A stretch of DNA of 44,763 bases, from positions 1 to 44,763 of the forward strand of contig CAUJDS010000041.1 of NCBI GenBank assembly GCA_963169695.1, written 5' to 3'. Below the pieces are notes generated by a model that saw only the letters and a list, made by a program, of their open reading frames with translations, did not search any database and was not told the origin of the DNA. The translations under genes were made by a program, and so were the position numbers. The stretch comes from Bdellovibrionota bacterium. GTDB lineage: Bacteria; Bdellovibrionota; UBA1018; CAUJDS01. Shown in pieces: positions 1 through 44,763 of this stretch; position 1 is the stretch's first letter; each line of letters opens with the position of its first letter.

Positions 1-9
1 GCGGAAAGG

Positions 10-120
10 CGCACACGAAGTGCGGCTTAGCGATAACCCCGGCCACGGAGTGAGTGTCCGGAGGACACGAACGCGAGTGGCCTAGCCCCGCTTGCCGAGC
101 CGTAACAGCCGTTAGGCTGT
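10..120. repeat. densely structured segment with nested inverted repeats
   Basis: Several inverted repeats lie side by side. CGCAC at 10-14 pairs with GTGCG at 20-24. A nested structure follows: CGGCT (23-27) with AGCCG (98-102), AGCG (29-32) with CGCT (89-92), GGCCAC (41-46) with GTGGCC (77-82), and GTGTCC (54-59) with GGACAC (63-68). ACAGCC (105-110) then pairs with GGCTGT (115-120) around a GTTA loop. No coding frame is credible here. It may be an extragenic palindromic element, an RNA tail of a gene outside the window, or the edge of a transferred island; the sequence alone does not decide. Confidence 0.5.
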
Positions 121-125
121 GAAGG

Positions 126-149
126 CTGGTTGGTCACCCCAGTTTTTTT
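126..149 (+). terminator. possible weak Rho-independent terminator
   Basis: CTGG at 126-129 can pair with CCAG at 139-142, followed directly by seven T at 143-149. The stem is short, so this is a weak candidate. It would end transcription of something left of the window before the toxin-antitoxin genes. The rest of 150-313 shows no gene or clear signal. Confidence 0.3.
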
Positions 150-313
150 GAGTGGGAATGACACCAAATCTGAAAACCGTAAGAAAATCAAATCGAGGAG
201 ATTCGAGCAGTTATCAATCTTCCGAGGCGTCATCCGTTACCAGAAATTGCCCGACGTTACCCGAGTTGGGCTTACTTGGGCTTGGGATGGGCTTTTTAGG
301 ATAAATAGCCACT

Positions 314-363
314 TGGCACAATTAACACACACATTTGAAATTGTGAGTGGATAGTGCCATACT
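314..363 (+). promoter_or_regulatory. abiE promoter with nested operator-like inverted repeats
   Basis: A -35 element TTGAAA (335-340), a 17-base spacer and a -10 element CATACT (358-363) put the predicted transcript start at or next to the ATG at 370, so the message would be leaderless. Two nested inverted repeats surround the promoter: TGGCAC (314-319) with GTGCCA (354-359), and CACAATT (317-323) with AATTGTG (339-345). AbiEi antitoxins are known to bind inverted repeats in their own promoter, so these are good candidates for autoregulatory operators. Confidence 0.55.
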
Positions 364-369
364 GGTAGC

Positions 370-885
370 ATGGCATCTTCGCGTACGAAATACCGCAAAA
401 TAGCTGAGAAAATTACTTCGGGAGACCTCGTAAGAGTGGGGAAAGGCGTATACGCTAAACCCAGCGACCTTGAAGGTTTAGACGGTGATTTCTACCGCGC
501 CACGCTTTTGTGTGGCCACCCCTCAGCGATATGTCTTCTTTCGGCTTTAAAATACTATGGGCTGTCAGAACAGATCTTTGGTGGTACCTGGGTGCTACTT
601 CCCTATACTGCTTATTTGACTCGCAAAAAGGTTCTAAGACCTGTCCGCTCAAGAAGACCACAATGGAAAACAGGAATTATCTCGAAATCAAAGTTTAAAA
701 TCACAACTCTTGAACGCACGCTTGTAGACGTTTTTCGCTATCACCGCCTTATTGGCATTCCTAGCGCTATAGATGCTTTAAAAAGGGCTCTTAAAGAAAA
801 ACAAACGACTAAGAGCAAAGTTTTCGAGATGGCAAAAAAGCTGAATTACTCAAAACAGATTCTCCCTTACTTGGAGGCATTGTGA
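370..885 (+). CDS. abiEi: AbiEi-family antitoxin (type IV toxin-antitoxin)
   Basis: This 171-aa protein has the look of AbiEi antitoxins: an N-terminal winged-helix part (LVRVGKGVYAKP, about residues 18-30) of the kind that binds DNA, followed by the AbiEi C-terminal region with TTLERTLVDVFRYH near residues 112-125. AbiEi represses its own promoter and counteracts the AbiEii toxin without a stable protein complex (known for the family). It overlaps the toxin gene by four bases. There is no Shine-Dalgarno sequence before the ATG, and a promoter lies just upstream, consistent with leaderless expression. It is shorter than many AbiEi proteins, which commonly exceed 190 residues. Confidence 0.85.
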   Translation: MASSRTKYRKIAEKITSGDLVRVGKGVYAKPSDLEGLDGDFYRATLLCGHPSAICLLSALKYYGLSEQIFGGTWVLLPYTAYLTRKKVLRPVRSRRPQWKTGIISKSKFKITTLERTLVDVFRYHRLIGIPSAIDALKRALKEKQTTKSKVFEMAKKLNYSKQILPYLEAL

Positions 886-1718
886 AAGCCTCCGTACGTC
901 CAGAATCTGTAAGAGCAAAACTCGTGCGGCTTGCCAACCACCTGGACCGAGAGTTCAACGCCCTTGCACTTGAGTTTGCAATTGAAAGGCTTGTAGTCCG
1001 TCTTCAAAGTGACTCTAAGCTCGCAACTCATCTCATTTTCAAAGGTGGGTTCGTCATGCTCAAAGCATATGGATCTTCTCGAACGACAGTTGACTTGGAT
1101 ACCTCGATTCATAGCCTTTCGCTAGAGGAAGCCGAAAAGCGCGCACGGGATGTTATAGAAGGCGACTTCGCCGATGGTCTTTGGATGGGAGGCATTGAAT
1201 CACAAACACTTGATCATCAGACTGAATACGCAGGCCTCCGTCTGATCATTCGCTTTTCAATCGGAAAACCAAAAATTGAAGTTAAGCGCCTTGGCCGATT
1301 AATTCTTGATATTGGCGTCGCCGATGCCATCACACCTGGCCCCAAAGATGCGCAGATTCAACCCATGCTTGGAGGAGAACCGATTGGTTGGCGAGTTTAT
1401 CCAGTTGAAACCATCGTTGCTGAAAAAATCCACGCCCTTGTTTCACATGGAAGTTTAAATTCTCGACTAAAGGATATCTACGATCTCACGATTCTTCTTC
1501 CAAGATGTGAAAACGTTACCCTTCTCAAGAAAGCGATCGACAAAACATTCAAACATCGCAGTACGGATCGCCCCACGTCCTTTGTCGAATTCTGGAAGAC
1601 CTTGGATAAATCCGTCTTAAAACGTGCCACTGGTGCTGTCGTTCTCAGTTCTGGCTCCAATCCCGACTTTGAAGCTCTCGATTCTGATCTTTTTAAATCT
1701 CTTAAAATTCTAGATTAA
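882..1718 (+). CDS. abiEii: AbiEii/AbiGii-family nucleotidyltransferase toxin
   Basis: This 278-aa protein is the toxin half of the pair. AbiEii enzymes are DNA polymerase beta-like nucleotidyltransferases; homologues use NTPs to modify tRNA 3' ends or other targets. The family motifs are visible: FKGGFVML near residues 53-60, TTVDLDTS at 68-75 with the metal-binding D71 and D73, ETIVAEKIHAL at 176-186 with K182, and SRLKDIYDL at 194-202. The toxin therefore looks catalytically intact. The GTG start at 882 overlaps the antitoxin stop and is preceded by TTGGAGG. Such pairs act in phage abortive infection or in plasmid or island maintenance. Confidence 0.88.
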   Translation: MKASVRPESVRAKLVRLANHLDREFNALALEFAIERLVVRLQSDSKLATHLIFKGGFVMLKAYGSSRTTVDLDTSIHSLSLEEAEKRARDVIEGDFADGLWMGGIESQTLDHQTEYAGLRLIIRFSIGKPKIEVKRLGRLILDIGVADAITPGPKDAQIQPMLGGEPIGWRVYPVETIVAEKIHALVSHGSLNSRLKDIYDLTILLPRCENVTLLKKAIDKTFKHRSTDRPTSFVEFWKTLDKSVLKRATGAVVLSSGSNPDFEALDSDLFKSLKILD

Positions 1719-1727
1719 ATTCTTTAT

Positions 1728-1838
1728 CCGCCCCGCAAAACTCCGCTGTAGCTCCGTTCCTGACCACTACCTCGGAACATCGTGGAGGGGGAGTGGTCAG
1801 GAACGATCAGAGCGAAAGCGCGGGGCATTGCGGGGCGG
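1728..1838. repeat. nested palindrome after the AbiE module
   Basis: A two-tier inverted repeat begins nine bases after the toxin stop. The outer arms are CCGCCCCGCAA (1728-1738) and TTGCGGGGCGG (1828-1838), 11 perfect pairs. The inner arms are GTTCCTGACCACT (1756-1768) and AGTGGTCAGGAAC (1792-1804), 13 perfect pairs around a 23-base loop. There is no U-tract, so this is not a typical terminator. It could be a REP-like element, a recombination site or a cruciform. Its position bounds the AbiE genes on the right, as the structured segment does on the left. Confidence 0.65.
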
Positions 1839-1871
1839 AAATTCGATGTGATTTCAATTTCTTGGACGAGT

Positions 1872-1917
1872 GTTACCGCCATTTTTTACGGTAACGGAAG
1901 TGACGACGCCGTCGTCA
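1872..1917. terminator. two small hairpins between convergent genes
   Basis: GTTACCG (1872-1878) pairs with CGGTAAC (1889-1895), and TGACGAC (1901-1907) pairs with GTCGTCA (1911-1917). They lie between the convergent abiEii and O-methyltransferase genes and could terminate the minus-strand operon, although no strong U-run follows. Confidence 0.3.
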
Positions 1918-1930
1918 GCTGATTGGACTC

Positions 1931-2947
1931 CTAGACAGTGACTTCGAGGACAAAAAACGGTGACTTTGTGGGCACGATTTTGTTGAGACTAAGACCAGCG
2001 GCATCTAGAAGATTTCGAAAGTCCTGTTCGGTTCGTTCTCTTCCGCCGGGAGTAACAGCGAGCATTTCCAAATCAACGAATCTACTTCGATCCTCTGGTC
2101 CAGGGTCTTTTTGAATGAGCTGCTCGACAATCAAGATTTTTGAAGACTTCGGTACGCTCGTTCGAAGTGTGCCTAGAATTTTACTTGCTCGAGAATCATC
2201 CCGGTCATGAAGGATATATTTCATCAAGTAGATGTCGCCTTCTGACGGAATTTTTTCGAAGAAACTTCCTTCTTCAAATCGAATTCTCCCCTTCACACTG
2301 CTCAAGCCCGGCGAGGTTTTAGCAACCGCAATTACCTCAGGAAGGTCAAATAGCACGCCCTTTGCTTTCGTGTTCTTGTTCAGAAATTCGGCAAGTAATG
2401 CTCCGGTTGCACCACCAACATCGACGATTGTAACGTCACCAGCGATCGGATAGGCGTCCGCAATAACAGGCGCAACTCGCCTCGACAGATTGCTCATGGT
2501 GTCTGAGAACGTCTGAGTATTTTCGGGTTCTCGCTTCAAAAATTCGAAAAGCTCCATTCCCGAATTGATCTCAACTCCCGACTTTCCGGTCTTCACACTA
2601 TCAAGAAGTTTCCCCCACGCGTCCCAATGCCAGGAATCCCCGTGCATATTGACGAACGATCGCATTGTTGCAGGATGATCCGATTTCAAAAATTCTCCGA
2701 GTGGTCCTAGCGAGAATTTTCGCCCGTCGGCTTCAATCAAATACCCGATAGATGCCACAGCCCTCATCACTCGGTATAGGGCCTCGGGATTTGTATTCGT
2801 CAGCTTTGCGAGCTGCCCGGCAGTCTTGGGGCTTTCTTTTAAGTGATCGCAAACCCCGAGCCTTGAAACGACGTAGACCGCCTGCGTGGTCCAATATCCA
2901 CAAATATGAGTAATGACGTCAGTTGGCGTGAACTGCTTATTTTCCAT
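1931..2947 (-). CDS. SAM-dependent O-methyltransferase (Methyltransf_2 type)
   Basis: This 338-aa protein matches the caffeate/hydroxyneurosporene O-methyltransferase type. An N-terminal winged-helix dimerisation domain (about residues 8-90) is followed by a Rossmann methyltransferase domain. The SAM-binding motif VDVGGATGA is at 175-183, the acidic ribose-binding residue is in LFDLP (D201), and the likely general base is H247 in ILHDRDD. It would transfer a methyl group from SAM to a hydroxyl of a small, often aromatic, substrate, which cannot be named. The start follows a good ribosome site (AGGAG). It is the last gene of a four-gene operon, 27 bases after the acetyltransferase. Confidence 0.85.
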   Translation of the reverse strand: MENKQFTPTDVITHICGYWTTQAVYVVSRLGVCDHLKESPKTAGQLAKLTNTNPEALYRVMRAVASIGYLIEADGRKFSLGPLGEFLKSDHPATMRSFVNMHGDSWHWDAWGKLLDSVKTGKSGVEINSGMELFEFLKREPENTQTFSDTMSNLSRRVAPVIADAYPIAGDVTIVDVGGATGALLAEFLNKNTKAKGVLFDLPEVIAVAKTSPGLSSVKGRIRFEEGSFFEKIPSEGDIYLMKYILHDRDDSRASKILGTLRTSVPKSSKILIVEQLIQKDPGPEDRSRFVDLEMLAVTPGGRERTEQDFRNLLDAAGLSLNKIVPTKSPFFVLEVTV

Positions 2948-2974
2948 AGAAACTCCTATTGATTCAAAAACCTT

Positions 2975-3496
2975 TCACCACGGCAGACCTTTCAGATTTA
3001 TTTCCTTGAACGCGATCGGTACCTCAAACGAATAGGTCATGCAGTTCGAAGGCCACACTTTTTCTCCAGATGGTTGCCAAATGGTCGTTTGGCCCGAAAA
3101 CTTTTTCCATCCAAGTGAAGAATAAAATGGCAAAAGGTCGTCGGCGCAAAAGAGAACGCCAAGTGCTTGGGTGTCCTTTTTCTTCATGAAATCGAGCGCG
3201 GCTTGATTGAGTTTTTTAGAATATCCTTTGCCGCGATGAACTGGTTCCGTGATGACATTGTTTAGGCCCAGTAAATGAAAGGGCTTCCCGTCAACCTGTC
3301 CCTGCCGATCAATAATATTGAGAAAGCTCACCAGTTCGTTGTTCTCGAGTCCCAACAAAGTCCAGGTCGGCTCTGCCCACTTGTGGGTCCTTACTACTTC
3401 GACATGGCCAAACTCGCGGTGAATTCGTTTCGCCAAATCATTGCGAAGGCTCTCTTCAACTTTTGCAGATTCAAGGATTTCAATTTTCATGGGCAC
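2975..3496 (-). CDS. GNAT-family N-acetyltransferase
   Basis: This 173-aa acetyltransferase has the acetyl-CoA pyrophosphate-binding motif HRGKGYSKK at residues 87-95 and the typical C-terminal FYSSLGWKKF segment. Its layout, ending in a tryptophan (LKGLPW), recalls the AAC(2')/NodA-like branch of GNATs, but that is only a resemblance and the substrate is unknown. The GTG start abuts the stop of the preceding acetyltransferase; an in-frame ATG two codons later is an equally possible start. The GAGG before it serves as ribosome site. Confidence 0.75.
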   Translation of the reverse strand: MPMKIEILESAKVEESLRNDLAKRIHREFGHVEVVRTHKWAEPTWTLLGLENNELVSFLNIIDRQGQVDGKPFHLLGLNNVITEPVHRGKGYSKKLNQAALDFMKKKDTQALGVLFCADDLLPFYSSLGWKKFSGQTTIWQPSGEKVWPSNCMTYSFEVPIAFKEINLKGLPW

Positions 3497-4012
3497 TCAT
3501 CCTCGGCGATAAACATAGATATCTGCCGTAGCATCTCTAAACGGGATATTTTTCTCAAAAACACCGCCTATTCGAATTGATAGCGATTTAGATCTGACGT
3601 TTTCAGGGAGGATCAGGCTAATGAGTCGATCAGTCTTCAATGCATCGAAGCCCATCTTTTGAACTGCTGCTGCTGCCTCGGATGCATAACCCTTGCCCCA
3701 AAATCGCTTTGCCAAGGACCATTTGATTTCAGGTTCTGGCCAATCGCCTGGGTACCAAAGCCCAACTGGCCCGGCCATTTGGCCAGTTGCCTTTTCTACG
3801 AGCGCGTATGGACCGTAACCTCGGAGATGCCAGTGACCAAGATATGACGCGAGCGTTCGCCACGTTTGCCACTTTGTCAGAGGTGTCTTGATCGTGTATC
3901 GAACGCATTCTTCATCACAGAACATCTCGAAGAGTGAATCCCAATCCGCCTCCCTGAACATTCTGAGTTGAAGTCGCTCGGTTTGTAGCTCTGTAGGAAT
4001 CAAGAACTTCAT
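3497..4012 (-). CDS. RimJ/RimL-like GNAT acetyltransferase
   Basis: This 171-aa protein is of the Acetyltransf_3 kind: TERLQLRMFREAD near residues 11-23, a central beta region, and the acetyl-CoA motif RFWGKGYASEA at 103-113. Relatives acetylate protein N-termini, amino sugars or antibiotics, and the target here cannot be told. It overlaps the SnoaL-like gene by four bases (ATGA) and its stop touches the next gene's start, so translation of the three is probably coupled. Confidence 0.8.
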   Translation of the reverse strand: MKFLIPTELQTERLQLRMFREADWDSLFEMFCDEECVRYTIKTPLTKWQTWRTLASYLGHWHLRGYGPYALVEKATGQMAGPVGLWYPGDWPEPEIKWSLAKRFWGKGYASEAAAAVQKMGFDALKTDRLISLILPENVRSKSLSIRIGGVFEKNIPFRDATADIYVYRRG

Positions 4013-4386
4013 TTATGATCCTCCAGCACGGTGTTTTGATCCAAAATGAGAATCCATCGACCTTGATGTCTCTTTAATACCGACGTAATGAAGACCGTTT
4101 TTGTGAATGGCTTTCCGTTCGCGAAATCTTGATATGTCGCTTTGACGGTGCCCATGCCAAGGTCACCCGAAGCCTCAGTTTGCAATAACTCGTAGGAAAA
4201 CTTTCCGGTCCTATTTGAGAAATAGCCCTGTTGGGATTCTATGAAAGAGTCGTTTCCCTCGATGAGACGATTGGGGGGAAGAACGGCAGTCACTGGATAC
4301 TTCGGATCGAGAAATTCTTTAAACTTCTCCCAATCCTTATCGCAGACTGCCGCTAGCATTGTTTCCAATGCGTCCTTGAATTCCAT
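4009..4386 (-). CDS. SnoaL/NTF2-like small protein
   Basis: This 125-aa protein shows the NTF2-like cone pattern: an N-terminal helix (ALETMLAAVCDKDWEKFKEF), then alternating beta strands ending in RHQGRWILILDQNTV. Proteins of this fold act as small-molecule isomerases, hydrolases or binding proteins; nothing here fixes the substrate. It is the first gene of the minus-strand operon with two GNATs and an O-methyltransferase, suggesting modification or detoxification of a small molecule. AGGAAAG precedes the start codon. Confidence 0.65.
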   Translation of the reverse strand: MEFKDALETMLAAVCDKDWEKFKEFLDPKYPVTAVLPPNRLIEGNDSFIESQQGYFSNRTGKFSYELLQTEASGDLGMGTVKATYQDFANGKPFTKTVFITSVLKRHQGRWILILDQNTVLEDHK

Positions 4387-4484
4387 CAGCGCTTTCCTAT
4401 TTCCGCCCCCAATTGCTTTGTGTTTTGGGCTGTTTCTTTATCTTTTTTACCATATTCAGTAACTGATTTAAATGATCGAGTTCA
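4387..4484. other. intergenic stretch left of the palindrome array
   Basis: About 100 bases between the divergent SnoaL-like and HTH genes with no credible frame. It must hold the promoter of the minus-strand operon, but no convincing -35/-10 pair could be picked out. The full gene-free gap runs to 4786 and contains the palindrome array (4485-4607) and a hairpin at 4749-4764; 4608-4748 shows nothing recognisable. Confidence 0.4.
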
Positions 4485-4542
4485 TCACACATCCGTGTGA
4501 ACTTCACACCGTTGTGTGATCAGATTTCACACGGATGTGTGA
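4485..4542. repeat. three tandem palindromes TCACAC-N4-GTGTGA
   Basis: Three 16-bp perfect dyads with identical arms follow one another: 4485-4500 (spacer ATCC), 4504-4519 (spacer CGTT) and 4527-4542 (spacer GGAT). The first and third are exact reverse complements of each other. Their centres are 19 and 23 bp apart. They are continuous with a second family of three dyads at 4545-4604. Repeated identical dyads usually mean cooperative binding of a dimeric protein; which protein is unknown. Confidence 0.8.
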
Positions 4543-4544
4543 AG

Positions 4545-4604
4545 TGGGCTGGGACTAACCCAAAATGTGGGTTGGATTCAGCCCAGTGGGCTGGTTTAAG
4601 CCCA
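4545..4604. repeat. three tandem dyads TGGGYT-N6-ARCCCA
   Basis: Three 18-bp dyads lie at 4545-4562, 4568-4585 and 4587-4604. The first two have one imperfect arm position each; the third is perfect. Centres are 23 and 19 bp apart and continue the spacing of the adjacent TCACAC array. Arms also pair across units (AAGTGGGCT at 4542-4550 with AGCCCACTT at 4599-4607), so the single strand could fold into a branched structure. Function unknown. Confidence 0.75.
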
Positions 4605-4748
4605 CTTGAGACTCCTCGAATCGAATAAAATACTGAGCGAGGCTGGCACACGGATTGCTCTAGTAACGAACGAACGACTTCTGAACATTGTCGGTTTACT
4701 GAATTGCCCGCCTTCATCCCGTCGATATCCGATTTCCAAAAGCTAACT

Positions 4749-4764
4749 CGCTGCTCCGGCAGCG
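4749..4764 (+). promoter_or_regulatory. hairpin with UNCG-type tetraloop in the HTH gene leader
   Basis: CGCTGC (4749-4754) and GCAGCG (4759-4764) close a TCCG loop, which in RNA is a stable UNCG-type tetraloop. It sits 22 bases before the ATG of the excisionase-like gene, just upstream of its ribosome site TAAGGA, and may influence translation or mRNA stability. Confidence 0.4.
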
Positions 4765-4786
4765 GACAAATCTAAGGAATCCAAAA

Positions 4787-5101
4787 ATGGAGAACAATGT
4801 TTACCCCCTTCTCCGTTCGAATTCTGAAACCCATACAGACGAAAATAAATTTGGTAAAAGAGAAATATCTGGCTTGGAGATTCGAAAAAATCCCGAGCCT
4901 GTGTTCTTTGAAAATCTGGAATGGATGACGTCTCGCGAAGCGGCTCAGTACTTGAGAAAATCCGCGGGAGCACTTCGGGTCATGGTCTGTCGCGGACAGA
5001 TTCCGACTCGAAAGTTCTTTTGTAGGCTCTACTTCAGGAAAACTGAGCTTGATTGCTTACTCGAATCCTCCTCCCAAAAAGGAGGAAGAAAATGGGAATA
5101 A
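4787..5101 (+). CDS. excisionase-like helix-turn-helix protein
   Basis: This 104-aa protein has a disordered N-terminal half and a C-terminal MerR/excisionase-type HTH (HTH_17 pattern): WMTSREAAQYLRKS at about residues 46-59, then VMVCRGQIPTRKF and LYFRKTELDCLL. Proteins of this kind bind DNA as excision factors or small regulators. It overlaps by 11 bases a truncated integrase gene, so together they look like the recombination module of a decayed integrative element. TAAGGA precedes the ATG. Confidence 0.7.
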   Translation: MENNVYPLLRSNSETHTDENKFGKREISGLEIRKNPEPVFFENLEWMTSREAAQYLRKSAGALRVMVCRGQIPTRKFFCRLYFRKTELDCLLESSSQKGGRKWE

Positions 5102-5325
5102 AATCCTACATCGAAAACAATCAAACGCTTTGGAGCGTCTATGTACACGTGAGATCCTCACGCAACCGTGCCATCCGAAAGCAACTGCATGCGAATGGAT
5201 TGCAATCCAAAGCCGAAGCCATCGCCACCGAAAGGAAACTGCTCAAAGAAGCATCCGAAGAAGTGGCACGCTTCGAAGGCATGGGGTGGAAGCCTTTGCG
5301 AGAATTTTTTACTCTGCCCGAGTAG
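5091..5325 (+). pseudogene. truncated tyrosine integrase, N-terminal arm-binding part
   Basis: Only 77 residues remain. They resemble the N-terminal arm DNA-binding domain of phage-type integrases: a beta pattern (TLWSVYVHVRSS) followed by a Lys/Arg-rich helix (SKAEAIATERKLLKEA). The catalytic R..HxxR..Y domain is absent. The ATG is preceded by an excellent ribosome site (AAGGAGG), so the fragment could still be translated. Immediately after its stop, in the same frame, comes the C-terminus of an unrelated amine oxidase, which marks a deletion or recombination joint. The integrase assignment rests on pattern and on the excisionase-like neighbour. Confidence 0.5.
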
Positions 5326-5328
5326 AAA

Positions 5329-5578
5329 GTCGATTCTCTTTTAGAACAAACCTATTTCCATGATTGGTCAGCCGATCCGTACGCGTGCGGAGTCTATAAC
5401 TATGTGACTGTGGATGGTTTGTCGGCCCAAGAATCCTTGGCCGAGCCCCTGAACGGGACTCTTTTCTTTGCGGGGGAAGCTACCCATTTTCATTGGATAT
5501 TCTGGGACGGCGAATGGTGCGATTATCAGTGGGACCAGAGTTGCGAAAGGAGTCTTAAAAAGCTTGGGGAAAGCATAA
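5329..5578 (+). pseudogene. C-terminal remnant of a flavin amine oxidase, frameshifted
   Basis: Translation from 5329 gives YFHDWSADPYACGVYNYV and then LNGTLFFAGEAT, the typical FAD-binding end of flavin monoamine oxidases. After GEAT the frame shifts by one base: reading from 5483 restores GYSGTANGAIISGTRVAKGV and a stop at 5576-5578, the usual family ending. So this is a dead gene with the first several hundred residues missing and a frameshift near 5480-5485. It joins directly to the integrase fragment. Confidence 0.75.
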
Positions 5579-5613
5579 GTCAGTAAGTCTTTGTAAGAGC
5601 GCTCATCCACACA

Positions 5614-5642
5614 TTGACAATAGAAATTGGTTCGTCTAACCC
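5614..5642 (+). promoter_or_regulatory. candidate promoter close to the 5649 start codon
   Basis: A perfect -35 TTGACA (5614-5619) lies 35 bases before the ATG at 5649; with a 17-base spacer the -10 position is TAACCC (5637-5642), which is poor. No ribosome site precedes the ATG, which fits leaderless transcription. Confidence 0.35.
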
Positions 5643-5648
5643 TCACGC

Positions 5649-6300
5649 ATGGTTAGAGGGACGTGGTTTGCACTATTGATATTCAGCCTTTCGGGTTTAA
5701 CGGCTAGTTTTGGGCAGGAGTCTCCCTCACTACCGGTAACTGGTTTTGGTGGAGAGCGATATGACTCCATACAAGGCCATAACCTAGAGAGCCTTGACGA
5801 GGCGCTAACTGCAGATGGATCCAACGAACTGCGAGTGGCAAAGATCGTTCTTCAAAATGCGGGAAGTTTGGGGTCCAATCGCACAACTTTTTTTATTCTT
5901 CGATTTTTAAATCCCACAACACAAAGCCTTGACACCTTTGCCTTAATCCCTACCACCCAGCCCCAGAATGTCTTTCGTCCCGGAAGAATCCAGTTACGAA
6001 GTCGGTTTTGAGCCGGGACCTGCTTTTGACTTTCTTATCCATCATCTTTCCGAAGTTACGGTGGTTCGTATTCCATCCGATTTGGATTCATTCACCGAGA
6101 CGGCTCGCGTAGTAGAAGGATCGCTTGGCGTTAAGACTCGTCGTTTGCCGTTGGGAACGTGGTTTCAAAAGGGGGCTGTCGTGTTTGATCGCTTTCATAA
6201 AATGGCTCTGCGGTCGGGTCCGGATCCGCTTCTCTTTGCCCTGGGCGGCCTAACGATCGCAGGTGGTTGCGCGATTGTTCTGCAGTTACTGTTCAGATAG
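5649..6300 (+). pseudogene. secreted, C-terminally membrane-anchored protein with split reading frame
   Basis: Two overlapping frames seem to be halves of one gene. The first (5649-6011) begins with a signal peptide ending near GLTASFGQ and runs 120 residues. The second (continuing from about 5968 to 6300) carries on in the +1 frame and ends in one transmembrane helix (LLFALGGLTIAGG...). The likely joint is near 5975-5995, where FRPG in one frame meets VGFEPGPAFDF in the other. Joined, they would give about 215 residues with a periplasmic domain and a C-terminal anchor. The family is not recognised. A real frameshift, a sequencing error or two separate genes are all possible. Confidence 0.5.
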
Positions 6301-6887
6301 ATCTGAATGGACGTGCAATCAAGCCAACGCTTTCTCTGCCATCGAACCTCAATGTCTCTGGAAATTCTGGTCTAGAAAAAAAATCACATTTTTCAATCGT
6401 GAAACCAGCGCTCCTGAAAACCCTTTTAAGAACGGATGGATCAAGCATGTGCATTTGATCAGGCAAGTTAAAACCCTTCCTTGTATCGTGCATTCTATAG
6501 TTGTCGATGAATCCCGGCCATTTCTCGCCAATCTTGATTCGCTCTTCATAGGTAGGAATGAACCAGGAATGATTTCTAAAATATAGTGTAGTTGTCAGTA
6601 AAATCGGTAGCTGCTCTACTTTTGAGGATGTCTAGATGCCGCCCGTCGACTTCATTTGCTATAACCTTGGCACCACCCTTTAATGCTTCTAACGAGGCAA
6701 CTCCGTACGCTGCTCCGATATCCAAAGCAGGTCCTGGCCCCTGCGGAGCAAATTTGATGAACGCTTGCATGTAAGGATCGCTAGGGTAAGCCCCCATAAA
6801 CCCCTGGTTGTTTAATGTTCGGATAAAAAATCCATCGGACTCCGGCTGCGGCATTTGCAAAGTCTCTGTCACTTCCTTTTTCTTCAT
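6293..6887 (-). pseudogene. class I SAM methyltransferase with internal deletion and frameshift
   Basis: The 5' part (from 6887) encodes 103 residues with the SAM-binding motif ALDIGAAYGVASLEAL and the motif II region VIANEVDGRHLDIL, then stops just after NYTIF. One frame over, the text continues as YFRNHSWFIPTYEERIKI and ends with FNLPDQMHMLDPSVL and AGFTIEKCDFF, the usual C-terminus of this methyltransferase type. About 100 residues that normally lie between motif II and the C-terminal part are absent. The gene is therefore inactive. Its 3' end overlaps the convergent 5649-6300 gene. Confidence 0.75.
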
Positions 6888-7113
6888 GGCGCATCCAATA
6901 CCATACAGTCACTCGAACTTCATCATTCGCTGAAACCCCTCAATGATGAACATTCGCATAGGGATCTAATACAAACCTTTTTTATTCAACCAAACTACTT
7001 TGCTCAAGGCGCCCGCCCCGTATATCTTCTGCACCATTTATGGCAATACGGACTAAGATCGATTTGAATCGCACGGATGACTAGGGGTTGAACGCCGTAG
7101 ACTTAGCATCGGT

Positions 7114-7139
7114 CAGCTGGTACCCGGGTAGCAAAGCTG
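7114..7139. promoter_or_regulatory. nested palindrome before the EthD-like gene
   Basis: The perfect 10-bp palindrome TACCCGGGTA (7121-7130) lies inside a wider inverted repeat, CAGCT (7114-7118) with AGCTG (7135-7139), about 22 bases before the GTG start at 7161. Its place between any promoter and the ribosome site suggests a repressor site. The rest of 6888-7160 shows no gene. Confidence 0.35.
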
Positions 7140-7160
7140 TGCATTTATAAGGAGTCAAAA

Positions 7161-7493
7161 GTGTTTACCATAACCGTCGTACTACGAAAGAAGCCCGAAG
7201 TATCTACAGAGGAGTTTAGAAGAATCTGGAAAGACGTATACGCACCTCTTTATCGTCAACTTCCAGAGGTCAAATCCTACGTTCAATACCATTTGGCGGA
7301 TCGTCGAAAAGATGCGTCAGAAGATCCCATTGACGGAATCGCCATCATGAGCTTTGAGTCAGAAGAAGCGATGAGAAAGGCGTGGGATACCGAAGTCTAT
7401 AAGAAGGCGAGTAAAATCCGTGAAAGTATCATGAGAGAGACTGCCGTTGGAGTCCATGTTGGATCCGCTGACGAAGTGGCAGTGATCATCTAA
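7161..7493 (+). CDS. EthD-like dimeric alpha/beta-barrel protein
   Basis: This 110-aa protein starts FTITVVLRKKPEVSTEEFRRIWK, the usual opening of EthD-family ferredoxin-like proteins, with a later beta strand (DGIAIMSFESEEAMRKAW) and a conserved C-terminal strand. Such proteins dimerise into an alpha/beta barrel and are linked to breakdown or cyclisation of small organic molecules; the role here is unknown. The GTG start has a strong AAGGAG site six bases before it. It is one of the few intact genes in the decayed zone and converges on the next gene with only 12 bases between stops. Confidence 0.7.
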   Translation: MFTITVVLRKKPEVSTEEFRRIWKDVYAPLYRQLPEVKSYVQYHLADRRKDASEDPIDGIAIMSFESEEAMRKAWDTEVYKKASKIRESIMRETAVGVHVGSADEVAVII

Positions 7494-7505
7494 CAAAAAT
7501 GTAGG

Positions 7506-8234
7506 CTACTCTTTTCCTGTGCGAGGGCGATACTCACCCATCACCCGATACTGAATTTCAATGCCTTCGAATTCCGTTACTTTACCAGGTATATCTTTCT
7601 CGGATGCGACGTTTACAATAAGAAAAAACGTACCCTCTGCATTTCTAGAAATACCTACGCCCCGAAAGCCAGAGAAATTGCAGTGCCCTAAACTTTGAAA
7701 GCGATTCTTGGCGCCGACTATGGGTGGCTCACCGGCATCTGAAGGACTGCCTTTGGGCTCAGTGAGCTTGGCAGATCGAGCCTGTCGCATTTTTAGTCCA
7801 ACCCATTCTAACGCTAAGCCGCTCAGCGCTCGCTCTCCCACTTTAAATGCACTCAGCAAATCTACAATGACCTTCTTGGAGGCGGTCAACTCGAGGTAGG
7901 TTTCACCTTTCTCAGTGTAATGAAACCTCCACTGAGTGATCTTAAGCTTTTTTAGAAGAGGGTGAAAAGCCTCATTGAGATCTACAGGAGGACTCCCTTC
8001 ATCCCTTTCCCCCGAAACCTCCCGGAATAAAAAAAACACCCTGAAATGCTCATCCGCACGAGCGGCAACTAGGGCTTTACGCAAAGTGCTACTCAGCTTA
8101 GCGCGATGGGCGTTTAATACTTCCGCACACTCCGCTCTGCTCTTTCTGCTGGAGTCCGTCGCGTAGGAATAAGATAGAGAGAATGAGCCTGTCAGAATCA
8201 AACCCAGAACAAATAGTGACATAAATCTCGTCAT
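7506..8234 (-). CDS. secreted protein of unknown function
   Basis: The predicted start is the ATG at 8234, with GGAG seven bases upstream; a TTG six codons earlier is less likely. The product (about 242 aa) begins with a signal peptide (TRFMSLFVLGLILTGSFSLS). The middle holds a ferredoxin-like alternation with RVFFLFREVSGE and TYLELTASKKVIVDLLSAF, and the C-terminal part (VGAKNRFQSLGHCNFSGFRG) ends in an extended strand region. I do not recognise the family. It is probably periplasmic. Confidence 0.6.
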   Translation of the reverse strand: MTRFMSLFVLGLILTGSFSLSYSYATDSSRKSRAECAEVLNAHRAKLSSTLRKALVAARADEHFRVFFLFREVSGERDEGSPPVDLNEAFHPLLKKLKITQWRFHYTEKGETYLELTASKKVIVDLLSAFKVGERALSGLALEWVGLKMRQARSAKLTEPKGSPSDAGEPPIVGAKNRFQSLGHCNFSGFRGVGISRNAEGTFFLIVNVASEKDIPGKVTEFEGIEIQYRVMGEYRPRTGKE

Positions 8235-8309
8235 TGAGGGCTCCACATCCAAACCATTCCGATTTTCCGTTTGTAAAACAAAGACACCGACAAGACAAGG
8301 GCTCGGGCT

Positions 8310-8639
8310 ATGACCAGACTTTGGTGCGCGTTATTTCACGCCGCAACGGGAGCTTCCTTAGATGAATCAACTAAAGCCGGTAGTACTTTTGCCCGTGGCC
8401 TGGGAGAACCCTCAGATGGATTGGAAGATCCGTTTACGGGCTCTTCCACAGGCTGCATGGCGGCTTATCTTTGGAAATACCGGCTAGTAAAAGATCCTCA
8501 TTTTGTTGCAGAGCAAGGACACTGGATGAATGGCCCTGGGTCTGCTGAAGTTACGATCGTAGGAACTCGCGATGCCATTCAAACAATCAAAGTATCAGGG
8601 CAAGGCGTGACACTCATTGAAGGCGAAATAACGATTTAA
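8310..8639 (+). pseudogene. C-terminal remnant of a PhzF-like isomerase/epimerase
   Basis: From about 8390 the frame encodes LEDPFTGSSTGCMAAYLW followed by FVAEQGHWMN and IKVSGQGVTLIEGEITI, the C-terminal half of PhzF/YddE-type proteins (the EDPxTGS motif and the EQG motif). The N-terminal domain with the catalytic glutamate is missing; full proteins are near 260-300 residues. The first 25 codons look unrelated. It is most likely a truncated pseudogene of the decayed zone, ending 79 bases before the convergent DUF2892 gene. Confidence 0.65.
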
Positions 8640-8718
8640 CAAAAGAAATCCTTCCCTTCTCCAAGGCCCTAATTGGAACTCGGCAATGAAGCCGGATCAA
8701 GGAGTCCTGAATTAATTT

Positions 8719-8907
8719 CTATTTCTTTGAGCAGGTACTGATTCCCAGCATCGCATAGGGAGGACACCATCCCATTAGTCCTGTAGCAACTGGAATAAGT
8801 CCAAGTAAGAACCAAGGATTCTGAGGACCCACAAATGCCATACTGACTAGAACCAATCCCACAACGACGCGAATCCCTCTTTCGACAGGATGGATATTTT
8901 TTTTCAT
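8719..8907 (-). CDS. DUF2892 (YgaP transmembrane-type) small membrane protein
   Basis: This 62-aa protein has two hydrophobic segments (VVVGLVLVSMAFVG and WFLLGLIPVATGLMGW) and the family signature GWCPPYAMLGISTC with two cysteines. DUF2892 is the membrane part of YgaP, a rhodanese-linked sulfur protein, and also occurs alone beside sulfur-handling and ArsR/BigR-regulated genes. It is the last gene of the efflux operon. AAAGGAAAG precedes the ATG. Confidence 0.75.
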   Translation of the reverse strand: MKKNIHPVERGIRVVVGLVLVSMAFVGPQNPWFLLGLIPVATGLMGWCPPYAMLGISTCSKK

Positions 8908-8909
8908 AG

Positions 8910-9095
8910 TTACTTTCCTTTCATTTTGTTCAGGACCATTTCAAGCGGACAGAACTTCGTAAAAGCTGACTGCAACAAATTAGCGCCGACAAATGCAGTG
9001 AAATAAATCCATTGGGAAGCATGAAGGTGAGCTAGGATCAAACTTCCCAAAATAAAAACACCAGCAAAAGCTCGCACTTGTCTTTCTACACTCAT
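8910..9095 (-). CDS. second DUF2892-type small membrane protein
   Basis: The ATG at 9095, one base after the RND stop and preceded by AAGGAGGGG, gives a 61-aa protein (MSVERQVRAFAGVFILG...). It has two membrane segments and the conserved FCPLEMVLNKM ending with one cysteine, typical of DUF2892. Two adjacent but divergent copies suggest they form a hetero-oligomer or handle a shared sulfur substrate; this is inference. It is translated together with the RND gene upstream. Confidence 0.75.
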   Translation of the reverse strand: MSVERQVRAFAGVFILGSLILAHLHASQWIYFTAFVGANLLQSAFTKFCPLEMVLNKMKGK

Positions 9096-9096
9096 T

Positions 9097-12000
9097 TCAC
9101 ACCCCTCCTTGTTGAGATAATTGTAACAGACGAGCCCGACTTGCACCCACAAACCAATAATAGAGCACGGGTACCGCAAAGCGACTCAAGACCGTCGCAG
9201 CAATTTCTCCAAACATCAAACTCACTGCTAGTCCCTGAAAAATTGGATCAAAGAGCATAACCGAACTCCCTACTACCACAGCAGCGGCCGTTAGCAGCAT
9301 CGGACGAAATCGAAGAACACCGGCACTCACAACGGCTTCCTTGAGCTCCATCCCAGTCGCAAGCTGATGTTCGATAAAGTCCACAAGGATAATCGAATTC
9401 CTAACAATGATCCCCGCACCTGCAATAAAACCAATCATCGAAGTGGCAGTAAAGTAAGCGCCCGTCATCCAGTGTCCAGGCAGAATCCCTATTAGGCTAA
9501 TCGGTATGGGAGCCATGATGATCAACGGCACAGAAAAGCTCTTGAACCAACCCAAAACCAATACATAGATAAGGATCATCACAACAGCAAACGCCCCTCC
9601 TAGGTCCCGAAATACCTCGTAGGTAATGAACCACTCACCATCCCACTTCACAACGGGCTTCACTGTATCCCACGGTACTTCGGCCGTTTGCTGGTGATAA
9701 GGTATTTTTGGACCCAGTTTTAGAATCCCATACACCGGAGATTCTTCAGCTCCAGACAACTCACTCATCACATAAGATACCGGCTTGAGGTTCTTACGAT
9801 AGAGCGTTTCATCATCTCGATACTCTGGATTCTTTAGAGTCTCTTCAACCCTAAGGCTTCCGGATTCGAAGGAGGAGACCACTTGGCCTCTTAAGGGGGA
9901 CACGCTCGAACGCACAGAAGAAGCAACTGAGAGATCGACACTAACGTCTTCTGGGCTACTCGCCTCGCCCAGTGAAACCAGTGGGGATTCGGAGAAAACA
10001 AGCTGACCCACACTTAGGATCTGCCTCGCTTGTGTGCCTAAAAGCCCGCCTTTCTGCTGGTCGTATTCGTAGAGCTTTCTTGGTCGCCCCAATCGCATCG
10101 TTGAATCCAAATCCACGACACTCGGCTCTGTCCGAAATACTTCATAGACTTCTTTAGCCACTCGCTTTCTTGTCTCTGCGTCGGGACCGTAGACTTCCGC
10201 CAACATCGTTGCTAGTACGGGCGGTCCAGGCGGTATCTCAAGAACCTTGGTGATTGCCTTTTTCTCCAATCCAAATTGATGAATTGCCGGTCGCAAAGAC
10301 TCAATGACCTGATGACTGGATAGCTTTCGATCTCCTTTGTCAGAAAGTACAATCTGCAGATCAGTCAAGAAATCGGATTTCCTAAGAAAAGTATGTTTCA
10401 CCATCCCTGAAAAGGAGAAGGGCGCTGCTTCACCCGCAAATACTTGAACTTTTTCCACGTCAGCATTTTCTAGCAACTTTTTTGCCAGTTCAGTAGACCA
10501 TTCAAGGGACTGACCTAGCGGGGTTGTTGGGGGATAATCTATCGTGACTTGAAACTCATTTTTATTATCAAAAGGAAGCATCTTCACTTTTACAAACTTA
10601 AAATAGACGAGGCTGCTGGCCAAAAGCAAAAGTGCGAAGATCACGCCTCCAAAGGCTATCGAAGCCGCGGGCTTCTTAAAAAGATGCTCCATCAATCTTC
10701 GATAGATGCGATCGAGTCTTCCTTCCTTCTCTTGTTCGCCCTTTGCTCCATCGGAGTCGTCGGAATGAACTTTCAATATTCTCACCGCGGCCCACGGTGT
10801 AACAATAAAGGCTACGAACAGCGACAGAATCATTGCCAAGCTAGCGCCCACAGGAATGGGCTTCATATACGGTCCCATCAGTCCACGAACAAAGGCCATC
10901 GGAAGTATCGCGGCTATTACTGTAAAAGTTGCCAATATCGTCGGATTCCCCACCTCCGACACTGCGTTAAGCGTTGCTCGCACCAAACCCAATGCTCTAT
11001 TTTTCTTGAGATGGCGCTCAATGTTTTCAACAACCACAATGGCGTCGTCAACCAAAATTCCGATAGAAAAAATAAGCGCAAAGAGAGTTACACGATTGAG
11101 CGTGTAACCCATAAAATAGTAAATCGCCAACGTCAGGGCCAAAGTTACCGGAATAGCCGTCGCCACAACCAGCGAAGCGCGTACTCCCATCACTATGGCA
11201 ATCAACACTGTCACCGATAAGGTCGCTAACAAAAGATGTTCAATCAACTCCTTAGATTTGTCCGCGGCAGTCGATCCGTAATTTCTAACCTCGGTCATGA
11301 CAACGCCAGATGGCAGACTGGATTTGAATCGCTCCGCTCGAACCAGCAACTGCGACGCTAGCTCTACGACATTGGTCCCTTTTCGCTTGGCAAAAGCTAT
11401 AGAGACTGCTTTCTCTGGAACGGCGCCACGCTCTCTATCCAATAGAACGGAATTACGCGTCACCTCTTCCGGGCCATCAGAAACGGTGGCAACGTCACGG
11501 ATTCTGACAATTCCGCCACCCCGCTGACCAACGGCCAAGTTCTCAATGTCGGCGGATGAACGAACTCTTCCACCCATTTCCACATCAAAGACTTTTTTAG
11601 CGCCCCAGGTCTTTCCTACGGGGGCATAAGCGTCGTTGGCTTTCAATGCCAGAGCAACAGCCGTCAATGACACCCCTCGTGTTCTCAGACTTTCGGGGTT
11701 AACAACGACTCTTACCGCTCGCTTTTGTCCACCCAGCAGTTCAACATGACTCAGGTCGGGAGTACTGGAAAGCTCACGCGCGAGAGGTGCAACTAGCGCT
11801 CGAAGTTCATAGTCACTCGCTGCTTTGGAGCTGAACGTCAGTGTTAAAAAAGGAACGTCGTCTATCGAGAAAGACTTCACCAGTGGCTGTCCAACATTGG
11901 CCGGTAACTCGGACCGGATACTAAGAAGCTTGTGGTGAATCTTCACCAAACTCGGCTCAATAGGCTCGCCCACCCTAAACCGGACCGTAATCATCGTGCC

Positions 12001-12309
12001 GTGAGCTCGGCTCGCTGAGTAGACATACTCGACTCCGTCCAATCCCCAGACAGCGCGCTCGATGGGCTCCGTCACCTTTCTCTCTACCTCATTGGCTTCG
12101 AACCCTGGGCTAGCAACGTGGACATCCACCCTCGGCACTGAAATCTGTGGTTCTTCTTCCTTTGGGGTCAGCCACACGGCGAAAAGGCCCATGAAAATAC
12201 TGCCAATTGCAATGACTGGGGTCAGTTTTGAATGAACAAATAAACCAGCTAAACGACCGGCAAATCCAACTTTAGCTGGAATACAGTCATCACTATCTTG
12301 AATTTTCAT
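9097..12309 (-). CDS. RND efflux permease (AcrB-like, HAE type)
   Basis: This 1070-aa inner-membrane protein has full RND length, with the first membrane helix at about residues 28-48 and a periplasmic porter domain after it. The proton-relay helix contains GILVDDAIVVVENIERH with the adjacent aspartates D421/D422. That VDD pattern is typical of hydrophobe/amphiphile exporters rather than CzcA-type metal pumps. Such pumps use the proton gradient and normally need a periplasmic adaptor and a TolC channel. TolC is encoded just upstream with a 17-base overlap, but no adaptor gene lies in the operon. Co-regulation with a BigR-like repressor and DUF2892 proteins points to sulfur-related or electrophile substrates (inference). 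Confidence 0.88.
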   Translation of the reverse strand: MKIQDSDDCIPAKVGFAGRLAGLFVHSKLTPVIAIGSIFMGLFAVWLTPKEEEPQISVPRVDVHVASPGFEANEVERKVTEPIERAVWGLDGVEYVYSASRAHGTMITVRFRVGEPIEPSLVKIHHKLLSIRSELPANVGQPLVKSFSIDDVPFLTLTFSSKAASDYELRALVAPLARELSSTPDLSHVELLGGQKRAVRVVVNPESLRTRGVSLTAVALALKANDAYAPVGKTWGAKKVFDVEMGGRVRSSADIENLAVGQRGGGIVRIRDVATVSDGPEEVTRNSVLLDRERGAVPEKAVSIAFAKRKGTNVVELASQLLVRAERFKSSLPSGVVMTEVRNYGSTAADKSKELIEHLLLATLSVTVLIAIVMGVRASLVVATAIPVTLALTLAIYYFMGYTLNRVTLFALIFSIGILVDDAIVVVENIERHLKKNRALGLVRATLNAVSEVGNPTILATFTVIAAILPMAFVRGLMGPYMKPIPVGASLAMILSLFVAFIVTPWAAVRILKVHSDDSDGAKGEQEKEGRLDRIYRRLMEHLFKKPAASIAFGGVIFALLLLASSLVYFKFVKVKMLPFDNKNEFQVTIDYPPTTPLGQSLEWSTELAKKLLENADVEKVQVFAGEAAPFSFSGMVKHTFLRKSDFLTDLQIVLSDKGDRKLSSHQVIESLRPAIHQFGLEKKAITKVLEIPPGPPVLATMLAEVYGPDAETRKRVAKEVYEVFRTEPSVVDLDSTMRLGRPRKLYEYDQQKGGLLGTQARQILSVGQLVFSESPLVSLGEASSPEDVSVDLSVASSVRSSVSPLRGQVVSSFESGSLRVEETLKNPEYRDDETLYRKNLKPVSYVMSELSGAEESPVYGILKLGPKIPYHQQTAEVPWDTVKPVVKWDGEWFITYEVFRDLGGAFAVVMILIYVLVLGWFKSFSVPLIIMAPIPISLIGILPGHWMTGAYFTATSMIGFIAGAGIIVRNSIILVDFIEHQLATGMELKEAVVSAGVLRFRPMLLTAAAVVVGSSVMLFDPIFQGLAVSLMFGEIAATVLSRFAVPVLYYWFVGASRARLLQLSQQGGV

Positions 12310-13666
12310 CCGGGATTTCCTCGTTAGCGGAAGACAGAAAAACTTGAGATCTCAAATGCACCATAGCCAACTCTACTTCCGTCCGATTGACAATAAGGTC
12401 TGAGCGCCGACTCAAGACTTCAACCAACTGCAAAGCATTGATGGAACCATTACGAAATAGATTCCGTGCCGTCTGACCCTGAGCCTCCAAAAATCCTGCA
12501 CTTTCATCTAGAAGCTCAAGATTCTTCTCCACAGCATCCAATCCAACTAGAGACCCCGCTCGCGAGGTCTCTAGCTTCGACTGAAGTTCCTCCGCCCGAG
12601 CATGAGCAGCAAATGCGGAGTGTTCTGCTTGTTTGATCACTCCAAAATTGGAGGCTGAAAAAAGATCCCACTGCAAATAGGCACCAGTGGCATAACTAGT
12701 ACCCGTCCCCCTTGATCCAGAGACAAGATCGCCCTGAGCGAAAAGCCCCACTCGAGGCAAAAAGCGCGCTTTTTCTCCTTCCATCGCAAAATCCAACGCG
12801 TCTGCACTGGCCTGGGCAGATAAAACTCCAGCCGGTTGGCCTCCGCTAGGTGCGTCTGTGGAATTTCCACCTGCAGTGGAATAGATGGTAGACAGAAATT
12901 CTCTTGCACGCACCACCTTAGGTTGCCAATCAGGTGGAAGGCCTTTTGCCACTGAAGCGACTTCCATAGCATTTGCCTTTCGCTTCGCCTCATTTTCGCC
13001 TCGAAGCCCTTCAATCCGGTTTCGTAGAGTCTTTAGTCCCAATAGACCTGAATAACCCACGAGATTTGATTTGCTTCCGATGCTGTATCGTTCAAGTAGT
13101 TCCTCGACACTTTCACCAAGACTGCGCAGGTGCTTCTCTTCTTCCAGTAAAACGAGTAGCGCGGCATAGCGTGACGCTATCCTCCCGTACTCAGCTCGCT
13201 CTGCAGCACGGACGTCCCATGACTTAGCTTCCGTCATTTTAGTAGCCGCATTGGCTAGAGCACTACGAAATCCGCCTTCATAGAGAGGAAAATCAACTCC
13301 CAATCTTGCCTGTTGAAAAAAATGACCTCCAGGTTGATTGAGAGATCCTGGCACAAAGTCAGAGACAGTAATTTCCCGTTGTTCCAAATTGAGCGCAAAA
13401 TTGGTACCGGGATCATTCGAAGAAAAAGCCCAGGCGCTAAGGGAAAGCTTGGGAAACCAATGACGACCAGCACGACGCATTCCGATCTCAGCCGCCTCAA
13501 AATCATGGCGCATACCTCGTAAGGATGGTGCTTCTTTTCTTACCAAACCCCAAATCGCTTCAAAATCAAAAACAGTGGGCACCTCCGTAGCCTGCGCCAC
13601 TAGTGAGACTGGAGCAATCAATACTATCCACAGCCAAAAAATCGCACTCCCCTTTGAAGTCAACAA
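12293..13666 (-). CDS. TolC-family outer membrane efflux protein
   Basis: This 457-aa protein has a signal peptide (FWLWIVLIAPVSLVAQA) and two long helical halves with beta-strand insertions (VDFPLYEGGFRSALAN; AYLQWDLFSASNFG), the layout of trimeric TolC channels. It would form the outer membrane exit duct for the RND pump. It starts at a TTG inside the end of the regulator gene, with a perfect AAGGAGG site, so repressor and channel are made together. Length is normal for the family. Confidence 0.85.
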   Translation of the reverse strand: MLTSKGSAIFWLWIVLIAPVSLVAQATEVPTVFDFEAIWGLVRKEAPSLRGMRHDFEAAEIGMRRAGRHWFPKLSLSAWAFSSNDPGTNFALNLEQREITVSDFVPGSLNQPGGHFFQQARLGVDFPLYEGGFRSALANAATKMTEAKSWDVRAAERAEYGRIASRYAALLVLLEEEKHLRSLGESVEELLERYSIGSKSNLVGYSGLLGLKTLRNRIEGLRGENEAKRKANAMEVASVAKGLPPDWQPKVVRAREFLSTIYSTAGGNSTDAPSGGQPAGVLSAQASADALDFAMEGEKARFLPRVGLFAQGDLVSGSRGTGTSYATGAYLQWDLFSASNFGVIKQAEHSAFAAHARAEELQSKLETSRAGSLVGLDAVEKNLELLDESAGFLEAQGQTARNLFRNGSINALQLVEVLSRRSDLIVNRTEVELAMVHLRSQVFLSSANEEIPDENSR

Positions 13667-13962
13667 TAGACCTCCTTCACTTTCCTCAACAGTCGGATCA
13701 GCTTAGGATCAGCAACACCATAATAGACAAACTGCCTATCGCGTCGAGACACTAGTAGGCCATCCTTCTTCATTCGACTCAAAAATTGGGACATCGCTGA
13801 TTGAGAAATCTCACAAAAATAGGTGAGCTCCATAACTGATTTTTCACCATCTAGTAGGCCGCAGAGTACCTTGAGCCGAGTTGGATGAGAAAGTGACCTA
13901 AGCACCCTGCTTACCGTTTCGCATCGCTTCAAGATAGCTTTGGATGCCTTCTTTTTCTTCAA
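13660..13962 (-). CDS. ArsR-family repressor, BigR/SqrR/YgaV-like
   Basis: This 100-aa winged-helix protein has the ArsR core: LRSLSHPTRLKVLCGLL (residues 21-37), the recognition region EISQSAMSQFLSRMKKDG (51-68) and a beta wing. Two cysteines, C34 in VLCGLL and C100 as the last residue (KEVYC), occupy the positions of the persulfide-sensing pair in BigR, SqrR and YgaV; C14 and C50 are extra. In that group, disulfide or tetrasulfide formation releases DNA. It starts with TTG preceded by AAGGGGA and overlaps the TolC gene. It probably represses its own operon through the operator at 14004-14035. Confidence 0.82.
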   Translation of the reverse strand: MKKKKASKAILKRCETVSRVLRSLSHPTRLKVLCGLLDGEKSVMELTYFCEISQSAMSQFLSRMKKDGLLVSRRDRQFVYYGVADPKLIRLLRKVKEVYC

Positions 13963-14003
13963 GACTTCCCCTTCGAAGTGGCCTAATGAGGTCTCTGATT
14001 TGA

Positions 14004-14042
14004 ATTACGTCTATCATATATGATATTAACGTAATATTGCAA
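14004..14042 (-). promoter_or_regulatory. promoter and nested palindromic operator of the efflux operon
   Basis: Read on the minus strand, -35 TTGCAA (14042-14037) and -10 TATGAT (14018-14013) are 18 bases apart and would start a transcript about 44 bases before the regulator gene. The -10 lies inside a perfect 14-bp palindrome, TATCATATATGATA (14012-14025), which is itself flanked by ATTACGT (14004-14010) and ACGTAAT (14029-14035). This AT-rich symmetrical site is what an ArsR-type dimer would cover to block RNA polymerase. Confidence 0.75.
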
Positions 14043-14154
14043 CCGCAAGGCGTCGGAAAGGGATGCTCAATCTCCTACAAAAATGGGCACGGCAAACCGT
14101 CCTCCGCCCTAATTTCGATCTTAGCGACATAGCACTGCTTGCTCCAAGCAAGAC

Positions 14155-14183
14155 TTGACTATGACCTCTTTGTCTCCTAGCCT
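14155..14183 (+). promoter_or_regulatory. candidate promoter of cbpA
   Basis: TTGACT (14155-14160) and TAGCCT (14178-14183) are 17 bases apart, which puts the transcript start within a few bases of the ATG at 14193. No Shine-Dalgarno sequence is present, consistent with a very short leader or none. Confidence 0.45.
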
Positions 14184-14192
14184 TCTGCCACT

Positions 14193-15134
14193 ATGAAGGA
14201 TCCCTACCAAATACTCGGTGTTTCAAAAACTTCAACTCAGGATGAGATTAAGAACGCCTATCGAAACCTCGCTAAGAAATTTCATCCGGACCTCAATCCG
14301 GGCAATAAGACAGCGGAATCCAAATTCAAAGACGCGGCATCCGCCTACGAAATGATTGGAACACCCGAGGCACGAACCAAATTTGATCGTGGAGAAACGT
14401 TAGAACAGCAACAAGAACAGGCCCAAAGGCATGCTCGCGAATCACAAGGTGACCGTGGCCCCTTCTATCATCAGACGCAACAAGATGGTGGAAGGTATTC
14501 CTACTCCTTCGGAAAGGATATGGGTGGCGAAGATTTTTTTGAAAACCTGTTTCGATCGCAAGGTGGAGGCCGAGGTCAGAATCCCTTTCAAACGGATCGA
14601 ACCAACGTACCTGGCGAAGATCACCTTTACCAAATGTCTGTGGAGTTTCGAGATGCCATCTTAGGTGCAGCACGGGAGATTACACTGCCAACGGGCAAGC
14701 GCCTTCAAGTCAAGATCCCTCCCGGCGTAGAGACCGGAACGAAGCTGCGGTTCAAAAATCAAGGAGGCCCCGGAATCGGAAGTGCTCCTGCAGGAGACGC
14801 CTACGTAGAATTGACGGTAAAACCTTTAGAAGGATTCAAGCGTGACGGATTGGCGGTTGAAACAGAAGTTTCTATAAGCTTTATAGAAGCTCTTCTTGGA
14901 GCAAGCATCAAGGTTCCTACACTGGATGGCTCCGTTCTACTTACCGTTCCACCAAAAGTAGACACAGGGACTAGACTAAGGATAAAGGGCAAAGGCGTAT
15001 CTACTCCTAAGGGAAGTGGCGATCAAATTGTTACGCTCAAGGTGGTCATGCCAAAAAAAGTGGATCCAGAATTAGAAAATGCTGTGCGTGGTTGGGGCGA
15101 CAAGTTTGCCTACAATCCAAGGGAGGAAGCATGA
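14193..15134 (+). CDS. cbpA: CbpA-like DnaJ co-chaperone
   Basis: This 313-aa protein has an N-terminal J domain (residues 3-65, with the catalytic HPD at 31-33), a Gly/Gln/Phe-rich linker (about 75-130) and two beta-sandwich substrate-binding domains (from about 145, including LQVKIPPGVETGTKLRF). It lacks the cysteine zinc-finger repeats of DnaJ, so it is the CbpA type. It would stimulate DnaK ATPase and can bind curved DNA (known for the family). It overlaps its modulator gene by four bases. Confidence 0.88.
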   Translation: MKDPYQILGVSKTSTQDEIKNAYRNLAKKFHPDLNPGNKTAESKFKDAASAYEMIGTPEARTKFDRGETLEQQQEQAQRHARESQGDRGPFYHQTQQDGGRYSYSFGKDMGGEDFFENLFRSQGGGRGQNPFQTDRTNVPGEDHLYQMSVEFRDAILGAAREITLPTGKRLQVKIPPGVETGTKLRFKNQGGPGIGSAPAGDAYVELTVKPLEGFKRDGLAVETEVSISFIEALLGASIKVPTLDGSVLLTVPPKVDTGTRLRIKGKGVSTPKGSGDQIVTLKVVMPKKVDPELENAVRGWGDKFAYNPREEA

Positions 15135-15400
15135 ATCCTAAGGCAAAGATGCCACTGCATGAAGTGGCTGATCGCTCATCCGTTTCTGTCGAAATTCTGG
15201 TTCGCTTCATCGCTTTTGAATGGATCCTTCCAGCGGATGTAGAAAATCAACTATTCGACGAGGAAGACCTTGCTAGAATTCGACTCATCCAACAACTACA
15301 AGAAGAATTTGGCGTCAATAATGAAGGTATTTCGATCATACTTCACTTGGTGGACCAACTGAATCGCACACACCTTGAAGTCAGGTCATCAAAGCGATAG
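15131..15400 (+). CDS. cbpM: CbpM-like chaperone modulator
   Basis: The ATG at 15131 (GGGAGG just upstream) gives an 89-aa MerR-like protein: LHEVADRSSVSVEILVRFIAF, then FDEEDLARIRLIQQL and a C-terminal helix (ISIILHLVDQLNRTH). CbpM binds the J domain of CbpA and inhibits it (family knowledge). The four-base overlap and the pairing with cbpA strongly support this call. It is shorter than E. coli CbpM, which has about 100 residues. Confidence 0.8.
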   Translation: MNPKAKMPLHEVADRSSVSVEILVRFIAFEWILPADVENQLFDEEDLARIRLIQQLQEEFGVNNEGISIILHLVDQLNRTHLEVRSSKR

Positions 15401-15415
15401 TCTCCGTGACTAGAT

Positions 15416-15922
15416 TTACCGCTTAAATGGCATCTTTCCGAGGTAGTCTTTCTTTCCAATATCCACGCCATTGGCGCGCAGGATGGAATAGGCAGTCGTC
15501 ATATGAAAATAAAAATTAGGAATCACGTGGCACTGTAGGTACTCATCGCCAGTCAAATACTGCCCATCCCAACGTGGGGTCGTTACCTTCTTACTAGAAG
15601 CCTCCGCAAAATCAGCCTCCGAATAACTTTCTAAATAGGACTGGACTGACTGAATTCGCGCCTTGAGCTCTGAAAGGCTTTTCTCGTCATCCGCATGGGT
15701 CGGGGCATCTTTCCCTGTAAGGCGGGAAGCGCCAAACTTAACCGTATCGCAAGCAATTTGAATCTGTCTCTTGAGATCAAACTGATCTGGAGCCAGACGT
15801 GTTTGCAGAAAAACTCCAAAATCAACCTTCTTGGTCTCACCATAAGCTGCGGCCTTGTCGAGAATGGCGCTGAGGTTGGTAAGCATCTTCATGGAGTGTT
15901 GAAAAAAGTTCAAATAGTTCAT
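15416..15922 (-). CDS. DUF1993 family protein
   Basis: The ATG at 15922, with GAGGAAC upstream, gives 168 residues; an upstream ATG at 15970 lacks a ribosome site. The protein is a four-helix-bundle type (NYLNFFQHSMKMLTNLSAIL at the start) with the late motif YLQCHVIPNFYFHMTTAYSILR typical of DUF1993, a DinB-related cytoplasmic family of unknown function. It converges on cbpM with 15 bases between stops. Confidence 0.75.
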   Translation of the reverse strand: MNYLNFFQHSMKMLTNLSAILDKAAAYGETKKVDFGVFLQTRLAPDQFDLKRQIQIACDTVKFGASRLTGKDAPTHADDEKSLSELKARIQSVQSYLESYSEADFAEASSKKVTTPRWDGQYLTGDEYLQCHVIPNFYFHMTTAYSILRANGVDIGKKDYLGKMPFKR

Positions 15923-16020
15923 GACAAGTTCCTCTGGAGTCCAGAGATACTCCCCTTGATGCCAAATCACAATGAACTTTACGTCATTCGACTATTCGTT
16001 AACTGAGTCTCCTGGGCGCT

Positions 16021-17232
16021 CTAGCAGCCCGCTAGGGCCAACTCAAATTTCTCAGACAAGTAGCACTCTACAATATTGCGATTGCCGTTGGTAAGAGTGG
16101 ACTTATAAAAGAGAAATTCTGAGACAGTACCGGAGGCCATAGTAATGCTTGGCGCCATATCCGTACCTTCATAGGTTTGACTGGTGTTAAATGCCGGGTT
16201 GGACCCAACCGTAACTACTGCCACATTGTCTCGGTAGGCTGTGACAGGGGTACCTGCTGCAAAATCCGTTACCATGGAATACACACTGTAAGTGTATGCC
16301 GTAGATGCCGCACCGATATTAAATATCATGTCACCTTCATTGTCTGTGCCAACAACGGCCAAAGCATTTACTCCAGAAGAACCAAGGCCAAATATTGCTG
16401 CCGCTGAGTTGTGATGGTCCGCAAAAAAATAGTCCCCCGTTGAAAAAAGCATCCCCACCACAATCAATGTGGAAGTGCTCGAATCCAGAAATTCCGGCAT
16501 CGCCAAAGATTGATTTCCAAATAAGACAGTTCCGAGAGGTCCCAATCCCGGCGAGGTACGGTCCATAGTTGGCTGACTTGCAGGGGTGCCTTGAACCGCG
16601 TCATTCCCGTTTTCACTGGCGTCCGGCCAGGTGGCGATGGATGCGCCATGTGCATAACTGGTCAACTCATCCGGCCTCAGCCAAACCGTAAGACTCCCAA
16701 GTGTATAAACATTAAACGAAGCCGTGTTTCCAATCGCGTCAGTCACCTGAACCACTGACTTGTCGTAAACTCCACCAACAGCTCCCGTAAAGGTTGATCC
16801 CGAAATGGAACCACTTCCGGAGGTGATAGCGTACGTATAAGGAGAAACTCCTTCACTTGCAGCCAATGTCACCGTCTTCGTAGACATTACACCCTTGACT
16901 GACGCAGTCAAAGGCGCGTAGACGGTCAAGGACAATGTCCCACTAACTCCATCAGTATCTTCTGCTCGGACCACTGCAGTTCCAGAACTCGACCCAGCAG
17001 TGTAGAGACCCGTACTAGAAATAGACCCACCACCGGAGGCAATACTGTAGGTATAACTTGAATTCCCACCTGATACACTAATCTGACGCGTCCCAGATGT
17101 TGCCACATAAATAGAGGAAGCAGTGACAGTGAGAGACTCCGAAGTCACAGTCGCAGAAACACCGATCCTTAAGGCGCAGGAAGCTAGCGCCAAAGATGCG
17201 ATTATGACTGCTAAAAAACTGCGAAAGGTCAT
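16021..17232 (-). CDS. lipoprotein with Ig-like repeats and LamG-like lectin domain
   Basis: The preferred start is the ATG at 17232, with GGAGAG before it; another ATG is four codons upstream. A signal with lipobox (SLALASC) predicts a lipoprotein. Two Ser/Gly/Thr-rich Ig- or cadherin-like repeats follow (SGGNSSYTYSIASGGGSIS and SEGVSPYTYAITSGSGSIS), then a concanavalin A/LamG-like sandwich from about residue 185 (LTVWLRPDELTSY...) to the end (VECYLSEKFELAL). It is likely a surface or periplasmic carbohydrate- or protein-binding adhesin. A related LamG lipoprotein is at 37645-38538. Confidence 0.75.
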   Translation of the reverse strand: MTFRSFLAVIIASLALASCALRIGVSATVTSESLTVTASSIYVATSGTRQISVSGGNSSYTYSIASGGGSISSTGLYTAGSSSGTAVVRAEDTDGVSGTLSLTVYAPLTASVKGVMSTKTVTLAASEGVSPYTYAITSGSGSISGSTFTGAVGGVYDKSVVQVTDAIGNTASFNVYTLGSLTVWLRPDELTSYAHGASIATWPDASENGNDAVQGTPASQPTMDRTSPGLGPLGTVLFGNQSLAMPEFLDSSTSTLIVVGMLFSTGDYFFADHHNSAAAIFGLGSSGVNALAVVGTDNEGDMIFNIGAASTAYTYSVYSMVTDFAAGTPVTAYRDNVAVVTVGSNPAFNTSQTYEGTDMAPSITMASGTVSEFLFYKSTLTNGNRNIVECYLSEKFELALAGC

Positions 17233-17329
17233 TCTTCTCTCCATCCTACGTACAACAATATAAGCAAAAGACGCGAAGTATTGCCTCTATTATCTCAAGC
17301 GATCTACGAATTGAAAACCCGTGTCTTTC

Positions 17330-17343
17330 AAGACCTAGGTCTT
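17330..17343. promoter_or_regulatory. perfect 14-bp palindrome in intergenic region
   Basis: AAGACCTAGGTCTT is perfectly self-complementary and lies between the divergent lipoprotein and antiporter genes, about 89 bases before the antiporter start. It could be a regulator-binding site for either gene; no regulator is identified. Confidence 0.35.
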
Positions 17344-17405
17344 TCCGCCCCTTCTGATGCCTCCATAGCTGAAATCAAAATAAGTGGTTGCTCTGGTCTC
17401 TAAAT

Positions 17406-17424
17406 TCCCATAAATTTCATGGGA
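17406..17424 (+). promoter_or_regulatory. hairpin overlapping the antiporter ribosome site
   Basis: TCCCAT (17406-17411) pairs with ATGGGA (17419-17424), and GGGA is the first part of the GGGAGG ribosome site of the gene at 17432. A short stem could mask translation initiation and open under some condition such as heat or ligand. It may also be chance. Confidence 0.35.
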
Positions 17425-17431
17425 GGAAAAA

Positions 17432-18712
17432 ATGACGACAAGTCCCACTTGGCCTCAGTTGTTTGCTACGATCTGCTTTGCGTTAGCTATTTTGCACACT
17501 TTTTCTGTAAAGCGATTTCAACATATGGCGCAGCGGTATCCTGAAGGATCCGTGGGAGAGAATGTCTTTCACCTCCTAGGAGAAATAGAGGTCGTCTTTG
17601 GATTTTGGGCGGCGATTTACATGGTTTTCCTTTCTGCCCATGATGGAACCACCGTTGCCATCCAGTATCTGGATAAACTTAACTTTATTGAGCCTGCATT
17701 TGTTTTTGTAATCATGGCAGTTTGCGCTACTCGTCCCATCCTAGCCATTGCCAGTCGAATCATTGAATTGGCCTCTTACCTACTTCCCTTGCCAAGACCG
17801 CTTGCTTTTTTCTTGGCGTGTCTCATCGTTGGGCCATTGCTTGGCAGTTTTATCACTGAGCCAGCTGCTATGACTGTCACCGCACTTATTCTGCTCGATC
17901 GGTTCTACAAAAAGAAAATATCGGAGAGATTAAAGTATGCAACGCTGGGTCTCCTCTTTGTCAATGTGTCTATCGGCGGCACCCTGACTCCCTATGCCGC
18001 ACCACCAGTACTCATGGTGGCGTCGACATGGAATTGGGATTTGGCCTATATGATGCAGCATTTTGGATGGAAAGCTGCTCTCGCCATTTGTGTCGCGACC
18101 GCTACGATCGCTTTTCGTTTTCGTAAGGAACTGAGCAAAGTTGCTTGGACAAAAAGCGCAGAAGAAGACCAGCGACGTATTCCACTTTGGGTGAGTCTCT
18201 CACACTTGGTCTTTCTGGCGATTGTAGTGATTTCATCGCATCATCTTCCTGTTTTCTTCGGCACGTTCCTTTTCTTTTTAGGTCTAGCAACTGTCACTCG
18301 CGAGTACCAAGACGAGCTACGTCTGAGGGAAGGACTTCTCGTTGGATTCTTTCTGGCAGGACTTGTTGTGCTGGGCGGGCCACAACGCTGGTGGCTCGAG
18401 CCCATCTTGACCCACCTTGAGGCCCTTCCTCTTTTCCTTGGTGCCACCGCTTTAACCGCAATCACGGACAATGCAGCCATCACCTATCTGGGATCTCAAG
18501 TACCGACACTTAGCGAGGTTTCTCGCTACGCTCTCGTAGCAGGCGCTGTTACGGGTGGTGGATTAACCGTCATCGCTAATGCTCCCAATCCTGCGGGGTA
18601 TGGGATTCTTAATGCGAGCTTTGGCAAGGAAGGAATTAGCCCGCTGAAGCTCTTTTTTTCGGCGCTCTTCCCTACCCTGTTGGCCGGACTGGCATTTTGG
18701 GGCCTCCACTAA
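17432..18712 (+). CDS. putative Na+/H+ antiporter (Na_H_antiport_3 type)
   Basis: This 426-aa inner-membrane protein has about ten hydrophobic segments. Features of the family include HLLGEIEVVFGFWAAIY near the N-terminus, the ITEPAAMTVTALILLDRFY segment in the middle with a charged residue inside a membrane helix, VSIGGTLTPYAAPPVLMV, and the C-terminal AITDNAAITYLGSQVP with NAPNPAGYGIL. The ITEPAA and TDNAA pair resembles the inverted repeats of ion transporters. It would exchange sodium for protons, though this family is little studied. GGGAGG precedes the ATG. Confidence 0.8.
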   Translation: MTTSPTWPQLFATICFALAILHTFSVKRFQHMAQRYPEGSVGENVFHLLGEIEVVFGFWAAIYMVFLSAHDGTTVAIQYLDKLNFIEPAFVFVIMAVCATRPILAIASRIIELASYLLPLPRPLAFFLACLIVGPLLGSFITEPAAMTVTALILLDRFYKKKISERLKYATLGLLFVNVSIGGTLTPYAAPPVLMVASTWNWDLAYMMQHFGWKAALAICVATATIAFRFRKELSKVAWTKSAEEDQRRIPLWVSLSHLVFLAIVVISSHHLPVFFGTFLFFLGLATVTREYQDELRLREGLLVGFFLAGLVVLGGPQRWWLEPILTHLEALPLFLGATALTAITDNAAITYLGSQVPTLSEVSRYALVAGAVTGGGLTVIANAPNPAGYGILNASFGKEGISPLKLFFSALFPTLLAGLAFWGLH

Positions 18713-18729
18713 CATTCTGATAAAAACAG

Positions 18730-18758
18730 TTGCCTATTCAAACTGAACCAACTAAATA
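18730..18758 (+). promoter_or_regulatory. candidate promoter of the DMT transporter
   Basis: TTGCCT (18730-18735), 17 bases, then TAAATA (18753-18758) places the transcript start at or next to the ATG at 18765. Both hexamers are imperfect. The only purine-rich sequence before the ATG (AGAGG) is too close to act well as ribosome site. Confidence 0.35.
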
Positions 18759-18764
18759 GAGGCC

Positions 18765-19712
18765 ATGTTTCAACAGTGGTCGGCTTTTTTATTGGTTGCA
18801 ACCCTTTGGTCAGGTTCATTTGTCGCTATAGAGCGCGCGATACAAATTTTCCCGCCGACCTTTTCGGCCTTTTTGAGAATCACTGTGGCACTTCCTATCC
18901 TAGCGGCTTTCTGCCTCTGGAAAGGGCAGAAGCTCAGTGTTCCACGGGCCCTCCGCCTTCGGGTTTGGACAACGGGACTCTTTGCATTGGGCCTGCCCTT
19001 CTCGCTTCTTTTCTTCGGCGAGCGTTACACAAGCCCTGGCGTTGCCGGACTCCTCAATGGAACGGTGACGCTTTGGACCTACTTACTGGGATACTTCTTT
19101 TCTCGCGGAAATGAGAGCTTCACCAAAATTCGAACCTTTGGAATTGGATTGGGACTTTTGGGAATTGCGCTCGTGTATGGACCTCGAATGGGAGGCGCCG
19201 AGATTACTGGTGTTGTTGCGATTACTGGGATGGCGGTGTGCTATGCCATCGGACTCCTCCTCAATCGAACGCTTACTCGTCCCGGAACACAGCCTTTGGA
19301 CCGCATGAGCAATCTCGTGCAGCAGCATTTGGCTGCGTGGGTGTATCTGGCGCTTCTGACCCTAGCGTTGGGCCAATTCCCATCGGTCGACTCCATCCTT
19401 CATCACCCAGGCTCTAAGACGGCTTGGTTTGCCATTGCCTATATGGGACTGGGTTCCACTGCACTAGCCTTTATGCTCTTCTACTTCTTGATTGAGAACT
19501 GGGGCGCCGTACGCTCTTCGACTATCGCGTACCTCGTGCCGGCACTTTCCTTTGTTTGGGATTACGTTTTCAATGGTCGAACGCCAAGTCAGGATTCACT
19601 GATCGGATGCGCTTTGATTTTAGTCGCCATCGTATTTATCCAAAAAAAGAGCGCACCGGATGTGATTCGAGTGAATGAAAATCTATTGCCTAAGAGTCAG
19701 CGCTTGACCTGA
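18765..19712 (+). CDS. EamA/DMT-family transporter
   Basis: This 315-aa protein has ten hydrophobic helices in two EamA repeats. The first opens with LVATLWSGSFVAIERAIQIFP (the usual W-G-x-F-x-x pattern of DMT exporters); the second ends with SFVWDYVFNGRTPS and GCALILVAIVFIQKK. Members export amino acids, nucleosides or other metabolites, and the substrate cannot be told. It lies between the antiporter and a lipoprotein gene on the same strand, but each seems to have its own promoter. Confidence 0.85.
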   Translation: MFQQWSAFLLVATLWSGSFVAIERAIQIFPPTFSAFLRITVALPILAAFCLWKGQKLSVPRALRLRVWTTGLFALGLPFSLLFFGERYTSPGVAGLLNGTVTLWTYLLGYFFSRGNESFTKIRTFGIGLGLLGIALVYGPRMGGAEITGVVAITGMAVCYAIGLLLNRTLTRPGTQPLDRMSNLVQQHLAAWVYLALLTLALGQFPSVDSILHHPGSKTAWFAIAYMGLGSTALAFMLFYFLIENWGAVRSSTIAYLVPALSFVWDYVFNGRTPSQDSLIGCALILVAIVFIQKKSAPDVIRVNENLLPKSQRLT

Positions 19713-19732
19713 ATTCAAAACATTGGTGATTG
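19704..19732 (+). promoter_or_regulatory. candidate promoter of the 19743 lipoprotein
   Basis: TTGACC (19704-19709) overlaps the end of the transporter gene; TGATTG (19727-19732) follows after 17 bases. The transcript would begin at about 19739, which excludes the TTG at 19737 as start codon and favours the ATG at 19743. No ribosome site is present. Confidence 0.35.
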
Positions 19733-19742
19733 AAATTTGAAA

Positions 19743-20363
19743 ATGCTTAAGTTTCTGTATCTTATTCTATTTTTTTTGGCTGCGTGTGGCGGGGGTTACA
19801 ATCCAGACTTGGAGCTGGATCGACGCATACCGGATTCCAACCAAGTCGGGCTTTACAAAGCCGAACGCCTAAACCCACTTGACCCGCTTCGCTTTGAATC
19901 CGGAGTACTTTCTGGAACGGGTGCCGTGAGGCTTTCTGACGCTTTAATTAGGGCTTACTCAGCCAATCATTATCGACTCACTTTTCGTTTGGAAGCTAGC
20001 GGTGTATTGCAACTAACAACTCACGCTCAGAAGGACCTAAGCCGTGGGGTAGAATTGAAATTCTATCGCGATGGAGAAAGCACGCAGCTCCAAGTAGAAG
20101 CGACCGTGCTTAAAGTCACTTCCAACCTTACTGCGCATTTTCAGAACTTTGATGCCAGCAGAGAATTAGCGGTTTCATTCGACATCCATAACGACCATCC
20201 CAATGTCGAATTGATTTTCTGGGACGGCGATGCCTCGAGTGAGGTAGCACCCTTTTTACGAAAAACGCTCCTTGGTCGAGGTCAGCTCAATCAATGGGGA
20301 GCAACTCTCGTTCGAAGTGAACTTCGCTCGCTTGAGCGATCTAGTCCGAGGCACCGACATTGA
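19743..20363 (+). CDS. lipoprotein of unknown function paired with porin
   Basis: Starting at the ATG (19743) the protein has about 206 residues with a short lipoprotein signal (LYLILFFLAAC). The mature part is mostly beta strands (YRLTFRLEASGVLQLTTHAQ; LAVSFDIHNDHPNVELIFWDG), like a small jelly-roll or sandwich domain. I do not recognise the family. The stop overlaps the start of the outer membrane protein gene, so the two are probably made as a pair and may form a cell-surface lipoprotein-porin system. Confidence 0.6.
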   Translation: MLKFLYLILFFLAACGGGYNPDLELDRRIPDSNQVGLYKAERLNPLDPLRFESGVLSGTGAVRLSDALIRAYSANHYRLTFRLEASGVLQLTTHAQKDLSRGVELKFYRDGESTQLQVEATVLKVTSNLTAHFQNFDASRELAVSFDIHNDHPNVELIFWDGDASSEVAPFLRKTLLGRGQLNQWGATLVRSELRSLERSSPRHRH

Positions 20364-21451
20364 ACTACTTGCGCCTCCTCTTTGCAGTGGGACTTCTTCT
20401 CCATTGGATGCCGACCACTGAAGCGCAAGATCTCCTTCGATCTTTTCAAACCTCTGCAGCTTTGGATTTGGCGGCGCCTTTTGCTTTTGATTCGACCGCT
20501 CAGTCCAAACTCTACCTCCGTTCCGCAGAATTAAAAATTTCTGGTCCCAGCGATCACTTGTTTGAAGGGGTATTATCTTTAGCAGCTCATGAAGACGAAG
20601 GGTCGACTACCCTAGAGGTTCATGAGGCAACGCTCGGCACTTCTCGGTTGGTGCCGGGAATGAGCTTTCGAGTTGGGAAATATTTCATTCCAGTAGGGCG
20701 ATTGAATCGCTTCCACTCTCATGATTGGCCTTTTACGACAGCGCCCAAAGTCCATCGCGAATTCCTCACACCCGGGATCGAAACCTCTCTGCTCTCCGAA
20801 GGCGCCAACGATTTGGGTATCGAAGCTTCTTTTTTACTCCCTACCTCACACTATATTGAATGGACGATGGGACTCACCAACGGGTGGTGTTTTGGCCACT
20901 GCCACACCCAAGGCAATGCACCCCCCTACCCTCTTCATTACGGAAGGCTTTCTACCTTTTTTGACCTCAGCACGGATGAAGGACTTCTTTTGGCTCTGTC
21001 CTATATGGGCAGAAAAAGTGCTTCGGGAATTGCGACTTCTCTCGCCGCATGGGAAGGCACCTATAAACTTCGTAGAAATAAAACCCTAATTTGGCTCGTT
21101 CAAAGCGAGGCAATGATCGAGACTCAAAAATCAAGCGACAGTGGGCGCAGCAACTACTTTGGATTCTACCTCTTTGCACAAAGAAGCTTTGCTGAGCAGT
21201 GGGCATTGGGGTTGCGAATGGATGGATTCACACAACTCAATATGCGCTTCAGTTCGACCGGAGAACATCGCAAGGACTTTGATTACGCCATCGTCCCAAG
21301 CCTCTCCTATCTTCCTAGCGAATTTACAACCTTACGCCTCAGTTACCTCCATGAGGTAGACACGACCCAAGGTATTTCGGATACTTTTGATCGCCAAGTT
21401 CAGCTGCAGTTTATTTGGATTCTTGGCAGTCACCCCGCCCACGAGTTCTAG
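20360..21451 (+). CDS. outer membrane beta-barrel (porin-like) protein
   Basis: This 363-aa protein has a signal peptide ending near TEAQ and many amphipathic beta strands, closing with a strand and C-terminal phenylalanine (HPAHEF) in the usual outer-membrane pattern. The segments RVGKYFIPVGRLNRFHSHDW and TAPKVHREFL, with GANDLGIEASFLLP, resemble porin-like outer membrane proteins annotated as zinc-regulated. Histidines are plentiful (HSHDW, WCFGHCHT), so a metal link is conceivable but unproven. It starts at a TTG overlapping the lipoprotein stop and converges on nadE with three bases between. Confidence 0.7.
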   Translation: MNYLRLLFAVGLLLHWMPTTEAQDLLRSFQTSAALDLAAPFAFDSTAQSKLYLRSAELKISGPSDHLFEGVLSLAAHEDEGSTTLEVHEATLGTSRLVPGMSFRVGKYFIPVGRLNRFHSHDWPFTTAPKVHREFLTPGIETSLLSEGANDLGIEASFLLPTSHYIEWTMGLTNGWCFGHCHTQGNAPPYPLHYGRLSTFFDLSTDEGLLLALSYMGRKSASGIATSLAAWEGTYKLRRNKTLIWLVQSEAMIETQKSSDSGRSNYFGFYLFAQRSFAEQWALGLRMDGFTQLNMRFSSTGEHRKDFDYAIVPSLSYLPSEFTTLRLSYLHEVDTTQGISDTFDRQVQLQFIWILGSHPAHEF

Positions 21452-21454
21452 GAC

Positions 21455-23434
21455 CTAAAAGGGATCCTGATCTGAGACAGCCGGCCTATTCTCAAAAAAA
21501 AGCTCCGGGCAGTCCCCTGGCAGTCGAATACTCGGTCCTCTTTTTGCGGCCGTAGGAAATCGATGCTCCGTCATCGTATCAAAGGATCGCTTACTCACAC
21601 GAAAGCCGTGGGGATTGTATTTTCGTTTGAATTCTGGAATCTCAGCACGCCGAAGAAGCGCCCGCACCCATCCTTTTTCTTTGTCCGGCATGGAATTTTC
21701 ATGTTTTCTTTCACAGTCAGCAACCGAGAGTAGTTCTTCAAAGTAATCTCGTAAAATAGCGTCCACCTTATCAAAGGGGGCTCCATACTCGTTCTCCGTC
21801 ACTTGATTCTTGTCCGATCCCAATTCGGCGGAGGCCTTTTTATTGTAGACCCGGTCGAAGACCGAGAAAGGCACCAAGTGTGAATATCGCTCTTGCAATC
21901 GCTTCCACAAAGCAAAAACTTCGGTCTTCCACAAATCGGCAATGATTCCGAGTGCGGTTATATTGTCGCCACCTTGCGTGTAGTATCCCATCGCAATTTC
22001 TGTCTTATTGGACGTTCCGGCAACTAAGTAACCTCTCTGGTAATTGGCTAAGCCATTCAGAATTAAAGCTCGCGCTCTGGACTGAGAATTTTGACTAGCC
22101 AGCTCGTCTAGTGGCCAAGCCGTGCCAAAGGAGCGGCTCATACGCAGCGATAGCTCCTTCCAACTCCAACGGCCTTTTTCCTTGCGCACCCTTGCAATTT
22201 CATTCTCTAGGTAATCTCGCCGCACTCCTGCCATCGTATTGCGAATAGGGATGGTCTCAAAATGGCCCTTTTCTACCAGGCCCAAAGACAATGCTAAGTC
22301 ATACGCATCAGACTTACTATGGTCCGATGAATAGATACTAGGAAGGGAGTATCCCTTCACATTCTCAGCTCCCAAGGCCAGTACTGCAAGCACAGCAACG
22401 ACAGAAGAGTCCAGTCCGCCACTCATGCCCAGTAGCATTCCCTTGTGACCCGTATTGTGTACGTACGCTCTGATACCTTCCACCAAACCGTCGATCACGA
22501 TATCCATCTCAATGGGATCTCGCGAATAACTCAAATCACGATCCGTACGACCTACCTCGCCATTTCGCCAAACATCAAACTGCCCAGTCGCACTTCGAAA
22601 ATGCGGCAAACGATCCACCAACTCTCCACCGGCACTAAGAAAGAAACTTCGTCCATCATAGAGCATTCCGTCTGTTGCTCCTGTCATCGCCACCCAACCT
22701 AGTGGAGCCTGAAGTCGCCGGGCGACTTCAGCGTGAACCGCCTCTCGAACCGCTTGCTTCCCTTGAACATAAGTACTCGCTGAAAGTGAAAGAATCAGAT
22801 TGACCCCCCCGGGCTGAAGTCCTAAGAGTGGATCAAACTGGTCAGCATACCTTTCACGTCCAGCCACGGGAGATTTCTTCCAAAGGTCCTCACAAATAGC
22901 GACCAGAATATTCCAACCTCGAAACTTCCATAACGGTGAATCTGTTCCTGGTTCAAAGTGTCGCCAATCTTCAAATTCTCTATAGGTGGGCAATAGACGC
23001 TTGGCATAAGTAAAAACTTCTTCGCCATCGACCAAAGCCGATGCGATATTTTGCAAGGGCTTGCCATGAATATGGTCCGCGGTTTTTCGAATATGCCCCA
23101 CCAGGAGTGCCGTCTTCTTTCCACGAGTAAGCTCCTTTAGTTCCTCAAAAAAAGCCTCTGAAGCAGCCAAAAGTTCTGGCCGGGTGAAGCCATCTCCATT
23201 GGGATAACCTTCCAAAGCGAGTTCGGGCGTTACGAAGAGGTCATCTCCCCGCTTCACTGCAAGGAGGTATTGCTCCCGGATCAACCTGAAGTTCTCAGCA
23301 ATATCACCCGTAGCAACTTGAAGCTGGGCCAGTGATACCCTTAGGTGGTCGGGACCTTCGTCTTGTGCAAAACCTGCTTTTCCGAGAAACAACCCGACAG
23401 TCATCAACGCTACGAACAGACTTCTCGATTTCAT
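21455..23434 (-). CDS. nadE: glutamine-dependent NAD+ synthetase with N-terminal signal peptide
   Basis: This 659-aa enzyme makes NAD+ from deamido-NAD+, ATP and glutamine. The nitrilase-type glutaminase domain (about 30-300) keeps its Glu-Lys-Cys triad (E71 in PELALEGYP, K145 in YAKRLLP, C181 in VAICEDLW). The synthetase domain has the ATP-pyrophosphatase loop SGGLDSS at 338-344 and KTEIAMGYYTQGGD further on. The odd part is residues 1-24: MKSR, a hydrophobic stretch, then GKAGFA/QDEG, a textbook Sec signal with an AXA-type site. No alternative start codon lies between it and the enzyme domain. GGGA precedes the ATG. It is the last gene of tpm-hutU-nadE. Confidence 0.9.
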   Translation of the reverse strand: MKSRSLFVALMTVGLFLGKAGFAQDEGPDHLRVSLAQLQVATGDIAENFRLIREQYLLAVKRGDDLFVTPELALEGYPNGDGFTRPELLAASEAFFEELKELTRGKKTALLVGHIRKTADHIHGKPLQNIASALVDGEEVFTYAKRLLPTYREFEDWRHFEPGTDSPLWKFRGWNILVAICEDLWKKSPVAGRERYADQFDPLLGLQPGGVNLILSLSASTYVQGKQAVREAVHAEVARRLQAPLGWVAMTGATDGMLYDGRSFFLSAGGELVDRLPHFRSATGQFDVWRNGEVGRTDRDLSYSRDPIEMDIVIDGLVEGIRAYVHNTGHKGMLLGMSGGLDSSVVAVLAVLALGAENVKGYSLPSIYSSDHSKSDAYDLALSLGLVEKGHFETIPIRNTMAGVRRDYLENEIARVRKEKGRWSWKELSLRMSRSFGTAWPLDELASQNSQSRARALILNGLANYQRGYLVAGTSNKTEIAMGYYTQGGDNITALGIIADLWKTEVFALWKRLQERYSHLVPFSVFDRVYNKKASAELGSDKNQVTENEYGAPFDKVDAILRDYFEELLSVADCERKHENSMPDKEKGWVRALLRRAEIPEFKRKYNPHGFRVSKRSFDTMTEHRFPTAAKRGPSIRLPGDCPELFFENRPAVSDQDPF

Positions 23435-23458
23435 ACTTATTCCCAATCCTTCCGGACG

Positions 23459-25468
23459 CTAGCTAAGCCATTCGCTAAACAAAGCACTTTCCACTGTATT
23501 GGACCTCGTTACTTGAAGCCGCGAATCTCTTTCCATCGCTCGGCCAATGGCGTACTGAGCTGCTGGATTTCCCGCCCAGCTTCTTCGTGCAATTCCATTG
23601 TTGACGTCCCACGCAAGCATGGAGGAAATGCGTCGATCGCATTCGGGAGACCCATCCAATACCATTCCAAAGCCGCCATTGATGACCTCGCCCCACCCTA
23701 CTCCTCCACCGTTGTGTAAAGAAACCCAAGTTGCTCCGCGGAATGCATCTCCCACAAAATTTTGCACCGCCATATCGGCCGTAAATCTAGAACCATCATA
23801 GATATTAGAGGTTTCACGAAAAGGCGAATCGGTTCCTGAGACATCATGATGATCACGACCCAAGACAATGGGTGCTGACACGCTTCCTTCTCGAACCGCT
23901 TGATTCAAAGCCAATGCAATTCGAATCCTTCCTTCTGCATCCGCATAGAGAATTCGGGCCTGCGATCCAACCACAAGTTGATTCGACTCAGCTGCCTCGA
24001 TCCACTTCAGATTATCCTGGAGCTGTTGCGCTATTTCTTTTGGTGCATGGGTAACCATTTCACGCAAGACCTTGGCTGCAACTTTATCGGTCTTACTGAG
24101 ATCGTCTGATTTGTTCGAAGTACAAACCCATCGAAACGGGCCGAATCCGTAATCAAAGCAAAGGGGTCCCATAATATCCTGAACATAGGACGGATATCGA
24201 AAGGTTCCATCCTTTTTGAGGATCTCTGCGCCGGCACGAGAAGCCTCCAATAAAAAGGCATTTCCGTAGTCAAAAAAGTACATGCCTTTTTCGGTGAGCC
24301 GATTAATCGCCAAAACCTGTCGTTTGAGACTGTCTTGCACTTTGCGCTTAAAAGCAGAAGGATCCTTCGCCATCAACTGATTGGACTCTTGCAAACTTAA
24401 TCCTGCGGGGTAATAGCCACCGGCCCAAGGATTATGCAGTGAGGTCTGGTCTGAACCTAACTCAACTTCCAAATCGGAATCAGCGAGCCGCTCCCATAGA
24501 TCCACAGCATTTCCCTGATAGGCAATGGAGACGGGCTTGGACTGAGTCTTGGCCTTTCGGATTCGCTCCATCAATTGGTCGAGAGAATCAAAGACCTCAT
24601 CCACCCAACCCTGCTGATGGCGCTTTTGCACTGCCAGAGGATTGATTTCAGCTACGACTCCAATCGCTCCAGCAATCACCGCCGCTTTGGCCTGCGCTCC
24701 CGACATTCCTCCCAATCCAGACGAAACAAAAAGCTTCGACCCGGTTGACGCTGACTTTCGAGAGAAGTTGCGGAGTGCATTCAAAACCGTAATCATCGTT
24801 CCATGCACAATCCCCTGTGGACCGATGTACATAAAGGATCCGGCCGTCATTTGTCCAAACTGAGTCACCCCCATGGCATTGAAGCGTTCCCAATCTTCTG
24901 GTTTTGAATAGTTGGGAACCATCATTCCGTTGGTGACCACAACACGGGGAGCTTCTTGGTTTGACGGAAACAATCCCATTGGATGCCCAGAGTAAAGGAC
25001 CAACGTCTGATCTTCTTCCATGGTAGCTAAGTACTTCATGGTCAAAAGGTATTGTGCCCAGTTCTGAAATACCGCACCATTTCCACCGTAGGTGATCAAC
25101 TCATGGGGATGCTGAGCCACGGCAGGATCCAAATTATTACTGAGCATGACCATGATTGCTGCGGCTTGAATTGTTCGATGAGGATAATCCTTGATCGATC
25201 GGGCTGAAATGGAATAGCTCGGACGAAATCGGTACATATAAATACGACCGTATTCCAAAAGCTCCTGATAGAATTCTTTGGCCAATACGGGATGCCAATC
25301 CTTTGGAAAATAGCGAAGCGCATTGCCGACTGCGAGGTGTTTCTCCTCTTGAGACAAAAGGTCTTTGCGTTTCGGAGCATGACTGATTTTGGCGTCATAA
25401 GCCCTGGTAGGAGGAAGCTCAGAAGGAATGCCCGCCAATATGGCCTTTTGAAAATCCGAACTCGTCAT
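23459..25468 (-). CDS. hutU: urocanate hydratase, long form
   Basis: Urocanase converts urocanate to imidazolonepropionate in histidine breakdown, using a tightly bound NAD+ as electrophile. The 669-aa protein is the long type, nearer in length to animal urocanase (676 aa) than to the usual bacterial enzyme (about 555 aa). Visible segments: NALRYFP, GGNGAVFQNWAQYLLTMKYL, LYSGHPMGLFPS, the NAD-binding SSGLGGMSGAQAKAA, FDYGNAFLLEASRAGAE and GPFRWVCTSNKSDD. The ATG at 25468 fits homologous N-termini (TSSDFQKAILAGIP); a GTG seven codons earlier is possible. No other hut gene is in the window. There is no signal peptide. nadE follows after 24 bases. Confidence 0.92.
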   Translation of the reverse strand: MTSSDFQKAILAGIPSELPPTRAYDAKISHAPKRKDLLSQEEKHLAVGNALRYFPKDWHPVLAKEFYQELLEYGRIYMYRFRPSYSISARSIKDYPHRTIQAAAIMVMLSNNLDPAVAQHPHELITYGGNGAVFQNWAQYLLTMKYLATMEEDQTLVLYSGHPMGLFPSNQEAPRVVVTNGMMVPNYSKPEDWERFNAMGVTQFGQMTAGSFMYIGPQGIVHGTMITVLNALRNFSRKSASTGSKLFVSSGLGGMSGAQAKAAVIAGAIGVVAEINPLAVQKRHQQGWVDEVFDSLDQLMERIRKAKTQSKPVSIAYQGNAVDLWERLADSDLEVELGSDQTSLHNPWAGGYYPAGLSLQESNQLMAKDPSAFKRKVQDSLKRQVLAINRLTEKGMYFFDYGNAFLLEASRAGAEILKKDGTFRYPSYVQDIMGPLCFDYGFGPFRWVCTSNKSDDLSKTDKVAAKVLREMVTHAPKEIAQQLQDNLKWIEAAESNQLVVGSQARILYADAEGRIRIALALNQAVREGSVSAPIVLGRDHHDVSGTDSPFRETSNIYDGSRFTADMAVQNFVGDAFRGATWVSLHNGGGVGWGEVINGGFGMVLDGSPECDRRISSMLAWDVNNGIARRSWAGNPAAQYAIGRAMERDSRLQVTRSNTVESALFSEWLS

Positions 25469-25492
25469 GCCCGAAAACCTAGCACGCACTCC

Positions 25493-26149
25493 CTAGGGCG
25501 TCCAAGCACGATAGACGACTTCCCACGACTTCTGACCCTGAAACTTTGGATGGGCACTCAAGACGGGATCGGTGCTCCGCTCCAACTCTTCTACTTTCAA
25601 AAAGGATCCAAACAATCGCTGAACCTCTTCTGGCATCACGCAAAAAGGCGGTCCCTCGATTTTAGCATCCTCGTATTCTGCGGTGATAAGCAATAGCTCC
25701 CAGTTCGGGGCGTTTGCTTTTTGAAATGCGGCTTTTACACGCTGGGCATAGCGAAGTCTCGTTTCTGCAGGAATGGCAATCAGGGCAGCTCGGTCGTACC
25801 ATGCAGATACGTCTTGAAATACTGCTAGGGGAAGTTCAAAGAAATCGCCATTCCATATTTGCAGGTTCTTAGTTTGGTAGATGGTAAAACCCTGTTGAGT
25901 AGAAAGCTTAGGTTCTAAACCGTTTTCGGAGAAAAATGCTTCGCACGCAAAGTGAGACCACTCACAACCTATCACTTCGTGACCTTGGTCACGGAGCCAG
26001 AGTAAATCCTTGGTTTTTCCGCAGAAAGGAACAAAGACCTTCTGTTTCTCTTTCAACCCGAAATGCCGAACCAATTGAGGATGCGCTTTCTCCAAGTGAA
26101 AGCGCGTATCTCCCGACTGCCATTTTTGCACCCAATAGTCTTTCTTCAT
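25493..26149 (-). CDS. tpm: thiopurine S-methyltransferase (TPMT) family
   Basis: The ATG at 26149 (AAGGA eight bases before it) gives 218 residues, the usual bacterial TPMT length; a longer upstream frame has no support. The enzyme transfers methyl from SAM to sulfur, selenium or tellurium compounds. Family features: DYWVQKWQSGDTRFHLEKAHP at the start, VFVPFCGKTKDLLWLRDQGH (SAM site) and WYDRAALIAIPAETRLRYA. It is cytoplasmic. It is the first gene of the minus-strand operon, its stop only three to 24 bases from the hutU start. Why it sits with hutU and nadE is not clear. Confidence 0.9.
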   Translation of the reverse strand: MKKDYWVQKWQSGDTRFHLEKAHPQLVRHFGLKEKQKVFVPFCGKTKDLLWLRDQGHEVIGCEWSHFACEAFFSENGLEPKLSTQQGFTIYQTKNLQIWNGDFFELPLAVFQDVSAWYDRAALIAIPAETRLRYAQRVKAAFQKANAPNWELLLITAEYEDAKIEGPPFCVMPEEVQRLFGSFLKVEELERSTDPVLSAHPKFQGQKSWEVVYRAWTP

Positions 26150-26241
26150 CGGTACGATCCTTTCGATTTTTTTTACGCGGCCAGAGACTATCTCACGACT
26201 AATCATTCGTCCACGCACAGAGACCTTGAATTTATTACCCA

Positions 26242-26270
26242 TTGTCAAACCAGGAAGAGGTTAGTATTCG
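26242..26270 (+). promoter_or_regulatory. candidate promoter of the PD40 protein gene
   Basis: TTGTCA (26242-26247), 17 bases, TATTCG (26265-26270), then a G-rich ribosome site (AGGGGG) and ATG at 26301. The -35 region is nearly palindromic and also reads TTGACA on the minus strand, but no matching minus -10 is seen. Confidence 0.4.
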
Positions 26271-26300
26271 GTTAAGGAAAGGGCATTAGGGGGTAGATGG

Positions 26301-28103
26301 ATGGTCGCATTATTTTATTGGTTTGGATTTTTTCAACTCATTGCATGGGGTCAGACCGAATTTCCAGGAACTCAGTGCCAAAACGTTCGCCTCTCAGTAT
26401 CCCAAGCTGATTCGAATGGTGAATCCAGTTCACCAGATCTTTCTGCTGATGGTCGCTATGTTGTCTTTAAGTCCGAAGCAACGAACTTAGGAGTGACAGA
26501 TACCAACGGCGTCATCGCTGACATTGTTCTTCTCGATCGTCAGACCCAGCAATTTCAATACCTCAGCAGTCCCCCCAATCACCCCGCAGCAAATGCAAAC
26601 TCTCACTATCCCGCGATCACGGGCAACGGAGTTTTTGTTACCTTTACCAGCGAGGCATCCAACCTAGTAACTGGCGATACAAATAATTCGAACGATGTTT
26701 TTCTTACGGATATCTATTCAGGAAACATTCAGCGCGTCGGCCTTACAAATAGCGGGGTCGAGGCCAATGGCGAATCCTTTAAATCTACCGTTTCGGAAGA
26801 TGGCAATACCGTAGCTTTCTTAAGCATGGCCTCCAACTTAGTAGCGGGCGACACCAATAACCGTACGGATGCATTTGTCCGAATCCTCTCTGGCGCCAAC
26901 CTTGGTACCTATCGTATTTCTCCAACTCCTAGCTCTGGTGTAACTTTTGATGTCCGAGATGTACAACTGGCTGGCAATGGATCTGCCGCTGTCTTCTGGA
27001 CACAAAGTGCATTGAGTGGCGAAGCCAGCTTTTTTGCTGACGTCTATTGGGTCGACCTCAGTCACCTGCCTCAAGTTCCAGCTCCTATCTTGGTTTCGCA
27101 CCAACCCCGAAGCCGGGCTCCTGGCAACCTAAGCTCTACCCATCCTTCTATTTCGGGAGATGGTCAGCGAGTCGTCTTCGCGAGCGAGGCGACCAACTTA
27201 GTCAGCGGTGATCAGCAAGATACAAGCTCTGATATCTTTGTCTGGGAGGCGAGCACAGGAGTCAATCGCAAGCTACGGCCTCCGATTCGTCTACCTCGTG
27301 GATCATGGGCTCCCAATTACACTCCCCGAATTTCTAGAAACGGACGCTGGGTGAGCTTCACTGCGTTTGCGCATGCGTGGTTTGCCAATGTATCTCGTTC
27401 CGAAAAAGACGTGATCCTCTACGATTTGGATTCTGATACCTTCGCACTTGCATCTCCCCATCGAGCGCCAAATCCTGATGACGAGATGGGATCTGGAACG
27501 GATGATACGCAGGGTGTTTCAGTGAGTGACGACGGGTCCAAAACGATTTTTGTAACTTCTAGCAATCAGCTGGTCACCAACTGGTGGACCGACCGAAACA
27601 TGATGCGCGACATTTATCTCTATGATTGCACAATGCCCAGCTATCCCGGAAGTTGCTTCGGAGATGGCACTAGCGGTACTTGTCCGAACCAAAGCTTGTC
27701 TGCGAGTGGAAACGGCTGCGCAAGTGCCACTGTCCCTCAGGGAGCTCGACTGGAGGCTTTGGGATTTGCATCCTTATCGAAGGATCACTTTTCTCTGAAG
27801 GTAACAGGGCTGCCGCCCAACACGCCTTTCATATTGATGGCCAGCCTCGTTTCGGCAACTACGCCAGTGCCGCTTGGTGCTGGACTGAGTTGTGCCGGAA
27901 GCTCTTTTGCTTCTACCCAGATTCTCCAGAGTGCTGCGACAGAAACTCGCTTGGGCTATGGATCAAACATGCTGCAGCCCTTGGGGTCCTATATTCGTAT
28001 CCCTCTTACCCAAGTGCGGTACCAGGTGGTTTTCCTCGATTGGATGGGGCAACCCATGCCCGGCAATACGACCAATGCCGTGGATGTCACCTGGTTGCCC
28101 TAA
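26301..28103 (+). CDS. secreted PD40/TolB-like beta-propeller protein
   Basis: This 600-aa protein has a short signal peptide (ALFYWFGFFQLIAWGQ). About six propeller blades follow, each with the PD40 pattern of S-x-D/N-G-x-x-V-x-F then SEATNL or similar and a D-V/I-F/Y-L strand (DGRYVVFKSEATNL, GNGVFVTFTSEASNLV, EDGNTVAFLSMASNLV, GDGQRVVFASEATNLV, RNGRWVSFTAF, DDGSKTIFVTSSNQLV). A C-terminal beta domain with several cysteines (from about residue 450) follows. Such propellers bind proteins or sugars outside the cytoplasm. No export system is linked to it. Start follows an AGGGGG sequence. Confidence 0.75.
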   Translation: MVALFYWFGFFQLIAWGQTEFPGTQCQNVRLSVSQADSNGESSSPDLSADGRYVVFKSEATNLGVTDTNGVIADIVLLDRQTQQFQYLSSPPNHPAANANSHYPAITGNGVFVTFTSEASNLVTGDTNNSNDVFLTDIYSGNIQRVGLTNSGVEANGESFKSTVSEDGNTVAFLSMASNLVAGDTNNRTDAFVRILSGANLGTYRISPTPSSGVTFDVRDVQLAGNGSAAVFWTQSALSGEASFFADVYWVDLSHLPQVPAPILVSHQPRSRAPGNLSSTHPSISGDGQRVVFASEATNLVSGDQQDTSSDIFVWEASTGVNRKLRPPIRLPRGSWAPNYTPRISRNGRWVSFTAFAHAWFANVSRSEKDVILYDLDSDTFALASPHRAPNPDDEMGSGTDDTQGVSVSDDGSKTIFVTSSNQLVTNWWTDRNMMRDIYLYDCTMPSYPGSCFGDGTSGTCPNQSLSASGNGCASATVPQGARLEALGFASLSKDHFSLKVTGLPPNTPFILMASLVSATTPVPLGAGLSCAGSSFASTQILQSAATETRLGYGSNMLQPLGSYIRIPLTQVRYQVVFLDWMGQPMPGNTTNAVDVTWLP

Positions 28104-28207
28104 CCCGCTGATATGCCGGACTTTTTATTTATATAAATTATGTTTATTTATGACCCGTCGCGTCTTACAATAGAGATTCGGGTGTTTTGTATTTTCGGGG
28201 GAAAATC

Positions 28208-28990
28208 ATGAAGCGACTTTGGGGAATCACGGCAGTTCTTTTTATTTCATTTGGCATTACCAGTTCAGCCAGTGCAGCCAATCGACTGGTTATTGCCTTA
28301 GGCGATAGCATTATTGGTGGCTATGCCCTGCCGGAAGAAACGGCATGGAACATTGTTCAGCACCTTAATAACCCTAGAATCAAAATCCTCAATATATACA
28401 CTCAGACCTTTGAGTCTGTTGAGCTGGGCATCAACACGGGAAGACCCGGGCGCTACGGAACGGGACTCGTCTTCGCAGCAGCCATGGCACTAACGAATCC
28501 AAGGGATCAATTCTATGTCGTGCAATATGGATTTGATGGCGCACCGTCCAATGCGTTTCAACCCAATGAGCCCGCAATGAATTTCATCATGGAGTCTGTG
28601 AACAATGTCTTTATCCAACATCCCGAGCTTAGGCTTAGGCTTGCAGCTGTTCTGGTATCGCTCGGATCAAACGACTTTACCTTCCAACAGGCGGGCTTAG
28701 AAGGTCGGCTTTCAAGCATCTTTGAATACCTGAGGCTGCAGTGGGGTTCCAACTTCAAAATAGCACTCTTCGAAATGAATCGCACGATGCCAGATGCTAA
28801 TACCACCCTCTCGACGTATCTCGCAGATCAAGCGCAAGCTGCTGCTACGAACAGAAACGTCGAACTCATATCAAGCCAGAACATTTCTTATTGGCCTATA
28901 CCCGGAACCCAAGCCTCCTCGCCTCATCCAGATACCAATGGCGTCCTCTATCAAGGTTGGCTATCGGCTCTTCAATTAGGATTTCTCTAG
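28208..28990 (+). CDS. secreted SGNH/GDSL hydrolase
   Basis: The ATG at 28208, with GGGGGA before it, gives 260 residues with a signal peptide (RLWGITAVLFISFGITSSASA). Block I is ALGDSIIGGY with the nucleophile S34, a block III Asn is in VSLGSNDFTF, and the catalytic Asp-His pair is likely in SPHPDTNG near the end. Such enzymes cleave esters of lipids or acetylated sugars. It would act in the periplasm or outside. TACAAT about 36 bases before the ATG may be its -10 element. Confidence 0.75.
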   Translation: MKRLWGITAVLFISFGITSSASAANRLVIALGDSIIGGYALPEETAWNIVQHLNNPRIKILNIYTQTFESVELGINTGRPGRYGTGLVFAAAMALTNPRDQFYVVQYGFDGAPSNAFQPNEPAMNFIMESVNNVFIQHPELRLRLAAVLVSLGSNDFTFQQAGLEGRLSSIFEYLRLQWGSNFKIALFEMNRTMPDANTTLSTYLADQAQAAATNRNVELISSQNISYWPIPGTQASSPHPDTNGVLYQGWLSALQLGFL

Positions 28991-29068
28991 AGTACATTAC
29001 GCCTCAGATTCTTATCGAACTTCATTCCTGCTTGTGAAAGAATCTCTTAAGGGTCTTGGGGTACAACA

Positions 29069-30961
29069 GTGATCAACAAATGGCTGTGCATCATCGCTTT
29101 GGCTTTGGGATTGGTAATCCCTTCTCTTGCTAGTGAACCTGCCAATCCATTTACGCAATTATTAGCAATCTACCAATCAGCAAAGGCGAAGAAGCAAGAC
29201 CTCTTCACCTTTCTCCTAGAGGATGCGGAAGCGAACAAGAAGTTCACCGTAGTATTGTACCAGTTATTTCAGACGGAACCCCCGGCCCCTGAAGCAGTCA
29301 GGGCCATCCTCCTCGCGCAAAAAGAACGCCTGAAAAAAAATCCTCGTTGGGAAAAAATCTTGCTTCGAGGAATTCAGCGCCATTACCAAACTCAAATCAC
29401 CTTGCCCAATAGCCGCGAATCTTTTCAAATAATTCAGGTGCCAACGCTTCTTGCGCTATTCGATCAGGATCCGCGCTTTACTCGACTCGGATTGACAGAT
29501 GACCTTATCGGAAATGGAAAGTACTTCTTGCACACTGCTTCCGACAAAAAGCCAAAAGGCTTTGAGTTCTGGGTGCGAGGCACTCACGCCATTGATCCAA
29601 CAGAGCAAATGATCCTTCCTGGCACTGAAGGCCTCAAAAAAAGCCTTCACTGGATCCACCTCGAACTTCCTGAAGCGATTGTAAAGAAACCCAAGTACCA
29701 AAACCTTGAGTTTTTAGACGCGTGGATGGCCAACCATATTGCCAAGCACCCTTCCCCCGGAATTAAGCTCATTCCTACTTACTTGGCAACGGATCTACCC
29801 AAAGATGCGATTTGGAAAATTCAGCACCCACTTTTTCGGACAGACTTAGAAGGCGTCTTTCCATCAAGACGTACCATGCTCCTGAAAAATCAGTTTATTC
29901 CCGTCGGAGCGGATCGCAAAGATCTTTCGAAGAACTTCATTGGATTGGAATCGACCCATTTTAATACTTATGCGAATGATGCACTTGGAACTCAACTCCC
30001 AGATTCAAGAGATCAATCCAAAGCATCCCCGAGCTTCTTTAATGACGGAAACTCGCTTTCTGAGGTGCACCGCGACTTTTTATACTCCAATTTTCGCAAT
30101 GGGAGCATTTCTGAAGTCAATGCCTCAAGCCTTCGCTACCTGGATTCACTGCCTGCGGATTTGCGGCTCATCGCGCTTAAGAACTTAAGCAAAGCCATTG
30201 GTGATATTGACAGCCATGACTGGGAAGTCTCTGCCAAAATCATCCTCAGCTATGCCCTCGAAGGCGAGACTCCTTCCATCGTTGAAGCCGCGAAACAGCT
30301 TCTGAAACTTCGACCTGAGTTGCGTACCAGCTCTTACTCTTGGATGCTTGATTATATTGCTGAAGCCAAAGCGCTACTTGATTCCAATCTCAGAAAGAAG
30401 TTGGGTTTGGGCGAAACCATTTCAGAAAAGGCCTGGACCCAGGGAAGTCGAGTCTTGGATATAAAGCAATTGGTCAAAACTCCATACACTGATGCTGAAT
30501 GGAGCAAAGGTGCACAACATTCCTGGGATAGTTACCTCCATAGTGCCCACTGGAACACCGAGGAAAATTCCAAATCCATATCTGCAAAGGCGAGTGGGCT
30601 ATTAATCTTTATGGCGGAAGAGAAAATGAATGCCACTGCTGAAATGGAAAAGGATCTCGTTACTCTCCTCATAGCTCCAACCGAGTGGAGAAATGAAATG
30701 GCAAAACGTTCGGTATCCAAAAGAAGTCCTTTTGGAAAGTTTCGCGCCTTAACAGATCGCGAAGTAACTCACCTTCAACTGCAAGCAGCCAAATTTCTGG
30801 AACGTACTGACCTATCACCCGAATCGACCAGTAAGATCCATTCCTATTTTCTAAAGAATAGCGAAGGAAGGGACTGGATTCGACGACATTCACCTGGAAT
30901 GATCTCGAAGTTTGTCACTCTATGTTCCCCGAAGAAACTATTGGAAGATGAACTTGAATAG
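29069..30961 (+). CDS. large secreted helical protein, unknown
   Basis: This 630-aa protein starts at a GTG and has a clear signal peptide (WLCIIALALGLVIPSLASEP). The N-terminal part is helical; the middle (GKYFLHTASDKKPKGFEFWVRGTHA in part) looks globular; the C-terminal half is again helical with HEAT-like repeats (LRYLDSLPADLRLIALKNLS; IVEAAKQLLKLRPEL). I do not recognise the family. A TTGTGA lies 37 bases before the start, but no good -10 was found. It follows the SGNH hydrolase by 78 bases on the same strand and may be cotranscribed. Confidence 0.6.
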   Translation: MINKWLCIIALALGLVIPSLASEPANPFTQLLAIYQSAKAKKQDLFTFLLEDAEANKKFTVVLYQLFQTEPPAPEAVRAILLAQKERLKKNPRWEKILLRGIQRHYQTQITLPNSRESFQIIQVPTLLALFDQDPRFTRLGLTDDLIGNGKYFLHTASDKKPKGFEFWVRGTHAIDPTEQMILPGTEGLKKSLHWIHLELPEAIVKKPKYQNLEFLDAWMANHIAKHPSPGIKLIPTYLATDLPKDAIWKIQHPLFRTDLEGVFPSRRTMLLKNQFIPVGADRKDLSKNFIGLESTHFNTYANDALGTQLPDSRDQSKASPSFFNDGNSLSEVHRDFLYSNFRNGSISEVNASSLRYLDSLPADLRLIALKNLSKAIGDIDSHDWEVSAKIILSYALEGETPSIVEAAKQLLKLRPELRTSSYSWMLDYIAEAKALLDSNLRKKLGLGETISEKAWTQGSRVLDIKQLVKTPYTDAEWSKGAQHSWDSYLHSAHWNTEENSKSISAKASGLLIFMAEEKMNATAEMEKDLVTLLIAPTEWRNEMAKRSVSKRSPFGKFRALTDREVTHLQLQAAKFLERTDLSPESTSKIHSYFLKNSEGRDWIRRHSPGMISKFVTLCSPKKLLEDELE

Positions 30962-31018
30962 CCGCCGCAATCTCTGACGGCGCATTTGACCTACAAAAAA
31001 ATACAGCCCGCAGCGGGT

Positions 31019-31054
31019 AAAAAAAACCCGCTGTCCCCTTTCGAGAACAGCGGG
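31019..31054 (-). terminator. strong Rho-independent terminator of the RRM gene
   Basis: On the minus strand, a 28-base hairpin (31054-31027) has a 12-pair stem beginning CCCGCTGT/ACAGCGGG, closed by a GAAA tetraloop, and is followed by eight T (31026-31019). This is a near-ideal terminator for the RNA-binding protein gene. The neighbouring CAGCGGGT/ACCCGCTG repeat lets the plus strand fold too, so it may also end transcription of the 29069 gene. Confidence 0.85.
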
Positions 31055-31103
31055 CTTGAAAATTCTATTTGAACTTCCAAATCTTTAGCAACGAGCTAAA
31101 GAC

Positions 31104-31448
31104 TTATCGTCGACCGCGATGTCCGCCGCCGCCGCCACCGCCGCCGCCGAAGCCGCCGCGATCACGAAAACCGCCGCCGCCGCCGCGATTCTCGCGAGGT
31201 GCCATTGGACGAGCTTCGCTGACCGTCATTGGACGGCCTTCGTAGTCTGCGCCATTGAATTTTGAAATGGCATCAGCTGCTTCTGCATCTGAAGACATTT
31301 CAACAAAGGCGAAACCTTTGCTACGGCCCGTATCACGGTCCGTGATGATCTTTACAGACTCGACCGCACCACATTGTGCGAACGTGTCTGAAAGGACCTG
31401 CTCGGTTGCTGAAAATGGAAGATTACCAACGAATAGTTTCTTTCCCAT
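31104..31448 (-). CDS. glycine-rich RRM RNA-binding protein
   Basis: This 114-aa protein has one RNA recognition motif: RNP2 KLFVGNLP (residues 4-11) and RNP1 SKGFAFVEM (about 43-51), with the conserved aromatic residues. The tail from about residue 88 is a Gly/Arg-rich low-complexity region (GGGGGFRDRGGFGG...). Such bacterial proteins bind RNA and are often cold-induced. AGGAGG before the ATG gives strong translation, and a strong terminator follows, so it is a single-gene transcript, probably abundant. Confidence 0.9.
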   Translation of the reverse strand: MGKKLFVGNLPFSATEQVLSDTFAQCGAVESVKIITDRDTGRSKGFAFVEMSSDAEAADAISKFNGADYEGRPMTVSEARPMAPRENRGGGGGFRDRGGFGGGGGGGGGHRGRR

Positions 31449-31578
31449 GAGACCTCCTTAAGGCTGGGAGCCGCTAAAGAGGAACGGGACACTATATCCG
31501 GGACTCTTAACGACCAAAAACTGAACGGTAAGGATATTACCAGAGTCGGATCACCAAACCTAGCACTAAAATAAACCT

Positions 31579-32466
31579 TTATATGGTTCTTGCGCCGGTC
31601 GGCAGGGATCTCATGGATGCAGGGCGCATAGGCACCGTCCGAAAGCGCGGAAATATCAACGAAAGCAGATAAACCCGAAACATAAACCAGTAAAAGCTCT
31701 GCTCATTGAGCCTAGGATCGATCTTAGGTGCCACGAGCTTGGCGTGACCCTCCGGGGCCAAGCTCCAGTGCTTCATCGGGGCCATGTGGTGGATGGTATG
31801 AAATCCATTATTAAACAAAAAAGCATTGAGCCAACGTCCCACAAAATTTCGAGAATGATTGATGGGTGATTCTTCGTCGGCATGGACGTGCTGGATGTAA
31901 TTAAACACCAGCACCATATTGAGCCCAACCTGATGCGGAATGAAAACGTAGAAAAGCGCTTTCTTCCAATCGAGCGCAAAGACCAGGGCGTAATAGGCCA
32001 GGAGAACGACAATCTGAGACATGCAGTAGGTCCAGGCCGCTCGATCTTTTCTCCAGAGTTCTTTAAGATACTCCAGGTTAGCGCGCTGTTGAATCATCCC
32101 GCTGTAAGTTGGATAGGCCAAAAGAGTCATTGCACTATTGCCCTCGCCCACCTTGTAGGTCGCTGTGTAGTCGGCTGGCTTATTGTTATGCACATGGTGA
32201 TTGCGATTGTGGGTAGGGATCCAGGCAAAGATGGGGTACCCGTAGAACAAGGTAAGCCAATAGTCCTGAAGCTTGTTCATCAAGGGAGACTTCCACATTC
32301 CGAGATGCTCGTGATTGTGAGCCATGGAAGTGACTGACACCGCCATAAAGCAGCCCCAAATGAATAAGATTGGATGCACACTGTCGCGACTCCACTGCCA
32401 GAACAAAAGCCCCGTGGTCACGATCATAAAAGCCAAAGTTCTTAAATCTGCTTTATATCTTAGCAT
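31579..32466 (-). CDS. membrane fatty acid desaturase
   Basis: This 295-aa membrane protein carries three histidine boxes for a di-iron centre: HNHEH (residues 50-54), HNRNHH (86-91) and HTIHH (223-227), plus HVHAD near 193. Hydrophobic segments at about 10-45 and 150-190 place the active site at the inner membrane. It would introduce a double bond into acyl chains or a related lipid such as a carotenoid, using oxygen. The ATG is preceded by AAAGGCGGA. It diverges from the GST gene. Confidence 0.8.
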   Translation of the reverse strand: MLRYKADLRTLAFMIVTTGLLFWQWSRDSVHPILFIWGCFMAVSVTSMAHNHEHLGMWKSPLMNKLQDYWLTLFYGYPIFAWIPTHNRNHHVHNNKPADYTATYKVGEGNSAMTLLAYPTYSGMIQQRANLEYLKELWRKDRAAWTYCMSQIVVLLAYYALVFALDWKKALFYVFIPHQVGLNMVLVFNYIQHVHADEESPINHSRNFVGRWLNAFLFNNGFHTIHHMAPMKHWSLAPEGHAKLVAPKIDPRLNEQSFYWFMFRVYLLSLIFPRFRTVPMRPASMRSLPTGARTI

Positions 32467-32582
32467 TGAAGTCCGCCTTTCAAGAAAATGGAGACGCCTA
32501 AGTGAGTGAGACTAACGCGCAGGGGCCTTTTAGGCGAGGAGATTCGGTGCTAAACCCTGGTGGAAAGACAGAGGTACCTCCC

Positions 32583-33209
32583 ATGAAACTCCTCGGCTCC
32601 CTCACTAGTCCTTACGTCCGTCTCATCCGAACCCTTTGCGATGAACTTCAACTCCCCTACCAATTAGAACTCACCCAACCTTTTCTCAAGCTCACCAGAG
32701 AGGAGCACCTCACCATCAAAGAGCGCAATCCATTGTTCCGCGTTCCTGTGCTGATTGACGGTGAAACAGAGGTCTTTGAATCGCGCATCATAGCGTCCTA
32801 CCTCCTCCAAAAGCCTGGGGCTCGACGAGGTAGCATTTCCTTTCCGCTCTCGGTAGAGCAAGAGAATGTTTTGAGTGCAATCTACGGGGCGATTGAAGCT
32901 GGAGTTACCAAATTTGTCCTAAGTAAGTCTGATGCCTCCATCGATACCAGCAAGGGTTACTTTCCGAGGTTTGACGAACGCATGCGTTCGACCTTTGAAT
33001 GGCTCGAAGCAAAATTACAAGGCCCATCCCCTTCGAGTCTCGGCGAGGCCTACGGAATTTGCGAAATGGCTTTGGTCTGCTGCATGGAATGGATGAAGAA
33101 GCGCGGAATTTACCAATGGGAAGGCAATTATCCCCATGTTGTGGCGGTCTACGAGCGTTTCAAGAATCAGCATTCCTTAGTGAAGACTCGCATTCCTGAG
33201 AATGCCTAA
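32583..33209 (+). CDS. glutathione S-transferase family protein
   Basis: The start at 32583 (GAGG upstream) gives 208 residues beginning KLLGSLTSPYVRLIRTL, the thioredoxin-like GST N-domain with S9-P-Y at the glutathione site. The cis-proline region is NPLFRVPVLIDGETEVFES, and the C-terminal part is the usual helical domain. A longer frame from 32502 lacks homology. It would conjugate or reduce small molecules with glutathione in the cytoplasm; the substrate is unknown. Confidence 0.82.
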   Translation: MKLLGSLTSPYVRLIRTLCDELQLPYQLELTQPFLKLTREEHLTIKERNPLFRVPVLIDGETEVFESRIIASYLLQKPGARRGSISFPLSVEQENVLSAIYGAIEAGVTKFVLSKSDASIDTSKGYFPRFDERMRSTFEWLEAKLQGPSPSSLGEAYGICEMALVCCMEWMKKRGIYQWEGNYPHVVAVYERFKNQHSLVKTRIPENA

Positions 33210-33218
33210 ATGCCTTCG

Positions 33219-36200
33219 TCATTGTGGCGAAATCTGTCCGCCCATTTGCTTTGAATGGAGAAGACGCAAAGCATCGGCCAACACCGGATTGGTGAAGGCA
33301 CCTTCACAAGCAGTGGCAGCCCTGCCACTTGCTTGCTCCGCCTTTTCCACGTTCGTCGCTTCCCTTTTCTGATTTTTTACTTGGGTCTGAATTTTCTCCT
33401 TCAAAATCACCCGAACCAAGTATTCCAAATACACTCCGGTAGCACGAGACACACTTGAAGAACTGAATACCGCCTTCGAATGCCCTGTGTTCTTCGCCGA
33501 ATCCGCTCTCGCCTTCACAACGGATTCGGCACCTCTTGAAGACGAGTTTGCAATCCATTCACTGGCTTCCAACTCTCTGCCTTGGGTCAGCAAGTCCAAA
33601 AATTCTTCCAAGCTAGATTGAATCTCCGGCGCCATAGTCTGAATTTTCTTAAACTCCGTTACGTGAAACTCAATGCTCAACCGTCGACGATCGTTCTCGA
33701 TAGGAGCGCTTTCCAACGGACCCTTCAATTGCTGCTTATATTCTTCAAATATGCCTTGGGCCTTTTTCTGAGTCTCTCCTCGAAAATCCCGCGCAACCTC
33801 AACCTTGGGTACTTGCTCAGCATAGTGGACCAACTTCAAAATCCAATCTTTGAATGCCTCAACTTCCGCAGTGCCGCCATCCTGATGTTGAATGAGACGC
33901 TGAAAGAAAATAGCAAGCCCCTGAAGGCTTTCTTGCATTTTGAGGGTGGCCTCTATTTCAAAATCTTGTCCGCTGCCTTTGAGTTGCTGAGCCTGGTCAT
34001 ACCACGCTCGGACGAGGCTTAAGAATTGCGTTTGAATGGCTCCTTCAATGAGGATGCTTCTCTCTCGAGGGAGCTGCAGGGAATGAGAACCTTCAAGCAT
34101 GACTTCCATCGAGTTGAAACGAGTGTCACGACTAAACACTGGATGTTGAGCCGACCCTCTAAATCCATTGAGAAACTCACCCCAAGCGGCCTTATCCCCT
34201 GACGCCTGTTGCTGACGCATTTCTATCGTCTTAATAAGAAAATCTTTGACCGTCCGATATTGAAATTCAAAGTACGTACGAGCCCCGACTTCGTCTTCGG
34301 ATACCGAAGCCACTTCCAACCGACCCGAAGAAGCAACGCCACCAAATTTGTTTTGAGCAACTCGAATAACCACGGGCCCACGGTACGTATGAATCATGCG
34401 TCCCGACGCTCCAAAGGCATTATCCAAAGCAGTACGCACCGCCATGCGGGCCGATCGATTGTCATCTCCTTGATGACCAACCAATTCGCCTAAGTGAGCT
34501 TCTGCCAGAGGGTCCAAGATCAAGGTCAAATTGCGAGATGCGTGCGCCTTCTCAAAATCTCGAACGACTTCATGAACGGTTCCGAGGATGGCTACTTGAT
34601 CTCCAGCCAAACCGGGTACCACCGTCATACCTACGGATAATCGGCTTGCGACAGCTCCAAGCACCTTAGGGTCGGTTCTTGGTGGGCCATACACCCTATC
34701 GTTCTCTCCTTCTTTTCCGGCGAAACTCTCGATGAATAGAGCTTTGGTACTCTGAACCAATCGCTCGGTCGGCCGATCCAGTCGCTCTAGGTTCTTATAT
34801 TCATCGACCGCACGCTTTAATTTTTCGGACTCAACCGGTACATTCAAAATGGAAATGAGAATGATTCCAGACAGGTCGAGGCTGTTTTCTCCACCTACTC
34901 TCAATTCGGATTCAGTAGCTCGCACGAGAAAATTAATAATATCCGGTCGCGTATGAATTTCATCGAGGATGAGAAGCTTGAGTGGATTGGCTGAAGTATT
35001 TAGCTTTTCGACGGCATCTTGAATGCTGCTTAAAAGACTATCGCCCAAATTTGAGTGAGAGAAAGGATAGTCTGAAAAAACAATATGCTCGGTCACCGCA
35101 CCCAATACTGCCCCTACTTTCTCTGCCAGCTTGGTCTTTCCGGATCCAGGCTTACCCATCAGTGTAAAAGTCAGAAAAGGGGACGTCAGGTATCCAGATG
35201 CCATCCATCCCTGAAGGCGAGTCTCCATAAACGTTAAGACCTTATCCAATCCCAGGAGTGGCTCTGGACCATGGGAAGGCGAGGCTGCCGAAATGCGTCT
35301 GCGAAGTGATTTTGCCACCTCCAAGTTTTCACGTGAAAAACGCGGCGTATCTTGATTTTCGTGAGCTTTGACAAACTGAAGGGCGATGGTGTCTGCCGAG
35401 ATGGAATCCAAATTCCCGGATTCCGCTGCCGATCTTTGCATAGCTCGATGGAGTCGTACCACTAAGGCATCAGGGTCCGACAGGGTTTCTAATATCTCGC
35501 CATTCGAGGCGGACAATTGTCCAATGGCCGTAAGAACTTCATCGAGCTTTTCTGAAGAAATCCGAAGGCCTTTTTTTTGCAGTGCCGCGTGAAGCGCTGC
35601 ATTTTTTTCCTCGGTGGTAAGGTAGCCATCCAAGTCCTGGTGGAATTCTCGCGCAACAACATCGAATCCAACTTTGTCTCTCGGCGATAATACATCATTC
35701 CGTGTATTTAAGGCCAGTAGCTGCTTGGGTGTAGTGAGTGTAAGCCCAAGTACCCTAATGTTTATATTGGTTTTGTCTGGAGTCATTTTTCTTACAACTC
35801 TCAAGACTTCTTGAAGTAAAAATGGAGAATACCCCGGCGCAAACGAGTCAAGTACCACAACAATCAATCCGACTCCTTGATTGCCAAACATACAGAGTGA
35901 ATCCACCGCATTTTGAAACATCGGAGCAATCATTTCCGGGCTAAATCGAAGGTCATCCGGGACCCGAAAATAGAGGTACCTCACGTTGCTGTCAAAATTC
36001 ATTCCTTCTTGAATTCCCTGAACGGCATCGCGAATGGCGGCGAGCCGAGCTTTATCCGATACCCCTCGATACAGCTCTGCCCCAACCATTGGCACAATGG
36101 CTAAAGGTTCATATCCGCCTTTCTGCGTTTGCAAAAAAAGTCTTTCGTGATTACTCCGGCCAATCTCACGGAACTTGCGCACGGCCGAAGGACTACCACC

Positions 36201-37532
36201 ACGTTCACCCAGTTCTTTCTTCAGATAGTCCTCAAGAAATTCAAGTCCAGAAATCCACTTGGGTGTCTGTATGTCTCCAGGCAAGGGCACTTGAATAATC
36301 CGAGTATCGCCATGATCGAGTGTGCGATTCAACGCTGCCCAGCGAGCCGGATTATGAATCGACCGAGCATAGAGCGTAAAATGTCTTCCATCCCAGATTC
36401 CATCATCACCGTAAAATAGGGCTACGTTTTGTTTGATGTGGTACGGACTTTGACTTCCCAACTCCGGCAAATGCATCACAAGATGCGAGGGTCCTGCCTC
36501 GTCAGCGGTGCCCATCGGATGTTTCAGTAGGACTAGGGTACTGAGCCGCCGATCGATTCCAAAAACTGCCAAAGAATCAAGCGTAGGAACCCGCCTCAAC
36601 GAATGATCAATAGGGACGAGTCCCAAGGCACTGGGTGAATTGACCGCAGTATCCAAGGTAATCGTCCGACGAGATTGCGGCAAAAGTTCAGCCACCACCG
36701 AAAACTCCCCTTCCTCCATCTGCCAATCTTGACCACTGACGGGTTTCAGAATAAACGCTGAAAGCAGGGCTCGATCGAAGGTAGCGGAAAGTCCCTTATT
36801 TGGACCAAGGTCACTGAGCACATAGAGCAATCGTGCATTTTCAAGATCGTTCTTCTCTGATGGCGGCTCCTTACTCTCTTGGGACGTTACCTCTTCCTTT
36901 GTAACTGAAACACTAGCTGCAAGCGCCGCCGGAAAACCGGTGATGGTCTGAGACTGGACGGTAAGATCGACCACTCCATAAGCGAGGGTAACCAGTCGAA
37001 GCAAGGGTTCAGGCGCAGCACCCCGTTCCGTGAGGTAAGCCATAAACTTCTCAGGATGGTCCACGTGGTCTTTAATCAGTAGGTCTCTAGCCTCCGCTTC
37101 CGACCTCTCACCTACCAAGATTGGCTCAGTATTGGGAAAACCGTATTGTTGAAAAACTCTCGAAACCTCATGGTCGCTATAGTGCGGTTTAAATCCGCTC
37201 ACCAAACGGATTTCGAATTGCTTGAACTCTGGACGACGTTCGGGAAATGAAACAAAGCCTGCTTTTGGCAGAATACCTGGAGAGCCCTTTTTACCTTGAA
37301 ATGAAATCGATGCATTTTGGATACGAGCGGTGACAAGGTTTCCTGTTTGGGGGGCCGTCCACTCCAACCGGACTTCTTTACGCTCCCAGTCAACGACGAG
37401 CCGCTCACCCTTAAATTCAAGTGGGGCCATAGCATCAAAGTCCGGCGGGTTCTGGGCCATCGCAACTTGCCAAGAAGCTAGGACGGCAAGTACCACCCCT
37501 AGCGATACCCTCACCTTAGTCAGGCTCATCAT
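33219..37532 (-). CDS. giant ClpB-like AAA+ ATPase with signal peptide
   Basis: This 1437-aa protein starts with a Sec-type signal (VSLGVVLAVLASWQVAMA/QN, to about residue 26). Residues 30-420 are beta-rich and unrecognised. About 430-610 resemble a Clp D1 AAA+ module (VGAELYRGVSDKARLAAIRD; GLIVVVLDSF in the Walker B place) but without a Walker A loop. Residues 700-1000 form a complete D2-like AAA+ module with Walker A GKPGSGKT at 793-800 and Walker B LKLLILDEIH at 851-860. The C-terminal 400 residues are mostly helical with coiled-coil stretches. It resembles a two-ring unfoldase; an exported one is unexpected. AAAGGA precedes the start. Confidence 0.75.
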   Translation of the reverse strand: MMSLTKVRVSLGVVLAVLASWQVAMAQNPPDFDAMAPLEFKGERLVVDWERKEVRLEWTAPQTGNLVTARIQNASISFQGKKGSPGILPKAGFVSFPERRPEFKQFEIRLVSGFKPHYSDHEVSRVFQQYGFPNTEPILVGERSEAEARDLLIKDHVDHPEKFMAYLTERGAAPEPLLRLVTLAYGVVDLTVQSQTITGFPAALAASVSVTKEEVTSQESKEPPSEKNDLENARLLYVLSDLGPNKGLSATFDRALLSAFILKPVSGQDWQMEEGEFSVVAELLPQSRRTITLDTAVNSPSALGLVPIDHSLRRVPTLDSLAVFGIDRRLSTLVLLKHPMGTADEAGPSHLVMHLPELGSQSPYHIKQNVALFYGDDGIWDGRHFTLYARSIHNPARWAALNRTLDHGDTRIIQVPLPGDIQTPKWISGLEFLEDYLKKELGERGGSPSAVRKFREIGRSNHERLFLQTQKGGYEPLAIVPMVGAELYRGVSDKARLAAIRDAVQGIQEGMNFDSNVRYLYFRVPDDLRFSPEMIAPMFQNAVDSLCMFGNQGVGLIVVVLDSFAPGYSPFLLQEVLRVVRKMTPDKTNINIRVLGLTLTTPKQLLALNTRNDVLSPRDKVGFDVVAREFHQDLDGYLTTEEKNAALHAALQKKGLRISSEKLDEVLTAIGQLSASNGEILETLSDPDALVVRLHRAMQRSAAESGNLDSISADTIALQFVKAHENQDTPRFSRENLEVAKSLRRRISAASPSHGPEPLLGLDKVLTFMETRLQGWMASGYLTSPFLTFTLMGKPGSGKTKLAEKVGAVLGAVTEHIVFSDYPFSHSNLGDSLLSSIQDAVEKLNTSANPLKLLILDEIHTRPDIINFLVRATESELRVGGENSLDLSGIILISILNVPVESEKLKRAVDEYKNLERLDRPTERLVQSTKALFIESFAGKEGENDRVYGPPRTDPKVLGAVASRLSVGMTVVPGLAGDQVAILGTVHEVVRDFEKAHASRNLTLILDPLAEAHLGELVGHQGDDNRSARMAVRTALDNAFGASGRMIHTYRGPVVIRVAQNKFGGVASSGRLEVASVSEDEVGARTYFEFQYRTVKDFLIKTIEMRQQQASGDKAAWGEFLNGFRGSAQHPVFSRDTRFNSMEVMLEGSHSLQLPRERSILIEGAIQTQFLSLVRAWYDQAQQLKGSGQDFEIEATLKMQESLQGLAIFFQRLIQHQDGGTAEVEAFKDWILKLVHYAEQVPKVEVARDFRGETQKKAQGIFEEYKQQLKGPLESAPIENDRRRLSIEFHVTEFKKIQTMAPEIQSSLEEFLDLLTQGRELEASEWIANSSSRGAESVVKARADSAKNTGHSKAVFSSSSVSRATGVYLEYLVRVILKEKIQTQVKNQKREATNVEKAEQASGRAATACEGAFTNPVLADALRLLHSKQMGGQISPQ

Positions 37533-37644
37533 TCCTTTTCATCCCTTTCCAACGGAGAAGAAGACGAGGGATTAACAAGGGAATACAGAAAGATCAACCA
37601 TTCAGACACTCTCGTACTAGAATAGAAAGGCCAGGAGTCTCGCT

Positions 37645-38538
37645 ATGACGGCCACCTTAGGAAAGTTGATTTTTCTATTTACCTTGATGATTCTGCTGCC
37701 TGCTTGCGACCTCGGCTTATCGAGCATCAGTAGCCTAAGCACTTTGTTTTCTCCTCCACCTTCGTCTCAACCCAATCAGCTCAATAGCCTCGCCCTCTGG
37801 CTTGACGCCGATCGAGGAATTCAGTTGGATAGCCAGGGCAGAGTGCAAAGTTGGGCGGACCAAGCAAAGCTCTATCCTGGAAATGAAATGAGTTTTGTCA
37901 GTGATACGCCTGCCAATCGCCCCACCTACCCCTCACAAGTCCCGCTCCTCAATGGAATGCCCGCTGTGGAATTGGATGGCGTACAACAATGGATGCATTT
38001 TACGGGACCGGATACGAGAGGAATCTTTGCCAGCCTCCAACTTACGGTTGGAATGGTGGTTGTCGCAGAGCCTGCCAACGACGGAATTCTTTTTGACCTT
38101 GGATGGGACGGCGTCGATGCACTCGGACGCTTTTTGAATTTTCGAGTGTCACAAAACAGTTTCGACTTCCAGGCGACCGGAAAGAACGCCACCCAAAATC
38201 CTGAAAGTTACTCGCACCCCATGGGCGCCTTCGAATCAGGAAAGGCATACCTCCTCTTCGGAATCTACAAATACGATGGCTCCGTGATGACCTATACCAA
38301 TGGTAATCCTGGCACACTCGACAACCAACATAGCTACTTGGTGAATCCTGTCTCCCTGGGTTCGGTACGTTACTTATCTATTGGCAATCATTCGCCAGAA
38401 AATAAGTACTTCAAAGGAAAACTAGCTGAGTTGTTTGTCTATCAGCGGGATCTCAATATCGAGGAACGCAGGCGATTGGAGTGTGGTCTCGCACTGAAGT
38501 ATCGAATCCAAGACTTTGTCTGTCAGAGCCAGAATTAG
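37645..38538 (+). CDS. LamG-like lectin-fold lipoprotein
   Basis: This 297-aa protein has a lipobox (MILLPAC) after a hydrophobic signal and then one concanavalin A/LamG-like domain beginning LALWLDADRGIQLDSQGRVQ, with repeated beta strands and the ending KLAELFVYQRDLNIEERRRL. It shares the WLxxD opening and C-terminal Cys-x-L pattern with the lipoprotein at 16021-17232, but has no Ig-like repeats. It probably binds glycans or proteins at the envelope. AGGAG seven bases before the ATG supports the start. Confidence 0.7.
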   Translation: MTATLGKLIFLFTLMILLPACDLGLSSISSLSTLFSPPPSSQPNQLNSLALWLDADRGIQLDSQGRVQSWADQAKLYPGNEMSFVSDTPANRPTYPSQVPLLNGMPAVELDGVQQWMHFTGPDTRGIFASLQLTVGMVVVAEPANDGILFDLGWDGVDALGRFLNFRVSQNSFDFQATGKNATQNPESYSHPMGAFESGKAYLLFGIYKYDGSVMTYTNGNPGTLDNQHSYLVNPVSLGSVRYLSIGNHSPENKYFKGKLAELFVYQRDLNIEERRRLECGLALKYRIQDFVCQSQN

Positions 38539-38584
38539 ACGGACCAAGCAGCGCTGGAACGAACTTAATTGACCGGCGCAAAAT

Positions 38585-40024
38585 TCAGCCTAACAATCTT
38601 GATAACGCGAACAGGGCCTGTCGATTTTCATCAGTGGTCTGAGCGGAAAATCCCAACCTCAAATGGGAGCCTGCCTTTCCATCTAAACGATAACTTTCCT
38701 CAGGGAAAATCAGAATCCCTTCTTTCCTCGCCTTAACCGCTAATTTACTGGAATCGCTTCCGGTATCCAGCCAAAGCGCCATTCCACCACTGGGTGTTGT
38801 CCAGTTAAGCGCACGATGCTTTTCTTTTAACTGAGTGAGAGTCGAAACAAAGGAGTTCCTCCGTTCTTCATAAACCCGCCTCATCTTTCTCAGGTGCCTC
38901 TCGAATCCTCCGGACTCCATCCACCTCGAAATCGCATCTTGAAGAACTTGGTCATTCTGTCTAGAGGTAATGCGCTTCAACTTCACGACTTCCTTCTTCA
39001 CTTCCTTTGAAACTGCCATGAAACCAATCCTTGCCGATGGGTAAAGGGTCTTGGAGAAAGTCGAGACATACAAAACCAATCCAGCTGGATCAAAAGCCGC
39101 TAATGGCGCGACCGGTTGACTGGCGTAATGAAACTCGTGATCATAGTCATCTTCAATAATCTTGACATTGTACTTGTAAGCCAATTCATACAACTTCAGT
39201 CTTCGAGAAGCGGACAGAGTACTCGTAGTTGGAAACTGATGAAGGGGTGTGATGTAGATGAGCTTTACTTTTCTTGTATTGAGCTGCATCTCAAGAGCGT
39301 CAACATTCATCCCTTCGTGATCGACTTCGATAGAGAGCAGGCGGCCGCCGGCAAACTTTAGTGCCTCATTGGCTGGAGGATAACCGAGGGATTCAACAGC
39401 GACAAAGTCGCCTGGCTCAATAAGCATTTGCGCTAAAAGGAAAATGGACTCCTGGGAACCATTGGTAACAATGATTTCCCGACCCCAAACACTTCTGACT
39501 CTTCTGAGATACGTTTCGATTTGTGCAATGAGCTTCCTGTGCCCTGTTGGGTCCCCGTAATCGAGAGTCTTTGCCGATTTGAGGGCATCACTGAGGAAGG
39601 ACTTCAGTTCCTTGACTGGAAACAAACGCAAGTCAGGAAGTCCGCTACGAAACACACGCTTAAATTGATCCTCTGAAACATGATCAGCAATCTCTACCTG
39701 TCTTGTAAATCGAATCGCCCGTTTGGATTTTGTGACTTCTTTTTCCAGCGTTGATCTGGACTTTAGGAAGGTACTCGGTAGCGTTTCAACAACTTGATAG
39801 TTTCTTTTCTCATGAGACAGGATCCAACCCTCGGACTGGAGCTCACTCAGTGCATTCATCACCGTGTGCCTGTTCATTTTTAATTGCAAAGCCAGTCCCC
39901 TACTCGATGGCAGGACCTCCCCGGGCTTAATTTTTCCGCTTTGAATAGCAACGCGCAGGGCTTCGGCCAAAGCGCGATATTTACTTTGAGCCGAGTTTTT
40001 CAAAATCAATTCTAACTTTTTCAT
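38585..40024 (-). CDS. MocR-type GntR regulator with aminotransferase domain
   Basis: This 479-aa protein combines an N-terminal GntR winged helix (about residues 12-78, GEVLPSSRGLALQLKMNRHT) with a fold-type I aminotransferase domain. The PLP lysine is K325 in STFSKTLYPSARIG, and D292 in IIEDDYDHEF would contact the PLP ring nitrogen. MocR proteins sense PLP or amino compounds; PdxR members control vitamin B6 synthesis. It diverges from a PNPOx-fold protein gene, with an inverted repeat between them, so that gene is the likely target. No ribosome site is evident at the ATG. Confidence 0.88.
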   Translation of the reverse strand: MKKLELILKNSAQSKYRALAEALRVAIQSGKIKPGEVLPSSRGLALQLKMNRHTVMNALSELQSEGWILSHEKRNYQVVETLPSTFLKSRSTLEKEVTKSKRAIRFTRQVEIADHVSEDQFKRVFRSGLPDLRLFPVKELKSFLSDALKSAKTLDYGDPTGHRKLIAQIETYLRRVRSVWGREIIVTNGSQESIFLLAQMLIEPGDFVAVESLGYPPANEALKFAGGRLLSIEVDHEGMNVDALEMQLNTRKVKLIYITPLHQFPTTSTLSASRRLKLYELAYKYNVKIIEDDYDHEFHYASQPVAPLAAFDPAGLVLYVSTFSKTLYPSARIGFMAVSKEVKKEVVKLKRITSRQNDQVLQDAISRWMESGGFERHLRKMRRVYEERRNSFVSTLTQLKEKHRALNWTTPSGGMALWLDTGSDSSKLAVKARKEGILIFPEESYRLDGKAGSHLRLGFSAQTTDENRQALFALSRLLG

Positions 40025-40037
40025 AGGTTGCGACTGT

Positions 40038-40082
40038 TGGTCTATACGAAAAGCGGATTCTGGTTGTTTTATCCATACCAGA
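40038..40082. promoter_or_regulatory. candidate operator between MocR regulator and flavoprotein gene
   Basis: TCTGGT (40059-40064) and ACCAGA (40077-40082) form a perfect inverted repeat around 12 bases. TGGTCTATACGAAAA from 40038 and, on the other strand, TGGTATGGATAAAAC ending at 40080 look like two copies of one half-site in opposite orientation. This is the place where a MocR/GntR dimer would bind to control both divergent genes. Confidence 0.5.
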
Positions 40083-40117
40083 CACAGGATAAGTTGTCCC
40101 TACTAAGGAGCCCATGT

Positions 40118-40795
40118 ATGACACAAAAAACTAAGGTAACTGATAAAACACGACTGAGACGTCATCCTGAGAGAGGGAGTCACAGCCCTGAAGTCGTGCG
40201 AGACATTCTCAAACAAGGCTACCTCTGCCATTTGGGATTTCAAGATGGTGAAACGGTTTTCGTTATCCCGACTATTTATGCTCCCTATAAAGATGAGATC
40301 GTCATTCACGGTGCGGTAGCGAGTAGGATGATGAAGCTTCTAAAAGAAGGTGCGAGTGCCTGTATCACAGTGACACTGGTAGACGCTTTGGTACTGGCCC
40401 GTTCTGCGTTTGCCCATTCAATGAACTATCGATCACTCGTTCTTTTCGGCAAAGCGCGGATAGTTTCGGCGCATGAAGAAAAAATGGAAGCGCTCAGGCT
40501 CATTACCGAACACCTCATACCTGGTCGATGGGATGATACGCGGCTACCCAATGACAAGGAGCTGATGGTTACAGAGGTGCTCGCATTCGCTACGGACGAA
40601 GCGTCGGTCAAAACTCGCGAAGGAATCCCCAAGGATCATGAATCGGACTACAGCCTAAAGTATTGGGCGGGGCTTGTGCCGTTATCTTTAAGGTCGGGAC
40701 CCGTGATTTCGGACCCGAGAAATAGTGAGGGCACAGAGGTCCCTGAGTATTTAAATTTGCTGCATGATTACGCCAAGCGAAATGAAGTAAATTAG
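40118..40795 (+). CDS. NimA-like PNPOx-fold flavoprotein
   Basis: The ATG at 40118 follows AAGGAG by seven bases and gives 225 residues. The opening RLRRHPERGSHSPEVVRDIL, followed by GYLCHLGFQDGETVFVIPTIY and GAVASRMMKLL, matches the pyridoxamine 5'-phosphate oxidase-related FMN-binding family (COG3467, NimA-like). Members bind FMN or related flavins; some reduce nitroimidazoles. The true reaction is unknown, but divergence from a PLP-domain MocR regulator is a recurrent arrangement and suggests a B6- or amine-related role. Confidence 0.8.
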   Translation: MTQKTKVTDKTRLRRHPERGSHSPEVVRDILKQGYLCHLGFQDGETVFVIPTIYAPYKDEIVIHGAVASRMMKLLKEGASACITVTLVDALVLARSAFAHSMNYRSLVLFGKARIVSAHEEKMEALRLITEHLIPGRWDDTRLPNDKELMVTEVLAFATDEASVKTREGIPKDHESDYSLKYWAGLVPLSLRSGPVISDPRNSEGTEVPEYLNLLHDYAKRNEVN

Positions 40796-40921
40796 GCAAG
40801 TGAGGACTCCGTAGTAGTCGTTACAGGTCGCCCAACTCATCGCGCTACTTTCTCAATGCAAACCAATAGGTAGTGAATTCCTTGCATCCACCCTCGCTGC
40901 TTCACCTCGATGAAGCAACTT

Positions 40922-42244
40922 TTAAGCGGCCTTCTTTTTCTTAATCAATAGAAGCTTTTGATAGACCTCACGGCTTTCGGGATACCGTGAGATAGCCTGG
41001 TTTGCTAAGTGTTCAGCCGAATCATGAAACCCAGCTTCTGCGGTACGTTGAATCAGTACGCGATAGATATCAGGATCGTAGATTTCCTTTTGAATAAGTT
41101 TTCGACCTGTCTCAATCGACTTTCCAAGCGGCATAACGGAATCAAAAACCAGATAATGTGCCGCTTGGTATTCGGTTGATCCTAAGTGATCGACTGAAAA
41201 CGTACTAAGAAAATCCTGAGCTTCGTCAGTAGCGCCATGCCGAATGCAGTGAGAAATAATTTTCTTGATCAAAATGGGGTCTTTTTGTGAAACCGATATC
41301 ATTCGCGTAAAGCAACTCACCGCTGATTCGGGATTATTTTCTTTTAGCATCTGACTTCCGCGCTTGAGCAGCGCTAGCGATAGGGCTTCTTCGAGTCGCT
41401 TGGGTCGCTCTTCCAGATTGGTATAGCGTTTGTAGAAAGCATCCAACTCTGTAGTCGAGCCATGTTCCATGGAAAGCTCGATCGCCTGCTGAAGGCGGTC
41501 GGCCGATAGCGGAAAGATATGCGATGCAAGCCTAAGGAGTTCGTAGGCGGCAAGGTCCTCGCCTTTTACGATCGATACATCGACCAAACCCATCATACAC
41601 TTGTAGTGATTGGTACGAATGGAAAGTCCGGTTTGATAATTGGTCTGTGCTCCATCAAAATCTCGCATCCTTCTCAATGCTTCACCTGAGTAGTAATAGG
41701 CGAGAGCTGGACGCTGCGCTTTTTCTTTTGCACGCTCAAAGGCCTTCAATGCTGCTTCGAGTTCGTTCAGTCCCATGGCATTTTTTCCCGTATTGATCAG
41801 GGACTGGTATTCGTCGGGTGCCACTTTGCGTTCAAGGATCTTACGAAAGTACATTTTCATCGTGTCTAAGGAGACTGGCTTAAGCAAGTAGCCATCCACA
41901 TCTTCTTCAGCGGCTTCGATGATCGAAGTTTCATCTGAGTGGGCTGACAAGATGATCAGCGCACGGTTTTGCGCATTCGGCTCGTAGCGTTGGAGCAATT
42001 CTGCCATCTCCAATGCCGAGCCATCATGAAGGTTGAAGTCCGAGATAATAATTCGAGGCTGATTGACTTGCATAGCTCGCTTAGCGGTGAGTAGACTCGT
42101 GGCGGTTACAATTTTTGAGCTGGAAGAAGCGAGCGTCGACATAAATCTCGCCACAATGGACCGAAATTGCATGGACGGGTCCACGACTAAAATCGACTTT
42201 CCTTTGAGGTACTCTTCCACTAGACCAATCGTGTCGGGGCTCAT
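40922..42244 (-). CDS. response regulator receiver protein with TPR repeats
   Basis: This 440-aa protein has an N-terminal CheY-like receiver (residues 15-135): acidic D22 in VVD, phospho-acceptor D69 in IISDF, S100 in ILSAHS and K122 in LLKPVS, all intact. The rest is helical repeats of TPR type (ALAYYYSGEALRRMRDFDGA; ESAVSCFTRMISVSQKDP). There is no DNA-binding output domain, so phosphorylation probably changes protein-protein contacts. No histidine kinase gene is in the window. It ends with a run of lysines. Confidence 0.85.
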   Translation of the reverse strand: MSPDTIGLVEEYLKGKSILVVDPSMQFRSIVARFMSTLASSSSKIVTATSLLTAKRAMQVNQPRIIISDFNLHDGSALEMAELLQRYEPNAQNRALIILSAHSDETSIIEAAEEDVDGYLLKPVSLDTMKMYFRKILERKVAPDEYQSLINTGKNAMGLNELEAALKAFERAKEKAQRPALAYYYSGEALRRMRDFDGAQTNYQTGLSIRTNHYKCMMGLVDVSIVKGEDLAAYELLRLASHIFPLSADRLQQAIELSMEHGSTTELDAFYKRYTNLEERPKRLEEALSLALLKRGSQMLKENNPESAVSCFTRMISVSQKDPILIKKIISHCIRHGATDEAQDFLSTFSVDHLGSTEYQAAHYLVFDSVMPLGKSIETGRKLIQKEIYDPDIYRVLIQRTAEAGFHDSAEHLANQAISRYPESREVYQKLLLIKKKKAA

Positions 42245-42342
42245 GCCTTCTTTTCGGATCTCTGAGGGTGAGTCTTGAGTGGAGTCAGAACCTTGACGCC
42301 TCCTCTCGTATAGGCAAACTCAGTCCTCAGCGAAGATAAAAG

Positions 42343-42371
42343 TTGACGTTCTAGGGGCGAGAAGGCAATTG
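42343..42371 (+). promoter_or_regulatory. candidate promoter of the 42380 gene
   Basis: TTGACG (42343-42348) lies 37 bases before the ATG; a 17-base spacer gives CAATTG at 42366-42371, a poor -10. No well-placed ribosome site occurs. The spacing matches other apparent short-leader genes in this window. Confidence 0.3.
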
Positions 42372-42379
42372 AAAGCACT

Positions 42380-43228
42380 ATGGTCGGATATGGGAAGAAA
42401 GTCGGTTTCGCTGATGGGGTCCTGGCGCTCCTCGGCCTCCTTTTATTGGGGTCCCCTAGCCCAACATGGTCTCAAGAGCCTGGCGTAGTGGACCTCGCAG
42501 TCATTCGAGCAAAAGCTGAAAAGAACATCCAATTTCAGCTCCAAGGAAGCACTGGTCTCTCATTGCCTGTTCCCCTTACAGAGCCGGGTTTTTACTTTGT
42601 AGATGGCTACTCTGGGGCATCGGTAAAAAGTAATTCAAAGCAAAAGGTGCGGGGACCAGTGAAGGACGAGGCGGCACTTTATTTTATAGTGAAAGCCCCC
42701 ATGCATTACACCCCGGGCAGGGGTTACTGCCTTGCTGAGCGATTCCTGCTAAGCGGAGTCTCACAGACCGTTATTGTAAGGCCAGTTGGGAATAAAAAGT
42801 CCAAGCAGTTACAGGGGTTGGAGGTTTGGGAGGCCGGCTTTCTTTCTGCTTTTCCAAAGAATCAAGACCATCCCAATAGGATAGAAGGCATTGTTGATAT
42901 AATAAAGCGGGACTTCCCGTTCCTCCATATCCATTACGATGACGGACTTCTCATGGCCAATGGTGGCACCCTGCGGAGCAGAATGCAGCTCGCTGAGGCA
43001 ATTGACCAAAGTCAGTTGTTTCAACCCACAGAATTTTACCATCCTGTGCAGTACAAAGAAGGATTCAAACTTAGTAGGCCGGTTTACCTAGGTACCGGAG
43101 CCATTGCTGCAAGTATCAACTTAAATAAGCAGCGAACCCTTACAAAAGACCTGTATCAAAAGCCAGACGGCTATTTATCCAATTGTCATACAAGCTTCGC
43201 GGCAACCCCCCCAAAAAGTGGTATTTAG
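42380..43228 (+). CDS. secreted protein of unknown function
   Basis: This 282-aa protein has a signal peptide (GVLALLGLLLLGSPSPTWS/QE) and a mainly beta mature part. The central stretch FLHIHYDDGLLMANGGTLRS follows a predicted helix (RIEGIVDIIKRDF). It has few cysteines, one in GRGYCLAERF and one near the end in SNCHTSF. I do not recognise the family. The stop is six bases before pdxH, so it may be the first gene of the pdxH-folB-folKP operon, though its function looks unrelated. Confidence 0.55.
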   Translation: MVGYGKKVGFADGVLALLGLLLLGSPSPTWSQEPGVVDLAVIRAKAEKNIQFQLQGSTGLSLPVPLTEPGFYFVDGYSGASVKSNSKQKVRGPVKDEAALYFIVKAPMHYTPGRGYCLAERFLLSGVSQTVIVRPVGNKKSKQLQGLEVWEAGFLSAFPKNQDHPNRIEGIVDIIKRDFPFLHIHYDDGLLMANGGTLRSRMQLAEAIDQSQLFQPTEFYHPVQYKEGFKLSRPVYLGTGAIAASINLNKQRTLTKDLYQKPDGYLSNCHTSFAATPPKSGI

Positions 43229-43234
43229 TTCTCC

Positions 43235-43816
43235 ATGAAAATTCAAAATCCCATTTCTCTTTTCCAAGAATGGTTCCAGGCCGCAAAGAAGTTAGAAGGT
43301 GCATGGGCGGATCGCATGACCCTTGCCACCGCCAATCACGCTGGCCGAGTTGCCGCTCGTGTCGTCCTCATTAAGGAAGTAAGCGATCGCGGCTTTGTTT
43401 TTTTTACCAATTATGAAAGTCACAAGAGCCATGACCTCGCAGAGAATGCTCAAGCGGCTTTGGTTTTTTACTGGCCAGTAAGTGGCAAACAAGTACGAAT
43501 CGAAGGAACAGTCGAAAAAACCTCACGTCAAGAAAGCGAATCCTATTTTCAACGCAGGCCCCGGCTCTCGCAATTAGGGGCATGGGCCTCGCTGCAAAGT
43601 CGTCCGCTTGCTTCGCGGGAAGCATTGCTTGAGCGAGTCAATTCCTTTGATCAGCAATATCCGGGAGCCGTCCCGTGTCCAGAAAACTGGGGAGGATTTC
43701 GGCTTACTCCCCGTCATATTGAATTTTGGGAAGATGGAGACGGCAGGCTTCACGAGAGAAGGAGCTTTTCGCTGAATGCTTCTTCCGAGTGGGAAAGCGA
43801 GCGGCTCTATCCATGA
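43235..43816 (+). CDS. pdxH: pyridoxamine 5'-phosphate oxidase
   Basis: PdxH oxidises pyridoxine or pyridoxamine 5'-phosphate to PLP with FMN and oxygen. The 193-aa protein shows the family order: MTLATANHAGRVAARVVLIK, then FVFFTNYESHKSHDLAENAQ (FMN phosphate site), ALVFYWPVSGKQVRIEGTVE, and the C-terminal PENWGGFRLTPRHIEFWEDG and RLHERRSF segments that bind substrate. It ends RLYP where most homologues end RLAP. The N-terminus is short but complete for the core. The stop overlaps folB by four bases. Confidence 0.93.
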   Translation: MKIQNPISLFQEWFQAAKKLEGAWADRMTLATANHAGRVAARVVLIKEVSDRGFVFFTNYESHKSHDLAENAQAALVFYWPVSGKQVRIEGTVEKTSRQESESYFQRRPRLSQLGAWASLQSRPLASREALLERVNSFDQQYPGAVPCPENWGGFRLTPRHIEFWEDGDGRLHERRSFSLNASSEWESERLYP

Positions 43817-44190
43817 TGCAACCATCACGACCGGTTCTTGAAGTTCATCAAGCTCGAATCAAAGTAAAACTTGGTTGCTCTCCCCAAGAGCGCGCCATGC
43901 CGCAAGATGTGGACGTGAGTTTGCGAATGGCCTTTGCCGAACTTCCACCTGGCTGTAAGACGGATCGCTTGGAAGACTCCGTTTGTTACGCCAAGCTCTA
44001 TGCACAAATGAAACAGGTAGCAGAACGCCAAGAATATGCTTTGATTGAAAAGTTAGCTAAAGACCTTTACGATCAAATTCAAGGGCTCGTTCCTGTGGAT
44101 TGTTTGATTTGGTTACGAGTGCATAAACTACGGCCTCCTGTAGACGGACTTCTAGGAGGTACGGCCTTTGAAATGGGGACAAAGACATGA
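43813..44190 (+). CDS. folB: dihydroneopterin aldolase
   Basis: FolB cleaves dihydroneopterin to 6-hydroxymethyl-dihydropterin in folate synthesis. The ATG at 43813 overlaps the pdxH stop and gives 125 residues. Features: GCSPQERAMPQDVDVSL (conserved Glu and Pro-Gln), LEDSVCYAKLYAQM, YALIEKLAKDL with the pterin-anchoring glutamate, and RVHKLRPPVDG with the probable catalytic lysine. The usual D-Y pair is DSVCY here. It overlaps the folK/folP gene by four bases, consistent with stepwise use of its product. Confidence 0.85.
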   Translation: MMQPSRPVLEVHQARIKVKLGCSPQERAMPQDVDVSLRMAFAELPPGCKTDRLEDSVCYAKLYAQMKQVAERQEYALIEKLAKDLYDQIQGLVPVDCLIWLRVHKLRPPVDGLLGGTAFEMGTKT

Positions 44191-44763
44191 TCGCAGTGGC
44201 CTTGGGTTCCAACCTTGGAGATCGCGCCAATAACCTTCGCCAAGCTTTACGCAAACTCACGCGAGGCGCCTACCCGCTTCTGAAAAAACCGCGAATCTCT
44301 CGCGTCTACGAAACTCCAGCGCTCTTACCTGATGGCGCCCCAGCACAGTGGAACCAACCCTACCTCAATCTTGTTGTTTCGGGAGAGACCGACCTCAACC
44401 CGATGACCTTGCACCACCGCTTAAAGGAATTGGAAAAAGAACTCGGTCGCGAAGAACGAAGCAAATGGGCTCCACGCGAAATGGATTTGGACCTCGTTTT
44501 CTACGACACGCTCGCTATGAAGACTGCGACCCTCACTCTCCCCCACTCCGAGTTGATGCACAGAGACTTTGTACTGAAGCCCTTGCTTGAAGTGGCCCCG
44601 GATTGGTTTTTGCCTTTTCATTTGAGTGCTGAAACCCTGACCCTGAAAGAGTGGTCCGAGCGCCATCCTGAGTTTTTTACGCTGCAACCTTCTTCAAAAT
44701 GGGAAGCCATGGTCCTTGACCCCCAGATTGTTGGCATTCTCAATATTACTCCAGATTCATTTT
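44187..44763 (+). CDS. folK: HPPK-DHPS fusion (folK-folP), cut by window end
   Basis: The open frame from the ATG at 44187 runs to the end without a stop (192 codons). Residues 1-165 are 6-hydroxymethyl-dihydropterin pyrophosphokinase: IAVALGSNLGDR, SRVYETPAL, YLNLVVSG, then KWAPREMDLDLVFYD with the metal-binding DLD and the PHSELMHRDFVLKPLLEVAP ending. After a linker of about 20 residues the frame reads QIVGILNITPDSF, the opening of dihydropteroate synthase. So one polypeptide probably does two consecutive folate steps, after FolB. The DHPS part lies outside the window. Confidence 0.9.
   Translation, partial: MIAVALGSNLGDRANNLRQALRKLTRGAYPLLKKPRISRVYETPALLPDGAPAQWNQPYLNLVVSGETDLNPMTLHHRLKELEKELGREERSKWAPREMDLDLVFYDTLAMKTATLTLPHSELMHRDFVLKPLLEVAPDWFLPFHLSAETLTLKEWSERHPEFFTLQPSSKWEAMVLDPQIVGILNITPDSF

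Follow-up and report, generated by a model that had tools for sequence, protein, structure and literature searches.

Introduction

Enhancer arrays at sigma-54 promoters are textbook knowledge, and the closest described systems are the NtrC-family UAS promoters of the NtrC/glnA, DmpR and CbrB type. The canonical GG-GC spacing of a sigma-54 promoter is 10, and spacings of 8–9 are unusual. Most work on integrative conjugative elements (ICEs) has dealt with repressors and SOS signals. Their known regulators, SetR/SetCD of SXT, ImmR of ICEBs1 and BisR/BisDC of ICEclc, work with sigma-70 and with repressors or dedicated activators. Triple operators with a spacing of about 20 bp exist in temperate phages. 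In an incomplete coverage of the literature, we found no paper describing sigma-54 enhancer arrays as the standard switch of an ICE family.

The locus described here lies on contig C41 of a Bdellovibrionota genome (2.79 Mb, 82 contigs); the window, the whole stretch of DNA analysed, is 44,763 nucleotides long. The locus resembles the NtrC-family UAS promoters in its -24/-12 promoter, in its multiple dyads (-74 to -178, with the -12 C as reference) on roughly one helical face, in the presence of rpoN and GAFTGA activators in the genome, and in the adjacent two-component activator genes of relatives. It differs from them because six dyads of two unrelated motif families share one array, because the arrays occur on mobile-element promoters (T4SS, xis) with the motif differing between elements, and because many relatives have a GG-GC spacing of 8–9. 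As in SXT, ICEBs1 and ICEclc, one regulator would coordinate excision and transfer genes through repeated operators, whereas here a sigma-54 promoter, AAA+ activators and histidine kinases are indicated. Phage OR/OL likewise has three like operators about 20–23 bp apart in a divergent intergenic region; unlike it, the present locus has no adjacent CI/Cro-like gene, carries a sigma-54 promoter, and has relatives that link arrays with activators, not repressors.

Results and Discussion

Array and promoter in the window

The main feature adjoining the array, a perfect -24/-12 promoter, was overlooked in the first-pass annotation. It follows the array at a distance of 40 bp and precedes the HTH_17 gene. 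Perfect TGGCACRNNNNTTGCW sites number five in the 2.79-Mb genome, and the reversed control pattern gave 0. The features are listed below, with dyad positions relative to the predicted start; C58 is another contig of the same genome.

4485..4500, no strand: dyad A1, TCACAC-ATCC-GTGTGA; centre 4492.5 (-177.5); identical 16-mer at C58
4504..4519, no strand: dyad A2, TCACAC-CGTT-GTGTGA; centre 4511.5 (-158.5); identical 16-mer at C58
4527..4542, no strand: dyad A3, TCACAC-GGAT-GTGTGA; centre 4534.5 (-135.5); identical 16-mer at C58
4545..4562, no strand: dyad B1, TGGGCT-N6-AACCCA; centre 4553.5 (-116.5); unique to the window
4568..4585, no strand: dyad B2, TGGGTT-N6-AGCCCA; centre 4576.5 (-93.5); unique to the window
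4587..4604, no strand: dyad B3, TGGGCT-N6-AGCCCA; centre 4595.5 (-74.5); unique to the window
4644..4659, + strand: sigma-54 promoter TGGCACACGGATTGCT (-24/-12, GG-N10-GC), perfect TGGCACRNNNNTTGCW match; predicted start about 4670
4787..5101, + strand: HTH_17 (excisionase-like) gene, Pfam PF12728; probable target of the sigma-54 promoter
5092..5325, + strand: N-terminal fragment (77 aa) of a tyrosine-type integrase, 42% identical to the first 79 aa of the intact L031 integrase

The six palindromes of two families reported earlier (three TCACAC-N4-GTGTGA and three TGGGYT-N6-ARCCCA) were recovered base for base, and all arms are exact. The dyad centres and their steps of 19, 23, 19, 23 and 19 bp were also as reported, and the spacing continues across the motif junction. 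The steps correspond to 1.81 and 2.19 helical turns (1.9 and 2.19 in the C58 array), in agreement with the earlier placing of the dyads on roughly one face. Of 300 dinucleotide-preserving shuffles of the window, none produced a triple array of exact like palindromes. No further TCACAC site was present in the window at two or fewer mismatches; genome-wide (one mismatch or fewer; 2.79 Mb, 82 contigs) the only other place was contig C58, with three sites. The TGGGYT motif was found in the window and nowhere else in the genome. Within the array, TCACAC copies 1 and 3 are reverse complements of each other.

From this arrangement, we consider it quite probable that the array is the enhancer (UAS) of the adjacent sigma-54 promoter, serving one or two activators and driving the xis-like gene of a decayed mobile element. 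The "complex operator" among the earlier suggestions was thus right in kind. As the TCACAC and TGGGYT motifs differ, two different dimeric proteins on one helical face are possible, and the TGGGYT triple may serve a second activator, giving a two-input enhancer, or another regulator.

A sigma-70-like element, TTGAGA-N17-AATACT, also abuts the last dyad (4606–4634), which speaks against the enhancer. The dyads could instead be operators for one or two repressors acting on this element, as in phage immunity, where triple operators about 20 bp apart have precedent. We regard this as improbable: the sigma-70 element matches at 9/12, a level that also arises by chance (shuffle mean 0.5). The sigma-54 site matches perfectly, another perfect one accompanies the only other TCACAC array, and relatives tie their arrays to sigma-54 activators rather than to repressors.

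Downstream of the promoter, the gene at 4787 is its probable target by position. The "broken integrase" of the first-pass annotation is indeed an integrase remnant, here redefined as the 77-aa N-terminal fragment at 5092–5325 by comparison with the intact L031 protein (384 aa). A C-terminal fragment of a flavin amine oxidase follows directly (5341–5586) and reads as a decayed island. With the integrase reduced to 77 aa and this second fragment behind it, the xis-int module appears partly decayed.

Protein binding and activation, which we infer, could proceed as follows. The TCACAC dyads would be occupied by dimers of an NtrC-family activator with a Fis-type HTH, and the TGGGYT dyads by this activator or by another one. 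Since the dyads are about two helical turns apart on roughly one face, the AAA+ domains of the bound activators could assemble across neighbouring dyads. DNA looping would then bring them to RNA polymerase–sigma-54 at 4644–4659, where ATP hydrolysis would open the promoter. The transcript from about 4670 would encode the excisionase-like HTH_17 protein and the integrase remnant, and the partly decayed module would continue to be expressed.

The second TCACAC array heads a T4SS operon

The C58 triple (14323–14381) lies upstream of TGGCACGGTGGTTGCT, another of the five perfect sigma-54 sites; both TCACAC arrays of the genome therefore have a perfect -24/-12 site downstream in the correct direction. 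The C58 dyads stand at -82 to -126 (-12 C as reference), and the positions of both arrays are within the range usual for sigma-54 enhancers. The 16-mers of C41 and C58 are identical at 48/48 bases, with the loops ATCC, CGTT and GGAT in the same order, while divergence is seen in the spacers (ACT vs ATGT; TCAGATT vs GTCGAGT) and the flanks outside the array show no homology. Because of this combination, selection rather than recent duplication seems to keep the TCACAC sites. The conservation extends to the four central bases of each dyad, which simple recognition of two half-sites does not require or explain, and this counts against the enhancer model in its plain form.

Transcription from the C58 promoter would enter the gene of a sigma-70-region-4-like protein and continue into an operon for VirB2, 3, 4, 5, 6, 8, 9, 10 and VirD4 (VirB names assigned by reading translations). 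As this contig also carries a large serine recombinase and arsenic and copper genes (L085 54–1868 and L015), the element is read as an ICE or similar. One array thus heads a VirB T4SS operon and the other heads HTH_17 and the integrase fragment, positions that would suit control of transfer or excision genes. With the same TCACAC enhancer at both places, one activator probably links excision-type and transfer genes and could turn on both the transfer operon of C58 and the xis gene of the window at once.

A recombination, replication or partition site, as first suggested, finds little room here. The window array is near xis/int remnants and the C58 copy is on a mobile-element contig, as an att, iteron or parS-like site of a mobile element could be. 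That copy, however, lies inside the element, with the T4SS operon on one side and the arsenic-resistance (ars) genes on the other, and neither at an end nor beside a rep or par gene; an integrase core-site layout is missing, and a promoter stands beside each copy. Such a site is hardly credible.

The loops kept at C58 and the reverse-complementary copies 1 and 3 could also point to hairpins in RNA or single-stranded DNA, serving as a structured leader, a terminator or a recombination substrate, and the array strand folds very well (z -9). Any tandem palindromes give such a fold, however, the array is upstream of the predicted start, no Rfam family matched, and the motifs of relatives change with the activator instead of preserving pairing. 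We give hairpins a very slim chance.

Exact paired TCACAC dyads, sought in 84,980 genomes and viral contigs, gave one Bacteroidota match before a T run (terminator-like) and one in-gene repeat in a viral contig, both unrelated. Single TTCACAC-N4-GTGTGAA sites in 369 genomes of the phylum numbered four besides our own; these were mostly in genes or by housekeeping genes, none had an activator close by, and chance would account for them. Against plasmids and phages, BLASTN returned nothing meaningful. The T4SS head protein had no match in named plasmids, the activator had generic homologues below 40% identity among the matches listed, and the accompanying search of viral contigs gave no match.

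Arrays at T4SS operon heads of relatives

We searched 369 genomes of the same phylum with three proteins (HTH_17, the sigma-like protein and the 150-aa second protein of the C58 operon) and ran a palindrome-array detector on the loci found. Arrays with other motifs were present upstream of T4SS heads, 70–240 bp upstream of a -24/-12-like element:

G318: ACTGTCA-N-TGACTGT, three times
G164 and G189: ATTCAG-N5-CTGAAT, three to four times
G350: TCTCTCA-N4-TGAGAGA, twice
G095: TGTTCG-N6-CGAACA

The dyads of G164, G189 and G162 are at nearly the same positions (about -238, -201, -181 and -113). Downstream of most arrays is the element GGCA[CT]-N-TTGC, which in 13 of 30 VirB2 regions stands on the operon strand at -941 to -1096 from VirB2 (opposite strand, 0). 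In G095, G090 and G098 it reads TTGGCCCNNNNCTTGTAATRG instead, with small variations. A strict N10 scan for -24/-12 sites in relatives gave few sites, and the family was revealed when GG-GC spacings of 8–10 were allowed. Spacing 9 occurs at a fixed place in L101, L104, L105, L107, L109, L110, L112 and others, and spacing 8 in L106, L108 and L031. These spacings, and the class III element, which ends in GT, weigh against the enhancer reading; spacings of 8–9 are possibly a lineage-specific variant of the sigma-54 promoter.

Two loci showed further details. In G318 (L104 921–980) three 22-bp tandem repeats with ACTGTCAC-TGACTGT dyads lie upstream of the T4SS head and look like a recent tandem duplication of an enhancer site. 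In G095 (L074, about 2045–2065) a perfect CGAACATGTGTTCG, similar to a LexA/Cheo box and a possible SOS input, sits inside the array that separates the activator gene from the T4SS operon.

Sigma-54 activators

The genome encodes sigma-54 and 13 proteins with strong Sigma54_activat domains. Genes for GAFTGA-motif activators were present in 19 of 40 T4SS-type regions, where the density in our own genome predicts about 3; the regions were picked by T4SS similarity and some come from similar elements, so the counts are not independent. Pfam detected receiver and Sigma54_activat domains in G339, G192 and G095; in G192 it also scored a Fis-family HTH above cut-off, and both G192 and G095 had histidine kinases. 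In G318, G192 and G350 a solute-binding protein gene is followed by a kinase and then the activator (in G318 and G350 the first two were assigned by reading translations).

The activators of G132, G192, G005 and G350 are 59–82% identical, and TCTCTCA/TGAGAGA sites are common to all four. The three of them with a complete HTH have the recognition helix SEATLYRW. The G318 activator is 45–48% identical, with the helix SESTIYRW and a partly similar half-site, ACTGTCA. This co-variation of activator and motif is the strongest argument at hand for activator binding at the arrays. Against the enhancer reading, no activator gene adjoins the array in the window or, within the stretch examined, the C58 array, and the array-bearing G164 and G189 have none within about 10 kb.

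In our own genome, an activator on contig C76 (L152 5032–6447), paired with a kinase, is no more than a candidate for the array activator. The kinase is 31% and 29% identical, over two parts, to the ICE-linked kinase of G095, and the activator is not specially close to ICE activators. Naming the activator by similarity to ICE activators was tried, and the comparison was not decisive. The C76 sensor kinase (L152 2576–4834) is split into two reading frames beside the intact sigma-54 activator, which may reflect a frameshift, decay or an assembly error.

Excision modules and the role of the HTH_17 protein

Relatives of the HTH_17 protein are present in 182 of the 369 genomes. In 4 of 30 HTH_17 loci (the window, G324, G354 and G320, all of one order) a -24/-12 site (GG-N10-GC, two mismatches or fewer) lies 74–143 bp upstream of the gene, at 74–118 bp outside the window. 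The window thus fits a recurring xis-int plan. In G320 xis and a sigma-54 activator gene point away from each other, and the dyad TTCGGA-AAAA-TCCGAA lies between them; G324 has a kinase-like gene upstream of its HTH_17 gene, together with TCCCAC-TTT-GTGGGA sites.

The HTH_17 protein had been proposed earlier as the binder of the array. The array does not travel with the gene: none like it was present at 29 other HTH_17 loci of the phylum except one, L031, where such an array is beside a decayed T4SS-head remnant. Judged from these loci and from the place of its gene downstream of the promoter, the protein is likely the target of array and promoter, not the binder.

The TGGGYT triple could nevertheless have a role of its own, the TCACAC triple alone being the enhancer and the TGGGYT sites binding a repressor, an architectural protein or the HTH_17 protein to tune the same promoter. 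Neither the C58 promoter nor any other part of the genome has the motif, and in the window its sites (-74 to -117) separate the TCACAC dyads from the promoter. The unbroken 19/23 spacing at the junction, the usual enhancer position of -74 to -117 and the HTH_17 relatives without such a motif make this division of labour doubtful, though a serious possibility.

Implications for gene transfer

An enhancer for the whole array remains our preferred reading, and the occurrence of the same enhancer before conjugation genes hints that these bacteria put gene transfer under a signal-controlled switch. More tentatively, with slightly less than an even chance, two-component sigma-54 activators govern the transfer operon as well as the excision genes in a family of conjugative elements across the phylum, every element uses a palindromic enhancer code of its own, and the window promoter is a two-input enhancer that reads two codes. 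Conjugation in such a group of elements would be gated by sensor kinases and sigma-54 enhancers, and transfer could answer outside signals, for which metals or small solutes are candidates judging from neighbouring genes. If element-specific codes are real, they could insulate the activators of co-resident elements from one another or wire them together. The activator/site pairs would form a natural series for studying the evolution of enhancer specificity, with the window as a possible natural two-input sigma-54 enhancer.

The window also contains an AbiEii-type nucleotidyltransferase toxin gene (370–1718, Pfam), which overlaps an AbiEi-like gene ahead of it. The two genes probably form a type IV toxin-antitoxin pair and share the variable region of the array.
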